A stretch of DNA of 48,400 nucleotides from a virus, in the IMG/VR virus record IMGVR_UViG_3300033153_005857, positions 1 to 48,400 of that record; one strand, written 5' to 3'. Positions 1-48,400 of the stretch are shown one piece after another. Within the stretch, counting starts at the first letter, position 1; each line of letters opens with the position of its first letter. Below the pieces are notes generated by a model. The model saw nothing but the letters and a program-made list of their open reading frames with translations. It made no database searches and was not told where the DNA came from. Made by a program: the position numbers and the translations under genes.

Positions 1-114
1 TTTCGTACCACCCAGCTACATTTCCATTTGTAGACGGACGAGTCCTTCACATTTACAGTGTCTGTGCAGATCGTCATAGAGCCGGACACACGATGAATTT
101 TATAGGAGGTTAGG
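1..114. repeat. Terminal direct repeat, left copy (circular molecule)
   Basis: These 114 bases are identical to 48287-48400. The simplest reading is that the molecule is circular and the assembler wrote the overlap twice, giving a true length of 48286 bp. A genuine terminal redundancy of a linear packaged genome is the alternative. The repeat lies in noncoding, hairpin-rich sequence next to the tRNA. Confidence 0.9.
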
Positions 115-149
115 GGCCGTCAATGAAACCGACCCCTGGTTTTTCTGTG
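115..149 (+). terminator. Hairpin followed by T-run
   Basis: A GGGG...CCCC stem (113-116 with 133-136 or nearby alternatives) is followed by five T at 140-144. This looks like an archaeal-type terminator for a plus-strand transcript arriving from the tRNA side. It is short, and pairing alternatives exist, so the call is tentative. Confidence 0.35.
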
Positions 150-257
150 GGAGGTGATAGTTGTCATGTAGTGGCTTTTAACCGCTGGCACCGTTGAGGT
201 GCACGCCATGACACTATGTTGCGGCCCATGCTAGGAGAACACGGACCGCTTTTTTTA
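150..257 (+). ncRNA. Candidate structured RNA with three-way junction and terminator hairpin
   Basis: An 11-bp stem with one bulge (157-168 with 207-217) encloses two hairpins: 170-174/182-186 with a 7-nt loop CTTTTAA, and 188-192/198-202 with loop GTTGA. It is followed by a GCGG/CCGC stem (221-224/246-249) and seven T at 250-256, which looks like a terminator. One pair in the first hairpin is G-U on the plus strand and would be A-C on the minus strand, so the plus strand is favoured. A perfect anti-Shine-Dalgarno complement, GGAGGTGAT, lies at 150-158, followed by ATG TAG at 166-171. No known RNA family was recognised. It could instead be a DNA structure of an origin. Confidence 0.4.
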
Positions 258-596
258 TGGGAGGGGATATTAGCCGAAGAACGCGTTTAAGCGCCAGGAA
301 TCCGGGAAAATGTTAACCTGCTTCGGCACGGTGGATGAATGTACCCCCCAGACAGGTTTAAACTGCCACCGGTTCAATATCCGTTCATGACCAGATATCG
401 AACACCACCCTTTGCAGGGCTGCTCTATGTTTAGAGCTATGGGGGGATTGTGATAATTGTTAGCTGCGGGGTGTCATTGAAACACCGGCGGGGTAGTGAT
501 ATGGGTTGGGAGTGGATAGGATTCGCCCGCCATCCGCAGCATGTTGGAAGTGTAGGCAGGGTACGTGGCTGACGAACCCCGCCTGTTTGTTTAGTG
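258..596. other. Gene-free, stem-loop-rich region (possible long ncRNA or origin)
   Basis: No credible reading frame was found. Visible stems are 335-341/382-388 (seven pairs, one G-U on plus), 408-411/416-419, 422-427/432-437 with loop TGTT, 470-474/482-486 with a 7-nt loop, and a long-range eight-pair stem 487-494/576-583 followed by TGTTTGTTT. The sequence also holds a GGAGGGGAT at 260-268. This could be a large structured RNA, a replication origin or a packaging site. The plus-strand reading frame 506-721 here is judged a chance frame. Confidence 0.5.
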
Positions 597-827
597 TCAT
601 GAATGTTGTTTTACAAGATCACAAAGCGCAGACAAATTATGATCACATGTATCTTCGGCTTCGTTTCTTGCTACTGGGTGCCATTCGGTGTTTTCCATTA
701 ATCGTTGAAGTGCGACCGTAGTCACATGTGCTTTATTATGATATTCTATTGTCTCAGCCATTCTATCAATAAACTCTGCGAGTTCTATAGGTATTCTGTG
801 GTGTATTACTGTTGTTTTGTCTGTCAT
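597..827 (-). CDS. Ribbon-helix-helix DNA-binding protein
   Basis: A 76-residue protein whose first 50 residues fit the ribbon-helix-helix (CopG/Arc) pattern: a short basic strand (KTTVIHHRIP), then helix A (ELAEFIDRMAETIEYHN) and helix B (HVTTVALQRLMEN). The C-terminal tail contains one Cys-rich stretch and is unassigned. Such proteins bind operator DNA as dimers in the beta-sheet groove. It has its own TATA box (853-866), separate from the small-gene operon upstream, and that promoter is nearly identical to the one at 2079-2104, so it may control both. This is inference from context. Confidence 0.75.
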   Translation of the reverse strand: MTDKTTVIHHRIPIELAEFIDRMAETIEYHNKAHVTTVALQRLMENTEWHPVARNEAEDTCDHNLSALCDLVKQHS

Positions 828-852
828 ACTTCACCTACTACTACATTCTTTT

Positions 853-878
853 ATTAGTATATATAGTTATGCATTGTT
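853..878 (-). promoter_or_regulatory. TATA promoter and repeated element (copy 1)
   Basis: Read on the minus strand this gives CTATATATACTAAT, placed about 30 nt before the start at 827, the usual archaeal spacing for a very short leader. Bases 856-878 (23 bp) are identical to 2082-2104. The shared segment includes the palindrome ATGCAT just upstream of the TATA box, a good place for a repressor or BRE-binding factor. Confidence 0.65.
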
Positions 879-889
879 TGTTTTTGTTA

Positions 890-970
890 TTAGTTTACAC
901 CTTGGTCAACCGGCGGTACATGGCAGCGATACCATTCGATGAGGTGTTCTGTGGCTTCTTGTAGTGTCAT
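890..970 (-). CDS. Microprotein, 26 aa, unknown
   Basis: An ATG at 970 opens a 26-codon frame (MTLQEATEHLIEWYRCHVPP...). It begins two bases after the stop of the preceding zinc ribbon frame, in the same tight arrangement as the other small genes of this operon, and is preceded by GGTGAATAAT. No family recognised. It may not be translated; the only support is spacing and ribosome site. Confidence 0.4.
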   Translation of the reverse strand: MTLQEATEHLIEWYRCHVPPVDQGVN

Positions 971-971
971 A

Positions 972-1076
972 TTATTCACCTAAATAATACATTACCATAC
1001 CACATTCATCACAATAAACGATTTCGTCTTCATCAGAATACTCTTCATTGCCACAGTTTTCACATTGAAATAACAT
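972..1076 (-). CDS. Small zinc-ribbon protein, 34 aa
   Basis: The 34-residue frame has two CxxC knuckles (CENC near residue 5 and CDEC near residue 22) separated by an acidic loop, the classic zinc-ribbon spacing. It sits in a chain of small minus-strand genes with nearly touching ends. Function unknown; such viral microproteins often bind host transcription or defence proteins, but that is not shown here. Confidence 0.6.
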   Translation of the reverse strand: MLFQCENCGNEEYSDEDEIVYCDECGMVMYYLGE

Positions 1077-1080
1077 AATT

Positions 1081-1278
1081 TTACCGCCTCTTTGACGTTA
1101 AACATTCCTCGTGTCCAAACAAACCATGACAGTTATCGAATGTCTTAGTACCGAGGTATGAATTTCGTGATTCGGATTGATAAAAAACATCAGATACGAT
1201 ATTGCCACACACGTCACATGGTCCATATTTTATTGATGATGCGTCCATTCTGGTTAATTTATAATGATATTCAGTCAT
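1081..1278 (-). CDS. Small Cys/His-rich protein, 65 aa
   Basis: The protein has CDVC at about residues 21-24 and a second Cys/His group near the C-terminus (NCHGLFGHEEC), consistent with a bound zinc ion. Start ATG at 1278 overlaps the stop of the upstream gene by four bases, indicating translational coupling in an operon running from 2037 to 890. No family recognised. Confidence 0.6.
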   Translation of the reverse strand: MTEYHYKLTRMDASSIKYGPCDVCGNIVSDVFYQSESRNSYLGTKTFDNCHGLFGHEECLTSKRR

Positions 1279-1457
1279 GATTTCACCACATTCGACTTAC
1301 TTCTCGGCACATCCGGAGCACTACCAGCCCCAAACAAATATGTATTTATCCTTGTGATATCTGCTCGGAGTGCTGCCAGGTCTTCCGGTGTGTAGTGCTG
1401 ACCTTCCAGCGATGTGAGTCTTGTTCCGTGGTCTTGTAGATCGGCTTTTACGCACAT
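1275..1457 (-). CDS. Hypothetical protein, about 60 aa
   Basis: The frame may start at ATG 1457 or at GTG 1466, which overlaps the upstream stop codon. I prefer the ATG. The protein is mainly helical with a heptad-like pattern (LEGQHYTPEDLAALRADITR), so a short coiled coil is possible. It is coupled by a four-base overlap to the next gene. No family recognised. Confidence 0.5.
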   Translation of the reverse strand: MCVKADLQDHGTRLTSLEGQHYTPEDLAALRADITRINTYLFGAGSAPDVPRSKSNVVKS

Positions 1458-1458
1458 G

Positions 1459-1659
1459 TTAGTCACATCCCGTTACTCCAGTACAATATCCATGATATTC
1501 ACCATGATTATATAATGTGAAGTTATCACAGTTCTTGCATGCACCATCAAACCGCCTAATATTTCTATTTGCTTTGCCAAGTTTGATTATATCAGTTGCA
1601 CCAGATATGTACTTAAGCATACGCCCACAAGGAAATTTAATACAGTTTTCTTCAGTCAT
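1459..1659 (-). CDS. Cys-rich small protein, 66 aa
   Basis: The start at 1659 (MTEENCIKF) is chosen because GGTGAATAAT lies just before it; the longer frame to 1683 has no such site. Six cysteines, including CKNC and a C-terminal CTGVTGC, suggest metal binding. It follows the upstream gene with a one-base gap. Function unknown. Confidence 0.5.
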   Translation of the reverse strand: MTEENCIKFPCGRMLKYISGATDIIKLGKANRNIRRFDGACKNCDNFTLYNHGEYHGYCTGVTGCD

Positions 1660-1660
1660 A

Positions 1661-1870
1661 TTATTCACCAAGTCCTTTATCAATCCTATTCATCAGCGTT
1701 GCAAGCGACTTATATCCCTTGTGCCCTCTACTAAGCGTCTTAGGCGTGCAGAGGCCAAGGTCCAGTAGGTCGATGTTTGAGCGGATCATATATCTGTTTT
1801 TATGTTCTTCGAATACGATGCCCTTATATTCAATTGATCCGTCTTCATGACGTGTTAGATAATGTTTCAT
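1661..1870 (-). CDS. Hypothetical protein, 69 aa
   Basis: Start at ATG 1870 (MKHYLTRHEDG) is chosen over a GTG at 1882 because GGTGATC precedes it. The N-terminal half looks like a small beta-hairpin protein (SIEYKGIVFEEHKNRYMIRS), the C-terminal half is basic (TPKTLSRGHKGYKSLATL). No family recognised. It overlaps the ribosome site of its neighbour, as throughout this operon. Confidence 0.5.
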   Translation of the reverse strand: MKHYLTRHEDGSIEYKGIVFEEHKNRYMIRSNIDLLDLGLCTPKTLSRGHKGYKSLATLMNRIDKGLGE

Positions 1871-1875
1871 TTTGA

Positions 1876-2037
1876 TCACCACTCAATTTCACAATCCCAG
1901 GCCAACTCAGCAGATCGCTCCATTCGATCTACATAATCATCTGCTGCATTGCTGGCATCAATCTCTCGCTGTTCTTCTGCGGTTTTCAATGATTTTTTAG
2001 ATCCTTCAACACATCTTGGATTTTGTCCTCTTGTCAT
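1876..2037 (-). CDS. Hypothetical protein, 53 aa; first gene of small-gene operon
   Basis: A 53-codon frame starting at ATG 2037 behind the promoter at 2079-2104 and an AGGTGAATC ribosome site. It is charged and helical, with no recognisable domain. As the first gene of a seven-gene string of microproteins it is likely expressed early, by analogy with accessory operons of other archaeal viruses (inference). Confidence 0.55.
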   Translation of the reverse strand: MTRGQNPRCVEGSKKSLKTAEEQREIDASNAADDYVDRMERSAELAWDCEIEW

Positions 2038-2078
2038 TTTGATTCACCTGGGTATTGTCCCAATAACATATACGACTC

Positions 2079-2115
2079 ATAAGTATATATAGTTATGCAT
2101 TGTTATGCAATGTTA
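2079..2115 (-). promoter_or_regulatory. TATA promoter with repeated operator-like TTATGCA boxes (copy 2)
   Basis: On the minus strand the TATA box reads CTATATATACTTAT. Bases 2082-2104 are identical to 856-878. Directly upstream are two direct repeats TTATGCA (2093-2099 and 2103-2109), which contain or abut the palindrome ATGCAT. The ribbon-helix-helix protein at 597-827 is the obvious candidate regulator of both copies. Confidence 0.65.
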
Positions 2116-2235
2116 TATTAATACCAATATAGCAATATGACTATAGAAAAATTAGAAGGACTGTGCCTAAAAATGGTGGGTTGGTGAATCGGGAGTATGT
2201 GGCACAGCCAAGTAGTAAGATTGGTAGGATTGTAT

Positions 2236-2673
2236 TTAAGTTTTGTTCTTTTTCTTTTTCTTGAAAACCATATCGCTAATGATATGCGCTTCGATGGCTA
2301 CAAACAACCCAGCGCATATTATCAGTATCCTCACATCATAATAATCAATCTCTGCGTCGACTGCTAACACCACCAAAAATATTAAAAACGCCGAGTATCC
2401 AATAAGTGAAACAGGGCCCCAGATTAAATGATGGCTTGTCTTACGATGTTTAAACAGATCTTTATATGGCTTCCATACTATTCTAAGTAATTTCCAACGT
2501 TTGTAAATTCTACTATCGACGTCCAAATCTGGCGATAAATAGAACGTAGAAAACACATATGCAAGCGTAAAGATAAAAATATTCAAACATGCCAGTTCAA
2601 GATAGATGAGTCCGGGGACAATTCCAAATAGAAGTAAGAGGTTGATCTTCTCGTGTGTCGAATGGCTGGGCGT
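2236..2673 (-). CDS. DUF2227-type membrane metal-binding protein, apparent ACG start
   Basis: The frame resembles the DUF2227 family (putative metal-binding membrane proteins): an N-terminal PSHSTHEKINLLLL, an aspartate motif SPDLDVDS, and an arginine/histidine motif HRKTSHHLIWGP, with about three hydrophobic segments and a Lys-rich C-terminus. The first ATG/GTG/TTG-type start is a TTG at 2586, which would delete the conserved N-terminus with its His residues. The frame stays open upstream to an ACG at 2671-2673, eight bases after a perfect AGGAGG, and this gives the family's usual N-terminus. I therefore annotate from ACG. A sequencing error or a recent ATG to ACG change is possible. Confidence 0.65.
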   Translation of the reverse strand, partial: TPSHSTHEKINLLLLFGIVPGLIYLELACLNIFIFTLAYVFSTFYLSPDLDVDSRIYKRWKLLRIVWKPYKDLFKHRKTSHHLIWGPVSLIGYSAFLIFLVVLAVDAEIDYYDVRILIICAGLFVAIEAHIISDMVFKKKKKNKT

Positions 2674-2703
2674 GGTTGCGTCCTCCTGAAAAATATAATA
2701 CTT

Positions 2704-2721
2704 ATTCTATTGTTATATATG
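2704..2721 (-). promoter_or_regulatory. TATA promoter of the DUF2227 gene
   Basis: Minus-strand CATATATAACA is about 40 nt before the proposed ACG start, and AGGAGG lies in the expected leader. The neighbouring VirB4-like gene ends at 2799, so this gene is likely transcribed separately from the secretion operon. Confidence 0.5.
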
Positions 2722-2798
2722 CCGTTTGAATCGGCGGTTAATTCTGGCTCAGTTTCGTGAAATAATTCATAAAAATAGCTCCGATTACTATTTTCCTT

Positions 2799-5252
2799 TT
2801 ATTGAATCGCATCAAGATAATCCTGTAAATCTCTTCCACGCTTTACTACGAAATCATCACCAAGATATCCACTAAGCTTTTTGTAGTACGATGATGCACA
2901 CACAAACATAACATTTGAATAAATGCTCTGCGCCTTGAATTTCTTTTTTTTAAGCTCGTCTTCTGTGTGACTGCCATCACGTTCGAATTCCATGGCATAA
3001 GTTTTATCTGCATATTTGAACGTGATATCTTCTATCTTATGGTGATTGACTTGGACGTCTTCTGCATCATTTAGCATTAACTGCCCCGCGATTTGGACTA
3101 CAGTAGAAAAGTGATCCTGTGTCTGGTTAGTAGGTACATCTTTTTCACGTATCCAGGCCGTAACCATACCTGCGCTGGTTGTGCTTGCTACGCGAGTTCT
3201 GGTCCATCCTTGTACTAATGTAGAATTTGGAGCCCACTGATCTAAGCAAAATCCTTCCTGCATGACCAAATTGATAAGCCTTTCGTCCAATTCAACTAAT
3301 TCAGATTCAAGAGCAGTCGCCTTTTTTTCATTTTTCAAATATGCGCCTTTAATCACATCATGCTCAAGTTTTGTGGGCTTGAATATCATGGGATATTTTG
3401 ATTTACCTACCATTAACAACCCTTCCCCAACAGTAGAATTAACTATATTCTCTTTATCTGTTGAATCAAGACCCAAATATTCAGAGACATGTTTGATATT
3501 TGTAGGATCCATATTATTACCTAAGATAATTTTCAAAAATGTATTAGTCTGGAATTCAACATCTACATTGGTTTTCTTGAATACTGCTGCATCTTGGTTG
3601 AATAGCCACAACCCTACACTTTGGCTGGCGCCCTGGGTAAGAGCTGTAACTAAGAAATTAGACATGCGTGGGTTCTGAAGAAATACCCTCGCCTCGTCTA
3701 TTGCAAGGATTGTGCCTTTCTTAGTATCTGTGCTGAACCGTTGCCCCATCATTCCAGCAATAAGAATCCTCATGGGATCTTCTATATCTGCTGCAGTCCC
3801 CGACATGTCAATCACAATGAAATCTTTCGATAGGTCAATGTTCTTATCAGTCTGATGGTTAAGATACTCTAAGACACCACCTTCACCAAGTGAAAAGGTT
3901 TTCCTTAAAACCGCTTTGATTGTTTTCTTATCGTCGCTATCTGTAGTGTTCTTAAGTTCATCTTCCCAGATTGCGAATAGATCGGTTAATACTGGCCATT
4001 TAGCCTCGTGCCAGGTTGATGGAATGTTCCGGTATATCCCTGCGTTTTCATAGCATTTATTCAGGCTGTAATCTATGAAATTTGCCATGTTCACTGACCC
4101 AGTATCCTTGAACCATTCCTCGAAAAACAAGTTTAATGTGCCCTTGTGTGTGTTGAATGCATGGGTGTATTTTACCGGGTCATCTTTCAATTGTGATTGG
4201 TCATATAAGATCTGCATCGGATTGATATTTCTACCACCTGGGCCAGTCTCTATCAGTTCTGCAGAATCCCCCAGATACTCCACTATGGCCCCGTGGTCGG
4301 TGTTTTTATCTGCCTTTGGAGTGCAGTATATAATCCGCTTGTTAAGCATTGACATAGCTCTCCACAGCAACATAAGCATAGTGAATGTCTTGCCGCTTTG
4401 AGTTGGACCGAATACAATGCAGTGAAGTGCTGCCAAGGCGTCAATGTCCACCACGATCTGCTTATTGGTCTTCTTATCGAATCCGAAGAACAATCCTTGC
4501 TTATCTGACTTACTGTTTGGATTTGTGACAGGGACAATCATAGAGGCATACGGTGCCAATACTTCGATCTGAGTATAATCTGGGCTGATGTTATATGGCT
4601 GTGCTGCAAGTAGTGTTTGTTTATGCCTGAAATCTGGGATCTCAACCTCTACACTTTCCTGACCCATGATGGACTTTATATCAGATTCAAGTGTGTTCAA
4701 TCCTTCAACTGAATCACTTTTCATCGTGAGTATTAAGGCAGAATGGAACTGTCTTTCATTATCTTCTACGATAGCTTTGAAATTATCTTTATTGTGTTTA
4801 CGCTCAATTTTTAGGTTCTCATCTATTAATTTTTCTACTTTATCAGAATCATTTTTATTTCGATTCATTGAATCCACTTGCTTAATTTCATTCCTGAAAT
4901 TCGCAGTGTTCATCATTTTGACAGAATCACTACCCTGGATTGGAATTAACTTAGATGAGATTGATAACTGACTTCCATGTGTGGACATTTCCAGTAGTCT
5001 GGTCATCATACTTTCGCTTAGACCTTTAGGATATCCGTTTATTCGGTCTGTAGGAGGCACACCTACGATGATACAGCGCTTATAGGTATCACCATTCACT
5101 ATGACATATTTACCGCTCTTGTGCTCTTCTATTGTGGCCGGTGCTATGTTACGTGCCGCAGCACCCCAGAACATCTCCTCTTCTTGTTTGGTGCGCTCTC
5201 TGGCCACTGCGGTATTATATTTTAGAAAGAATCTATCAATACATTTTAACAT
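2799..5252 (-). CDS. VirB4/HerA-type conjugation ATPase with extra C-terminal nuclease-like domain
   Basis: An 817-residue ATPase of the VirB4/TraC class, which energises type IV secretion and pilus assembly at the membrane. The N-terminal VirB4 domain spans about 40-250 (motif VNGDTYKRCIIVGVPP near 52-67). The P-loop GPTQSGKT is at 282-289, Walker B ILAIDEA at about 515-521, and the downstream motif with a conserved Gln at 540-553. About 150 residues after the ATPase core (from roughly 670) are unusual: they contain an ED...YAMEFER...HTEDELKKK arrangement resembling PD-(D/E)xK or replication-relaxation type domains. It overlaps the PrgI-like gene by seven bases. A pure HerA translocase is the alternative, but the partners favour VirB4. 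Confidence 0.8.
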   Translation of the reverse strand: MLKCIDRFFLKYNTAVARERTKQEEEMFWGAAARNIAPATIEEHKSGKYVIVNGDTYKRCIIVGVPPTDRINGYPKGLSESMMTRLLEMSTHGSQLSISSKLIPIQGSDSVKMMNTANFRNEIKQVDSMNRNKNDSDKVEKLIDENLKIERKHNKDNFKAIVEDNERQFHSALILTMKSDSVEGLNTLESDIKSIMGQESVEVEIPDFRHKQTLLAAQPYNISPDYTQIEVLAPYASMIVPVTNPNSKSDKQGLFFGFDKKTNKQIVVDIDALAALHCIVFGPTQSGKTFTMLMLLWRAMSMLNKRIIYCTPKADKNTDHGAIVEYLGDSAELIETGPGGRNINPMQILYDQSQLKDDPVKYTHAFNTHKGTLNLFFEEWFKDTGSVNMANFIDYSLNKCYENAGIYRNIPSTWHEAKWPVLTDLFAIWEDELKNTTDSDDKKTIKAVLRKTFSLGEGGVLEYLNHQTDKNIDLSKDFIVIDMSGTAADIEDPMRILIAGMMGQRFSTDTKKGTILAIDEARVFLQNPRMSNFLVTALTQGASQSVGLWLFNQDAAVFKKTNVDVEFQTNTFLKIILGNNMDPTNIKHVSEYLGLDSTDKENIVNSTVGEGLLMVGKSKYPMIFKPTKLEHDVIKGAYLKNEKKATALESELVELDERLINLVMQEGFCLDQWAPNSTLVQGWTRTRVASTTSAGMVTAWIREKDVPTNQTQDHFSTVVQIAGQLMLNDAEDVQVNHHKIEDITFKYADKTYAMEFERDGSHTEDELKKKKFKAQSIYSNVMFVCASSYYKKLSGYLGDDFVVKRGRDLQDYLDAIQ

Positions 5253-6073
5253 AACTGTTTCCTCAGATTATACACAACTTCATTACGATTCTCAATCTCC
5301 CTCGCAAATACCCCGGCACGCTCAAATGATTTCAATACACTGGGTATAAATGCCGCCCTTAACTGCTCCGATTCTGCAAGGTTTTTAGTAACAGGAATAG
5401 ATACAATCAACGCAAATTCAACATTGACATCGTCCTTCTTATCCTTTGCTTCCTCGTATAATGAGTATAGATGAGATGTTACCGGTTTGGATACATCTGC
5501 CTGTTTCATTGCTTCCGTAGTGGCTTCGAGTAGTGGATTGTGTGGTTCTACAATCGAATTTGATATGAACTGAAATGAGAAATCACCGTACAACGAATTG
5601 ATTAGATTCTTGATCCGTGTGCTGTGGTTATCTTGTTCGTGTTCTGCTGGCCGTGGTGGTACATATAATATCATAACTCCGGTAGTACCGTCTGGATATG
5701 TGATCAGGCCAGAATCTTCCACGGTTTCAATAGAGACAATCTCTTTCAGGTCATCGAGTGGTTCCACATATTTCTTAGTGATGTGTTTCTTTCGTACAAT
5801 TCTGAATAATAATAATAAGTGTAGCTTGTTTTGATCCAGTGTCTTAACATCCCTGGCAAGTACAAGAACAATTACTCCAAAAACACAGAACACCACCACA
5901 TACCATATGATGTGCTTGAGCCCTATGTTAATCATGAATATCATCGTAAAGCCACACACGGCAATAAAAAACATCCAGACAAACATAAGCCTGTCGTGGA
6001 TGCCAAATAGTGTTTTTGATTCGTGTAAGCGCCGGTATGATGTTGGAACCGGAACGTCTTTTGTTATGCTCAT
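5246..6073 (-). CDS. PrgI/VirB3-like membrane protein of the secretion module
   Basis: A 275-residue protein with two adjacent transmembrane helices near residues 28-50 and 53-72, preceded by a short cytosolic stretch with VPVPTSYRR, as in PrgI/VirB3 proteins of conjugation systems. The soluble part (from about 95) resembles the N-terminal domain of VirB4-family proteins (GLITYPDGTTGVMILYV). In known systems PrgI/VirB3 docks VirB4 to the membrane. It lies directly upstream of, and overlaps, the VirB4 gene, which is the canonical order. Assignment is by topology and context; sequence similarity is weak. Confidence 0.6.
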   Translation of the reverse strand: MSITKDVPVPTSYRRLHESKTLFGIHDRLMFVWMFFIAVCGFTMIFMINIGLKHIIWYVVVFCVFGVIVLVLARDVKTLDQNKLHLLLLFRIVRKKHITKKYVEPLDDLKEIVSIETVEDSGLITYPDGTTGVMILYVPPRPAEHEQDNHSTRIKNLINSLYGDFSFQFISNSIVEPHNPLLEATTEAMKQADVSKPVTSHLYSLYEEAKDKKDDVNVEFALIVSIPVTKNLAESEQLRAAFIPSVLKSFERAGVFAREIENRNEVVYNLRKQLC

Positions 6074-6075
6074 GA

Positions 6076-6411
6076 TTACCAGTAGTTATTCACAAAGTAA
6101 TTGAATCCATTAATCGCTAAGAAATACGCAACAGCGGCAAGTATGATAACGCCGCAACCACTCACACCACTTTTGAACAACTTATTATTATGACTAAACC
6201 ACCCAATGATAATTGCCACAATTGAATATAGTGCGAATATCCCTACAAGTGCCATAATCAATTCTTTAAGACCAACCTCAAGATCATTAAATAATCCGTC
6301 GGTTGTTTCTTCGAACATATTTCCCGTTTCATCTTCTGTGTCTTCACAGAATGCAATTGGAACTATACATAATACCAATGCGACTATAGATAGTATTTTA
6401 ATATATAACAT
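6076..6411 (-). CDS. VirB2-like pilin candidate
   Basis: A 111-residue protein with a cleavable-looking signal peptide (about residues 1-22, ending IAFC/EDTE), an acidic segment, then two transmembrane helices (about 53-75 and 84-105) separated by a short polar loop. This two-helix hairpin after a signal peptide is the VirB2/TraA pilin plan. It is the first gene of the minus-strand operon with PrgI-like and VirB4-like genes, three bases apart. VirB2 proteins are poorly conserved in sequence, so topology and context are the evidence. Confidence 0.6.
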   Translation of the reverse strand: MLYIKILSIVALVLCIVPIAFCEDTEDETGNMFEETTDGLFNDLEVGLKELIMALVGIFALYSIVAIIIGWFSHNNKLFKSGVSGCGVIILAAVAYFLAINGFNYFVNNYW

Positions 6412-6433
6412 AATAATAAACTATATAGTACGC

Positions 6434-6526
6434 AAAGTATATATATGTATTGTAACCATTATATACATATTGTACCACGAAATATATAATTCACACAATA
6501 CATATATATTATAAAAGGGATATATA
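6434..6526. promoter_or_regulatory. Divergent promoter with 15-bp inverted repeat
   Basis: Between the two secretion operons lie a minus-strand TATA element (ATATATACTTT, about 30 nt before 6411) and plus-strand AT-rich TATA-like stretches before 6527. Bases 6439-6453 (ATATATATGTATTGT) form a perfect inverted repeat with 6495-6509, and a related TACATATTGT lies at 6464-6473. The symmetric layout suggests one regulator controls both operons; the AbrB-like protein encoded at 6527 is the natural candidate. Confidence 0.65.
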
Positions 6527-6718
6527 ATGACTATCATGGAAATTATTGGCACATCAAAGGTTGCAGCACAGAAGAAGATCACTCTGGTAGAATCGGTGTT
6601 CGGTATATTGAACGTAGCCATTGGTGATAGAATTGCATACATCAAAAATACATCTGGAGATATTATAATCAAAAAACTATCAGATATTAAAATGAAAGAT
6701 TCGGAGGTTGAATCATGA
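6527..6718 (+). CDS. AbrB/SpoVT-like regulator
   Basis: A 63-residue protein with the swapped-hairpin pattern of AbrB-type domains: GTSKVAAQKKITLVESVFGILNVAIGDRIAYI, where a strand, KKITL, a helix and a GDRI turn follow in order. AbrB domains bind DNA as dimers and are common transition regulators in archaea. It is the first plus-strand gene behind the symmetric divergent promoter, which suggests it regulates itself and the minus-strand pilin operon. Its stop overlaps the next ATG. Confidence 0.7.
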   Translation: MTIMEIIGTSKVAAQKKITLVESVFGILNVAIGDRIAYIKNTSGDIIIKKLSDIKMKDSEVES

Positions 6719-6843
6719 ATGGAGTAATAACACTGGGTGCTTTTACAATCCCATTAGACACGGCATACAAGGCAAGCGTAATAGGTCTACTGACTACTAT
6801 AGCCGCATCACTGGCATATATGGCATACTGGATATCCACATGA
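6715..6843 (+). CDS. Small membrane protein, 42 aa
   Basis: A 42-codon frame that overlaps both neighbours by four bases (ATGA). It has one strong transmembrane helix (about residues 21-40, SVIGLLTTIAASLAYMAYW). The coupling places it within the secretion operon; a small accessory subunit such as a second pilin-like or VirB3-like subunit is possible but unproven. Confidence 0.6.
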   Translation: MNGVITLGAFTIPLDTAYKASVIGLLTTIAASLAYMAYWIST

Positions 6844-7766
6844 GGCCATACATAGCCGTTGTCCTGGCCGCACTTATATTGTTCAGTTCAACGTCTATAG
6901 CTTCTGCCGGACTATCAGATGCAGCAAGTACGGCGATCTCTAACGGCATGGAAAATTTCTGCATATCTGCCGCAGATAATATATTTTCAATGTCATTCTC
7001 AGGATATGACGACACCGCAGATAACGGCACAGTCGGATATATCTACAATATTGCATCGTATACGCTGGACCCGATGAAATTCGAGATTACACAGGATTTC
7101 ATATCATTTTCTAAATCGATATTCAAGGCGGCATACCCTATACTACTTCTATGTGCGTTCATGGCCGTCCTGCTAACTCATTACAAGACCAATGCACTGC
7201 ATCAGATAGAACAGATCACTGGAACAAAGATCAGTTCAAAGTCGAATATCCTAGTAAGAAAAGCCCTTGATGGTATTATAGTTGCAGTCTTTATGTACAT
7301 ATTTATCTATTTCGTATTCACACTTAATAATATTCTCACAAAAGCGGTTATGATCAATATACTAGATGTGATTTCACCATCGCCTGATAACTTTATATTA
7401 TATCTCATAATGGCTGTTTGCTATTTAGTAATGGGTATATTCTTTAGTCTTCGAACTCTGATATTATTTTTATTCTGTGGTTTTGCCCTGATTATTGGGT
7501 TCTGTCTACTAATAGATTTCACAAAGGAAACTGCAATAGGTTTGTGCACATACTTTGTACAGACTGTGTTCTTCCAATTCATTATAGTGTTGTATTTCTC
7601 AGCATGTATTGTAATTATAAAAACCGTGACTGATGGGGTGTATCAGGGTGGTGAAGAGACAATGTATATGGTCATGCTGTTGGGTGGCGTATACATAGCA
7701 ATTAGAATGATGTTCGGAACTAAGGTGATAAAATGGGTTGGAAACAGGGCGTCTGCGTTGGTCTAA
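6840..7766 (+). CDS. VirB6/TrbL-like polytopic membrane protein
   Basis: Start at ATG 6840, coupled to the upstream stop, gives a 308-residue protein with a signal peptide (to about residue 24, SIASA) and then roughly six transmembrane helices, including long ones near 95-115, 150-175, 185-210, 215-240, 250-275 and 280-300. Longer upstream frames only add residues from another gene. A polytopic protein with an exported N-terminal loop downstream of a secretion operon fits VirB6/TrbL, the inner-membrane channel component. Sequence identity to the family is not evident by eye. It overlaps the next gene by 34 bases. Confidence 0.6.
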   Translation: MRPYIAVVLAALILFSSTSIASAGLSDAASTAISNGMENFCISAADNIFSMSFSGYDDTADNGTVGYIYNIASYTLDPMKFEITQDFISFSKSIFKAAYPILLLCAFMAVLLTHYKTNALHQIEQITGTKISSKSNILVRKALDGIIVAVFMYIFIYFVFTLNNILTKAVMINILDVISPSPDNFILYLIMAVCYLVMGIFFSLRTLILFLFCGFALIIGFCLLIDFTKETAIGLCTYFVQTVFFQFIIVLYFSACIVIIKTVTDGVYQGGEETMYMVMLLGGVYIAIRMMFGTKVIKWVGNRASALV

Positions 7767-8701
7767 TCATTGTGCTACTGTTTATCATGCCATGCCAGGC
7801 AGGCATGAGCGCAGATATATTTTACAAGTTTCTGAATGGTTCTAAAACAATCACCAGCGCTAATGATATCGTGTATGTTGAATCAGGATATACTCTTAAC
7901 AGTACTGTACAATCACACAAACACCTCGGAGGAATTGTTGACATCGTGGGATTCAGCCATATGGTATGTATTGATGGTGAGTATTATATCCCGGGCGCCC
8001 CGGAAGATCATGCCATAATTAAAACGAAACTGTGGGATAAAGGACTTGACTGGAATGACAATCTCGATTATATCAAGATTACTGATGAGCGCATTACCAC
8101 AGTAGACAATATCACCACCGTTGAAATTGATATATATCTCAAATGGCACCATTCTAAGAAACGAAAACCACCCGGAAAAGGTATTAAGAAAACGTACTAT
8201 CATGAGTATGCAACATTTATTGCATCAAGACAAGCGCCACAACCATATCCAGATACCATCATACCAGAATTGAATGTGATTGTTTACAATGACAGCATCA
8301 AACCAAAAACCATTATACCTCTGTCTGATTCAGATTATATCCTGGGCTACATGATTGAATTTAAAAACGAATCTGTGGAATATTTTAATAGTGTGCTATC
8401 CGTAGAAAAACAAGATAATGGCGTACCGTATGGAAATATCACCAAAGTTGCATCTCAATCCATCTATGAAGATTCTGATATGTTCAGCCGGGCAGGTCCT
8501 AACATAATAATCAATTCGACTGAGATAGACGACAGTTTGAAGATATATGCTGTGACTCCATTTGACGAACTTGAAATAAATTACACGGTCACTAATTATT
8601 CAGATAGGCAAATGTTAGATAATGTCCAACTATCAAGCGCATTCAGTCTGTTGATGCTTGCATGGGTTATTATATTTTTATTGAAGTATTATAGGAAGTG
8701 A
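7733..8701 (+). CDS. Secreted, C-terminally anchored surface protein
   Basis: A 322-residue protein with a signal peptide (about 1-23, ending PCQAG), an approximately 270-residue predicted extracellular beta-rich region with many N-glycosylation-type sequons, and a C-terminal transmembrane helix followed by YYRK. It is the last gene of the plus-strand secretion operon. It could be an adhesin at the pilus tip or base, or an exclusion factor. No domain was recognised. Confidence 0.6.
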   Translation: MGWKQGVCVGLIIVLLFIMPCQAGMSADIFYKFLNGSKTITSANDIVYVESGYTLNSTVQSHKHLGGIVDIVGFSHMVCIDGEYYIPGAPEDHAIIKTKLWDKGLDWNDNLDYIKITDERITTVDNITTVEIDIYLKWHHSKKRKPPGKGIKKTYYHEYATFIASRQAPQPYPDTIIPELNVIVYNDSIKPKTIIPLSDSDYILGYMIEFKNESVEYFNSVLSVEKQDNGVPYGNITKVASQSIYEDSDMFSRAGPNIIINSTEIDDSLKIYAVTPFDELEINYTVTNYSDRQMLDNVQLSSAFSLLMLAWVIIFLLKYYRK

Positions 8702-8706
8702 TAGCG

Positions 8707-8856
8707 ATGATTCCAGAAACATATCTCAGGATTGAATTTACCAAAAACGGCATTACCCAAACAATAGAATTCCCTGAAGAGTACACCAATACAAATAGGC
8801 TTCGGTGGTGGATTGTGAAGATATTTGCTAATGTTAAAATGGAATGGTTCCGATAA
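8707..8856 (+). CDS. Hypothetical protein, 49 aa
   Basis: An ATG at 8707 with GTGATAGCG before it opens a 49-codon frame six bases after the surface-protein gene. The product (MIPETYLRIEFTKNGITQTI...) has a beta-hairpin start and an aromatic, basic C-terminus. No family recognised. Its stop lies at the beginning of the next promoter. Confidence 0.55.
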   Translation: MIPETYLRIEFTKNGITQTIEFPEEYTNTNRLRWWIVKIFANVKMEWFR

Positions 8857-8886
8857 TATTAAGTATGATTAAATCATATTAAGTAT
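8856..8886 (+). promoter_or_regulatory. Promoter with direct repeat ATATTAAGTAT and inverted repeat
   Basis: ATATTAAGTAT occurs at 8856-8866 and 8876-8886, exactly two helical turns apart (20 bp). Between them is the perfect inverted repeat ATGATT-A-AATCAT (8865-8877). The spacing places two identical sites on the same face of DNA and is typical of an operator. The YopX-type gene follows at 8899 with an AGGTGAATCAC ribosome site. Confidence 0.55.
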
Positions 8887-8898
8887 TAGGTGAATCAC

Positions 8899-9294
8899 AT
8901 GAGAGATTTTAAATTCAGAGCATATGATAAATTCGCAGATAAATTGATGAACGAAGAAGACATTGGTATTTTGCCATCGAATGACACAATTGGCACAACG
9001 AGTTATGGTAATGTCACACTAATTAATGCATCAAATGAACACTATGTAATTATGCAGTACACCGGTATGACTGATATGAATAGCGGCGAGATATACGAAA
9101 GCGATATAGTACAATTCACCGCATTTGGACGTACTGTACGTGGTCTTGTTGAATGGGATGATGATGATGGATTGCCAGGGGTTGTGATTGTTGACACTGA
9201 TGGCAGTGGTACTATCTGGGATTTTATGTATGACGATTTGACTGTAATTGGAAATAGATATGAGAATCCTGAATTACTGGAGCCACACACATGA
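8899..9294 (+). CDS. YopX-family protein 1
   Basis: The product begins MRDFKFRAYDK and contains the family's signature YTGMTDMNSGEIYESDIVQF followed by a beta-barrel-like C-terminus. YopX proteins are common in phages and prophages of bacteria and some archaea; their function is unknown. Start at ATG 8899 is chosen because the ribosome site AGGTGA precedes it; a GTG at 8890 overlaps that site. A related gene follows with a four-base overlap. Confidence 0.85.
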   Translation: MRDFKFRAYDKFADKLMNEEDIGILPSNDTIGTTSYGNVTLINASNEHYVIMQYTGMTDMNSGEIYESDIVQFTAFGRTVRGLVEWDDDDGLPGVVIVDTDGSGTIWDFMYDDLTVIGNRYENPELLEPHT

Positions 9295-9668
9295 GAGATA
9301 TTAATTTCCGTGGAAAACGTGAAGATGCCAACGTATGGGTATATGGCTACGTATTCAAAACACTAAAGTCGAATCCGTTTTATGATGAGACTACATGGAT
9401 ATTCAATGAAGATGGTAAATTCAAGGTTGACCCCGTGACTGTGGGGCAGTACATCGACCAGATAGATAAAAACTGTGAGGAGATATACTGCGGCGATGTA
9501 GTATCTTTTGTGAAAACATATAACAATAAAAGATATGTTGGTGAAGTTAAATATATCCCCGAAGTTGCAGGATATATGTTGTGTGCAATCAAAAAAGAAT
9601 CATGGCACAGTTTTGAATTTGGACTTGGAACTGTTGAGGTAGAAATAATTGGAAACATCCACGAATAG
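9291..9668 (+). CDS. YopX-family protein 2
   Basis: A 125-residue paralogue of the upstream gene: it begins MRDINFRGKREDANVWVYGYV and carries VGQYIDQIDKNCEEIYCGDVV, the family motif in which the 'EIYEGDIV' core is recognisable. Overlap ATGA with the upstream gene indicates coupled translation. Two adjacent YopX copies point to a local duplication or to independent capture. Confidence 0.85.
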   Translation: MRDINFRGKREDANVWVYGYVFKTLKSNPFYDETTWIFNEDGKFKVDPVTVGQYIDQIDKNCEEIYCGDVVSFVKTYNNKRYVGEVKYIPEVAGYMLCAIKKESWHSFEFGLGTVEVEIIGNIHE

Positions 9669-9679
9669 GAGTCACACAC

Positions 9680-9895
9680 ATGAAGCCAGATCCAATCACA
9701 AAACACCTCTTAGAAGCCCATCAAATCATCGAAAGACTAAAAGCATTAGAAGCACAGGCGCAGACCAAAGAGCCGCTGTTCGTTGCCACAGTGAACGTAC
9801 ACGGCCAGATAGTCATACCAGTAAGAGTACGCGATAAACTTGGATTGACTACTGATAGTAAGGTTGCAGTGTATCAGATCGAGAAGGTGGACTAA
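9680..9895 (+). CDS. AbrB/SpoVT-type DNA-binding protein
   Basis: The 71-residue protein has an N-terminal helix (about 1-30, likely a dimerising coiled coil) and an AbrB domain (about 33-70) with the near-perfect consensus VNVHGQIVIPVRVRDKLGLTTDSKVAVYQIE. Such proteins act as transcription factors or antitoxins; no toxin gene is adjacent. It is the second AbrB-like protein of this genome and sits mid-operon after the YopX genes. Confidence 0.85.
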   Translation: MKPDPITKHLLEAHQIIERLKALEAQAQTKEPLFVATVNVHGQIVIPVRVRDKLGLTTDSKVAVYQIEKVD

Positions 9896-9896
9896 A

Positions 9897-10031
9897 ATGA
9901 TGTGTCTGTGTGGAGCAAAGATGGAACTGAAAATCATCATACGCAACAGCAGATTATATGAATGTGTTGAATGTGGCAGGATGGTAGAGACAACACTTGA
10001 TGGCCATATTCTAACTACAAAGGAGTTATAA
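9897..10031 (+). CDS. Small zinc-ribbon protein, 44 aa
   Basis: A 44-codon frame one base after the AbrB stop. It begins MMCLCGAKMELK and has a second knuckle CVEC near residue 23, so it can form a zinc ribbon with the N-terminal CLC. Its stop overlaps the next start by one base (TAATG). No family recognised. Confidence 0.6.
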   Translation: MMCLCGAKMELKIIIRNSRLYECVECGRMVETTLDGHILTTKEL

Positions 10032-10171
10032 TGAAAATTGATGCAACCCCAATATGGGATCATAACACCAAGACAGTAACATTTGAATTATCAGACATAC
10101 AATACTATGCACTGAAAGCCGTTGATTTCAAAAGTCAATGGCATGTTTTGCGCTTGTGTAATGATGACTAG
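10031..10171 (+). CDS. Hypothetical protein, 46 aa
   Basis: Starts at the ATG sharing one base with the preceding stop. The product is MKIDATPIWDHNTKTVTFEL... with no recognised domain. Coupled position and GGAGTTATA upstream support translation. Confidence 0.5.
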   Translation: MKIDATPIWDHNTKTVTFELSDIQYYALKAVDFKSQWHVLRLCNDD

Positions 10172-10179
10172 GTGATTAT

Positions 10180-10554
10180 ATGATATCAATCAATAAGGAA
10201 ACCTGCGCAGGATGCAAGCGGTGTTGTCACGGTAAGCCAGGCACAACCATCCACGCGCACACACACGACAGCACCAAACCAAAAGTAAATAAAAACTACA
10301 ATTGCGAATTATTAGGTATTTTCAACAAGTGTAGCGTACCACATGGCAAACCAGTAGAATGCGCCATCTATCCGATAGTAATCTCAGGCGGTGAAGTCTT
10401 CGTAGATATGGCATGTCCGGCATGGAAAGAGGCGGTCAGACAATGGGATGAACAGTTCGGATGCCACATCGAGGATTATAATGATGGTAGAGAGGATCAT
10501 AAGTTTGTTAATCTGTGGATTGCACAGAGTCAAATGCAAGTTGTGAAACCATGA
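10180..10554 (+). CDS. YkgJ-type Fe/Zn-binding cysteine-cluster protein
   Basis: The 124-residue protein has the N-terminal motif ETCAGCKRCCHG and later C-x-IYP...ACPAW, matching the YkgJ (zinc/iron-chelating) family, which carries a CxxCxxCC cluster followed by CxIYPxRP-like residues. Family members are proposed to bind iron-sulfur or zinc; the cellular role is unknown. It is preceded by AGGTGATTAT, a strong ribosome site, and its stop overlaps the next gene. Confidence 0.7.
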   Translation: MISINKETCAGCKRCCHGKPGTTIHAHTHDSTKPKVNKNYNCELLGIFNKCSVPHGKPVECAIYPIVISGGEVFVDMACPAWKEAVRQWDEQFGCHIEDYNDGREDHKFVNLWIAQSQMQVVKP

Positions 10555-10871
10555 TGAAATACGCAATAATACTACTACTGATAATCACAGCATACATATC
10601 ATTTTATTGTTGCATATACAATTCATATGTTATTTTTGGTGTTGCTGAAATAATAGGATTGAACCCTGAATATCGAAGTGTGGATATGATTGGTACTGAG
10701 TACTGTCACGCTTATGTCCATGTTTTAGGATGCGATTTGTTTCTTAATCCTTTGAGAAAGTACGATGATACATACAGAGTTCATAAAACCACTGCCGAAT
10801 TTATAAGTTCTAAATCTAATTGGGGACAACTATATGTTCCTATATTTGATGAATTCATCACTTTTTTTTAG
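10551..10871 (+). CDS. Small membrane protein, 106 aa
   Basis: Start at the ATG overlapping the upstream TGA. One N-terminal transmembrane helix (about residues 3-24) leads into an extracytoplasmic region with several Cys residues (YCCIYNS, EYCHAYVHVLGC), possibly disulfide-bonded. It is the last plus-strand gene; its stop overlaps the stop of the convergent tail-hub gene by four bases, so the T/A-rich stretch here may end transcription from both sides. Confidence 0.6.
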   Translation: MMKYAIILLLIITAYISFYCCIYNSYVIFGVAEIIGLNPEYRSVDMIGTEYCHAYVHVLGCDLFLNPLRKYDDTYRVHKTTAEFISSKSNWGQLYVPIFDEFITFF

Positions 10872-12028
10872 CCAATGAGATTTGCGTTTTCTAACCTACT
10901 TTTTACCTGGAACCCTGCAATGAAATCCCATGTGGATATATCTAACTCTCCTAAGTCAACATAAGTGAACCAATTATCTGTACTTATCTGATGAGATACC
11001 CGGCGACACCGATAATTCCCATCAATGGTAGACCCGTTCAATTCCATAGATGGTATTTTACAGTATATCAGATCACCTACTTTTATATTAGGATCACCAA
11101 GTATTTTCGCATTGCCTATTTCCATGCCGTCGTATTGCGCCCTGATTGCATCTGCCAGATCACTACATAGTTGGTCTGTTGCCAACGTTAAGTCTGTTTC
11201 TACATGATACCTAAGCCCATACGCCGGGCTACCATCAACAGAATTACCCACTTTCTGCGGAGTACCAGATGCACCATATACCGTGACATCCTCCACCAAC
11301 TGTTCAATAGAATAGCTGAACGTTGCATCTACTAGCCGTGGAGTGCCTTCTATAATCTTAACCTGGTCTGAGGCGGTGGATGGTACTGCCTGCCAGGACA
11401 CATAAGCAGCAGACAAGTTATCACTTGAATCATATTCTGGAACCACTGAAAATATATACCCATATGATTCCAAAGATTCGAATTGTCTTACAGGATCTAT
11501 CATATATTTTGTATCTTGCTGAATATTGAAATTTGCGATGGCACTTGAACCTGCGGTATCTATCAAAGATGGGCTGTCGTCCGTTAGGCGGCTTAGATAG
11601 GCGGTCGTGAGTGCATCAATCATAGTTCCGGTCGTTGCAGCAGAGGCGCTATAATCTGCGGTGACTGCCCTGTATAACAGTTCTTCCCCATGTCCTCTGC
11701 AGTAGAGTGTAGTGGGATTGTCACGGCCAAATCTGGATTCTATCTTCATTATGCGGCCTTCGAATATATCCTGCCAGACTGACTTTTCATCTGATGTATT
11801 CCGTACATTTGCTTGAAGTCTGATAATATCATCTACCCTAACAGGTGACATATACCCAGCCGTACCAGTTGAAATATTAGTATTTACTTCGATGGTCGCT
11901 GTTGGGCATGACCACGGGAATGTACTATTAGTATATGCTGAAATAAGTTTAGGATAATACTTGTCTTTCTCAGTATTATCACGCTGAATGATTACTTTGA
12001 ACTCTGCAAGTCTAGGCATATTATTCAA
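10868..12028 (-). CDS. Tail hub / baseplate protein (gp27/gpD-like)
   Basis: A 386-residue beta-rich protein ending the virion operon. Pattern and position match the phage tail hub (siphovirus Tal N-terminal domain, Mu gp44, P2 gpD, T4 gp27): an N-terminal half with a SPVRVDDIIRLQANV...DIFEGRIMKIE barrel and a C-terminal half with KVGDLIYCKIPS...YRCRRVSHQIS, typical of the OB-like part. No peptidase domain is attached, so cell-envelope digestion, if any, is done elsewhere. It overlaps the 78-residue gene upstream by eight bases. Confidence 0.7.
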   Translation of the reverse strand: MNNMPRLAEFKVIIQRDNTEKDKYYPKLISAYTNSTFPWSCPTATIEVNTNISTGTAGYMSPVRVDDIIRLQANVRNTSDEKSVWQDIFEGRIMKIESRFGRDNPTTLYCRGHGEELLYRAVTADYSASAATTGTMIDALTTAYLSRLTDDSPSLIDTAGSSAIANFNIQQDTKYMIDPVRQFESLESYGYIFSVVPEYDSSDNLSAAYVSWQAVPSTASDQVKIIEGTPRLVDATFSYSIEQLVEDVTVYGASGTPQKVGNSVDGSPAYGLRYHVETDLTLATDQLCSDLADAIRAQYDGMEIGNAKILGDPNIKVGDLIYCKIPSMELNGSTIDGNYRCRRVSHQISTDNWFTYVDLGELDISTWDFIAGFQVKSRLENANLIG

Positions 12029-12257
12029 CTACCTCAAACGTAGGATATTTTCCGAATCCTTCAAGTAATGCAATAATATTATTTCTCATATTGGTTTTTT
12101 GTTCTGGTGTTGGATCAGCATCTATATCTACTTGGAATTTTACCTTGTCAATTCTTGTAATCTGTATAGGCACTTGTCCAAGTTCTGATTCTATTATCCT
12201 TCGAATCGCTCCGGTGATTGTATCGTCTATTGTAATTTCGACTATCATGCTGGCCAT
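12021..12257 (-). CDS. Small tail-region protein, 78 aa
   Basis: The protein shows an alternating beta/helix pattern (VEITIDDTITGAIRRIIESEL...KVQFQVDIDADPTPEQKTNMRNNIIALLEGFG). It lies between the distal tail protein and the hub, overlapping both, so it is probably a minor tail or assembly protein. No family recognised. Confidence 0.55.
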   Translation of the reverse strand: MASMIVEITIDDTITGAIRRIIESELGQVPIQITRIDKVKFQVDIDADPTPEQKTNMRNNIIALLEGFGKYPTFEVVE

Positions 12258-14251
12258 CCCCTGTCCCTATATCTCAATGAGATTTCACAATTCAATCCGC
12301 TGTCTGTGTGTTGGTCACATCTATAAGTACTGACACCACTTTCGTTTATTATTGGATGTTCAACATCTACAGTAACAATACCAATAGACAACGAAAAAGT
12401 AGTAAGTGAACACGTTGAACTTCCATCACAATTGATTTTGATATAATATGTGGTCTGTCCTTTTAATGATAGATTTGCTGTATTATCTAATGGATACACA
12501 GTAGAAATATTATCTACTATTGCTGTATCTATATCATAATAAGTAATATCATCTTCAGATATTTTAATAGTGGGTGTACCTGAATCAATATCTATAGTTG
12601 ATAGAAATTCTGGAATTCCTGTAATAGGATATTTTGTATCTATCTTGTATATGATATAACTACTATTAGCAAAATCCAACTCATCATTTGCATCATCATA
12701 AGTAGTACCAATTTGATCTAAATATGCATCTTGATATTTATCTGTGGTAAAATCATCTGCATAAGTTATAGTCCCAGTTCCATCAGTATTAATTCTAAAA
12801 ACCATGTCTGGCTCTATTTCATTTGCAACTTCACTTTTAACAGTAGTATCAGCAGTATTATAAACAATTGGTTCTTTACATACATTAAGTCTTTTTGTTG
12901 TAATTACACTATCAAAATTTTTAGAATAAACCTCATCTGAACCAGAATTGGTCCTTGTATACCATCTTATTGTAACAGTTTCATTATGAGCACATACTAT
13001 ATCTATATCTGTTTCTGAGAATGATGCCCAATCTCCATCATAATTATCTGACCAACTTGCACCAGGTATATCAGTTTCAGCACCACCATTTAAACTTGCA
13101 GCTTGATGTGTAACCTTACCATATGCATCATTTCCTAGGAATTCTTCTCTAAAATCCATACCCACAGTATCAATTATATAATTTCTACCATTCTTTGCAG
13201 TATAAGCCTTAGTATATGTAAGTTGCCAACTAGTCCCAACTTCTGTCTGTTGTGTTACATACGTATCATCCCAGCTTTCGTCCGAATCTCTATTCAGTGT
13301 TGTTCCAACTGCTCCTCCCATTATCTTTATATCCGGCACAGCATTAACACTCCCATCAGTATCAATATCTCTGATGAATGTATTATCTGGGATTGAGTCG
13401 CCTTCTATTAAGACCGCACCATCAATAATAGCTGATTCAGTCCCACCAACACTGTCAGGATATAATTGAATTTCAAGGGAATTGGTAGCATCATCAATTG
13501 TTCGTGTAGCTGTAAGCCATTCATAATTTCCACTACCAGAATGTGTATCTGAAGTTCCTGATACTGAATCGGCTACACGTAAAAGCGTTGAAGTACAAGA
13601 GGTTTTTACCCATGCACCACCGGTTATTATTTTACCTCTATATTTTGTAGGATCTGATAAAGTCTGTCTAAAACGTGTATTTGTTGCTGAAGAAGTTACA
13701 CTAGTAGAATAAGTACCAAGTTTACTATCTGATGACTGTATAATTGTTGGAGAATTAACCCCAGACCACCCATCTGGTGCACTGCTAGGCCCACCAGCCC
13801 AGTCCTCAAAACTCCAATTATCCAACAAATTATTACAAGGCATATCCTCGGCAGACCATTCCTGATTATTTGCAGTGATTGCCTTTGCCCTACAATCTAA
13901 TGTTGTAGATTCCCGGTACGGCGTAGAAGTATACAATATCAAGTCATAAGGAAAATAATTATCAACAATCCCTTCAATCAACTCAGGAGTCAACTGCGCA
14001 GAATACACCTTGAACTGCCAGCCGGACCTATATACCAACGTCTGCTCACCTGATTTCATGAACTCTGAGATTACACTGTCATAGGTTGCAAGTGTTTCCT
14101 GGAATCCTTCTAGGCGTAATACCAACCCATCATATCCCATGTCTGTAATGAAATTCGTATCTGACCCTGGTTGTTCTGAGATTGAATTCCGATGTACTGC
14201 TACTGGTCGAAGGTTGACCATGTTGAATGTAATGCCGTTGATGGTTGTCAT
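12245..14251 (-). CDS. Distal tail protein with large carbohydrate-binding-like insertion
   Basis: A 668-residue protein. The first 130 residues (MTTINGITFNMVNLRPVAVHR...GYDGLVLRLEGFQETLATYD) look like the N-terminal domain of distal tail (Dit) or tail-tip proteins. Residues about 140-270 (NLLDNWSFEDWAGG...SAPDGWSG) resemble a CBM_4_9-like jelly-roll carbohydrate-binding domain. The remaining part is Thr/Ser/Asp-rich and beta-structured, like receptor-binding fibres. Its middle third is visibly more AT-rich than the flanking tail genes, suggesting exchange of the receptor-binding part. It follows the tape measure gene directly. Confidence 0.65.
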   Translation of the reverse strand: MTTINGITFNMVNLRPVAVHRNSISEQPGSDTNFITDMGYDGLVLRLEGFQETLATYDSVISEFMKSGEQTLVYRSGWQFKVYSAQLTPELIEGIVDNYFPYDLILYTSTPYRESTTLDCRAKAITANNQEWSAEDMPCNNLLDNWSFEDWAGGPSSAPDGWSGVNSPTIIQSSDSKLGTYSTSVTSSATNTRFRQTLSDPTKYRGKIITGGAWVKTSCTSTLLRVADSVSGTSDTHSGSGNYEWLTATRTIDDATNSLEIQLYPDSVGGTESAIIDGAVLIEGDSIPDNTFIRDIDTDGSVNAVPDIKIMGGAVGTTLNRDSDESWDDTYVTQQTEVGTSWQLTYTKAYTAKNGRNYIIDTVGMDFREEFLGNDAYGKVTHQAASLNGGAETDIPGASWSDNYDGDWASFSETDIDIVCAHNETVTIRWYTRTNSGSDEVYSKNFDSVITTKRLNVCKEPIVYNTADTTVKSEVANEIEPDMVFRINTDGTGTITYADDFTTDKYQDAYLDQIGTTYDDANDELDFANSSYIIYKIDTKYPITGIPEFLSTIDIDSGTPTIKISEDDITYYDIDTAIVDNISTVYPLDNTANLSLKGQTTYYIKINCDGSSTCSLTTFSLSIGIVTVDVEHPIINESGVSTYRCDQHTDSGLNCEISLRYRDRGWPA

Positions 14252-15492
14252 TATAACCCACTCCGAACCGCTGATTTTGTAACTGTAAACGCACCAGATG
14301 TCCTTGTATATGCTTCTCCTGCTGCAAATGCTCCAGCGGTTCCAGTTAAACCTGCTAAACTTGTACCACCCTTAATTATTTCCCTGCGAGCAGTAGCCCG
14401 TTGTTGCATAGATAATTGTTTCTCGGTTTCGGCAGTTTGTTCTTTTTTTGCAGTGGTTATATCTTGTTCCAAGCGTAATGTATTTCTAAGTCCGTATTCC
14501 CTGGCCTTTTCAAGTTTATCAATCTTCTCATAGAATCCAAAAACTTCCATTAATTTAAGTTTGCGTTCAAACTCTTCATCAGCCATCCCTACTATTTGAT
14601 CTGATTGTAACCGAAGCAAAGATACAAGTTCATCTTCTGTGTCAACTCCAGATTTACGGAGCTTGTTCATTGTGATCATGTTTGCAGTATGTTCACCTAG
14701 TTGAGCAGGGAGATCCCAGGGCAGTGTTAGAAACCGTCCGAATGTGGTCCCTAGTTCTTGGCCTGCAATTCCCATACTGTTCAATGCAGATATGAACTCA
14801 GTTGTGGCCGGTATTAATTCAGCGCCCATGGCTTCAGCGAAGTTTGACATTTCGTTTTTAAGTGTCTGCGTCTGTCCTTCTAGTGAATCTGTGCGCTCTG
14901 ATGCGTCGGCGAAATTATCTGCAACGTGCTTTTGTAGTCCTGCAAACTTTTCTGTTTTGTCAAGGGATTCATCTAAAACAATACCATATCGGGATAATTC
15001 ACCAGTTTGACCGTTATAGGCTTTTCCTACTAATAGCGCCATTGAGTTCAAGTCACGATTAAGTGAATATGACATTGACGTGACTGTATTCATATTTTCC
15101 ATGGCTTCGGTATATGACATGCCAGCGGCAATCATGGCATTGAAAGCAACTTGCAAGTCAGTATCGTTGTATGCTGTGAGTCGTTCAAGATCTTTCATAT
15201 ACATGTTGAGCTCGTCACTTACCGAACTCCACATCAAGCCCTGTGACTTTAATAGCGCTTCTGTCTGCCTACTCACAGCCTCTTCAGCAGCCGCCATCTT
15301 CACAGACATAGCCACTAACCCAGCTGCAGCACTGACAAATGCGGCACCTATCATGGGGCCATACTGTTGCATCTTAGACGCAAATGTACCCATAGATTTA
15401 TCTGAGTTCCTGATTGCGCCTTGGAAGTCTTTGTCATCGCCTTTGATATGGATTAATATATCTTTTGCAGACCTACCTATCATTTGCCTCAA
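14251..15492 (-). CDS. Tape measure protein
   Basis: A 413-residue helical protein with the tape-measure signature: an N-terminal amphipathic start (DFQGAIRNSDKSMGTFASKM), a hydrophobic Ala/Gly-rich segment near residues 50-70, and a TMP core (MIAAGMSYTEAMENMNTVTSMS...ALLVGKAYNGQTGELSRYGIVLDES). It sets tail length; at about 0.15 nm per residue this would predict a short tail near 60 nm (family rule, not a measurement). It is preceded by the chaperone pair and followed by the distal tail gene, the canonical order. Confidence 0.85.
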   Translation of the reverse strand: MRQMIGRSAKDILIHIKGDDKDFQGAIRNSDKSMGTFASKMQQYGPMIGAAFVSAAAGLVAMSVKMAAAEEAVSRQTEALLKSQGLMWSSVSDELNMYMKDLERLTAYNDTDLQVAFNAMIAAGMSYTEAMENMNTVTSMSYSLNRDLNSMALLVGKAYNGQTGELSRYGIVLDESLDKTEKFAGLQKHVADNFADASERTDSLEGQTQTLKNEMSNFAEAMGAELIPATTEFISALNSMGIAGQELGTTFGRFLTLPWDLPAQLGEHTANMITMNKLRKSGVDTEDELVSLLRLQSDQIVGMADEEFERKLKLMEVFGFYEKIDKLEKAREYGLRNTLRLEQDITTAKKEQTAETEKQLSMQQRATARREIIKGGTSLAGLTGTAGAFAAGEAYTRTSGAFTVTKSAVRSGL

Positions 15493-15601
15493 TCATCCTT
15501 TCCATTTTACCATGCCATGATGCTTCAATAAATTCACGATCAGTATCGTCGAGTTCTCCAAGTTCGGTTGGAGTCTTTCCACAACTATTCAACATCTCCA
15601 T
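15473..15601 (-). CDS. Second tail-assembly chaperone reading frame (possible recoding product)
   Basis: A 42-codon frame beginning at ATG 15601 inside the end of the 173-residue chaperone gene and running 20 bases into the tape measure gene. The product (KTPTELGELDDTDREFIEASWHGKMERMIE) has the look of the downstream 'T' part of gpG/gpGT-like chaperones, which bind the tape measure. The frame is offset +1 (equivalently -2) and stays open about 13 codons before the ATG, so either programmed frameshifting or stop-start reinitiation could express it. No classical -1 slippery heptamer is in the right register. Confidence 0.6.
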   Translation of the reverse strand: MEMLNSCGKTPTELGELDDTDREFIEASWHGKMERMIEANDR

Positions 15602-16106
15602 GAAGTTCTGCCCGTAACCGCTCTTTGCGAAATTTCTCTATCGCAACCCTGCGCCTGGCAGGTTCGGTGAAATATGCGATTAGTATTTCCTGTATGGTTG
15701 CAGGGTCAATATTATCAGACATCCAGAACGGTGTATCGAGTTGTGGATCTGCTGTGATCTGTGCCATGAATGCTGCGGTAACCAGATCTCCTTCCGGAGT
15801 ATCAAGGAATTCTATTGCATCTTTGTCACCTGCGCCTGCTGCCCTGAACTGTGATAAGAACTCTGTATGTGTCTTTGTCTCTGCCTTGTTAAGTCTACAC
15901 CTAATATCAATATTCTTCACACCCCCGTCTGATGTAATAGGCACCTTTATAGTTTCAGTGGTACGTGCCATCAAGAACGCCTTTGTAGTCATGGCATCAA
16001 CGAACTCCTGGCGCTGTGCTGCCTTCTTATCTACTGATATCTCTTCTTCGGTGGCCTCACCTTTCCGCAGAGCTTCGAACTCTTCAGCAGTCATATCGTT
16101 ACTCAT
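15585..16106 (-). CDS. Tail assembly chaperone (gpG-like)
   Basis: A 173-residue acidic/helical protein between tail tube and tape measure genes, the invariable position of tail assembly chaperones. It has an RCRLNKAETKTHTEFLSQF core, 'DTPEGDLVTAAFMAQITAD' and a basic C-terminus (FRKERLRAELHGDVE). It coats the tape measure protein during tail assembly in related siphoviruses. Start ATG overlaps the tube stop by four bases. The short downstream frame at 15473-15601 is its likely extension partner. Confidence 0.7.
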   Translation of the reverse strand: MSNDMTAEEFEALRKGEATEEEISVDKKAAQRQEFVDAMTTKAFLMARTTETIKVPITSDGGVKNIDIRCRLNKAETKTHTEFLSQFRAAGAGDKDAIEFLDTPEGDLVTAAFMAQITADPQLDTPFWMSDNIDPATIQEILIAYFTEPARRRVAIEKFRKERLRAELHGDVE

Positions 16107-17107
16107 GGATACGATACCACCTTGTTTGTAAGATATGCTTCCACTTCATAAGCATCTGAAGTATCATACTGCGCAGAGAAGTCTATAACTTGCCTGATTC
16201 TATCCTCGATTGTGACTGTGCTTGTTCTATAAAGAACCTCTGGAATATCTATTTCAAGAGTATATTCGTATGTATCGGCTATTATTTCATTTGTATCCCA
16301 CTTGAAATTCAAGGGAATTGTAGAAAATACACCGTCTACATCTGGCGTAGTCTCTGAAGTAGATCCCCAGAACGACTGATAATCTCCATCATCATCGAAC
16401 CACATCTCTATAGTTCCAGAAACCCCTCGTTTGCCAGGAACTGCAGCCTCATAGAACCTTGAGCCGTGTACTTTACCCCTTGCAAGATCGTAATTATTCT
16501 CAAATAATATTGAGCTTCTATGAACCTGTGCGGAGTTTGTTGGGCCTGTAACAGCCAGATCCATGTTGTGGAATGGTGCCACCGTATCATATGCATCTGC
16601 TGTGGTGATATCATCTGCGTTGATAGTTTCAGTGCGACCGAATATACCAATGGTGGATCTAAGTACATCATCTACACCCTGCTCAAGTAATAGGGTATTC
16701 ACAAGGCCGTATGGGATTACAACCTGTTGATTACCACCACGCTTATACCACATACTGAACGTTTTCAGGTCGTCTGCTGGTGTGTAGGTGTGTAGGTAGG
16801 CTGCTGAGCCTCCTTGCTGTGCACTTGATTCTGCACCTATTGCCAGACCCAGCCAGTACCCAATATGGCCATTGGGTGTGACAATCTGAGGTGGACTACC
16901 AGTCATATGATAGTCAGACAATACATGACCAACCATATGCCGTTTCTGTACATTTCCTAGCTCTATTACGTTCTGTACGGGGTTAATTGCCGGGTCGCCG
17001 GTGAAGTAATCCCTAAGCCCTGTAGTAATTGCCGGAGAAGTTCCTTTCGTGATCTCTTCAGCGATAACCATTTCTGCCAGAAATCCGGCACTTAATGCTG
17101 TTGTCAT
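16103..17107 (-). CDS. Major tail tube protein
   Basis: A 334-residue beta-rich protein located just before the chaperone genes. Motifs such as GLRDYFTGDPAINPVQNVIELGNVQKR and GVSGTIEMWFDDDGDYQSFWGS fit phage tail-tube proteins, which stack as hexamer rings. It is longer than minimal tube proteins (about 150-200 residues), so it probably carries extra surface domains. Start overlaps the preceding gene by four bases. Confidence 0.75.
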   Translation of the reverse strand: MTTALSAGFLAEMVIAEEITKGTSPAITTGLRDYFTGDPAINPVQNVIELGNVQKRHMVGHVLSDYHMTGSPPQIVTPNGHIGYWLGLAIGAESSAQQGGSAAYLHTYTPADDLKTFSMWYKRGGNQQVVIPYGLVNTLLLEQGVDDVLRSTIGIFGRTETINADDITTADAYDTVAPFHNMDLAVTGPTNSAQVHRSSILFENNYDLARGKVHGSRFYEAAVPGKRGVSGTIEMWFDDDGDYQSFWGSTSETTPDVDGVFSTIPLNFKWDTNEIIADTYEYTLEIDIPEVLYRTSTVTIEDRIRQVIDFSAQYDTSDAYEVEAYLTNKVVSYP

Positions 17108-17400
17108 GTCTTTTTCCTCGTAGTTAGACTCGTTGCCACATCATTAGATTGTGTGGTTGCGTCACAATAAGTTACTAAAGGATACTGTTCTTGATAAGGA
17201 TTGAATGGATAGTATGGATTACACGGATACCATTTTATATGTGTTTCGTCGGTTTTGGTTATTCCAGATCCATTGCAAACAGGGCAAAGTTTTAAATCTC
17301 CTCTACTGTTTTCAATCCAACCTTTGCCACAACACCCATGACATTTTTTCGTTTCAGTTGACATGGTGGTATTTGTACCACCTGTTGTATTTGGTCCCAT
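17104..17400 (-). CDS. DnaJ-type zinc-finger protein within the tail operon
   Basis: The 98-residue protein contains one CxxCxGxG-type pair: KKCHGCCGKGW near residue 20 and KLCPVCNGSGI near residue 38, the zinc-finger pattern of DnaJ, followed by a Pro/Tyr/Asn-rich tail (WYPCNPYYPFNPYQEQYP). It has no J domain. It overlaps the tail tube gene by four bases, so it is probably co-expressed at stoichiometric timing with tail proteins; a tube-folding helper or a minor structural protein is conceivable. Confidence 0.6.
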   Translation of the reverse strand: MGPNTTGGTNTTMSTETKKCHGCCGKGWIENSRGDLKLCPVCNGSGITKTDETHIKWYPCNPYYPFNPYQEQYPLVTYCDATTQSNDVATSLTTRKKT

Positions 17401-17418
17401 ATTATTTTTCTCCTTGGA

Positions 17419-17871
17419 TTACCTCGTTTCAAATATTTGTATGATCATAGTTATTACCGCACCATATACAAAAGTCTTTGTAGGGCTCTCGAATGTAACG
17501 TAATTTGTAACAGGACAATTGATATCTTGGATCTCCCCGTCCAGCCTTTTACCAGATTCATGCTCACCTTGAAGCACATCATAGATTGAATTGGTGAACT
17601 TTTGCAGGTTCTTAATAGTTGTTCTGTCATCTGTCCCAGCGAATATGCATGTTACTTCATATTCTAGGTCCCATCCGATCTTACCTGGCTGTTGAACCTG
17701 ATACTCGTTCTGAACATTCCCAGTAAGCATAAAATGCACCATCGGATACACGGGCGCAGACTTACCCACACCGCCAAACCAGAAGTCCCGAACACCCAAA
17801 TTTCCATCTCGGATTAATGCGGTAAGTTTCTGTTCAACTGTAAGCATCTTATCTTGAAGATCGCCGGTCAT
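17419..17871 (-). CDS. Tail terminator/completion protein
   Basis: A 150-residue alpha/beta protein immediately after an HK97 gp10-like gene and before the tail tube gene. The order connector, gp10-like, terminator, tube is canonical, and the sequence (TALIRDGNLG...HFMLTGNVQNEYQ...WDLEYEVTCIFAG) has the strand-helix layout of gpU/gp17-type terminators. These cap the tail tube and join it to the neck. Four-base overlap with the gene before it. Confidence 0.6.
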   Translation of the reverse strand: MTGDLQDKMLTVEQKLTALIRDGNLGVRDFWFGGVGKSAPVYPMVHFMLTGNVQNEYQVQQPGKIGWDLEYEVTCIFAGTDDRTTIKNLQKFTNSIYDVLQGEHESGKRLDGEIQDINCPVTNYVTFESPTKTFVYGAVITMIIQIFETR

Positions 17872-18206
17872 TTAATCGCCTCGTTGATAAGCTTCTTTGC
17901 CTCAGGAACAGCAATACGCTCCAAGTGATTAACAGTCTGCTCAATGAAATGCGGCTTCCGACTTCGTACATTAGCAATCCTAGCATAATTCACTGATGTT
18001 GCTATACCCCATGGGTTCCTAGTCGGATATGCATGTATTGACCGACGCAAGGTCCCAGTCCTAACCGGTGAATAAAACTTCATCGTACCTTCTCCGATGA
18101 ATGCCAGCCTAAACTGTAGCTTTCTTACAGATTCATGGACCCGGTTACTTGTCCATTTCAGGTAATTTACTGCACCAGATATATCCACGCTAATGTTTTC
18201 AGTCAT
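17868..18206 (-). CDS. HK97 gp10-like head-tail joining protein
   Basis: The 112-residue protein has the gp10 family hallmark: N-terminal helix with basic residues, then SPVRTGTLRRSIHAYPT followed by VNYARIANVRSRKPHFIEQ, i.e. 'PxxTGxLRxS' and 'Y...+E.G' positions. Family members are neck or tail-completion proteins. Start and stop overlap both neighbours by four bases. Confidence 0.8.
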   Translation of the reverse strand: MTENISVDISGAVNYLKWTSNRVHESVRKLQFRLAFIGEGTMKFYSPVRTGTLRRSIHAYPTRNPWGIATSVNYARIANVRSRKPHFIEQTVNHLERIAVPEAKKLINEAIK

Positions 18207-18790
18207 GTTTCGTAGTCCTGTACATCCTGTTGATCTAATTGGAAGGCCGCCACGCTGGTTGCATCGTCACGATCTACGCCACTATCATCATATGTACCCA
18301 TGCCTGTCTTGTTGATATAGTTCTGCATTAGCTGGAATACACGGTCTTCCATAGTCTGCGCAGTGGTGATTTCATCAGGTCCACCAACAGCAAGCGCATA
18401 TTGTCTTAAGTACATAGATGCCGCTAATTCAGAGCTCCAATCCTGCAAATATCCCGACGATGGAGCTGATACATGCACAACGAAATTATCTATTATCCGG
18501 TCGGCCTTTGCAATGATAACCTCTAGTTCTGCATCGGTTGCGCCCCGGTGTACCTGGGCAGTATAGTATTCCCCGGCTGCAGCGGTGCCCAATGTGATCT
18601 TAGTTGATCGTACAAATGTGTAGTCTGTGGTGATTGCCAGTGTAGTGGAGTTTTTCAGGATTGTGGGTACGGCCACGGCGGGGTAATTAAGAGTTAAGTT
18701 TGTACCGCTGGCCACTTCTCCGATATCATCATCTGCGGTAAGAAGTGACGGTAATATTGCCCGGACCTGAGCTGCTGTAGAATATGCCAT
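18203..18790 (-). CDS. Head-tail connector (gp6-like)
   Basis: A 195-residue protein starting MAYSTAAQVRAILPSLLTADDDIG, the typical 'Y.T...VR...P' start of gp6/gp15 head-tail connectors, with an inserted beta-domain (residues about 30-85) and a helical C-terminal part (ADRIIDNFVV...SELAASMYLRQYAL). It is followed by gp10-like and terminator genes, in agreement with the neck module. Confidence 0.7.
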   Translation of the reverse strand: MAYSTAAQVRAILPSLLTADDDIGEVASGTNLTLNYPAVAVPTILKNSTTLAITTDYTFVRSTKITLGTAAAGEYYTAQVHRGATDAELEVIIAKADRIIDNFVVHVSAPSSGYLQDWSSELAASMYLRQYALAVGGPDEITTAQTMEDRVFQLMQNYINKTGMGTYDDSGVDRDDATSVAAFQLDQQDVQDYET

Positions 18791-18802
18791 ATTATACCTC
18801 GA

Positions 18803-19012
18803 TTATATTTTTAAGAATGACCATATTTTATTCGCAAATATCCCAACCATTGCGACAAGTGGTAGAAACCATGTTTCGACCCGTCGAACTCTGCCATCCA
18901 ATTTATCAAATTTCTTTTTTTGTTCCTCATTGTTTTTCACTAGGTGTTTGACGTCGTTGTGAGTCTCGATGATTTTTTCCAGTGTGTCGTTGTCAATTTC
19001 TACCACAAACAT
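18803..19012 (-). CDS. XhlA/holin-like coiled-coil membrane protein, 69 aa
   Basis: The protein has a heptad-rich segment (about 5-45, including NNEEQKKKFDKLDGRVRRVE) followed by one transmembrane helix (about 48-66), a layout shared with XhlA/haemolysin-like accessory holins and with small phage spanins. It lies behind a strong AT-rich promoter region. A lysis role is an inference; in archaea with an S-layer the mechanism would be different. Confidence 0.5.
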   Translation of the reverse strand: MFVVEIDNDTLEKIIETHNDVKHLVKNNEEQKKKFDKLDGRVRRVETWFLPLVAMVGIFANKIWSFLKI

Positions 19013-19020
19013 ACCTCGAT

Positions 19021-19058
19021 ATATATTCTTTAATATATATATATATACGTTAATATAT
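19021..19058 (-). promoter_or_regulatory. AT-rich promoter region
   Basis: A run of alternating TA (19031-19049) with TAATATATAAA nearby lies 10-40 nt upstream of the start at 19012. It would give a very short leader for the XhlA-like gene and the connector-tail genes behind it, splitting the virion block into at least two transcripts. The repetitive A/T content prevents picking one TATA box. Confidence 0.5.
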
Positions 19059-19062
19059 AAAT

Positions 19063-19359
19063 CTAAATGGACGCCTCCGCTTTGAATGTACTTGGCTCTA
19101 TAGTTACCCGGCTTGCAGATCCTGTGGCTTCTACTTTCATCTTGTATGTTCCGGGAATCCCGGTTGTTTCAGATGGTATTGCATATACGTAAGAATATAC
19201 CCCTTCTGAGTCTCTTGTCATTGCTTGGTCTGTGATTGCCATTGTTCCATCTGGTTTTTTGATGGATATTGTTACCGTTGTCGGGTCTGCAAGTGCCCCG
19301 GTTTCAATTGATCGTATCGTTGCAATGAATTCAGGGTGTTCACCTAATTGATGGGTCAT
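19063..19359 (-). CDS. Ig-like small structural protein, 98 aa
   Basis: The sequence shows a beta-sandwich pattern (TVTISIKKPDGTMAITDQAMTRDSEGVYSYVY...GTYKMKVEATG) similar to phage Ig-like or BppU-type N-terminal domains that attach to baseplates or capsids. It follows two fibre-like genes. Probably a virion surface protein; identity not established. Confidence 0.55.
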   Translation of the reverse strand: MTHQLGEHPEFIATIRSIETGALADPTTVTISIKKPDGTMAITDQAMTRDSEGVYSYVYAIPSETTGIPGTYKMKVEATGSASRVTIEPSTFKAEASI

Positions 19360-19581
19360 TTATCCTCCTGATTGGGTAATTATTATACTGTATTCGTTTG
19401 ATTCTGACATTACAATACTATACTCTAATGATTCTGACATTATAATACTATACTCCAATGATTCAGTAATTACTATCGAAAGTGGGAATGGTGTTACTAT
19501 ACCTATACCATGATATTCATGTATACCAGATAGTCCAATTATCTGAGTCTGGTCATAGTAGTTCGGATATGTCAGTATCAT
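19360..19581 (-). CDS. Repeat-containing small protein, 73 aa
   Basis: Start at ATG 19581, which overlaps the stop of the tail-fibre gene, is preferred over the TTG at 19614. The C-terminal half is a tandem repeat of about ten residues (ESLEYSIIMS, ESLEYSIVMS, ESNEYSIIIT), an alternating beta pattern that could form a small beta-solenoid or zipper. No family recognised; a fibre accessory is likely from context. Confidence 0.55.
   Translation of the reverse strand: MILTYPNYYDQTQIIGLSGIHEYHGIGIVTPFPLSIVITESLEYSIIMSESLEYSIVMSESNEYSIIITQSGG
19391..19480. repeat. 30-bp tandem repeat encoding ESxEYSIxMS
   Basis: Three units of 30 bp are visible on the plus strand, each holding TTCTGACATTAYAATACTAT or a decayed version. 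The period equals ten codons, so the repeat is in frame with the small protein at 19360-19581. Unit number could vary by slippage. Confidence 0.75.
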
Positions 19582-20978
19582 GTTGTATGTATCACCACTA
19601 CCCTCTGATCGCAATCTGTTTCAGTGAATTTCAACGCAATTACATCTGCATTCATTTCAGTTTGTGTAAGGTTTACTTTATACAGTCCGTTTGCAATTTC
19701 TGTGATTGCATTTGTCAGTGATGCAAAAGTAGCACCATCTTTTGATATTGTTCCTGTTAGTGTCTTACCAGTTGCAGCAGTGACATGATCTGAAGATAAA
19801 ACCATGTACGCTTGGAAATTAGATAATGCGACATTCTTTGCGATGCCTGATGGCAGGTTATCAGTCTTCGCTTTGATTGCGGTGGAGTCGGTCTGGACAG
19901 CATCAACTTTACCATCCGTAGTGCTATGAAGTCCTGCAGCCGTACCCGCTACATCTGGAACTACCTTATTGGGTGCATATAATGCCTGTGCTGTGGCCAG
20001 AGTCACTCCGTCTGTACCTGTGATTGTATCAAGGTCTGTTTGTGCGGTTGCAAGCGCAGATGCAAGTGCTACTGCTGCGGTTATCCTTGTTAGGAGTGTA
20101 TCCACATTTGTATCAACTGTGGCAATGGAGTGATCTAAGAACGCCGCTTTTGCATCAGTCCAAGTAACGTCTGTAAGTGCTGTTGCTGCTAAGGCTACCG
20201 CACCAGCCGATAAATTGTCTAAGTATCCAGCCCGGGGCGCCGTGATTCTTGTCAGTAATGTATCCAGGTTTGTGTCTACGGTTGCTATTGAGTGGTCTAT
20301 GAATGCTGCCTTAGCATCAGTCCAGGTAGCATCTGTCAAAGCTGTTGCTGCCAAAGCTGCGTTATCTGTTCCCACCATGTCAGTATTTGAGGTTGTGGTA
20401 TCAACCAGCACAACCCCCTGTACCTTGTTTGTTGCCGAATCATATCCTGAATCTGCGAAGTCTTTTAAGTCAATTCGAGATTGAGCATCCCCCCCAATCC
20501 TCAAAAGGTCTACCTCAGGGACACCAGCCACGGTGGGCGCGCCAATTGCTGAGCCATGCCAGTGTGTGACATCAACCTCTGGCACACCGGCGACTGTTGG
20601 GGTGGCTGCTGCGGTTCCAAGCCATTGTGTGACATCTGCAGTTAGAACATCCGTACCTAAGACCAGTGTATCATAGACATTCGCAGGAACTATTGTAAAT
20701 TCTCTCCATACTGCCAAAGCCCCGGATTCATGAATAGCAACTCGAAGTTTACCTAATGTGCCGGTATCTGTGGTATCAAGTGGAACTGAGAAATTACCCA
20801 CTTCCATATGTGTGGCACCTGCCACATTATTGGTCTGTGCAAATGCGCCGCCGTTTTTGGATAGCCGGATATCTGCCTGTGCGATTGTCAGGGCAGTCTC
20901 AGGGGAATTGCCGTCGGTGCTATCCAGCATCGGCCCCATTACGATTGTTACTGCTGTTGAAACTTTTAGTATGTCCAT
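19578..20978 (-). CDS. Tail-fibre-like repeat protein, 466 aa
   Basis: Ala/Thr/Asp-rich protein with two repeat types: WxGxAxxxPTVAGVPEVD (twice, about residues 118-155) and a module of about 39 residues, ALTDATWTDAKAAF(I/L)DHSIATVDTN(L/V)DTLLTRITA (twice, about 210-305). The N-terminal 100 residues resemble Ig-like domains found in tail appendages (DIRLSKNGGAFAQTNN), and the same kind of domain recurs at the C-terminus (GTISKDGATFASLTNAITEI). Such repeats are typical of trimeric fibres and occur with receptor-binding proteins. It follows the DUF2341 protein. Confidence 0.65.
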   Translation of the reverse strand: MDILKVSTAVTIVMGPMLDSTDGNSPETALTIAQADIRLSKNGGAFAQTNNVAGATHMEVGNFSVPLDTTDTGTLGKLRVAIHESGALAVWREFTIVPANVYDTLVLGTDVLTADVTQWLGTAAATPTVAGVPEVDVTHWHGSAIGAPTVAGVPEVDLLRIGGDAQSRIDLKDFADSGYDSATNKVQGVVLVDTTTSNTDMVGTDNAALAATALTDATWTDAKAAFIDHSIATVDTNLDTLLTRITAPRAGYLDNLSAGAVALAATALTDVTWTDAKAAFLDHSIATVDTNVDTLLTRITAAVALASALATAQTDLDTITGTDGVTLATAQALYAPNKVVPDVAGTAAGLHSTTDGKVDAVQTDSTAIKAKTDNLPSGIAKNVALSNFQAYMVLSSDHVTAATGKTLTGTISKDGATFASLTNAITEIANGLYKVNLTQTEMNADVIALKFTETDCDQRVVVIHTT

Positions 20979-20979
20979 G

Positions 20980-21996
20980 TTAAGCCCTCATCATTTGGTT
21001 GTAGTGATGCATTAGAACAGGGATTGTTACGCCAGTTGGTGGTGTCTCTTCGCTTCCTGCGCTGCTGAATGCTGGTTCTGTGGCAAGATATTTTCTAGAG
21101 ATGTGATCGTCTATATATCCGGACATTGCCGCTGTACCAGTAGCATGTAATGTCGAAAGTAAATAATAATAATCCATATTACCTGCAGTAACATTTGTTA
21201 CATCTAATGATGTTGAACCTAAAAGAGATGTCCGTTCTGAATCGCTATACGCATAATAATATGCTGTATCTCCTACACGAGTACTACGCATATAAACAGT
21301 AGTATAGGTTCCCCCAAGATCATCAAAATCATTAGTTGCTGAACCACCATCTACTTCCCAGAGATAAATTTGATTATTTGTTGTTTTATAATAATCAAAA
21401 CCTATACTATCACCTGCATGGGAATATAAATCATCAATATCCTCTGATATACCCATACTAAAAATATGTGCTGATATATCTTGTTGTGCTGTAACTAATT
21501 TCCATTCTGCAACCCAATCAACTTCAATTGGTGTGATTGCTTTATAGACATATGCAGATTCAGCCCGAGTTAATCCTGTAAACTCTAATCGGTCATTTAA
21601 AAAATTAATGCGTGAATTTGGATCGACTTCAGTCCATCCAGAAGAACTTCCATCAAAAAATGCTAAGAATGTATCTGTTCCATTACTGTCTGTAGTTGCC
21701 CCACTTTTTCCATAATAAACATAAATGGTTTGATTGGACCCCAAGTCGTCTGCAACTTCTAACCACATCTTTAATGGGTCTAATGCTATATTCTCAATCC
21801 AAAAATCCAGTAATGTAGTTCCATCATTATCAGTTACAGCAATATCCTGGGGGAAGTTTGTGCAGTGGCCCTCCAAGTGAAAGTCACCGCCTGCGGAATC
21901 ACCTATATCAAACTCAACTTGAAAGTTTGTTCCAGCGCCAGACTGTCCAGTAATCGAAATTTCCTTTCTATACGACCAACCGGATAACCAAGCCAT
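20980..21996 (-). CDS. DUF2341 receptor-binding-like protein
   Basis: The N-terminal 100 residues match the DUF2341 pattern frequently seen in archaeal surface proteins: SYRKEISITGQSGAGTNFQVEFDI ... TLLDFWIEN ... IYVYYGKSGAT. Residues about 110-310 form a second beta-rich region, probably a concanavalin-like lectin fold (FDGSSSGWTEVD...MSGYIDDHISRKY). Likely a virion appendage that binds host glycans. Its lower GC content compared with capsid genes suggests modular exchange. Confidence 0.65.
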   Translation of the reverse strand: MAWLSGWSYRKEISITGQSGAGTNFQVEFDIGDSAGGDFHLEGHCTNFPQDIAVTDNDGTTLLDFWIENIALDPLKMWLEVADDLGSNQTIYVYYGKSGATTDSNGTDTFLAFFDGSSSGWTEVDPNSRINFLNDRLEFTGLTRAESAYVYKAITPIEVDWVAEWKLVTAQQDISAHIFSMGISEDIDDLYSHAGDSIGFDYYKTTNNQIYLWEVDGGSATNDFDDLGGTYTTVYMRSTRVGDTAYYYAYSDSERTSLLGSTSLDVTNVTAGNMDYYYLLSTLHATGTAAMSGYIDDHISRKYLATEPAFSSAGSEETPPTGVTIPVLMHHYNQMMRA

Positions 21997-22006
21997 TATT
22001 ACTACC

Positions 22007-22426
22007 TCACAATACTTCTATAGTGAATATGCCACCCTCATCCTCAGACACAATTGCGTTCTTATCGCTGTTGTCTGGCATAACGGCTGCAACCATAGCT
22101 TTTTGTGTGAGTTCTGATATCTCCATGATGTAGCCGAACTTTATCGTGCCGTCTGTGATTTTTGACGCTATGAATGCATTTGTACGATCTGCAAAGGTTG
22201 GACCTGGAATAGGTGTATCAGGGTTTGGTTCTGAAACTCCCCAGTATGCAAAGTCATCCTCCGTATAGAATGTAAGGTTTAGTTTTTTGACTACATCACC
22301 TATCTTCTCAAATACTCCAATTCCCCACACGGTTATCCCTGCTTCAGTGTTGCCTTCATGGAGTCCGGCTTCATCTACTGCATGGAATTTCGTTCCAAGT
22401 TCTGCTATTAATTCGTCTTTATTCAT
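22007..22426 (-). CDS. Hypothetical virion-region protein, 139 aa
   Basis: A 139-residue alpha/beta protein (MNKDELIAELGTKFHAVDE...GITVWGIGVFEKIGDVV) with a Pro-rich linker (SEPNPDTPIPGP) in the middle. Located between a holin-like gene and the DUF2341 protein. The N-terminal half resembles small phage proteins placed beside tail fibres, but no family is certain. Confidence 0.5.
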   Translation of the reverse strand: MNKDELIAELGTKFHAVDEAGLHEGNTEAGITVWGIGVFEKIGDVVKKLNLTFYTEDDFAYWGVSEPNPDTPIPGPTFADRTNAFIASKITDGTIKFGYIMEISELTQKAMVAAVMPDNSDKNAIVSEDEGGIFTIEVL

Positions 22427-22429
22427 GAT

Positions 22430-22606
22430 CTACTCCACGCTGTTATTTATCTTCTTACCGAAATAGAAACCAAGCACAATCATTGCCGGTTCTGTAGGCA
22501 TTGTGATCTCTTGCTGCATGATAGCTTGATAGCCCATTACTACAATCGTGGGGATGACTACCCCCAAGGCTATTATCTCATCTGTGTTATCTGATAGTAT
22601 GCTCAT
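22430..22606 (-). CDS. Small membrane protein, holin-like, 58 aa
   Basis: The 58-residue frame overlaps the stop of the secreted protein gene upstream by four bases (ATGA). It has two hydrophobic segments (about 10-27 and 42-50) separated by a short polar loop and a charged tail with KK. Small two-segment membrane proteins beside envelope-active proteins are typical holins; function is inferred. Confidence 0.55.
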   Translation of the reverse strand: MSILSDNTDEIIALGVVIPTIVVMGYQAIMQQEITMPTEPAMIVLGFYFGKKINNSVE

Positions 22607-23883
22607 ATTTTAAACTTCCCTGGTATTTTCGGATATGGTGATTTATTACCTTTTGGTGAATCCGGCAGACTCTTTATGTCCATGAATGACTGTGCACTTA
22701 CACCATTATCTATGCCGAATACTGCATGCAAGTATTCACTGTCCACTAGGTGAGCCCCAGCTTCTTCTAGAAATCTTATACAATCCACTGTTGTTCCTTC
22801 ATCGTTCTGCGGTTCGATGAACATCACAACCTCATCATAATATCCATCTGCCGTATAGTCTATGAATGCCACATCTCCGGGCTGCTGATCACCGTATGCA
22901 ATCCATTCTGTGAAATCCTTGTCGGCCATGTCGTCAATGCCGAGATTGTTGACTATATTCTCATTTTCGTTTAATGCCCAGATTATGGCACCTACATCAT
23001 TGATACCTGGAGAATAAGATAATTCTTTGTTAAGTGGGTCCCAGTTCATAGGATTGCCATTAATAATCTCATCGGCGGTATAGAACTCACCCATGACTAG
23101 GTCATATCCTAAGCCGATTGGATTGAAATCTGCGCCATCAAGCAACATTATTCTTTCTGCTGCCCATGAATAGTCTATTGGTTCATCTGGTAAGTATCCT
23201 GGTGCGCCACCAATTATAAGATCGTCGATGTGATTACCGTTAAAAGGACCTGATATTTTCATAGATACAATGTCAGTGTTTTCTGAATAGTATGAAAACT
23301 CTGTAAAGTTCGATGGGCTAGTACCTTCTCTAAGAATCGTAACAGTTATTTTCTCAGAATGTATCCTGTTACCACGTTTATCGAACAGATCGACATACAT
23401 GTTTCCTGATGTTGTTGCCAGAAATGAAACGTATCTCGTATCTTCTTTGAATACAATATGTGTCTTCATTCCGGGCCAAAAACCACCCATAACATCAGGA
23501 CCAGTCATTGGTGAGAAGGCACTCCTACCATTTACAACAAATACATATTCATAAGGTGTCCCGTTTGGATAATGCCCACACCACGGGTATATTCTCATAT
23601 AACATCGGGTATTACCACATGTACTACCTCCGTACGTGACATATGAAGGCCAGTCGCTTGTACCGTAGGGCTGTGTTCCAAGTACCGTTAGAAAAGTTGC
23701 AACCTCTGGGAACTGGTTTTTAAATTCAACACAATTACTACCCTCTTCAAAATCATACATCACACCTTCGATGTGGTTTGGCATTACATTGGCTTTACCA
23801 TATGGCCAATCAGTGATTTGTGCAGCAGAAGCTATACTACTCATCAAAATTATTAGAATTATTGCTATTAGCGTTTTAAACAT
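22603..23883 (-). CDS. Secreted protein with lectin-like and degenerate NlpC/P60-like domain
   Basis: A 426-residue protein with a signal peptide (about 1-20, ending ASAA). Residues about 35-225 form a beta-sandwich resembling PEP-CTERM-type lectin domains (ending HIDDLIIGGAPG). The C-terminal part (about 290-400) has an NlpC/P60-like layout: INDVGAIIWALNEN, then PGDVAFIDYTADGYYDEVVMFIEP. In active NlpC/P60 enzymes a Cys occupies the first motif (D-C-S/G) and a His the 'HVxxY' motif; here Val and Glu stand there, so it may be a pseudo-enzyme or another fold. It has its own promoter and is followed by the holin-like gene. Possibly for exit or for surface modification. Confidence 0.5.
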   Translation of the reverse strand: MFKTLIAIILIILMSSIASAAQITDWPYGKANVMPNHIEGVMYDFEEGSNCVEFKNQFPEVATFLTVLGTQPYGTSDWPSYVTYGGSTCGNTRCYMRIYPWCGHYPNGTPYEYVFVVNGRSAFSPMTGPDVMGGFWPGMKTHIVFKEDTRYVSFLATTSGNMYVDLFDKRGNRIHSEKITVTILREGTSPSNFTEFSYYSENTDIVSMKISGPFNGNHIDDLIIGGAPGYLPDEPIDYSWAAERIMLLDGADFNPIGLGYDLVMGEFYTADEIINGNPMNWDPLNKELSYSPGINDVGAIIWALNENENIVNNLGIDDMADKDFTEWIAYGDQQPGDVAFIDYTADGYYDEVVMFIEPQNDEGTTVDCIRFLEEAGAHLVDSEYLHAVFGIDNGVSAQSFMDIKSLPDSPKGNKSPYPKIPGKFKI

Positions 23884-23908
23884 TACATATGCCTCAAATT
23901 ATTATTCA

Positions 23909-23924
23909 GTATATGTATATATCG
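23909..23924 (-). promoter_or_regulatory. TATA promoter of the secreted protein gene
   Basis: Plus-strand AGTATATGTATATATC lies 26-41 nt upstream of the start at 23883, leaving a leader of only a few bases. A second AT-rich box (23930-23940) is nearby. Transcription would cover the secreted protein, holin-like protein and receptor-binding genes. Confidence 0.5.
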
Positions 23925-23941
23925 TCCAACTATTATATAAT

Positions 23942-24205
23942 TCACCGTGGCCAGTTCCTTGGATCTTTAAGATTTAACGATTTCCACTGCCCCCAATCGA
24001 TCATCATCAGAAACGCTATGATTATCATTAGTATGCCATAGGTTTCATGACCTAGTACATCCAGCAGATCCGTCTGGCCAAATGTCCATATATGCTCGAT
24101 TATCAAGAAAGACCCAGATAATATCAAACACGTTGCTAATAGCTTCTTGTAGTATGGTTTAAGTCTGTGCCAATTCTCTTTCGTGGGTATGGATTCACCA
24201 GTCAT
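23942..24205 (-). CDS. Two-helix membrane protein, 87 aa
   Basis: The protein starts MTGESIPTKENWHRLKPYYKKLL, followed by two transmembrane helices (about 25-41 and 55-70) and a basic tail (KSLNLKDPRNWPR). The N-terminal 30 residues resemble the 33-residue protein encoded just upstream (MTGPSIPWKMSPEQWKRFKEYCKK), suggesting tandem duplication. Holin-like topology, but no family recognised. Confidence 0.6.
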   Translation of the reverse strand: MTGESIPTKENWHRLKPYYKKLLATCLILSGSFLIIEHIWTFGQTDLLDVLGHETYGILMIIIAFLMMIDWGQWKSLNLKDPRNWPR

Positions 24206-24208
24206 TGC

Positions 24209-24319
24209 CTACCTCTTTGCTTTTGCGCCGGTGTTCCTGCAGACTGGTGTTTGATTCCTACCTCTGCCACCAGACTTGCGGCCTGCCTGGCTCCCGTCTT
24301 TTCGTCCATAGTTTGTCAT
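24209..24319 (-). CDS. Basic Gly/Arg-rich microprotein, 36 aa
   Basis: MTNYGRKDGSQAGRKSGGRGRNQTPVC... is strongly basic and Gly/Arg-rich with a C-terminal Cys motif. Similar short 'GGRGRNxTxxC' proteins are widespread in archaea and bacteria, with unknown role (recollection of pattern, not a search). The start codon is two bases after the upstream stop and the stop is three bases before the next start. Confidence 0.55.
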   Translation of the reverse strand: MTNYGRKDGSQAGRKSGGRGRNQTPVCRNTGAKAKR

Positions 24320-24321
24320 GA

Positions 24322-24423
24322 TTACGTACCTATCAACATTGCTGAAATTGGCTTCTTACAGTATTCCTTGAAGCGTTTCCACTGCTCCGGTGACATCTTC
24401 CATGGAATTGATGGGCCCGTCAT
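24322..24423 (-). CDS. Microprotein, 33 aa, related to the downstream membrane protein
   Basis: MTGPSIPWKMSPEQWKRFKEYCKKPISAMLIGT. It aligns with the first 30 residues of the 87-residue protein at 23942-24205 but lacks the membrane helices. It may be a shortened duplicate or a functional peptide. Tight spacing to neighbours supports translation. Confidence 0.45.
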   Translation of the reverse strand: MTGPSIPWKMSPEQWKRFKEYCKKPISAMLIGT

Positions 24424-24429
24424 TTAAAT

Positions 24430-24999
24430 CTATCCATCATATCCTTGTATTGAAACTGTGCCGAGTTTGTTCATTTTCCAACGAGTATCCCAGTGAAAAA
24501 CAACTGGTTCGTTTGTAACTTCATCTGCACTCGCTGCAATTCTTCTAAGCCTCCATTGAATATTTTGGCCTGCTACCATTGTGGTGCAATCACATTCGAA
24601 CGCAATTATATTTGCATACCATGCATCTGTAGTTGTTAAAGTCACTTCACTTGTCACTGTTTCTTGTATCGTGTCTGGTATTATATGTAAAATATCTTCT
24701 GATTGCCATTCCATCTGAAATTGATATTTATCTCCAATATCTTCAGCTCCGGTTGTGGCAGTTATAGCGACAAACCAAGGACATGTTATACCATCCCATG
24801 TGTGTGGAATTCTCATCTTAAGTAATAATTCTTCATATGGTTTTGCAGGTGTTTCCCAAATGTCCATTGAGTAACCTCTGAATAACCCTCGGTTAATCAT
24901 TGTTGGAATCGACTTGTCATTAGAATAATTTTCATCTAAGAACGGATGTCTTGAATCCCACGATGGAGAATATATTTTTCTTTTGATAAATTCATCCAT
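24430..24999 (-). CDS. Hypothetical virion protein, 189 aa
   Basis: A 189-residue protein with beta-rich central part (KYQFQMEWQSEDILHIIPDTIQETVTSEVTLTTTDAWYANIIAFECD) and aromatic residues, located among head-associated genes five bases after the upstream gene. Probably a capsid- or neck-attached protein. No family recognised. Confidence 0.5.
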   Translation of the reverse strand: MDEFIKRKIYSPSWDSRHPFLDENYSNDKSIPTMINRGLFRGYSMDIWETPAKPYEELLLKMRIPHTWDGITCPWFVAITATTGAEDIGDKYQFQMEWQSEDILHIIPDTIQETVTSEVTLTTTDAWYANIIAFECDCTTMVAGQNIQWRLRRIAASADEVTNEPVVFHWDTRWKMNKLGTVSIQGYDG

Positions 25000-25004
25000 T
25001 TAAG

Positions 25005-25394
25005 TCACTCCGAATATGTCACTTTCAATACTCCTGATGTGGTGCCAGTCCTTATCGCCTTAAATGTGGCAAGGTCGGCGGCACTATTCAATGTTATTAT
25101 GTCGCCAACCTCGACCAGATGACCTTCATCTGAAGCCGGATTCGTGCCATCCTTTCGGACTCTGATTTGCGCAGTCTCTAACGTCATCTCTGCCTTAGTC
25201 GAAGCATCATATGTACCCGATGTCAAACCCACAGCACTATCTGCAACAGTTACGCTTTCATAAGCATACGCATCAGATCCACCACCAATAACATTACCTG
25301 CAGCATCAATATTCTGGACATGTTGGACAATCGTGTCTGTCGTTCTAGCTGTGTCTGCAGGGGACTGTAGTGCGCCTTTCTTTATTTCAGACAT
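25005..25394 (-). CDS. Hypothetical virion protein, 129 aa
   Basis: A beta-rich, Thr/Ala-rich 129-residue protein (IGGGSDAYAYESVTVADSAVGLTSGTYDASTKAEMTLET...VEVGDIITLNSAADLATFKAIRTG). The 'TAEITLETAQIRVRLDG...EVGDxITL' type pattern is common in small phage fibre or head-decoration proteins. Exact role unknown. Confidence 0.55.
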   Translation of the reverse strand: MSEIKKGALQSPADTARTTDTIVQHVQNIDAAGNVIGGGSDAYAYESVTVADSAVGLTSGTYDASTKAEMTLETAQIRVRKDGTNPASDEGHLVEVGDIITLNSAADLATFKAIRTGTTSGVLKVTYSE

Positions 25395-25404
25395 GATTTA
25401 TCTC

Positions 25405-25542
25405 TTATGCTATCACCATGAATTTCTGCTTTTTACTCTCCATGAATGACATTACATGAATTGTCGCGGTATTTGCAATTGCATCAACTGCGGTTTTCAC
25501 ATCAGCAGGATCGTCGTATATAGTTGCTACAAAATCAACCAT
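25405..25542 (-). CDS. Small protein, 45 aa, in head module
   Basis: A 45-codon frame between two structural genes with 10-15-base gaps. The product (MVDFVATIYDDPADVKTAVDAIANTATIHVMSF) resembles a short alpha/beta unit of virion-region proteins. No family recognised. The reading frame is complete and fits the operon spacing. Confidence 0.5.
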   Translation of the reverse strand: MVDFVATIYDDPADVKTAVDAIANTATIHVMSFMESKKQKFMVIA

Positions 25543-25557
25543 GATTCACAACCCCGA

Positions 25558-26070
25558 TTAGACCACTGTGTAATATATGTAGTATTTTCCTGCCAGCGAT
25601 GCTGCGTTTGCAACCAGTATTTTGCCTGTAAGAAATGCTGTGGTCCCGCCGTTTTCATCCAGACCATGCACATTTTCAGTTGCATTTGTACCTGATACAC
25701 CAGCAGATAAGCTTGAATATATCGCAGTAGCGTTTAAGTCGCACCCGTCTAAGATGGTGTCCGCTGTGCCTGTTGCTGTTGTGGCTGGACCCACGTCCAA
25801 TACTGATGATCCTGTGCCACCTGCCGTGGTTGTTTCAACAACTACTTGTAAGACATGGATTGCCACCGATTCTGGGTTCTCCCATGCAAATGCGAATGCG
25901 TCTGCGTTTCCTGATGCAAGGGCGCCTTTCACTACCTTGATCTCACCAGCATCTACTGCGGCCAGAGCGTCAAGTTCTGTGTCGATTAATGCTAATTCTG
26001 ATGTGATTTTCTGTGCAAGTGTACCTTTTACTTGCCTGAACTCTATTGCGGTCTTTGCTGTGTATGTCAT
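25558..26070 (-). CDS. Head-associated protein, 170 aa
   Basis: The first gene after the major capsid terminator. It has an N-terminal helical part (about 10-45, KGTLAQKITSELALIDTELDALAAVDAG) and a beta-rich Thr/Gly/Ala C-terminal part (VLQVVVETTTAGGTGSSVLDVGPATTATGT...GKYYIYYTVV). Similar two-part proteins decorate capsids. Function is inferred from place and composition. Confidence 0.55.
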   Translation of the reverse strand: MTYTAKTAIEFRQVKGTLAQKITSELALIDTELDALAAVDAGEIKVVKGALASGNADAFAFAWENPESVAIHVLQVVVETTTAGGTGSSVLDVGPATTATGTADTILDGCDLNATAIYSSLSAGVSGTNATENVHGLDENGGTTAFLTGKILVANAASLAGKYYIYYTVV

Positions 26071-26111
26071 TATTAAGATTCTCCTGATGTGTTTGTACTT
26101 GAGATTAGTCC

Positions 26112-26144
26112 AAAAAATTAAATGTGGGCGACAACCGGCCGCCC
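26112..26144 (-). terminator. Terminator after the major capsid gene
   Basis: On the minus strand a GGGCG...CGCCC stem (26140-26144 with 26126-26130) is followed by ATTTAATTTTTTGG. Stem plus six T lies 14-46 bases after the capsid stop codon. It would uncouple abundant capsid mRNA from the minor protein genes downstream, or act as partial terminator. Confidence 0.65.
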
Positions 26145-26157
26145 GTCGTTACATCCC

Positions 26158-27150
26158 CTAGTTTCCAGTAGATTCGTACTGAATTGCCAATGGTTCGGTT
26201 AATACAGTCTTGTTCTCAAACCAGAACTGCATGATAGTGGCCTTGGTGTCCTTCTCCATATACTCGTAGTAATGAAGGCCCATGTTCGGAGCTGATTTTG
26301 TAACTTCCTTCCCGTCAACAATCGTCTTATATTTCACCCGCGCACTGGCAGTGGAAAACATCGGGTCACTGTATACGTGAAGTTCGGCACCGAGGTTATT
26401 TCTATCAATGCCAAGTATGTCACCGTCTGTAAGGCCAGACTTTACCTTGTGAAGAGTCATATCTGCTTGTTTGACATAGATTGTATCTCGGTTTACCATT
26501 GTACCAGTTGGCCGACCGTCGTTGAACTGTCCACCATCTATGAAATTCAAATATTCTTTCGCATCATAGAAACTGTTTTTGTGAACAAACGCCTCGGTCG
26601 TGCTGTATGGATACCCTTCGATATCAGCATCCTCAGCCAAAGCCATTAGGTCTGTTACAGGTGTAGCATCTGCACCTGACCACACACCACCAGCAGCCAC
26701 ACTTGCTGCATACAAAGTGGTTGAGCCTGTTCCTGCCGTCATTGCCGTATATTGTGCAGTATTGATCTGTTCGGCAAGGATGTACCCGGCTCGATTGAAA
26801 TATCTCTCGATTGCTGCTTCTCCTGCTACCCCATCACGAACCACTGATCTCGGGACTGCGATTTCAAAACCCTTTGATTCTGTCATTGCTGCAGCGGTTG
26901 ATGGTAATGAGAAGTCAAGCCGTGGCAAGTCTGCGCCTACTTGGAATCGTGGTGCGGTCTGTTTTTTGGTGTCTCCTGAAATACCAACATCATCATACAG
27001 ATACATGAATGATGCACGGTCTTCCATTATTGGGCCGTTGAGATAGTCTCCAAAAATCAAATTTGGTTCAACTTTCTCATATATTTTCCTTATGGCAAAT
27101 CCTGGCTGTAACCAGCGATCAGATGTTCCTCCCACACTAGGTCCTGACAT
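26158..27150 (-). CDS. Major capsid protein, HK97 fold
   Basis: A 330-residue protein of the size and composition of HK97-type capsid proteins, following the protease/scaffold and decoration genes. Features include an N-terminal arm, an E-loop-like region (KKQTAPRFQVGADLPRLDFSLPSTAAAMTESKGFEIAVPRSVVRDG), spine helix around 120-150 (AAIERYFNRAGYILAEQINTAQYTAMT), and P/A-domain pattern (LMALAEDADIEGYPYSTTEAFVHKNSFYDAKEYLNFID...RDTIYVKQ). The N-terminus is short, in keeping with a separate scaffold encoded in the protease gene. Confidence 0.85.
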   Translation of the reverse strand: MSGPSVGGTSDRWLQPGFAIRKIYEKVEPNLIFGDYLNGPIMEDRASFMYLYDDVGISGDTKKQTAPRFQVGADLPRLDFSLPSTAAAMTESKGFEIAVPRSVVRDGVAGEAAIERYFNRAGYILAEQINTAQYTAMTAGTGSTTLYAASVAAGGVWSGADATPVTDLMALAEDADIEGYPYSTTEAFVHKNSFYDAKEYLNFIDGGQFNDGRPTGTMVNRDTIYVKQADMTLHKVKSGLTDGDILGIDRNNLGAELHVYSDPMFSTASARVKYKTIVDGKEVTKSAPNMGLHYYEYMEKDTKATIMQFWFENKTVLTEPLAIQYESTGN

Positions 27151-27153
27151 GAT

Positions 27154-27792
27154 TCAGGCCCCCGTTACGGAGTACAATACACCGTTTATACCAACAAGAC
27201 AATTCAGTTGGTCTCCTGCCGACCCGTCAGCTCCATAGTGGAATGCTATAATTCCGGTCCCAGTATCAGCGGCAGAATATAGTTTTATCTCGATTGTATC
27301 ATCATCAGCAGAATCACTGGTGATATTGTGGTGAAGTGCTGCGGTCTGCCCCACTTCCCAACCGTTTGTTCCATCAAGCGTCACTTCTGCTTTCAGAATC
27401 TTTGTTATGCCTGCATACATTTCAACCAGCGCTATTCTAAAATATCCACCGGATAAGCGGTCTGCAAGATCGGTATTAGAACTGGTTGGAACATTAACCC
27501 ATTGTGGTTCACTTACAATTTGTCCAACTGTGAAACTTTCTGTAGTCACAGGCGTTTCCATCACAGGGAGGCCATCTGTTGCATCCCATGTACAATCTGT
27601 GTCATTGCTAATTGCTACCATATTACCACGTGCAAGTGGGGATGCCACGGTAACAACCGCTGATGTTGTGCCACTCACATCAAATACAGTACCTGTTGCT
27701 GTGACAGTAGCATTACCTTCGTCCAGAATACATGTGATTATTGGGCCATGGTGTTTGTAGTGTCCGGCGATGTTGTCTGTTGAGTCTGTCAT
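27154..27792 (-). CDS. Capsid decoration-like protein, 212 aa
   Basis: A beta-rich 212-residue protein encoded three bases before the major capsid gene. Its layout (GTVFDVSGTTSAVVTVASPLARGNMVAISNDTDCTWDATDGLPVMETPVT) resembles decoration or stabilisation proteins (gpD-like or 'DUF2190'-like) that sit between protease and capsid genes. Assignment rests on position and composition. Confidence 0.55.
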   Translation of the reverse strand: MTDSTDNIAGHYKHHGPIITCILDEGNATVTATGTVFDVSGTTSAVVTVASPLARGNMVAISNDTDCTWDATDGLPVMETPVTTESFTVGQIVSEPQWVNVPTSSNTDLADRLSGGYFRIALVEMYAGITKILKAEVTLDGTNGWEVGQTAALHHNITSDSADDDTIEIKLYSAADTGTGIIAFHYGADGSAGDQLNCLVGINGVLYSVTGA

Positions 27793-27795
27793 AAT

Positions 27796-29124
27796 TCACA
27801 CCAGTCCTAATTTACGGTTGTGGTCACTCATTGCTTTCATATCGGCTGCTTCCGTGTCGTTTTGGTCAGAATTTACAAATTCTTGCCCAGATTCTCCATG
27901 CTCTTCCTTGTTCTGAATACCTACATACTTTGTGCTGAAAGTGTACGGATCTGTATCGAATTCACCCCTCAATGACTTCTCATCTTCGTCCGTGTGTGTC
28001 AGGCCAGGCGGCAGCTTATTCTTGATCTCTGCCCACTGTTCATCTCGCTTGACTTTAAGAGCGTCCGTTTCCTTCTGCTCGAATTCATGCACCTTTGTTT
28101 CAAGATCGGTGATTGTTGCTTTGCGTGTCTCAATATCCTTATTTGCGATCTCAAGAGTACTATCATTCTCGGTTGCCTGAGTTTTCAAGTCCTCGATCTG
28201 CTTATTAGCGATGTCCAGCTTAGAGGTCACATCGCCAATTTCCTTATTAGCTATCGTCAATTCAGATGATAGCTTACTTACTTCGTCCATATTTTCAACC
28301 TCCGTGGTTGTTAATGTGTCACTGTTATGACTGTGATCTCCGCCTGTATCTGGCGGTTTGCCTGAACCAATTACCGCATTATACAGATCGATAATCGGTT
28401 GTTTAATCTTTTCAGATATTGTATGGTCTTCCATAATTTCACCTCGATTAGTGAACTCTATAAATTCTTCTTTATTAAGTATAACTGCGCCGTGGTCCTT
28501 CGGCATGTTCTGAGAATCTTCTTTGAAAAGCAGTACGTGATTTGGAGTCACATTCAGTATTCTGCTAGCTTTATCTGCTGCGCCCATGAATCCAGTTGAT
28601 AGTGATGCCTGGCCATCTTTAATAAGTTGTGCAACATCAGTATTGGTATTTGTAATGCCTGCCATCAGCCTGGGATGTCCTTCAGTGGCAATATACGGCT
28701 TAGATACCTGGCCTACAATCTCACCTTTGATGGCTTCTAGTGCCTCAGCCTGATTTTCTACGAATAGCTTCATATCAGGGTGATCATTAGCATAGACAAC
28801 AGGTATGCCTTCCCACGCACTAACAGACTGAGTGAACGGTTCAACCGGGAAGCAGTACCCTCCAATCTCACGATTAAGCGTCTGTAGTATAGCGTCGTGA
28901 ACTTCAGCCTTCTGCTTGATTTCTACCCATTTGTCATCTGTCTTCTTATATTTCTGACCTACTGCGGACCATGCAATAGCGTTTGCACATGCGTCCCGGT
29001 CTTCCCTATCTGCGCAAGTTCCATCATACGCAGAATTAAAAGCTGCTAAGAAAATCTCCTGCCCGTGTTTTGGTAATGCATCCTTTACTGGAGCTGGCAG
29101 GTCGGCTAATGAAGCATAAGGCAT
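27796..29124 (-). CDS. ChaB domain + prohead protease + scaffold fusion
   Basis: A 442-residue fusion. Residues 1-68 match ChaB (LPAPVKDALPKHGQEIFLAAFNSAYDGTCADREDRDACANAIAWSAVGQKY). Residues about 75-220 match DUF2213-type prohead proteases, with conserved ANDHP, GQVSKPYI, LSTGF and PNHVLL motifs. The remainder (about 240-400) is a long coiled coil (SKLSSELTIANKEIGDVTSKLDIANKQIEDLK) typical of a scaffold, then an acidic tail. The protease matures the capsid and degrades the scaffold. ChaB-protease fusions occur in phages and haloarchaeal viruses. Confidence 0.85.
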   Translation of the reverse strand: MPYASLADLPAPVKDALPKHGQEIFLAAFNSAYDGTCADREDRDACANAIAWSAVGQKYKKTDDKWVEIKQKAEVHDAILQTLNREIGGYCFPVEPFTQSVSAWEGIPVVYANDHPDMKLFVENQAEALEAIKGEIVGQVSKPYIATEGHPRLMAGITNTNTDVAQLIKDGQASLSTGFMGAADKASRILNVTPNHVLLFKEDSQNMPKDHGAVILNKEEFIEFTNRGEIMEDHTISEKIKQPIIDLYNAVIGSGKPPDTGGDHSHNSDTLTTTEVENMDEVSKLSSELTIANKEIGDVTSKLDIANKQIEDLKTQATENDSTLEIANKDIETRKATITDLETKVHEFEQKETDALKVKRDEQWAEIKNKLPPGLTHTDEDEKSLRGEFDTDPYTFSTKYVGIQNKEEHGESGQEFVNSDQNDTEAADMKAMSDHNRKLGLV

Positions 29125-29162
29125 ATTCTACAATTAATTTATGTAGTATATTAGAATTCAGG

Positions 29163-29300
29163 TTAATTTTTATTCAAAAAATTCTGTACAGTTTTATGAG
29201 TTACCCCGATATCCCTCGAAATTTCATTGATGAATTTCGATTCTTTGTTTTCGATGATGTATTGCTTTTGTTCTTCTGAGAGTGGGTATCCTTTTGGCAT
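29163..29300 (-). CDS. Small helix-turn-helix protein next to HNH gene, 45 aa
   Basis: The 45-residue protein, MPKGYPLSEEQKQYIIENKE..., has a helix-turn-helix pattern (SKFINEISRDIGVTHKTVQNFLNKN), like the DNA-binding domains often carried by homing endonucleases. It begins five bases after the HNH stop. It may be a detached specificity domain of that nuclease. The 38 bases after it are AT-rich and precede the protease gene. Confidence 0.65.
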   Translation of the reverse strand: MPKGYPLSEEQKQYIIENKESKFINEISRDIGVTHKTVQNFLNKN

Positions 29301-29305
29301 GTGTT

Positions 29306-30136
29306 TTATATTATTCTTTCAATAGTATAATAACATTCTCCATTATATTCATCCATCAATCTATCAGTGAAATACTTTTCCCAGTGTTCCCGATTTTGGT
29401 TTGTTTTATTGTGACATGATATACATAATGGAACAAACAATGGTTTTACATCATTACAACAAACCATTTTATCATAATTAACATGATGCACACTTAATTT
29501 TCGTCCGTTTTGTGGCTCTCCACAAAGAAAACATGTATTATTAAAAAATAATCTAACCCGCTCTCTTAATTCATTGTTGAATTTTTGACAGTATGGTTCA
29601 AACGATGAACCGCCGTTCCAATTATAATTGTTTTTACCTGAGTTTCCTTTAAGTGCACATTCTTTTGAGCAGTAGTTACGATGTGGTGATTTTAATTGTT
29701 TATATGATGCAAGATATTCTTTTCCACAATATGAACATATTGTTAATTCGCTTCTGTTCTTAGCAGCATAATTACATTCAATACTACAATATTTTCCTCG
29801 GTCTCCTGTTCCATGTGATTTTTTCATATAGAATATTTTACCACAATTTAAACAAATACATTCTACTTGCTTTTCCATGGATTTATTATAACATTCCACC
29901 GAGCAAAACTTACCTTCTCCTTTTTCGTGTCTACGTTTAATAATTTCAAATTTTTCTCCGCATTGTTGGCACGTATGTTTTATACGTGGTTTCCACTTAT
30001 GATTATCTGCGCCCTTTTTATAATCACGGTGTTTGAAATAACAATTACGGCTGCAATATTTTCCATTTCCTGCCTTTATCTCAGATGGATAAGCATAAAA
30101 AGTATTACCACAATGTATACATTTACATTCAATCAT
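29306..30136 (-). CDS. HNH endonuclease with four N-terminal zinc fingers
   Basis: A 276-residue protein. Residues 1-165 hold four repeats of a CxxCGxxF...KYCSxxCxxK zinc finger; residues about 185-250 form an HNH domain with LSVHHVNYDK, paired CFLCG and PLCISCHNKTN. The gene lies between Mu F-like and protease genes and interrupts an otherwise uninterrupted head operon, has its own AT-rich promoter, and is visibly more AT-rich than its neighbours. These signs mark a free-standing homing endonuclease that entered by transfer. Confidence 0.85.
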   Translation of the reverse strand: MIECKCIHCGNTFYAYPSEIKAGNGKYCSRNCYFKHRDYKKGADNHKWKPRIKHTCQQCGEKFEIIKRRHEKGEGKFCSVECYNKSMEKQVECICLNCGKIFYMKKSHGTGDRGKYCSIECNYAAKNRSELTICSYCGKEYLASYKQLKSPHRNYCSKECALKGNSGKNNYNWNGGSSFEPYCQKFNNELRERVRLFFNNTCFLCGEPQNGRKLSVHHVNYDKMVCCNDVKPLFVPLCISCHNKTNQNREHWEKYFTDRLMDEYNGECYYTIERII

Positions 30137-30261
30137 ACAGCATCAACATGTATTTATATGCTGTAATACAATATATAACTTGCTCATCCTGAAAATATAG
30201 CATCAACAACTACTTTTTACAGGGTGGGCTTTATTAATAATACTTAGAATATAATAAGTAT
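30137..30261 (-). promoter_or_regulatory. AT-rich spacer with promoter of HNH gene and inverted repeats
   Basis: Minus-strand TTATATATTG (near 30168-30178) can serve as TATA box for the HNH gene about 35 nt ahead of its start. CAGCAT...ATGCTG (30138-30143 with 30158-30163) forms a hairpin. Directly after the Mu F-like stop codon, AATACTTA (30239-30246) and TAAGTATT (30255-30262) form a further inverted repeat, possibly the end signal of the upstream mRNA. The element AGCATCAACA occurs twice (30139 and 30199). Confidence 0.5.
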
Positions 30262-30888
30262 TTATATTATTGGAAAAAAACTTCTGGTACAGTTTGGGTG
30301 TTCCAACTCGTTTACTTGGGCTTTCGCTATTGTCCAGGTGGATCCATTTGCTGCCTGACATTCCGCATCAAAATCTACCCCATCAAGCACCCCAACATGA
30401 GTAATATCATTTATCTTATACCTATTAAGTGCACCTTGGTTTTGATATCTACCTGTTTCTGTACGTGCCACTCTCAAATATTGGTAATCATGCTCACGTA
30501 CCAGCGTCTCACGTAGATTATACGACACCGTATCTGGTACAATCTTCTTCCCGGTAATATCACCCATTGGCAGACCTTCTTCAATGCCTTTGTTTATGAT
30601 ATCCACCACATCTGCCCGAGTAGATTGTACTGAATCTGCCAGCCAGGGTATTTTCCTACCTTTGATGATCGTAGCCCCTTCATCCCGGAGTAGTTTGCCG
30701 TGGACCTTACCGAAATTTAAAGCTTCTTGGTGAACTGCGCCCATGTTGATAGGTATCTTAAGCTGTTTGTGGCCGATCATATCACCGGCAATCCAGGCTT
30801 TGACAGCATTATCTGTCAGGTCGTTAGCCAATACTGTTTGATATGCAAATATCGCCTCATCAATCTCATCTATAGTAGCAGGTTTCAT
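30262..30888 (-). CDS. Mu gpF-like minor head protein
   Basis: The 208-residue protein ends with the Mu F signature: VARTETGRYQNQGALNRYK...THVGVLDGVDFDAECQAANGSTWTIAKAQ...ELEHPNCTRSFFPII, i.e. RTE, a central D-x-C and a C-terminal HPNC motif. Members sit inside or at the portal vertex and are needed for head morphogenesis. Four-base overlap with the portal gene agrees with the usual portal-then-F order. Confidence 0.85.
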   Translation of the reverse strand: MKPATIDEIDEAIFAYQTVLANDLTDNAVKAWIAGDMIGHKQLKIPINMGAVHQEALNFGKVHGKLLRDEGATIIKGRKIPWLADSVQSTRADVVDIINKGIEEGLPMGDITGKKIVPDTVSYNLRETLVREHDYQYLRVARTETGRYQNQGALNRYKINDITHVGVLDGVDFDAECQAANGSTWTIAKAQVNELEHPNCTRSFFPII

Positions 30889-32291
30889 TGTTCGTGCCTG
30901 AGTGCATATATCACATCTTCTGCGAGTTTTTCAGCATCAGATTTAATGCTGTTGTCAAGTTCAACCTCTTCCTCAGTTGGGTCATGATCTATCGGCTCTT
31001 TTGAAAACTCTTCCTTGAATCCAAAGGCCGCAGGAGCCGGTTGGATAGATTCGTAGTATTCTTTCAGTTCTGCCAAGTCTTCCTCTGATTTTTCTTCATG
31101 TCCAAGCAATGCCCGTATCTCGTTAATCGTGAGTGCTTGTAGTTTCCCGCCAGCTTCAGCCCGCTTTAAGTCAATCTCCGATGAATCAATCTCCGGAGTA
31201 GGAATATGAATATTAACTGTATGATCTACATATCCATTTGCATCTAAGTATATTTGCAACAGTACACTGAATCTATCTTCATATGTGGAATGTTCAGATT
31301 TTATCCAGCGCAGGAGCATTTCCATACGTTGATTGTCTGATCCCCCAAGCCTGGCAGAATCATTCCCTGCTGTTATGAGATTAATAGGACTTACATAATC
31401 TATCAACATCTGATTCAATGCTGCGATAATCTCAAGGTTGTTTGAATCGTCCTTTATCTGTGGGTCGATTATCTCCATGTTTCCACGGAGTGGGAATGCT
31501 GTGTTTTTACCCCAGTTTTTCAAAATATCTTTAGCGGCGTCCATATCACCGACGTTATTATTCAGTGTACTTGCTGGTTGTGGATCTGTGACTTTGATGA
31601 ATAGGATCTTTGCCCCGGTTCGATTGGCCTGCTGCATCTGTGTATCCCAGACGAATTTAAGCATGGATATTATTGGGACAATTGGGGTAATTATGGGAGT
31701 TCCTGCCAGTTCTGTGCTGGTAGGATCTTTCACCATGAATACATTTTCAACTTTCTCTTGGTCGCCATCTTCATTAATTACTTGCCAGTACTCTATCTCT
31801 TTCTTATCGTTAAGTACAATTCCTTGTAAGATTTGTGAATAGATTGAACCGTCGCCAGATTCAGGAAGTGTACGGAATGAATGTGAGGGTAAGTGTCTAA
31901 GTCTTGTTAGTGTGTATGTATTGTCTACATATTCCCAGACATCATTATATAGTCCCGAACCATACCAGAACCGCTCTGTTCGTGCTATTTGAATTTTTGA
32001 CCATAAGTCAACATCCGCAGAATCACACATCCGGGTCATTTCAAGCTCAAGCTCTTCGTCTTGGTTGCCGTCCTTGTCCAAGACTTCAAGCCAGTACTTA
32101 TCACCAAAAATAAGATTATTCTGTTTCTGTGCTAGTCCAGCGGCATAGACATTATCCTGAAAATCACGTATAATATCCGCTGTGATCTCAGGTGCCGTAA
32201 AATAGTTGCCGGTTGATGCTATGTATACAACGCCGGACTCTTTCGTTGGTGCTGCCTTGGTTGATTTCTTCTTCGTGGTAGTAGCAGGCAT
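30885..32291 (-). CDS. Portal protein
   Basis: A 468-residue protein following the large terminase, with portal features: an N-terminal beta region, VFMVKDPTSTELAGTPIITPIVPIISMLKFVWDTQMQQANRTGAKILFIK, a stem/clip region, and an acidic helical C-terminus (about 380-440, SSEIDLKRAEAGGKLQALTINEIRALLGHEEKSEEDLAELK). The dodecameric portal forms the DNA gate of the head. The N-terminus is Lys/Thr-rich (MPATTTKKKSTKAAPTK), which might bind DNA. Confidence 0.85.
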   Translation of the reverse strand: MPATTTKKKSTKAAPTKESGVVYIASTGNYFTAPEITADIIRDFQDNVYAAGLAQKQNNLIFGDKYWLEVLDKDGNQDEELELEMTRMCDSADVDLWSKIQIARTERFWYGSGLYNDVWEYVDNTYTLTRLRHLPSHSFRTLPESGDGSIYSQILQGIVLNDKKEIEYWQVINEDGDQEKVENVFMVKDPTSTELAGTPIITPIVPIISMLKFVWDTQMQQANRTGAKILFIKVTDPQPASTLNNNVGDMDAAKDILKNWGKNTAFPLRGNMEIIDPQIKDDSNNLEIIAALNQMLIDYVSPINLITAGNDSARLGGSDNQRMEMLLRWIKSEHSTYEDRFSVLLQIYLDANGYVDHTVNIHIPTPEIDSSEIDLKRAEAGGKLQALTINEIRALLGHEEKSEEDLAELKEYYESIQPAPAAFGFKEEFSKEPIDHDPTEEEVELDNSIKSDAEKLAEDVIYALRHEQ

Positions 32292-32310
32292 ACTTATTGA
32301 TATTATTTAT

Positions 32311-32322
32311 GAGATTATATAT
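32311..32322 (-). promoter_or_regulatory. TATA promoter of the portal gene
   Basis: Plus-strand ATTATATATATG is 20-31 nt before the portal start at 32291, which predicts a leaderless or nearly leaderless mRNA. It sits exactly in the 37-base gap between terminase and portal, so head genes may have an internal promoter. Confidence 0.5.
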
Positions 32323-32328
32323 ATGTTC

Positions 32329-33756
32329 CTATAAGCCAGGGATTCCACCTGATAATGTGCCATATCCTGGTATTTTGCGCGGTGCTGCTGGAACAGTAAA
32401 ACCAGCATAGTTTCCTTTTGCTTTCTCAGCCAACTTATTGAATGCCCCAGACAGCGCATCTACAATATCATCATGTTCTCCTTCCGGGAATGACTCAAGT
32501 TCATCAAACAATTTTTCATTCCAATCAGCACGAAGAACTTTAATAAGTCCATTTTCTGCGGCAGAACTTACAGGCCCGGCTCTAAGTTCCTTTGCTTTGG
32601 TTGATGGCACACCAGAAAAAACGTGGCCTTTTAATAGTCTAGCATAATGATCTATTGTGATTTTCCCAGAACTGCCAGGTTCTTGCTCCATAGATATTTC
32701 TGTTTCTGGACCATCCACTGAAGCAGTATGTACCACTAGCTTTTCAACACCCGCCGGTTTTTTCTGAACATGGCGCAGGTCTGATATATATGATATTCCT
32801 TCTCGTTCAACAAGTTTTAATCCAGCTGTCCAGTCAGGTGATGGATTTTCAGATGTTGGTTCGGTTGCTGCTAAATCCCAATTGCGAAGGCCATATCCTT
32901 TAGGTACTCGGTCTACAATTTCAAACCATTCACGCCTGAAATACATCCCTGCGGCGGGCCTGACCTTCCAATTGCCACCCAACAACCGTTCACGCTCAAC
33001 TCTAGGCAGTGCCATAAGGTTCGCCCTGTATCCTGGGTCTTTCTGCTCTAAAATTATATTATCTTTGAGTTTTGCTTCGATAAATGTAAGTGATTTAGGT
33101 ATAGATTCTGGGTGTTTATGTATAATCTCTTCTTGAGTATCACCCCATTTCAACTCGTCATTAACTCTAATAAACCACCTAATTACTCCTGATCGGTCAG
33201 AAATTGGGAATCCATTTTCATCAATCCACCAAGATATTAATCCACTGCCCCATCCATTACCACCGACAACAAGCCATGAGTCTGCATCCGGGTTTGTTGT
33301 CGCCCGAATATATGGCTTAATACCACATGTGGATCTATTTCTACTTAACATATAAAAAAACTGTGATTGAGTAAAATGAGTCAGTTCATCGAATTCTAAT
33401 AAAGGGATCTGTGCGCCTTGGTAATCAAGTTTGTTCTTTTCGTGCTCAAGATGTGCAAATTTAATAGAGGTTCCTGCTTGATCAAAATCCCACATTAAAA
33501 CTGATTCTTTTGGTGTGCCTCCGACGAATGGGAATAGTTCTTCGCTGGTGTCCCATAGGCCGCCCTCGTTGCGGATCTGTGGTGACGTCCTACGGAAGAT
33601 AACTGCGCCGAATCCTTTCACATCGATGTGTCTAAGCGATTCTAAAAGCAAACCGTATGTTTTACCACCGCCTGCCGAACCTCCATAAATCACAATGTCT
33701 GCAGATGAAGATAAAAACAGTTCCTGCGGCCCCTGCTGTGGGCTAATCCTCTGCAT
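32329..33756 (-). CDS. terL: Terminase large subunit
   Basis: A 475-residue packaging ATPase-nuclease. The ATPase half has Walker A GGSAGGGKT at 25-33, a coupling region (VIFRRTSPQIR) and Walker B LLEFDE at about 119-124. The C-terminal nuclease half (RNase H fold) starts with GLRNWDLAAT and ends with GEHDDIVDALSGAF, providing the metal-binding aspartates. It cuts concatemers and pumps DNA into the prohead through the portal. It overlaps the small-subunit gene by 14 bases. Confidence 0.93.
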   Translation of the reverse strand: MQRISPQQGPQELFLSSSADIVIYGGSAGGGKTYGLLLESLRHIDVKGFGAVIFRRTSPQIRNEGGLWDTSEELFPFVGGTPKESVLMWDFDQAGTSIKFAHLEHEKNKLDYQGAQIPLLEFDELTHFTQSQFFYMLSRNRSTCGIKPYIRATTNPDADSWLVVGGNGWGSGLISWWIDENGFPISDRSGVIRWFIRVNDELKWGDTQEEIIHKHPESIPKSLTFIEAKLKDNIILEQKDPGYRANLMALPRVERERLLGGNWKVRPAAGMYFRREWFEIVDRVPKGYGLRNWDLAATEPTSENPSPDWTAGLKLVEREGISYISDLRHVQKKPAGVEKLVVHTASVDGPETEISMEQEPGSSGKITIDHYARLLKGHVFSGVPSTKAKELRAGPVSSAAENGLIKVLRADWNEKLFDELESFPEGEHDDIVDALSGAFNKLAEKAKGNYAGFTVPAAPRKIPGYGTLSGGIPGL

Positions 33757-34180
33757 CGTTGCGCCCGTTATCAGGGATGTATATTTGAACTGCGTCTAAT
33801 TTAATTGCGCCGGAGTGCTCGACCTTGTCGTTCATCAAGCCCATGAGCTTCAAAGAATTTGATTTGTTATCACCAATCACCTTTTGGATTGCAATGTAAG
33901 ATTTGCGATCCTCGTCTTTGCGATACTTCTCAGCTTCGCCCTCAAGCTCAGCATGCTTTATCTCGTAATATGAATTGTTGAGTTCTCTCACAATCTCTAC
34001 AGGTGTGTTTTGTAGCCCCCCGTTGGTTATGAAAAGCCGATCATTCTCTACCTGCTTCATAGGCATATCTAATGCCTCTGCGGTTTCTATTGGGGTTTTA
34101 CCCTTGACAAACTCTTTCAGGACTTTATAGCGACGCTCTCGCATTGCCTTGTTTTGTCCTAGGCAGGTATAATCGATCAT
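33743..34180 (-). CDS. terS: Terminase small subunit
   Basis: A 145-residue protein with an N-terminal helix-turn-helix (YKVLKEFVKGKTPIETAEALDMPMKQVENDRLFI), a coiled middle (EIKHAELEGEAEKYRKDEDRKSYIAIQKVIGDNKS) and a C-terminal segment. This plan fits small terminases that recognise pac/cos DNA and load the large subunit. It lies immediately upstream of terL with overlapping ends, and it is the first gene of the virion block behind an AT-rich promoter. Confidence 0.8.
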   Translation of the reverse strand: MIDYTCLGQNKAMRERRYKVLKEFVKGKTPIETAEALDMPMKQVENDRLFITNGGLQNTPVEIVRELNNSYYEIKHAELEGEAEKYRKDEDRKSYIAIQKVIGDNKSNSLKLMGLMNDKVEHSGAIKLDAVQIYIPDNGRNDAED

Positions 34181-34183
34181 ACG

Positions 34184-34212
34184 TAATATATATATGGTTG
34201 AATATATTTATG
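34184..34212 (-). promoter_or_regulatory. AT-rich promoter of the terminase/virion block
   Basis: Two TATA-like stretches on the plus strand, AATATATATATGG (34185-34196) and GAATATATTTATG (34199-34211), lie 5-31 nt before the terS start. The upstream one has the spacing for a leaderless mRNA. It is likely the late promoter of the virion block. Confidence 0.5.
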
Positions 34213-34238
34213 TTTTTTCATCAGTCGACCACAGATGT

Positions 34239-34496
34239 TCATTCTACCAGCTCGTATGTCTCTTCGAAGATGTCAGGATTACAAGTACTTCTATGGCCAT
34301 TCGCCTCGGTAATAATCCAATCCCCATTAGAAATTAAATACATCAAACAATCATTTTGGTTTTTGATGTATGGAATCATATTAATAATGTGGTTTTCTGC
34401 AAATTCATCTTCCATACTTTCAGTAAAACCATCTTCCATGCCTTCTTTGTACTGTTCAGCTTCAATCACTACCGGTTTCTTTCTATATTTTGTCAT
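34239..34496 (-). CDS. Phage 'KYRKKPVVIEA' family protein, 85 aa
   Basis: The product starts MTKYRKKPVVIEAEQY and ends WIITEANGHRSTCNPDIFEETYELVE, the conserved start and end of a small protein family found in many bacterial phages (PGDDY-type); function unknown. The middle is replaced by an acidic stretch. Its start overlaps the stop of the gene upstream by four bases. Confidence 0.8.
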   Translation of the reverse strand: MTKYRKKPVVIEAEQYKEGMEDGFTESMEDEFAENHIINMIPYIKNQNDCLMYLISNGDWIITEANGHRSTCNPDIFEETYELVE

Positions 34497-34618
34497 TTAA
34501 AACATCTCACTTTCTTAACAATATCCCCTGCTTTGGGATTCTGAATACATTCACCTAGGCATTCCCGGCACAGGCATATACCCATGCCGGGGTGTAGGTC
34601 GTATTTACACATCCTCAT
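34493..34618 (-). CDS. Small Cys-rich protein, 41 aa
   Basis: A 41-codon frame with ATGA overlaps at both ends. Cysteines occur as CKYD, CLCRECLGEC and a C-terminal RCF, suggesting metal binding. No family recognised. Confidence 0.6.
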   Translation of the reverse strand: MRMCKYDLHPGMGICLCRECLGECIQNPKAGDIVKKVRCFK

Positions 34619-34872
34619 GGTGCGTTGGTCTGTGGATCAACATCGCGTCCTTTATACCAGTCCACGCACGCATCAACATTATCATCATACTTCCAAGGCA
34701 TGGGCTTTATCTCCTCTAAGAACTCCAGCAATTCTACAAACTCAACCTTGTTTGTCAGGCAGGATTCAGTAAGCTTGGCGCTGACAATCTTATCGCCGTC
34801 CATCACGACGTTTGCGATTCCGAAGTCGTGATCGTCTGTGTATTCGATGTATTTGTATTCTTTGGTTTTCAT
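34615..34872 (-). CDS. Hypothetical acidic protein, 85 aa
   Basis: An acidic alpha/beta protein (MKTKEYKYIEYTDDHDFGIANVVMDGDKIVSAKL...). It overlaps the methyltransferase stop and the next small gene by four bases each, so it is translated as part of a coupled chain. Acidic microproteins of this kind can be DNA mimics, but nothing in the sequence proves this. Confidence 0.55.
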   Translation of the reverse strand: MKTKEYKYIEYTDDHDFGIANVVMDGDKIVSAKLTESCLTNKVEFVELLEFLEEIKPMPWKYDDNVDACVDWYKGRDVDPQTNAP

Positions 34873-35633
34873 TTTTCAAGCCTCAAAAGTATAGTATTGA
34901 CCAGAGTCCCACTCTCCTTGAACGCACCGGCTGGCAGGCGGTCTAAGTACGTCACATTTTGCTCCATGATATTATCTCTGAACTCAACGGTTTTCTTATT
35001 CTGCCTGAAGAGTACGCCCGCGCTCATGATTGTTACTAGGATACCGCCGGGTGCCAGGAGGTTGTATGCTGCGGTGACGTGATCGATGTCTGCTTGGCGC
35101 TCGAAAGGTGGATTCATGATGATTCGGTCAAAATCCATATGGTCTTTGTTGCATACATCTACAAATGTTAAAAAATCACCACTTACTAAATATCCTTTCT
35201 CTTCTAAAATGTGAATGTTTTCTGGTAGTGTTTCACAGGTCATTATTGACTTTGGACTATATTTCAAATATTCAATTATTTTATCTGCAATATGACCCTG
35301 GCCGGCTGATGGCTCTAATACAAAAAGCCACTTTTGTAGTTTTGCTAACTCTATCATCCTATCCACAATCACCGCAGGGGTGGGGAAATACCCCGTCTTA
35401 ACCTTGGGATCTAGCACACCTGAGTTTATGACTACTTCCAGGCGCTCAGTAGGATCAACGTCGAATACATGCGCCTTGGCTTTTCTGTTCCAGGTACCAC
35501 CGATTCGATCGAGGACCTTGTTCACTGCGAGGTATAGCTTGCGGTCGAGTTGTGCTGTGATTCTAACGTTAGTGCCTTCTATTTCTACTGTACTTAGGAC
35601 TGTTAGTACATCTTCTGGTATTGTGTCTGTCAT
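34869..35633 (-). CDS. DNA adenine N6-methyltransferase-like protein
   Basis: A 254-residue class I methyltransferase. Motif I (binding S-adenosylmethionine) is VLEPSAGQGHIADKI; motif IV is IIMNPPF, typical of N6-adenine or glutamine methyltransferases; later LLAPGGILVTIMSAG is motif VI-like. The N-terminal 90 residues form a separate domain (LDRKLYLAVNKVLDRIGGTWNRKAKAHVFDV). No cognate restriction enzyme is adjacent, so it may protect viral DNA from host restriction, or mark DNA for replication or packaging. Confidence 0.85.
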   Translation of the reverse strand: MTDTIPEDVLTVLSTVEIEGTNVRITAQLDRKLYLAVNKVLDRIGGTWNRKAKAHVFDVDPTERLEVVINSGVLDPKVKTGYFPTPAVIVDRMIELAKLQKWLFVLEPSAGQGHIADKIIEYLKYSPKSIMTCETLPENIHILEEKGYLVSGDFLTFVDVCNKDHMDFDRIIMNPPFERQADIDHVTAAYNLLAPGGILVTIMSAGVLFRQNKKTVEFRDNIMEQNVTYLDRLPAGAFKESGTLVNTILLRLEK

Positions 35634-35636
35634 CGT

Positions 35637-35831
35637 CTACTCCAAGTTCTGCAATCTCTGATATGCGGCCAACATTCCAACAGTATCACCTAGCTGCATA
35701 CTACTTTCAGCATCTTTGATAGTCTGCTTTATCATAATGGCACCAAATCCACCGGTTGGAATAGATTCGTATACTTCAAGTAATTCTTTAGCTCGCTTCA
35801 GTTCTATATTCAGTCCGTCAATTAGATTCAT
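35637..35831 (-). CDS. Hypothetical helical protein, 64 aa
   Basis: A mostly helical 64-residue protein (MNLIDGLNIELKRAKELLEVYESIPTGGFGAIMIKQTIKDAESSMQL) similar in size to phage-encoded small proteins adjacent to methyltransferases. Starts by a four-base overlap with the DUF2080-like gene and ends three bases before the methyltransferase start. No family certain. Confidence 0.55.
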   Translation of the reverse strand: MNLIDGLNIELKRAKELLEVYESIPTGGFGAIMIKQTIKDAESSMQLGDTVGMLAAYQRLQNLE

Positions 35832-35968
35832 TTTATAGCCTCCAACCTTACCACAGCCACACGGCTATCCATCCAAGCCTTCGGCACCAATACCTGCGCA
35901 CCGTTACCAACCGGCTTGACTGTTCTCTCGATCATTTCTGTAGCGTTTGGGATGGTTATTTTATACAT
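35828..35968 (-). CDS. DUF2080-type (transposon-encoded-like) small protein, 46 aa
   Basis: The 46-residue product MYKITIPNATEMIERTVKPVGNGAQVLVPKAWMDSRVAVVRLE matches the pattern of archaeal DUF2080 proteins ('VKKVGNSGHVYLPKEWxGKxVxVVLL'), which are AbrB-like small DNA-binding domains often found near mobile elements. It overlaps the following gene by four bases. No transposase is nearby, so here it acts as a stand-alone regulator or accessory. Confidence 0.7.
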   Translation of the reverse strand: MYKITIPNATEMIERTVKPVGNGAQVLVPKAWMDSRVAVVRLEAIK

Positions 35969-35969
35969 T

Positions 35970-36125
35970 TCAAGTTACCCACCAATAACTTGGCTTATCA
36001 CAACACTTTGCAGTTTTTGATTCATGTTCAATTGTTTCAAGATCCAATCCATCAGATCTTGGAACAAATATCCGATTCTTTATCATTCCACAATTACTAC
36101 ATCTTATTTGATCTTTATTCCACAT
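35970..36125 (-). CDS. Small zinc-binding protein, 51 aa
   Basis: Start ATG 36125 (MWNKDQIRCSNCG) is chosen because GAGGTGAATAAT precedes it; the frame continues upstream without a ribosome site. Knuckle CSNC at residues 9-12 and a C-terminal CC pair (AKCCDKPSYWWVT) suggest zinc binding. Ends one base before the DUF2080-type gene. Confidence 0.6.
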   Translation of the reverse strand: MWNKDQIRCSNCGMIKNRIFVPRSDGLDLETIEHESKTAKCCDKPSYWWVT

Positions 36126-36387
36126 ATTATTCACCTCATTTAGTATTATTGATAATATATACATTGTACTGAATACGTATATACTTTACGCTTCGAAATT
36201 ACTAATATTTCCCACTACTAAAATGTATTGTGATTGTAGTATCGGTTTAGTGAAAAGTAGAATGTTCTACTAACTAATATCTAAATATCGATTGTAAGCC
36301 GATTCACTGTAAATTGTAACTCGTTGATATTCATACTAGTCAGCACCTATATTATCGCCGTGGTGGCTGTCTGTGTGACAAACAGCA
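36126..36387. other. Intergenic region with 16-bp palindrome and promoter
   Basis: No gene was found here. A TATA-like stretch precedes the gene starting at 36125 (plus-strand TAATATATACATTG, 36151-36164). AGTAGAA-TG-TTCTACT at 36256-36271 is a perfect inverted repeat, a candidate operator or hairpin. The rest is AT-rich with repeated ACTAATAT (36207 and 36274 areas). A replication role is possible because the primase operon lies just upstream, but there is no direct evidence. Confidence 0.5.
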
Positions 36388-36648
36388 CTATTCCAGCAGG
36401 AAATCATACCTACCCCTACGCACACCACGAACATGATACTCGGATATTTTGAGAAGGTTCTGAATAGCCACTATTGGGACGCGGGCTTCAAGAAGCTGTT
36501 TCGCTTTCCGTACTTGGTCTGCTGTGATCTTGATCTTGTCTGGTCTGGATATGGACATTCTTCGATTATCTTTGTCGCTGATGTGTGATTTGAGCTCTTC
36601 GAAGCGGTCTAATCTAGCCAACTGTTCTTTTTTTAGTTCGAATAGCAT
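36388..36648 (-). CDS. Helix-turn-helix protein, 86 aa
   Basis: Start ATG 36648 (MLFELKKEQLARLDRFEELK) follows AGGTGGAG, preferred to the in-frame GTG at 36660. The C-terminal half has a clear helix-turn-helix of the resolvase/Hin type (ITADQVRKAKQLLEARVPIVAIQNLLKISEYHVRGVRRGRYDFLL), similar to 'HTH_7' motifs. Likely a DNA-binding regulator of the viral operons. It follows the gene at 36651 without gap. Confidence 0.7.
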   Translation of the reverse strand: MLFELKKEQLARLDRFEELKSHISDKDNRRMSISRPDKIKITADQVRKAKQLLEARVPIVAIQNLLKISEYHVRGVRRGRYDFLLE

Positions 36649-36650
36649 GT

Positions 36651-36920
36651 TTATCTCCACCTCTGCCTATACCTACTCGGATTAGGTCCATATACATATT
36701 CTTCTATGTCTTCTGCTGTGATCTCACCTAACTCAGTGCGTAGTTTGGAGTATTGCTGGACTAATGCTGCAGACTCCGGGATGAATGTCACCGCCTGGTT
36801 TATGCTGGCATCGTGATTATCTCGATAGTACTTGTTGATATTATTCAGCCGGACTACTTTCTGCTTGGCTGTCATTCGTTGAAGTGGTGTCATGTGGCTC
36901 AGTTGTTTTGTTGTGGTCAT
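36651..36920 (-). CDS. Hypothetical basic protein, 89 aa
   Basis: Start ATG 36920 overlaps the upstream stop codon by four bases. The N-terminal half is basic and helical (MTPLQRMTAKQKVVRLNNINKYYRDNHD), the C-terminal half acidic then Arg-rich (YGPNPSRYRQRWR). No family recognised. Confidence 0.55.
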   Translation of the reverse strand: MTTTKQLSHMTPLQRMTAKQKVVRLNNINKYYRDNHDASINQAVTFIPESAALVQQYSKLRTELGEITAEDIEEYVYGPNPSRYRQRWR

Positions 36921-37186
36921 GTTGATCCACCTATAAGTTGTTTCACTGTGCATATTGACACCAATAACCAAAATGCCAAGGTAGGCAGCATGAAGGTCAT
37001 GGCAATATACATTGCCATATAAGCATACCCGATCAACATTATGGACAATGCCAGCGCTGTTATGATTGCTCCGTACATATCGAAGTCGTTTAGTGCGTTT
37101 CTGTTTTTGATTACCGGTATGAATAATCTTGCCGTACCGATTACAAATATACAGTTTGCTAGTAAGAAAATATTTTCTGGGTTCAT
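36917..37186 (-). CDS. Three-helix membrane protein, 89 aa
   Basis: Start ATG 37186 has GAGGAATAAT before it. Three hydrophobic segments (about 4-22, 35-55 and 58-82) predict an integral membrane protein of three helices. Its place just after the primase gene suggests an early function such as membrane attachment of replication or exclusion; this is conjecture. Confidence 0.6.
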   Translation of the reverse strand: MNPENIFLLANCIFVIGTARLFIPVIKNRNALNDFDMYGAIITALALSIMLIGYAYMAMYIAMTFMLPTLAFWLLVSICTVKQLIGGST

Positions 37187-37187
37187 A

Positions 37188-37346
37188 TTATTCCTCAATA
37201 TTACATTCTTCACCATCAGACACATACGGATCTGGGTCTACATATATATCTAAGTTGGCTATAATATCCATTCTGGCTTCGGTTTCGTTATCTGCTTCAA
37301 CTACTACTACTATATGCGATTGTATTTCAAATTTATATTTTGGCAT
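37188..37346 (-). CDS. Small acidic protein, 52 aa
   Basis: MPKYKFEIQSHIVVVVEADNETEARMDIIANLDI... is a beta-alpha-beta-like acidic microprotein with an AGGTGAATC ribosome site. It resembles short phage proteins with the 'Y.F.I.....V.A.N..EA' pattern (DUF-type). Two bases separate its stop from the next start. Confidence 0.6.
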   Translation of the reverse strand: MPKYKFEIQSHIVVVVEADNETEARMDIIANLDIYVDPDPYVSDGEECNIEE

Positions 37347-37358
37347 GGTTGATTCACC

Positions 37359-40313
37359 TTATATACATTTATAAAATCCATCTTCCGGTTCGAAAATTCT
37401 ACCTTCTGCTTTCATGTGATTGATTGCAGCCTTACATTTATCAAATGCAATTCCATTTTCAATGACATGATCTAATACTGAAGTAATTGGGGTTTTCCCA
37501 TCTACTTGTAGGTCTTGTATTGAGTCTATTATAAAATTTATTGTGTCTCTTTGAGACAGACTACCTGAAAAAAAAGTGTGTTTTTCGGGTTTTGCTCGGA
37601 CGTTGGACGAATTAAAATTTTCACACTGTGGCTCTTGATCGTGTTTTCCTTTATCGTCCATGCGTCCAGGGTTTTTCAACTCTGTGTTCTTATACGTGTA
37701 CACACGTGCGTACGTGTCATGTAGTATCCCGTGTAGAGAACAATCTACATCTCCCTGGGTGCTTGGACGGATAGTATATATTAGTGCCTCTAAGTCTTGT
37801 TTTACACGTTGTCCACCCAATATATTTTCATTGGTCGGTTGGTCGGCACCTTGAACTGATATACATAATCCTACACATGTATGTAATCTATCTCCCCCAC
37901 CTTCCCTACCAGATACAATTAATCCTTGTTTATTTACTTCTTTCCAAAAAGGATTGTCGTGTTTTGGTTTTATACCTACCTCATTGCACCATTCCCTATA
38001 TTTATAATAAATAGTTGTTTTTGGTGTATCTTTCACGCTTGGTGCTGTACGTTCATCAAAAAACCTACCAATGGGATTACTTTTATCAAGGTATCTCTTT
38101 TGATTTGATTCGGTTGTTTCGAGATCACAATACTCCCCGTTTTTCAACAGCGCCCTCAATCCAATCATACAACAATTAAAAAACCCTGATTTTTCTGATT
38201 CTGTTGTTATTTTATTTAATATGTCCTTATCATCTCCATCTCCTTCGAATGTGTTAGGGAACGTGACTTGCACAAACCGCCTAAAATATGCACTTTCAGA
38301 TTCATCTACATCAGGTAACGTGTTACATGCAAAGATATGCGTACAAATGTTATCAAACATAATTTTATCTTTTCCTTTTCCTTGGCCTGTCAATCTCGTT
38401 TCTGTAACAACGGTTTTAAATACCGACGTATCCACAATAGCATTTGCAGATAGGTCAGGGTGTGCATTTACTAATTTCCCTGACAGTTGCATAGTAGAAA
38501 AACGATCTTTAGATATTTCCTCAAGGGATTCTCCACTAATATGATCATTACCAACCATCGATGTAATTAATTTAATAAGTGTAGATTTTCCGTTTCTTGC
38601 GGACCCGTCGATTAACAATGCTTTTTGTTGTGCCACGTCTTGAATCATACAATACCCAATAAACTGAATTATAAGTGGTACATCTATGGAGTCTACCAAT
38701 TCGAATAAAAACTTAGTTATTGCTGGGCACTTGGCATCAGGATTATATTCGGTGTCGATTTGGATTGTTGATTTATAGTCTGGGCTGTGTGGTAACAGTT
38801 CATCTTTTAGAACATCATACATCCCATTTTTCATGTTTATTTTGAATGGAGCACAGTTGATATCGTCACGGTTAATTCTTGTTTTGTGCATCACATAACT
38901 TACACCTTCATTTACATTTTTTACGCTTGCTTTCATCCCTAATATATCGTTTGCAATTGCCTTTGTGTCTCCTGCTTTTGTGTCTATATGAAATACTCCA
39001 TCTCGATAGATATACAACTCGCCGTTGTCCCTCAATGTCATATATTTATCCTTGGACAACATATTATCACCCAACAATTTAGGTATGATATCCCCCTTCG
39101 AATTGCACAGCACACTTTCTATGTTTGAACAGTTTGTTTTATGATTATCTGACTCGACGGTGGCAACATCTTTCTTTTGTTTTTCAACATACAATCCTAT
39201 CACCTTCAACACTTTGAGATATACATCCGTAGGAACTTTATGACCGTCTGTTAAATCAGATTCGGTGCAAAAGTCATTCTTCAATGCGAACCACGTTATG
39301 ACTTTAGAAGGCATCGGGTCATTTTTAGGGATATATCCATTCTCTTTAGCATACGTCCATATCTTGTATATGATTTCACCGTCATCATAATCAATGCATG
39401 AACTTCCGCTGCCGCTGTGTTTATGTCCTGTTCCAGCATCAACACAATCATATAATCCAGACATAACAGTAAGAGCCGATATAGCATTGTGAGACACATT
39501 ATGCCTCCAACAATGTAATAAATCGTCTGATATTGATGTATTCTTTCCGGTGTGGCTGTCATGAAACAGTGATGGATGTCGTCCACGGTCTGGAATAGAT
39601 GAAATAACATCATCAATTTCAAGTTCAAACAACGCCGATTTATTAGAGTCTGCACTTGGTACAAATTCTTTCGGTGGTTTGTTTTTCTTTATAATTTCTG
39701 TTTCGTTTCTTTTAGTGAGTTCGTCCTTGAAGATTGAAGGAAATTCATCATATGTAATCAATGCCGGTGTCATGATATTTTCTAATGTATATTTACCAGC
39801 ATTTGGTTTTTCATCGTCCGGCAACGCATTATATTTATCCCCTACTGTTTGAGTAACATTACCCACATCGTCTTTTGAATCAGTTAATTTTGCATAGGAC
39901 CCGGGAGCTACTACATACTGCCAATTTGACCTGACTTCACCAGCATGTTCCAAAGCAATGTTTTTTTTTGCATTTTTATCGTTAGTGAAATAAAAGTGGT
40001 GCATTCCAACTCTTGAACTTGACTGTGCGGTTAACGTGGGTATGAATGTATGACCGTCAAATGCGCTTTTATCATCCACATCTATGATAACCAGTCCATC
40101 TTCATCGGTGCCAGCAATGCCAATGTTATGGCCCATCTCAAGGGCACGCACGGCACTTTCATAGTTTAGTTGATGTTTAGATGCCTTCCACCCCTGTCCG
40201 TCTAGTGGGTCTTTTTCAGATTTATTAAGCAGAAAATACCAAGGGTCGTAATGTGGCCTTCCTTCAGTAAGTGCATTATGAAATCGTTTGAATTCTTTTG
40301 GATTAGTAGACAC
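37359..40313 (-). CDS. Primase-polymerase / D5-like SF3 helicase fusion
   Basis: A 984-residue replication protein. The N-terminal archaeo-eukaryotic primase domain (PrimPol, about 30-175) has the catalytic LVIIDVDD (near 70) and GMHHFYF (near 104). A zinc-containing linker (LLHCWRHNVSHNAISALTVMSGL) follows near 270. Then a D5 N-terminal region and the SF3 helicase: Walker A LLIDGSARNGKST (near 575), Walker B-like and sensor IFACNTLPDVDESESAYFRR, and a C-terminal winged-helix with FFDERTAPSVKD...YREWCNEVG. Such fusions start replication of plasmids and viruses by combining priming and unwinding. No DNA polymerase gene is seen, so the host replicase would extend. Confidence 0.92.
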   Translation of the reverse strand: MSTNPKEFKRFHNALTEGRPHYDPWYFLLNKSEKDPLDGQGWKASKHQLNYESAVRALEMGHNIGIAGTDEDGLVIIDVDDKSAFDGHTFIPTLTAQSSSRVGMHHFYFTNDKNAKKNIALEHAGEVRSNWQYVVAPGSYAKLTDSKDDVGNVTQTVGDKYNALPDDEKPNAGKYTLENIMTPALITYDEFPSIFKDELTKRNETEIIKKNKPPKEFVPSADSNKSALFELEIDDVISSIPDRGRHPSLFHDSHTGKNTSISDDLLHCWRHNVSHNAISALTVMSGLYDCVDAGTGHKHSGSGSSCIDYDDGEIIYKIWTYAKENGYIPKNDPMPSKVITWFALKNDFCTESDLTDGHKVPTDVYLKVLKVIGLYVEKQKKDVATVESDNHKTNCSNIESVLCNSKGDIIPKLLGDNMLSKDKYMTLRDNGELYIYRDGVFHIDTKAGDTKAIANDILGMKASVKNVNEGVSYVMHKTRINRDDINCAPFKINMKNGMYDVLKDELLPHSPDYKSTIQIDTEYNPDAKCPAITKFLFELVDSIDVPLIIQFIGYCMIQDVAQQKALLIDGSARNGKSTLIKLITSMVGNDHISGESLEEISKDRFSTMQLSGKLVNAHPDLSANAIVDTSVFKTVVTETRLTGQGKGKDKIMFDNICTHIFACNTLPDVDESESAYFRRFVQVTFPNTFEGDGDDKDILNKITTESEKSGFFNCCMIGLRALLKNGEYCDLETTESNQKRYLDKSNPIGRFFDERTAPSVKDTPKTTIYYKYREWCNEVGIKPKHDNPFWKEVNKQGLIVSGREGGGDRLHTCVGLCISVQGADQPTNENILGGQRVKQDLEALIYTIRPSTQGDVDCSLHGILHDTYARVYTYKNTELKNPGRMDDKGKHDQEPQCENFNSSNVRAKPEKHTFFSGSLSQRDTINFIIDSIQDLQVDGKTPITSVLDHVIENGIAFDKCKAAINHMKAEGRIFEPEDGFYKCI

Positions 40314-40317
40314 TGTA

Positions 40318-40917
40318 TCACCTGAGAACTTGCATGTATTGCTGTTTCTTATTTTTCATTAAAAGTAATGGATATGGTAAAATATCATTATTTAATTTAT
40401 TCGATAGCAAAACACCAATCGAACATTCAATATTATATTCATCAATCCCACGCCACAACATTCGACAGATGGCTTCTGTCATACTATATTCATTTCTTGG
40501 GATCTCACCACGGTTAACTGCAACCATTCTACTTTTACCAAAATCTGTTTCATTCATTAAAACTTCATATTTTTTTTCGAATAAATGGCCGTTAAGGCTG
40601 TGCTCAGTAGCTAGTAAAAAACCATTTAGTTCAATCGGTTTTTTATCAATCATATATTCTGTATCACTTATTGAATAGTTCAATAATTGAAAAAAAGCAT
40701 CGTATATGTTTTTCTTATGGCTTGCGATTTTACATTCAATTAAATAATACTGGTTATTTGATTTAATTAATAAATCTGATCGATTCTTACCTGTTGTGTG
40801 AAATACTGGGAACTCTTCGTTCTTTTGGTTCCACCACACTTCTACATTGAAATTTTGTAACCATCTTGATATAACGAGCATGGAATCTATTTCGTTTTCA
40901 ATTTCCATGTTGCTCAC
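40318..40917 (-). CDS. PD-(D/E)xK nuclease-like protein
   Basis: A 199-residue protein with N-terminal helix (SMLVISRWLQNFNVEVWW), then RSDLLIKSNNQYYLIECKIASHKK, the D...ExK catalytic pattern (ECK) of restriction-endonuclease folds, and C-terminal helical part. It may be a Holliday-junction or repair-type nuclease or an anti-host nuclease. It is coupled to the primase gene four bases downstream, so a replication or recombination role fits. Confidence 0.75.
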   Translation of the reverse strand: MSNMEIENEIDSMLVISRWLQNFNVEVWWNQKNEEFPVFHTTGKNRSDLLIKSNNQYYLIECKIASHKKNIYDAFFQLLNYSISDTEYMIDKKPIELNGFLLATEHSLNGHLFEKKYEVLMNETDFGKSRMVAVNRGEIPRNEYSMTEAICRMLWRGIDEYNIECSIGVLLSNKLNNDILPYPLLLMKNKKQQYMQVLR

Positions 40918-41007
40918 ACCAATAATTTTAAGTAATAATAAAACAATCTAAGTACTGGTTCTGTCGAATCTCTTTTATACCCTGCCTGCCAGCGGGGTGC
41001 ATCCAAC

Positions 41008-41148
41008 TTATCCAATTATTCCACCCCCTGATTTCATCTCGTATTTCATCAGTTCGCTTATTGCAGTTGAACGCTTTACAATACCGATATGTTCATCAAA
41101 TTCAGTCAAAACATCTTGATCTATTGAGATCATCACTTTCTTATTCAT
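41008..41148 (-). CDS. CopG-type ribbon-helix-helix protein, 46 aa
   Basis: The 46-residue protein MNKKVMISIDQDVLTEFDEHIG...RSTAISELMKYEM is a minimal ribbon-helix-helix domain: strand KKVMISID, helix A, turn and helix B with RS-A-I-EL. It lies behind its own strong promoter and precedes nuclease and primase genes, so it may control replication gene expression, like CopG of plasmids. It is too short to be missed among noncoding sequence except by direct reading. Confidence 0.8.
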   Translation of the reverse strand: MNKKVMISIDQDVLTEFDEHIGIVKRSTAISELMKYEMKSGGGIIG

Positions 41149-41168
41149 AATAAGATATAATAGTATGT

Positions 41169-41183
41169 ATAAGTATATATAAC
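41169..41183 (-). promoter_or_regulatory. TATA promoter of the CopG-like gene
   Basis: Minus-strand TTATATATACTTAT is 21-35 nt before the start at 41148, predicting an almost leaderless mRNA. It has the same YTATATATACTWAT core as the promoters at 853-866, 2079-2091 and 6434-6447. Confidence 0.65.
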
Positions 41184-41261
41184 TTCCTACTTAACCCCCC
41201 CACAACCACAGTATAAAAAGACAATGTTGCTGACACCAGCAAATTTGTATCTGCTGTTGTT

Positions 41262-41312
41262 TATCATACAAAAAAAAAGAAATTAGATGATGCCCTGCTT
41301 TTTACGGCAGGG
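41262..41312 (-). terminator. Terminator hairpin plus T-run
   Basis: CCCTGC/GCAGGG (41293-41298 with 41307-41312) forms a six-pair hairpin, followed on the minus strand by TTTCTTTTTTTTTG (41267-41280). It ends the operon 42482-41341 upstream of the replication operon promoter. Confidence 0.75.
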
Positions 41313-41340
41313 TGGTTGACTTTCTGCGCTGAACAACCCC

Positions 41341-41637
41341 TCAGTCTTTAGTAACATCTTTACTACGTAATATTGCATTAACCATATCTACAGCAATTTT
41401 ACGAACAGTTAGTTTATTCATACACATCCACACCGTTCTTAAATATCCCACATCAATGTCATCATCGAGATTCAAGACCAAATATGAATTAAATGGTTTT
41501 TTACCATTTTGTTTTCTTATACCACCTATTTTAGTGGCTATATCTCCCAACGACTGGATTTCGTTGTTGTCTAATATCCGCAATACATCATCGTTTTTGA
41601 GCACATAATATTTACTCATATCTATTTTTTCAATCAT
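41341..41637 (-). CDS. Hypothetical protein, 98 aa
   Basis: A 98-residue alpha/beta protein (SKYYVLKNDDVLRILDNNEIQSLGDIATKIGGIRKQNGKKP...YLVLNLDDDIDVGYLRTVWM). The phrase 'YYVL+NDDV..IL' and 'YLVLNLDD' is like archaeal phage proteins of unknown function; no named domain. AGGAGGAATAAATA precedes the start. It is the last gene before a terminator. Confidence 0.6.
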   Translation of the reverse strand: MIEKIDMSKYYVLKNDDVLRILDNNEIQSLGDIATKIGGIRKQNGKKPFNSYLVLNLDDDIDVGYLRTVWMCMNKLTVRKIAVDMVNAILRSKDVTKD

Positions 41638-41640
41638 TAT

Positions 41641-41775
41641 TTATTCCTCCTTTAAACACCAACAATATTGAGTAACTTTAAATTGTCCTCTTGTTTTTCT
41701 ACATTTGTTCGTATCAACTGCTTGACATTCAACTTTCTGTCCTTCATTACTTGATTTTAAAGCTTTACACCTCAT
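41641..41775 (-). CDS. Cys-rich microprotein, 44 aa
   Basis: MRCKALKSSNEGQKVECQAVDTNKCRKTRGQFKVTQYCWCLKEE contains six Cys with a C-terminal CWC pattern, suggesting metal binding, and is basic. The stop lies three bases before the next gene's ribosome-binding region. Its promoter may be within the spacer at 41776-41833. No family recognised. Confidence 0.55.
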   Translation of the reverse strand: MRCKALKSSNEGQKVECQAVDTNKCRKTRGQFKVTQYCWCLKEE

Positions 41776-41832
41776 AGTTGACAACACGTCTTAAACTTAC
41801 TTAAGCTTGTCGGTTTATAACACAACAATAAT

Positions 41833-41927
41833 AAAAACAAGGATATTAAAGACAGGGGCCAATCTTAGTCATGCTCTCCCTGTTAGCGAAGCGATAGGGA
41901 GAGTTGGGCGGTCCGTCGCTGGCGCCC
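41833..41927 (-). terminator. Tandem hairpins and T-run after the glycyl-radical gene
   Basis: Two strong stems follow the stop of the gene at 41936: GGGCG/CGCCC (41906-41910 with 41923-41927) and CTCTCCCT/AGGGAGAG (41874-41881 with 41896-41903, eight pairs). A minus-strand TTTTT (41833-41837) comes after them. Together they resemble a terminator, but the double hairpin is larger than needed and could be a small structured RNA. This covers the 160-base gap between genes. Confidence 0.55.
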
Positions 41928-41935
41928 TTGACTTT

Positions 41936-42295
41936 CTAATCCATCAGATTATGATGTTGTCTCTCTTTCAATTCCTGTTTTTTCCCAGCGTTCCATCCAG
42001 CAACATCACCCATGTACCCAGTGACTCTTGATAGCTGTGTCACATTATGCGATGAGCAGTTCGGGCACATTGGTAAATTACAAATAGGACAATTAACAAT
42101 CCCACCCACTAAATCTTTGCAACATGCTTGATGGTTATGCATTACCCAGACATGCACAGGGCATTCAACTGGTGTTTTTACTTTGATTGGTTGACCATCA
42201 TTGAATTCATCGATCCATGCCTGGCATCTATCAATATACTCTTGCCTTGATAGTGCCATTGATTCTTTTCTTGTTATTGGTTTATATTCTGTCAT
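41936..42295 (-). CDS. Stand-alone NrdD C-terminal (glycyl radical) domain
   Basis: A 119-residue protein whose C-terminal half reproduces the end of anaerobic ribonucleoside-triphosphate reductase (NrdD): a zinc site of four Cys (C69-x2-C72-x4-C77-x2-C80) followed by the glycyl-radical motif LSRVTGYMGDVAGWNAGKKQE, with the radical Gly at residue 93. Full NrdD proteins are 600-700 residues; none of the catalytic body is present here or nearby. The N-terminal half (residues 1-60, with a second Cys/His cluster CPVHVWVMHNHQACC) is not recognised. It might act as a spare radical domain for a damaged host NrdD, as YfiD/GrcA does for pyruvate formate-lyase. Alternatively the gene is an NrdD remnant. 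Confidence 0.75.
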   Translation of the reverse strand: MTEYKPITRKESMALSRQEYIDRCQAWIDEFNDGQPIKVKTPVECPVHVWVMHNHQACCKDLVGGIVNCPICNLPMCPNCSSHNVTQLSRVTGYMGDVAGWNAGKKQELKERQHHNLMD

Positions 42296-42347
42296 GTATT
42301 ATACCACTTGTAATTATGTTTATATTTTGCTTAATAGTATTTACATC

Positions 42348-42482
42348 TCATATTGTGTCTGTAGTGTGCAAGTTACTTGTCTCTTTTGGGGCATAACAAA
42401 CAGGGCACGATTTGCCTTTTTTCTTCCATTTGATTCCACAATCTGAGCAGGTTTCAACGTTTTCATTCCATCTTTCATACAT
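42348..42482 (-). CDS. Zinc-ribbon microprotein, 44 aa
   Basis: MYERWNENVETCSDCGIKWKKKGKSCPVCYAP... has two CxxC knuckles 11 residues apart, a complete zinc ribbon. It is ten bases downstream of the ERCC4-type nuclease gene in the same operon. Likely an accessory DNA- or protein-binding unit. Confidence 0.65.
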   Translation of the reverse strand: MYERWNENVETCSDCGIKWKKKGKSCPVCYAPKETSNLHTTDTI

Positions 42483-42492
42483 TTTATTTACC

Positions 42493-43182
42493 TCATTCTA
42501 TATTCAAAATCCGCACATAGCTGGCCCTGCACCACTGAAGCACCAAATCATGATAGTATTCTACTGCATGTTTCCTTGTTCCCATGAATTTCACCGGGCA
42601 CCCATTCACATCTAACTTTGCTATTGTCGCCCGGCGTGCGGCAACATTCATACCGAAGTTGGTATTATTGTAGTTCTTACCGTTGAACGCTGGCTTGAAA
42701 CTCAGGTATTCTCCATAAGAGCATTCGGCGATTAATACCATGATATCGAACCTGGGATCGTCTTTGAACCGCTGGATTTCACGATAAAACCTGCTGCGAT
42801 TATCTGACTTTGAGAATGTCTGATATAAATCGCATCCAGTCATTCTGCCGTTTTTCCTGGTGGTGCCCTTCCGCTCTACCATCACACCTGCAAACGTGTC
42901 GTAGTCGTCAAGATATGCGATGTAGTCACCAGTCTGCGGCGTACCGCTGGCCTGTTTGGTTGCCATAGGTATGCAAGGGTATCCGATCTCATCTGCCTGC
43001 CAGGGCGTTTGTTCATTGTTGGCTACTTGGACGGTGATATTCAGTTTATTCACCCAGGAGGTAAGCTGCCGGGATAACTGATCTTGTTTCTTGTCGTGAT
43101 CAGGGTGATACTCTGGTAACTGTTGGAGTTCTACGTGGAGCTGTAGGATGTTTGCAGCATAGTCATCTATTGTCTTTTTCAT
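42493..43182 (-). CDS. ERCC4-type (XPF/Hef-like) nuclease
   Basis: Start ATG 43182 follows AGGTGG with six-base spacing. The 229-residue protein contains GDYIAYLDDYDTFAGVMVERKG, the GD-Y...ERK catalytic motif of XPF/ERCC4 nucleases, followed by DLYQTFSKSDNRSRFYREIQRFKDDPRFDIMVLIAE. This family cleaves branched DNA, for example at replication forks. The N-terminal 80 residues include a helical region of unknown function. It overlaps the ASCH gene by one base. Confidence 0.85.
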   Translation of the reverse strand: MKKTIDDYAANILQLHVELQQLPEYHPDHDKKQDQLSRQLTSWVNKLNITVQVANNEQTPWQADEIGYPCIPMATKQASGTPQTGDYIAYLDDYDTFAGVMVERKGTTRKNGRMTGCDLYQTFSKSDNRSRFYREIQRFKDDPRFDIMVLIAECSYGEYLSFKPAFNGKNYNNTNFGMNVAARRATIAKLDVNGCPVKFMGTRKHAVEYYHDLVLQWCRASYVRILNIE

Positions 43183-43580
43183 TAAGACCACCTGATTATC
43201 TGATATGCTTCAGGTTCGTCCGACGCACCATTCAGGCCGAATAGTACATCTCGAAGTGCTTCGCCTGTCGGTGGATCTATGAAATCATACTCAGCTAGGC
43301 GCCCAGGATACCATGAAGTCCACGCATGTAACACCTCGTCTATATACATTCCTTGTGATGATAGTTCAGCATCAATCACTTCATATACTACAACTCTCTT
43401 ACGCCAATCCCACTTAGATCTGTACGGCCTGCCAGCCCAACCATGGAACAAGATCTCATTACCCACAGACACCTTACGGCCTTTCCTTACGGCCCTAATT
43501 GTCTGTGTACATTCACCAGATTGTACGGCTGAAATTTTGGGTTGATATGTCATACTCATAACGTGTTTTTTTATTGTCAT
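43182..43580 (-). CDS. ASCH-domain protein
   Basis: The 132-residue protein has the ASCH (PUA-like) pattern: SGECTQTIRAVRKGRKVSVGNEILFHGWAGRPYRSKW, where the 'KT.T.R......GD.......G' core is visible as QTIRAVRKGRKVSVGNEI. ASCH domains bind RNA or modified bases and occur in phages; function here unknown. A 19-residue remnant with the same N-terminus is at 44402-44461. Confidence 0.7.
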   Translation of the reverse strand: MTIKKHVMSMTYQPKISAVQSGECTQTIRAVRKGRKVSVGNEILFHGWAGRPYRSKWDWRKRVVVYEVIDAELSSQGMYIDEVLHAWTSWYPGRLAEYDFIDPPTGEALRDVLFGLNGASDEPEAYQIIRWS

Positions 43581-43590
43581 CTTGGTAACC

Positions 43591-44217
43591 TCACTGTTTA
43601 TTAGATTTTTTCATAGTCTCGCAACAGTTTGTAACTGCATTGATGTTAAGTTTGTATTCATCCCATTTTAAAATGGTTGATTTTGATATTCCCGCGCAAG
43701 TGAGATAATTAATCTTTTTACTTGGGATTAACCACATGTGTAATGGTGTGAGATCATCACGATTATCGAATGCAAGACACAGGAAAAAGTCAGCTGTTTG
43801 GTTTTTACGTATTCCAAACGACCAACTACCCTTGTGTAGACCGTGTTTTGAAACACATGCACTTTTCACATCAATTTTTTTACCTTTATTACAAATAAAA
43901 TCAAAACCCATATTACCATATGGCATCGTTTCAACGTCTTTGAATGCCTTGCTTAATATTTGTTCTGCAATGTGAACTCCGAGGAATACAGGACATGATT
44001 TGTTTATACACATCGGTTTCCCTCCGTTTATGTACCATCGTTTACGGTTTGCTGCGTTTATTTTCTCCCGATTTGCTTCATAGTATATTTTGTTATTTCT
44101 TTTAATTTCATCTTTATGAGTATCTCGATATAGTTTGTGGTATTGTTTACCATAACATCCTTGGCATAGCCCGTGTGCTTCGTGTTTTTTATCTTCCCCA
44201 CATGATTTACAAATCAT
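43591..44217 (-). CDS. Zinc-ribbon and PD-(D/E)xK nuclease-like protein, 208 aa
   Basis: Start ATG 44217 (MICKSCGEDKKHEAHGLCQGCYGK) is preferred over a GTG at 44226. Residues 1-20 form a zinc ribbon followed by a Lys/Arg-rich helix (KLYRDTHKDEIKRNNKIYYEANREKINAANRKRW), a pattern common in phage endonucleases. Residues about 100-180 contain YGNMGFDFICNKGKKIDVKSACV, the D...DVK motif of PD-(D/E)xK folds, and a beta-core (SWSFGIRKN...ADFFLCLAFD...MWLIP). Likely a homing-type or restriction-like endonuclease. Confidence 0.75.
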   Translation of the reverse strand: MICKSCGEDKKHEAHGLCQGCYGKQYHKLYRDTHKDEIKRNNKIYYEANREKINAANRKRWYINGGKPMCINKSCPVFLGVHIAEQILSKAFKDVETMPYGNMGFDFICNKGKKIDVKSACVSKHGLHKGSWSFGIRKNQTADFFLCLAFDNRDDLTPLHMWLIPSKKINYLTCAGISKSTILKWDEYKLNINAVTNCCETMKKSNKQ

Positions 44218-44218
44218 A

Positions 44219-44359
44219 TCAAACACTCGACTGTGTGTTTTTGTTGTTATAGTCTTTATCCCATCGAAGTGAATGACACTTTGGGCAAATTCTTACATCC
44301 GATACACGGGGCACCCATCGGTGCCCACATCTTTTACATTCAAGTTTATGTAGATTCAT
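44219..44359 (-). CDS. Zinc-ribbon microprotein A, 46 aa
   Basis: ECKRCGHRWVPRVSDVRICPKCHSLRWD is a compact zinc ribbon with two CxxC knuckles. Similar 'CxxCGHxWxPR...CPKCxSxxWD' proteins are frequent in Methanosarcinales and relatives (from memory). It is a paralogue of the protein at 45342-45458, which has the same spacing, and both share an identical palindromic promoter layout at their start. Confidence 0.75.
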   Translation of the reverse strand: MNLHKLECKRCGHRWVPRVSDVRICPKCHSLRWDKDYNNKNTQSSV

Positions 44360-44395
44360 AAGTACCACTATAATATATGTTATAATACTACTTAT
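44357..44395 (-). promoter_or_regulatory. 38-bp palindromic promoter element, copy A
   Basis: ATAAGTA (44358-44364) and its inverse TACTTAT (44389-44395) bracket 24 bases, together 38 bp, with the inner arms imperfectly paired and a minus-strand TATA box (ATTATAAC) in between. The start codon of the zinc ribbon overlaps the left arm. Copy B at 45457-45494 has the same span and position relative to its gene. Confidence 0.6.
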
Positions 44396-44401
44396 ATGTG
44401 T

Positions 44402-44461
44402 CTATTCCTGTATCGGTTCAATCTTAGGTGGGTAGGTCATAGACATTGTGTGTTTACGCAT
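44402..44461 (-). pseudogene. Truncated ASCH-gene remnant, 19 codons
   Basis: MRKHTMSMTYPPKIEPIQE ends at a stop where the ASCH protein at 43182-43580 continues (KKHVMSMTYQPKISAVQSGE). The promoter of the zinc-ribbon gene starts right after this stop. It looks like the left-over N-terminus of a second ASCH gene, cut off by insertion or deletion. It may still be expressed as a peptide because it follows the upstream gene with four bases spacing. Confidence 0.5.
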
Positions 44462-44465
44462 TATA

Positions 44466-44642
44466 TCACCGCCTATACATCTCTTTCACTGCCGCCTGAA
44501 TCTCAAACCCAACGGCTTCAAGCTCTTCCTGTGTGTCAGGATGTGGTTCGATAACCACAGCAAGGCAGGGGGTTATTACCCCGCCTATGTCTATCTGTGA
44601 TTTGAATGTTTTGACGCTTTCTCGTTTATGGTATTTAGTCAT
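44466..44642 (-). CDS. Hypothetical protein, 58 aa
   Basis: Start ATG 44642 (MTKYHKRESVKTFKSQ) overlaps the upstream stop by four bases. The product has an acidic C-terminal helix (EELEAVGFEIQAAVKEMYRR) preceded by a beta-rich start (IDIGGVITPCLAVVIEP). No family recognised. Confidence 0.5.
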   Translation of the reverse strand: MTKYHKRESVKTFKSQIDIGGVITPCLAVVIEPHPDTQEELEAVGFEIQAAVKEMYRR

Positions 44643-44956
44643 GCGCTCATCACTTCCAACACAGCCTTTGCACAACTCTTAGTACTATTCATCTCATTTG
44701 AGAAAAATGCATGATTCAATTCATCTTCTTTGCCTGTGATATATATCCCTTGTTCTGTTGTTCTGAGATATGCATCTGGTACAATATACTCAAATTGTTT
44801 CATAAAAAGGTTCACTTCGAATGAATGGCCTTTTGATTCAAGCAAGGTTTTTACTGTAAACATACATAAAAATTGGTGGTTGATTTGTCTGCTCAACCAC
44901 CCTACTTCTAAGTTCTCTTTCATGATCTCGCCGTTTTCGTATGTGTATTTGGTCAT
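44639..44956 (-). CDS. Hypothetical protein, 105 aa
   Basis: A 105-residue protein with LESKGHSFEVNLFMKQFEYIVPDAYLRTTEQGIYITGKEDELNHAFF. Start and stop overlap both neighbours by four bases. No family recognised. Confidence 0.5.
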   Translation of the reverse strand: MTKYTYENGEIMKENLEVGWLSRQINHQFLCMFTVKTLLESKGHSFEVNLFMKQFEYIVPDAYLRTTEQGIYITGKEDELNHAFFSNEMNSTKSCAKAVLEVMSA

Positions 44957-45345
44957 GTAACCACCATTCTATTATCAATATCAACAATAGGTAATTTTGA
45001 GGTGCCGTGTGCATTAAAATAAGCATCATAACTTACAGAACCCAATTTATGATTGTATGAAATTCTTTCATGTAAGCGTACACGTGGCCCAAATGTATCA
45101 TAAAAATCAATTCTCTGGATATTTGTTTTACTATAATTTTTATTATATTCTTTTCTTTTATCTGTTCTTCTCCCGGCTGCTGCAGATATTTTAGTCAATT
45201 CTTCAACAGATACATTACATTTCCCAGCTTTACGAAGTCGGCGATGTAAAAGTTCATGCTCTCCATTTTTAAGCCACACAGTTTCATCAAAACCATGAAT
45301 CTCTTTTAAATGTGTGTGGTGTTCTACCATTCGTTCTTTTGTCAT
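44953..45345 (-). CDS. His-rich conserved-looking protein, 130 aa
   Basis: Start ATG 45345 (MTKERMVEHHTHLKEIHG) overlaps the upstream stop codon. The N-terminal VEHHTHLKEIHGFDETVWLKNGEHELLHRRLRKAGKC is reminiscent of zinc- or HNH-like viral proteins, followed by a Lys-rich segment (RRTDKRKEYNKNYSKTN) and a beta-rich C-terminus. I cannot name a family; a nuclease or DNA-binding protein is plausible. Confidence 0.5.
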   Translation of the reverse strand: MTKERMVEHHTHLKEIHGFDETVWLKNGEHELLHRRLRKAGKCNVSVEELTKISAAAGRRTDKRKEYNKNYSKTNIQRIDFYDTFGPRVRLHERISYNHKLGSVSYDAYFNAHGTSKLPIVDIDNRMVVT

Positions 45346-45458
45346 CGTTTCACCTTGTCCCATCGCACCGAATGACATTTAGGACACATTCTTACTTCTT
45401 CTATACGTGGCACCCATTCATGCCCGCACTGATTGCACTTATTTTTAGACATTGTCAT
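45342..45458 (-). CDS. Zinc-ribbon microprotein B, 38 aa
   Basis: KCNQCGHEWVPRIEEVRMCPKCHSVRWDK is a paralogue of the protein at 44219-44359 (about 70 percent matching positions in the core, by eye). Start could be ATG 45458 or the ATG at 45452. A 14-bp inverted repeat begins at its start codon. Coupled by four bases to the His-rich gene. Confidence 0.75.
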   Translation of the reverse strand: MTMSKNKCNQCGHEWVPRIEEVRMCPKCHSVRWDKVKR

Positions 45459-45494
45459 AAGTATCATTATACTAAAGGATATAATGATACTTAT
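45456..45494 (-). promoter_or_regulatory. 38-bp palindromic promoter element, copy B
   Basis: Perfect 14-bp inverted repeat ATAAGTATCATTAT (45457-45470) and ATAATGATACTTAT (45481-45494), spacer ACTAAAGGAT, total 38 bp. It overlaps the zinc-ribbon start codon and lies nine bases after the upstream gene's end. It could be an operator, a terminator-like hairpin, or a 5' hairpin that hides the start codon. Copy A is 44358-44395. Confidence 0.7.
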
Positions 45495-45503
45495 AATTAT
45501 CTA

Positions 45504-46343
45504 TTAAGTACTTACCTCTTCAGCAGATACCTCTCCAGCTGCAACCATATCAGATATAGCCCTGTTCTTTGCTCTTGTATGGGCTGTTGCATAGGTATCA
45601 TGTTCAAGATGTGCAAAGTTCCTCTCAGATGTTGAACACATCCCAACACCTTCAGTAATCCTGCCATTCGGCGCCATACACTCGACTTTGATTTTCCAAG
45701 TCCATCCTTGGCCGTCTTGGTGCGGTGTCTGTACCTCTTCAACGATCTTATCATTTAAATTGAAGAACGTTGCGAACTTGCGCCATGCAGATTTCTTCAT
45801 GAAATCTTTTCCAGATATTCTCTGTAAATCACTTGGTTGAAGTATGGCCTTTTTTAGGTCTTGGAATTCATTCCATGCAGCTATTGCTTGTTGCGCAGAT
45901 ACTGCCGGGCGAACTATATCTGTTGTAGTTGACAGTGGCACTAATGCACCACCATGTGCGCCTATTGGTGTTGTGGTTTCGTCTGGTATAGGCTCCGACT
46001 TAGTCTGCACATCGTCTGGCTGCTCAAGTGTCCCATCCTGTGCCTTGGTATTCACAATGATATCAGCCTCTGTCCTCGAAGGCATCTGGCCATCCTCTGC
46101 TTCGGTGATCATCTTCGATACTTTTGCAAGAGTATCATGTTCATCATCAATTACTACCTTCTGTTTGTTCTCCATAAAGTACACTGATGTTCCGGCTGTC
46201 ATATCTACTACAGTCTTCTTCATGCCATGCTCTTGTGTAAATATTCCAGGGAAGTCTGGGTTTTCTGTGAATCCTGCGATTCCAAGTGCCTGTACTATCA
46301 ATTCTGTCTTTTGTTCTGGCGTTGCGGTCATATTATCGGTCAT
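45504..46343 (-). CDS. Recombination (single-strand annealing)-type protein candidate
   Basis: Start ATG 46343 has AGGAGGAATAGTA before it. The 279-residue protein has an N-terminal variable part and a conserved-looking C-terminal core (about 165-279): FMKKSAWRKFATFFNL...CMAPNGRITEGVGMCSTSERNFAHLEHDTYATAHTRAKNRAISDMVAAGEVSAEEV. This core resembles proteins found in phages and archaea near recombination genes, which have a Rad52/RecT/Erf-like flavour (ATAxTRAxNRAI motif). Annealing function is an inference from motif style and operon context. Confidence 0.55.
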   Translation of the reverse strand: MTDNMTATPEQKTELIVQALGIAGFTENPDFPGIFTQEHGMKKTVVDMTAGTSVYFMENKQKVVIDDEHDTLAKVSKMITEAEDGQMPSRTEADIIVNTKAQDGTLEQPDDVQTKSEPIPDETTTPIGAHGGALVPLSTTTDIVRPAVSAQQAIAAWNEFQDLKKAILQPSDLQRISGKDFMKKSAWRKFATFFNLNDKIVEEVQTPHQDGQGWTWKIKVECMAPNGRITEGVGMCSTSERNFAHLEHDTYATAHTRAKNRAISDMVAAGEVSAEEVST

Positions 46344-46345
46344 TA

Positions 46346-46528
46346 CTATTCCTCCTGTTTGTCTGGACACAATGCTTTTCTCATTACGTCTGCAATAAAA
46401 TCAATGGCTTCAGCAGACAAATTATATTGTACTATGTCGACATATTTGCCGTTTTTCAAATCATACATCAAATGATTTAGTGTTTCAATATCATCTTCAG
46501 TTAATTTATCTTGACTAGCATATTTCAT
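46346..46528 (-). CDS. Hypothetical helical protein, 60 aa
   Basis: Start ATG 46528 (MKYASQDKLTEDDIETLNHLMYDLKNGK) is chosen because the longer frame to 46705 runs in the middle of the next gene. It is helical and acidic, ending three bases before the annealing-type gene. No family recognised. Confidence 0.5.
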   Translation of the reverse strand: MKYASQDKLTEDDIETLNHLMYDLKNGKYVDIVQYNLSAEAIDFIADVMRKALCPDKQEE

Positions 46529-46532
46529 TATC

Positions 46533-47099
46533 TCATACTCCACTGGCTGAATTCCTATATGCTGTTCTCTTTCTATCAGGTTTATCCCCGTATTTAGGTA
46601 ACCGCGGTTTTGTCTCCAATTCCAAATCATTCCACCAATACTCTTGTTTTGACTCTTCAGAGTATGCAGACACCACAAACACATGGCCGTTTTCCTTTTC
46701 AGCAAGCTGTTTCAATTCAGCAATTCTACCAGCAAGTTGAGAATATCTGAGCGATTCAACCCGAATTGTGCCGGGAGGATTTGAATATCTAATCTTGAGA
46801 ACCATTGTAACTACAATGTCCTCAATTTTCTCTTTCATCATCTCTGCCCTAAGTTGTGCGGCTTCATATTCGGACGGAAGTATCACCATTTCCGGCATTC
46901 CCGGGTCTTCTACCAAATCCTGTCCTACTTTTTTCCGGACATCTGCCAAGGTTGATCCACTACATTGACCCCAAGGTGACCCGGTGATAGATTCTAATGC
47001 TTGTGTATAGGTGAGATAATACCTATTTTCACTTGAAAAATGCGGCATTGGCGCAGGGGTATATGTCCCGGGTTTTTTGGGTTTGTTTTGTTCACTCAT
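46533..47099 (-). CDS. Hypothetical protein, 188 aa
   Basis: Start ATG 47099 (MSEQNKPKKPGTYTPAPMPHFSS) follows AGAGGTAATAATC. An alpha/beta core (EDIVVTMVLKIRYSNPPGTIRVESLRYSQLAGRIAELKQLAEKENGHVFVVSAYSEE) is preceded by a long Pro-rich N-terminus. It is upstream of and probably co-expressed with the annealing-type protein, so a partner in recombination is possible. No family recognised. Confidence 0.5.
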   Translation of the reverse strand: MSEQNKPKKPGTYTPAPMPHFSSENRYYLTYTQALESITGSPWGQCSGSTLADVRKKVGQDLVEDPGMPEMVILPSEYEAAQLRAEMMKEKIEDIVVTMVLKIRYSNPPGTIRVESLRYSQLAGRIAELKQLAEKENGHVFVVSAYSEESKQEYWWNDLELETKPRLPKYGDKPDRKRTAYRNSASGV

Positions 47100-47295
47100 G
47101 ATTATTACCTCTTGGTTGTGATTCACCATCACATGTATCACATACGCATATATACTGAAATGGCTTATCCGTTTCATTTGGTATACGATGATTGAAACAT
47201 GCTACATTATCGTTCGTTTGATACGGACACCCAGATGCTGGAATACTTGGAACCATGCGCAGGTCAATCTTAGATACATGCCTGCATTCCGTCAT
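47092..47295 (-). CDS. Cys-rich small protein, 67 aa
   Basis: Contains C-x(n) groups MTECRHV, GCPYQ, ACFNH and CVCDTCDG, enough for one or two zinc sites. Overlaps the downstream gene by eight bases and the upstream gene by 26 bases. Function unknown. Confidence 0.55.
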   Translation of the reverse strand: MTECRHVSKIDLRMVPSIPASGCPYQTNDNVACFNHRIPNETDKPFQYICVCDTCDGESQPRGNNHE

Positions 47296-47455
47296 TATAA
47301 TCTGCCTCCCGCTCTTGCCTGGCGATCCTGGCCTCTCTGTTAATCAGTTGTATTTCAGCGGTTCTAAGATCAAGTGCTGCATTGTCTACTTCTCCGATTG
47401 GGTTTCGGAAGGTGAGTGTTGCAGGTGGTTGTATGAAGTCTGGTCCGAATGACAT
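47270..47455 (-). CDS. Hypothetical protein, 61 aa
   Basis: MSFGPDFIQPPATLTFRNPIGEVDNAALDLRTAEIQLINREARIARQEREADYNDG is predicted helical in its second half. It starts immediately after the upstream stop (TAA ATG). No family recognised. Confidence 0.45.
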   Translation of the reverse strand: MSFGPDFIQPPATLTFRNPIGEVDNAALDLRTAEIQLINREARIARQEREADYNDGMQACI

Positions 47456-47734
47456 TTAGAAGCCCCCACACGGTACACGCCCTTCATCTGGACATATATC
47501 TCTATCACTTTCATTAACAGCATACACCTTGAATGATAACCATAATCCCGCACAGTAAGCACGATGAAATTCATCATACTCGCTTTCATGTGTTACTTCT
47601 GGTGCTATTGACCATATACCATTACAGATAATAGCAACAAGGAATTTACCAGAAGGTATCTGTGGCTGTTTATCATATGTGTGTATCTGTTCGCCGTGTT
47701 TTATTACAGCATTTACACCAAGATATGTTCCCAT
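47456..47734 (-). CDS. Hypothetical protein, 92 aa
   Basis: Start ATG 47734 (MGTYLGVNAVIKHGEQIHTYDKQPQ) with GGTGATAAAA before it. A beta-rich middle (GKFLVAIICNGIWSIAPEV) is followed by an acidic, Cys-containing tail. No family recognised. Confidence 0.5.
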   Translation of the reverse strand: MGTYLGVNAVIKHGEQIHTYDKQPQIPSGKFLVAIICNGIWSIAPEVTHESEYDEFHRAYCAGLWLSFKVYAVNESDRDICPDEGRVPCGGF

Positions 47735-47739
47735 TTTTA

Positions 47740-47880
47740 TCACCTACTATACAGCCTGGCAGCATCCAAAATGAAGTCGTGCCAGTTCAAGCCATGTTCG
47801 GTTCTTATCGTTTCAAGTTCGATCAATTCAGCGTCTGTGAATTCGGTGTTCATTAATTGACTATAAAGAAAGTTTGTCAT
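47740..47880 (-). CDS. Small helical protein, 46 aa (paralogue of 47886 gene)
   Basis: The product MTNFLYSQLMNTEFTDAELIELETIRTEHGLNWHDFILDAARLYSR shares the pattern FTDxExxEL...xxLxWHDxxLxxx with the next gene, so both derive from one duplicated ancestor. The pattern could be a ribbon-helix-helix-like or helical protein-binding fold. The two genes are five bases apart. Confidence 0.6.
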   Translation of the reverse strand: MTNFLYSQLMNTEFTDAELIELETIRTEHGLNWHDFILDAARLYSR

Positions 47881-47885
47881 TTGAA

Positions 47886-48077
47886 TCACTTCTCCGCAAA
47901 CATTTCTTCGATCATTTCTTTGGTGTGTCCTTTTGCAATTAACAATTCTGTTGCAGTCTTTTCACCTTCTCTGAATATCCGCAACAATAAATCATGCCAC
48001 GGCAATCCAATGAAGTTTTTTAACCGCATCAATTCTGCATATTCTTCGTCTGTGAACTTTTCATTTAAATTTTTCAT
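47886..48077 (-). CDS. Small helical protein, 63 aa; first gene of the right operon
   Basis: MKNLNEKFTDEEYAELMRLKNFIGLPWHDLLLRIFREGEK... is the longer paralogue of the protein at 47740-47880. It has AAAGGAGGATTATA, a near-perfect ribosome site, and its own TATA box. It is the first gene of a long coupled operon. Likely a regulator; no family name can be given. Confidence 0.65.
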   Translation of the reverse strand: MKNLNEKFTDEEYAELMRLKNFIGLPWHDLLLRIFREGEKTATELLIAKGHTKEMIEEMFAEK

Positions 48078-48120
48078 TATAATCCTCCTTTATGAGTTAG
48101 TTACTTAGTAAGTGCTCTTA

Positions 48121-48130
48121 GTATAAATAG
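48121..48130 (-). promoter_or_regulatory. TATA promoter of the right operon
   Basis: Minus-strand CTATTTATAC is about 45 nt before the start at 48077, predicting a leader of roughly 20-25 nt that contains the AGGAGG site. It lies just beyond the terminator of the tRNA transcript. Confidence 0.6.
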
Positions 48131-48138
48131 TTACTGGT

Positions 48139-48170
48139 AAAAATATGTTGGTGGTATTTCTGGCACCACC
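48139..48170 (-). terminator. Terminator after the tRNA
   Basis: On the minus strand GGTGGT/ACCACC (48150-48155 with 48165-48170) forms a hairpin, then ATATTTTTACC. It lies 30 bases downstream of the tRNA 3' end and would end its transcript. Confidence 0.6.
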
Positions 48171-48200
48171 TGGCCAACCTGTCGACTTAATGATAGCCGA

Positions 48201-48272
48201 AGCCAACAGCCGGAGTTGAACCGACAATCCAGCCCTTACAGGGGGCTTGCCATACCGTTAGGCCATGTTGGC
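48201..48272 (-). tRNA. tRNA-Thr (UGU), C at position 33
   Basis: A 72-nt cloverleaf on the minus strand. Acceptor stem GCCAACA/TGTTGGC pairs completely; D-arm GCC/GGC; anticodon arm AGCCC-CCTGTAA-GGGCT with anticodon TGT (34-36); T-arm GTCGG-TTCAACT-CCGGC; discriminator base T, and no CCA encoded, as usual in archaea. U73 and the G1-C72, C2-G71 start agree with archaeal tRNA-Thr. Position 33, nearly always T, is C here, so translation could be inefficient or the RNA may have another use. Other anticodon alignments break the stem. Confidence 0.85.
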
Positions 48273-48400
48273 AGATTAGAGGTGGCTTTCGTACCACCCA
48301 GCTACATTTCCATTTGTAGACGGACGAGTCCTTCACATTTACAGTGTCTGTGCAGATCGTCATAGAGCCGGACACACGATGAATTTTATAGGAGGTTAGG
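48273..48400. repeat. Noncoding spacer holding the right copy of the terminal repeat
   Basis: 48287-48400 is the second copy of bases 1-114. Two clear hairpins begin the structured region: GGTGG/CCACC (48281-48285 with 48294-48298) and CTACA/TGTAG (48302-48306 with 48315-48319). Reading across the circle junction, the gene-free region runs from the tRNA to base 596. Confidence 0.85.

Follow-up and report, generated by a model that had tools for sequence, protein, structure and literature searches.

Class III ribonucleotide reductase (RNR) works by a glycyl radical, which is made by NrdG and oxidises an active-site Cys, and the chain of the enzyme is cut by oxygen at the radical Gly (PMC3019208, PMC4390871). 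Therefore, a detached radical domain could supply the radical to a catalytic body that has none. The only validated glycyl-radical spare parts are YfiD and T4 Y06I, both for pyruvate formate-lyase (PFL), and others may exist (PMC8683613). Splits of RNR are on record for the class II enzyme NrdJa/NrdJb of Pseudomonas and for phage nrdD split by a mobile element (PMC9669993, PMC3653736). In the open-access literature, which leaves subscription journals mostly uncovered, we found neither a separate NrdD radical domain nor a split NrdD of methanogens.

The radical-domain gene and its virus record

The DNA analyzed here (the window) is an entire virus record of 48,400 bases, encoding a phage-type terminase, a major head protein, a tape-measure protein, and a primase. 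A 119-aa ORF with an ATG start, designated P0001, was identified on the minus strand (42295-41936). The features of the gene and its surroundings are as follows:

41936..42295, minus strand: gene P0001, stand-alone NrdD-type glycyl-radical protein of 119 aa (Pfam/NCBIfam matches and end-to-end homologues)
42110..42295, minus strand: N-terminal half, residues 1-62, outside the NRDD match (42% identity to L163 when compared alone; alignment A3)
42056..42091, minus strand: four-Cys zinc site C69-x2-C72-x4-C77-x2-C80 (kept in 58/58 stand-alone proteins)
42014..42028, minus strand: radical loop RVTGY, in which G93 is the predicted radical glycine (G93 in 58/58; Pfam NRDD match)
41972..41998, minus strand: GWNAGKKQE motif, C-terminal of the glycine (read in the translation)
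43182..43580, minus strand: conserved neighbour gene, ASCH-like by eye (40-43% identity to homologues in L003 and L211)

Residues 67-115 of P0001 matched the end of Pfam NRDD (PF13597, positions 521-562 of 562) in a profile search with 45.1 bits (cut-off 26.2) and an E of 7e-12. Additionally, the last 40 positions of TIGR02487 NrdD were matched in an NCBIfam search, with agreement among the NCBIfam NrdD models, and the anaerobic NrdD 8p23 was the top solved-structure match (E 4e-7). P0001 thus lies above the curated cut-off of PF13597 and has the four zinc Cys and the radical Gly of the family. A first-pass annotation of the sequence had claimed an NrdD-type glycyl-radical domain with a four-Cys zinc site, RVTGY, and GWNAGKKQE, and had proposed a profile check against NrdD; the check gave this clear match, and all the motifs are present (C69, C72, C77, and C80; R90-V-T-G93-Y94, then GWNAGKKQE). 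The catalytic barrel was not found in P0001, in which only NRDD positions 521-562 were matched. Judged by its sequence, P0001 is a detached domain and not a complete NrdD. No GrcA or PFL glycine-radical model of Pfam or NCBIfam matched P0001 at E up to 1, which rules out membership of the GrcA/YfiD family by sequence. AlphaFold models of P0001 were poor (pLDDT 58.1 and 56.8 in two runs), and the stability of an RNA hairpin behind the gene was not clearly above that of shuffles (z -0.75).

The first-pass annotation had also stated that the catalytic body is absent from the window, and the NRDD profile indeed matched at one place only. Neither a second NRDD match nor NrdG (NrdG2) was found by search of the 48,400-base record, which may be incomplete.

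Full-length relatives of P0001 were found in viral or virus-like sequences (L002, 66% identical; L008, 67%; L009, 66%). These homologues (66-67%), of the kind that the first-pass annotation had proposed to seek in other viruses, keep the radical Gly and the four Cys. L008 has a terminase-like gene on one side and a portal-like gene on the other (both by eye); its contig had been assigned to a bacterial bin, probably wrongly. Pairwise dN/dS was ~0.19 for the window versus L008 and ~0.18 for L008 versus L009, and synonymous sites were saturated in the comparisons with L002. The radical Gly, the four zinc Cys, and H83 were invariant in all 58 stand-alone proteins compared, a set chosen by the motif SR[VI]T.Y..WN, so that those letters, and not the Gly and Cys, are partly conserved through the choice itself. 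Conservation of G93 and the four Cys under purifying selection, for which a check had been proposed, was supported (58/58 intact homologues, dN/dS ~0.2). Loss of the Gly or Cys had been named as a sign of a broken gene. These residues are kept in every intact homologue. Two decayed chromosomal copies from Methanosarcinales were excluded from the 58-protein set: L184 (1495-1686), in which the radical Gly is replaced by Cys and one zinc Cys is lost, and L177 (1489-1830), which has a frameshift past the radical loop. A neighbouring gene restoring NrdD, named as a second such sign, was absent from the window and the virus records checked.

The N-terminal 60 residues of P0001 are conserved in its relatives, with C24, C45, and C58 invariant (alignment A3), and this half is common to the chromosomal stand-alone proteins of Methanosarcinales and the viruses L002, L008, and L009. 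The separate N-terminal part that had been described is therefore real and conserved, but it has single conserved Cys and no clear Cys/His pairs of its own.

The window virus probably infects a methane-making archaeon. Its terminase had its closest matches in genomes G248 and G467, both Methanosarcinales, and its capsid protein was about equally close to one Methanomicrobiales and one Methanosarcinales genome. The host order suggested by these proteins is ambiguous, the terminase pointing to Methanosarcinales and the capsid protein to both orders. Genome G248 contains a provirus related to the window, which shares the terminase and one gene adjoining the radical-domain locus. The radical-domain gene itself was not found in the provirus stretch read, and it therefore looks like accessory cargo.

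Homologues of the neighbour gene 43182..43580, which had no Pfam match, are the immediate upstream neighbours of the radical-domain gene in L003 and L211, a link that is positional only. Close to the radical-domain gene on its upstream side, the window has an ORF of 44 aa (42348-42482, minus strand) whose translation shows a CxxC...CxxC zinc-ribbon pattern. A block at 2799-8701 with an ATPase (VirB4-like by eye) and membrane-type proteins is common to the window and L002 (25-37% identity); apart from it, few window genes match in the L002 stretch compared. A tRNA-Thr(TGT) near the record end (48201-48272, minus strand) might either serve the virus as a tRNA or mark an attachment site.

Stand-alone genes in methanogens and other viruses

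The terminase search led to G248 and G467, and the order of 186 genomes containing them, which we take, as a tentative lead, to be Methanosarcinales, was then searched. Ten genomes of this order had an intact stand-alone gene encoding 117-119 aa; a few others had versions of 116-126 aa or 84-88 aa, and two had decayed copies. Most Methanosarcinales lack the stand-alone gene and some copies have decayed; therefore, the gene is not essential there. The flanks of the Methanosarcinales genes inspected contained cellular, not viral, genes. NrdD with the radical-domain positions was detected in 19 of the 19 carriers tested, as a single match over positions 1-562 in 16 of them and in pieces or nearly complete in G445, G502, and G504. 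The cellular homologues are thus accompanied in all 19 carriers by an intact enzyme of their own kind, the arrangement expected of a spare part. A body without its radical domain, as expected for a split enzyme, was seen in Methanomicrobiales, and no such Gly-less NrdD body was present in any of the 19 Methanosarcinales carriers tested.

P0001 aligned with the Methanosarcinales stand-alone protein without gaps over 117 residues (50% identity). Against the Methanomicrobiales type, it could be aligned over residues 54-117 only, and the N-terminal ribbon of that type is missing from it. The idea that P0001 merely represents the Methanomicrobiales subunit was abandoned in view of the closer, end-to-end Methanosarcinales homologue beside an intact NrdD.

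The Methanomicrobiales survey covered 150 genomes of the order of L010, a Methanomicrobiales MAG; as in all the genome counts given here, they are species representatives, many of them MAGs, and related genomes in the counts are not independent data points. The stand-alone protein was matched in 122 of the 150 genomes, nearly all along its length. Body and stand-alone protein occurred together in 117 genomes, the body only in 3, the stand-alone protein only in 5, and neither in 25; several of the genomes with unpaired or missing parts are small, presumably incomplete assemblies. In other words, a stand-alone protein of 120-130 aa was present in 117 of 120 genomes with a radical-less NrdD body. 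The bodies nearly all end at profile position 510-516, and the radical motif was absent from the ends of all 27 bodies read. When 31 Methanomicrobiales bodies were aligned with 8 full-length NrdD relatives, the five Cys that never vary within the catalytic part of the full-length enzyme were kept in 31/31, the first zinc Cys was replaced in 28, the next two were deleted in all, and the radical Gly was missing in 30 (the remaining G is probably misaligned). Most of the zinc Cys and the Gly have gone from the bodies, so that the residues missing from the body are found in the separate protein. Some Methanomicrobiales bodies are 1200-2000 aa long (e.g., in G065 and G100), and their profile matches are interrupted around positions 53 and 263, a pattern that one or two inteins would be expected to produce.

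In complete chromosomes (e.g., G022, G056, and G125), hundreds of kilobases lie between the body gene and the stand-alone gene. A glutaredoxin-like gene precedes the body gene in 3/3 loci inspected, and the stand-alone gene lies near genes for OMP decarboxylase, deoxyhypusine synthase, and CbiZ in the loci inspected. NrdG2 was found in all eight Methanomicrobiales genomes tested, above the curated cut-off in seven and just under it in one. Class I/II RNR was undetected in 15 of the 150 genomes, and 14 of those 15, including the single 1.95-Mb contig of G125, have the split enzyme as the only RNR detected. Therefore, the split enzyme should work as two polypeptides; indeed, going by these gene inventories, it must work, unless another, as yet unrecognised reductase exists. 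A radical supplied in trans seems unavoidable in Methanomicrobiales, where, on the genomes surveyed, the separate protein is the only radical-domain source for NrdD and not a spare.

Stand-alone genes beyond the window were found in L002, L003, L004, L008 (the misbinned contig), L009, L040-L042, and L207-L211, and at least 12 other virus records have one of the two stand-alone types. Five of these records (L002, L003, L040, L041, and L042) contained no further NRDD match and no NrdG. In the tree, the window, L002, L008, and L009 grouped with the genes of Methanosarcinales (support 80/76), and the Methanomicrobiales type was joined by the viruses L003, L040, L041, and L042 (98/98). The tree of the C-terminal part, which has few columns, set the stand-alone proteins apart from the ends of full-length NrdD (100/99).

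Other arrangements of the radical domain were also observed. In two contigs of one MAG (L009 1348-2100 and L064 913-1665), a protein homologous to the product of window ORF 45504-46370 contributes its N-terminal part, to which the radical domain is joined as the C-terminal part of the fusion. The virus contig L212 (410-796) has another short NrdD-type radical domain, of the bacterial kind (RVMGYLRPISGWNAGK), preceded by an N-terminal part that is unrelated. The phage L006 encodes a 613-aa NrdD body (5018-6859), a radical-SAM (NrdG-like) protein (7393-7965), and a separate radical piece of ~44 aa (7968-8099), and two chloroflexal MAGs (L032/L047 and L033/L048) have an NrdD body with a piece of ~50 aa just downstream. 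The phage and chloroflexal cases appear to be independent splits in bacteria. Within its order, the chloroflexal split (G006 and G007) is uncommon: NrdD was found in 2 of 101 genomes and was split in one.

Proposed function and competing readings

We regard it as likely that P0001 is a class III RNR radical domain that acts in trans, is activated by the NrdG of the host, and supports viral dNTP supply. In the course of activation, docking, oxygen repair, and benefit to the virus that we infer, the host NrdG (radical SAM) would put the radical on G93, and the domain, held together by zinc, would bind an NrdD body in the host that has no working radical domain, this domain having been cleaved by oxygen in a Methanosarcinales-like host or lost in the lineage in Methanomicrobiales. 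The radical would then be passed to the active-site Cys of the body, and dNTP synthesis could run during infection. The window virus has neither NrdD nor NrdG of its own in the record; therefore, the proposed function would depend wholly on the host.

For the proteins as a whole, we lean slightly towards a family of trans-acting class III RNR radical domains in methanogens and their viruses, which would be a spare beside intact NrdD in Methanosarcinales and an obligate subunit in Methanomicrobiales. As a part of this reading, and with the same slight preference, the family might have originated as a spare, or coexisted as one, before the Methanomicrobiales NrdD lost its own radical domain.

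A strict repair role is a serious contender, about which we are nevertheless somewhat doubtful. Here the host would be one of the Methanosarcinales with an intact NrdD, and P0001 would replace an oxygen-cleaved radical domain, as do YfiD/GrcA and T4 Y06I. P0001 is of the Methanosarcinales type from end to end, carriers in that order have intact NrdD and no Gly-less body, the closest terminase matches are those in G248 and G467, and YfiD is similar in size and in layout (60 N-terminal residues ahead of a duplicated C-terminal domain). However, the capsid protein favours neither order, the tree grouping is modestly supported (80/76), and the link to oxygen is drawn by analogy with YfiD. The YfiD-like spare part put forward in the first-pass annotation thus fits the Methanosarcinales homologues, which stand beside full-length NrdD in 19/19 carriers, but not Methanomicrobiales, whose NrdD would depend on the separate protein.

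It is possible, but rather unlikely for P0001, that the host has a split NrdD and that the viral protein competes with or tops up the host radical subunit and raises dNTP output. The split arrangement is order-wide in Methanomicrobiales, and the proteins of L003, L040-L042, and L207-L211 are nearer to the Methanomicrobiales type and have its extra N-terminal ribbon; P0001, against this, is without the ribbon and aligns over residues 54-117 only. A virus of a Methanomicrobiales host would supply an essential subunit rather than a repair part.

That P0001 is a decoy, occupying NrdG or NrdD and stopping host ribonucleotide reduction, or else a zinc-ribbon regulator, would suit a small virus-encoded protein unlinked to NrdD or NrdG, but we consider it improbable: chromosomes retain proteins of this kind, which provide the sole radical domain present in Methanomicrobiales, and a decoy could dispense with the radical Gly, yet G93 is present in 58/58. 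Finally, although the radical domain occurs without its enzyme in the window record, a fragment of a broken NrdD gene is ruled out for practical purposes by purifying selection (dN/dS ~0.2) and by same-length homologues in distant viruses and chromosomes that have the same start, conserved N-terminal half, and stop.

Comparison with known systems

Under the reading of a trans-acting radical domain, the P0001 family is a strong candidate spare part for RNR, an enzyme essential to DNA synthesis. The natural, order-wide split version makes the question of a radical domain acting in trans directly testable. Viruses with either type of small piece may have a cheap influence on dNTP supply while encoding no reductase.

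P0001 has the zinc Cys, the RVTGY loop, WNAGKKQE, and the C-terminal stretch in common with the C-terminal domain of NrdD (PF13597 and TIGR02487), but of the 562 profile positions it covers the last 42 alone, on a separate protein of 119 aa with an N-terminal half of its own. GrcA/YfiD and T4 Y06I are, as P0001, small proteins in which a duplicated glycyl-radical domain follows an N-terminal part (PMC8683613). GrcA/YfiD coexists with the intact enzyme, as do the Methanosarcinales homologues, and T4 Y06I is virus-encoded, as is P0001; however, P0001 belongs to the NrdD family and not to the PFL family. In NrdJa/NrdJb of Pseudomonas and the split phage nrdD, a single reductase is made from two polypeptides, as in split NrdD. 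Unlike in those cases, the break in Methanomicrobiales separates the radical domain from the class III body, is found across the order, and leaves the two genes unlinked.
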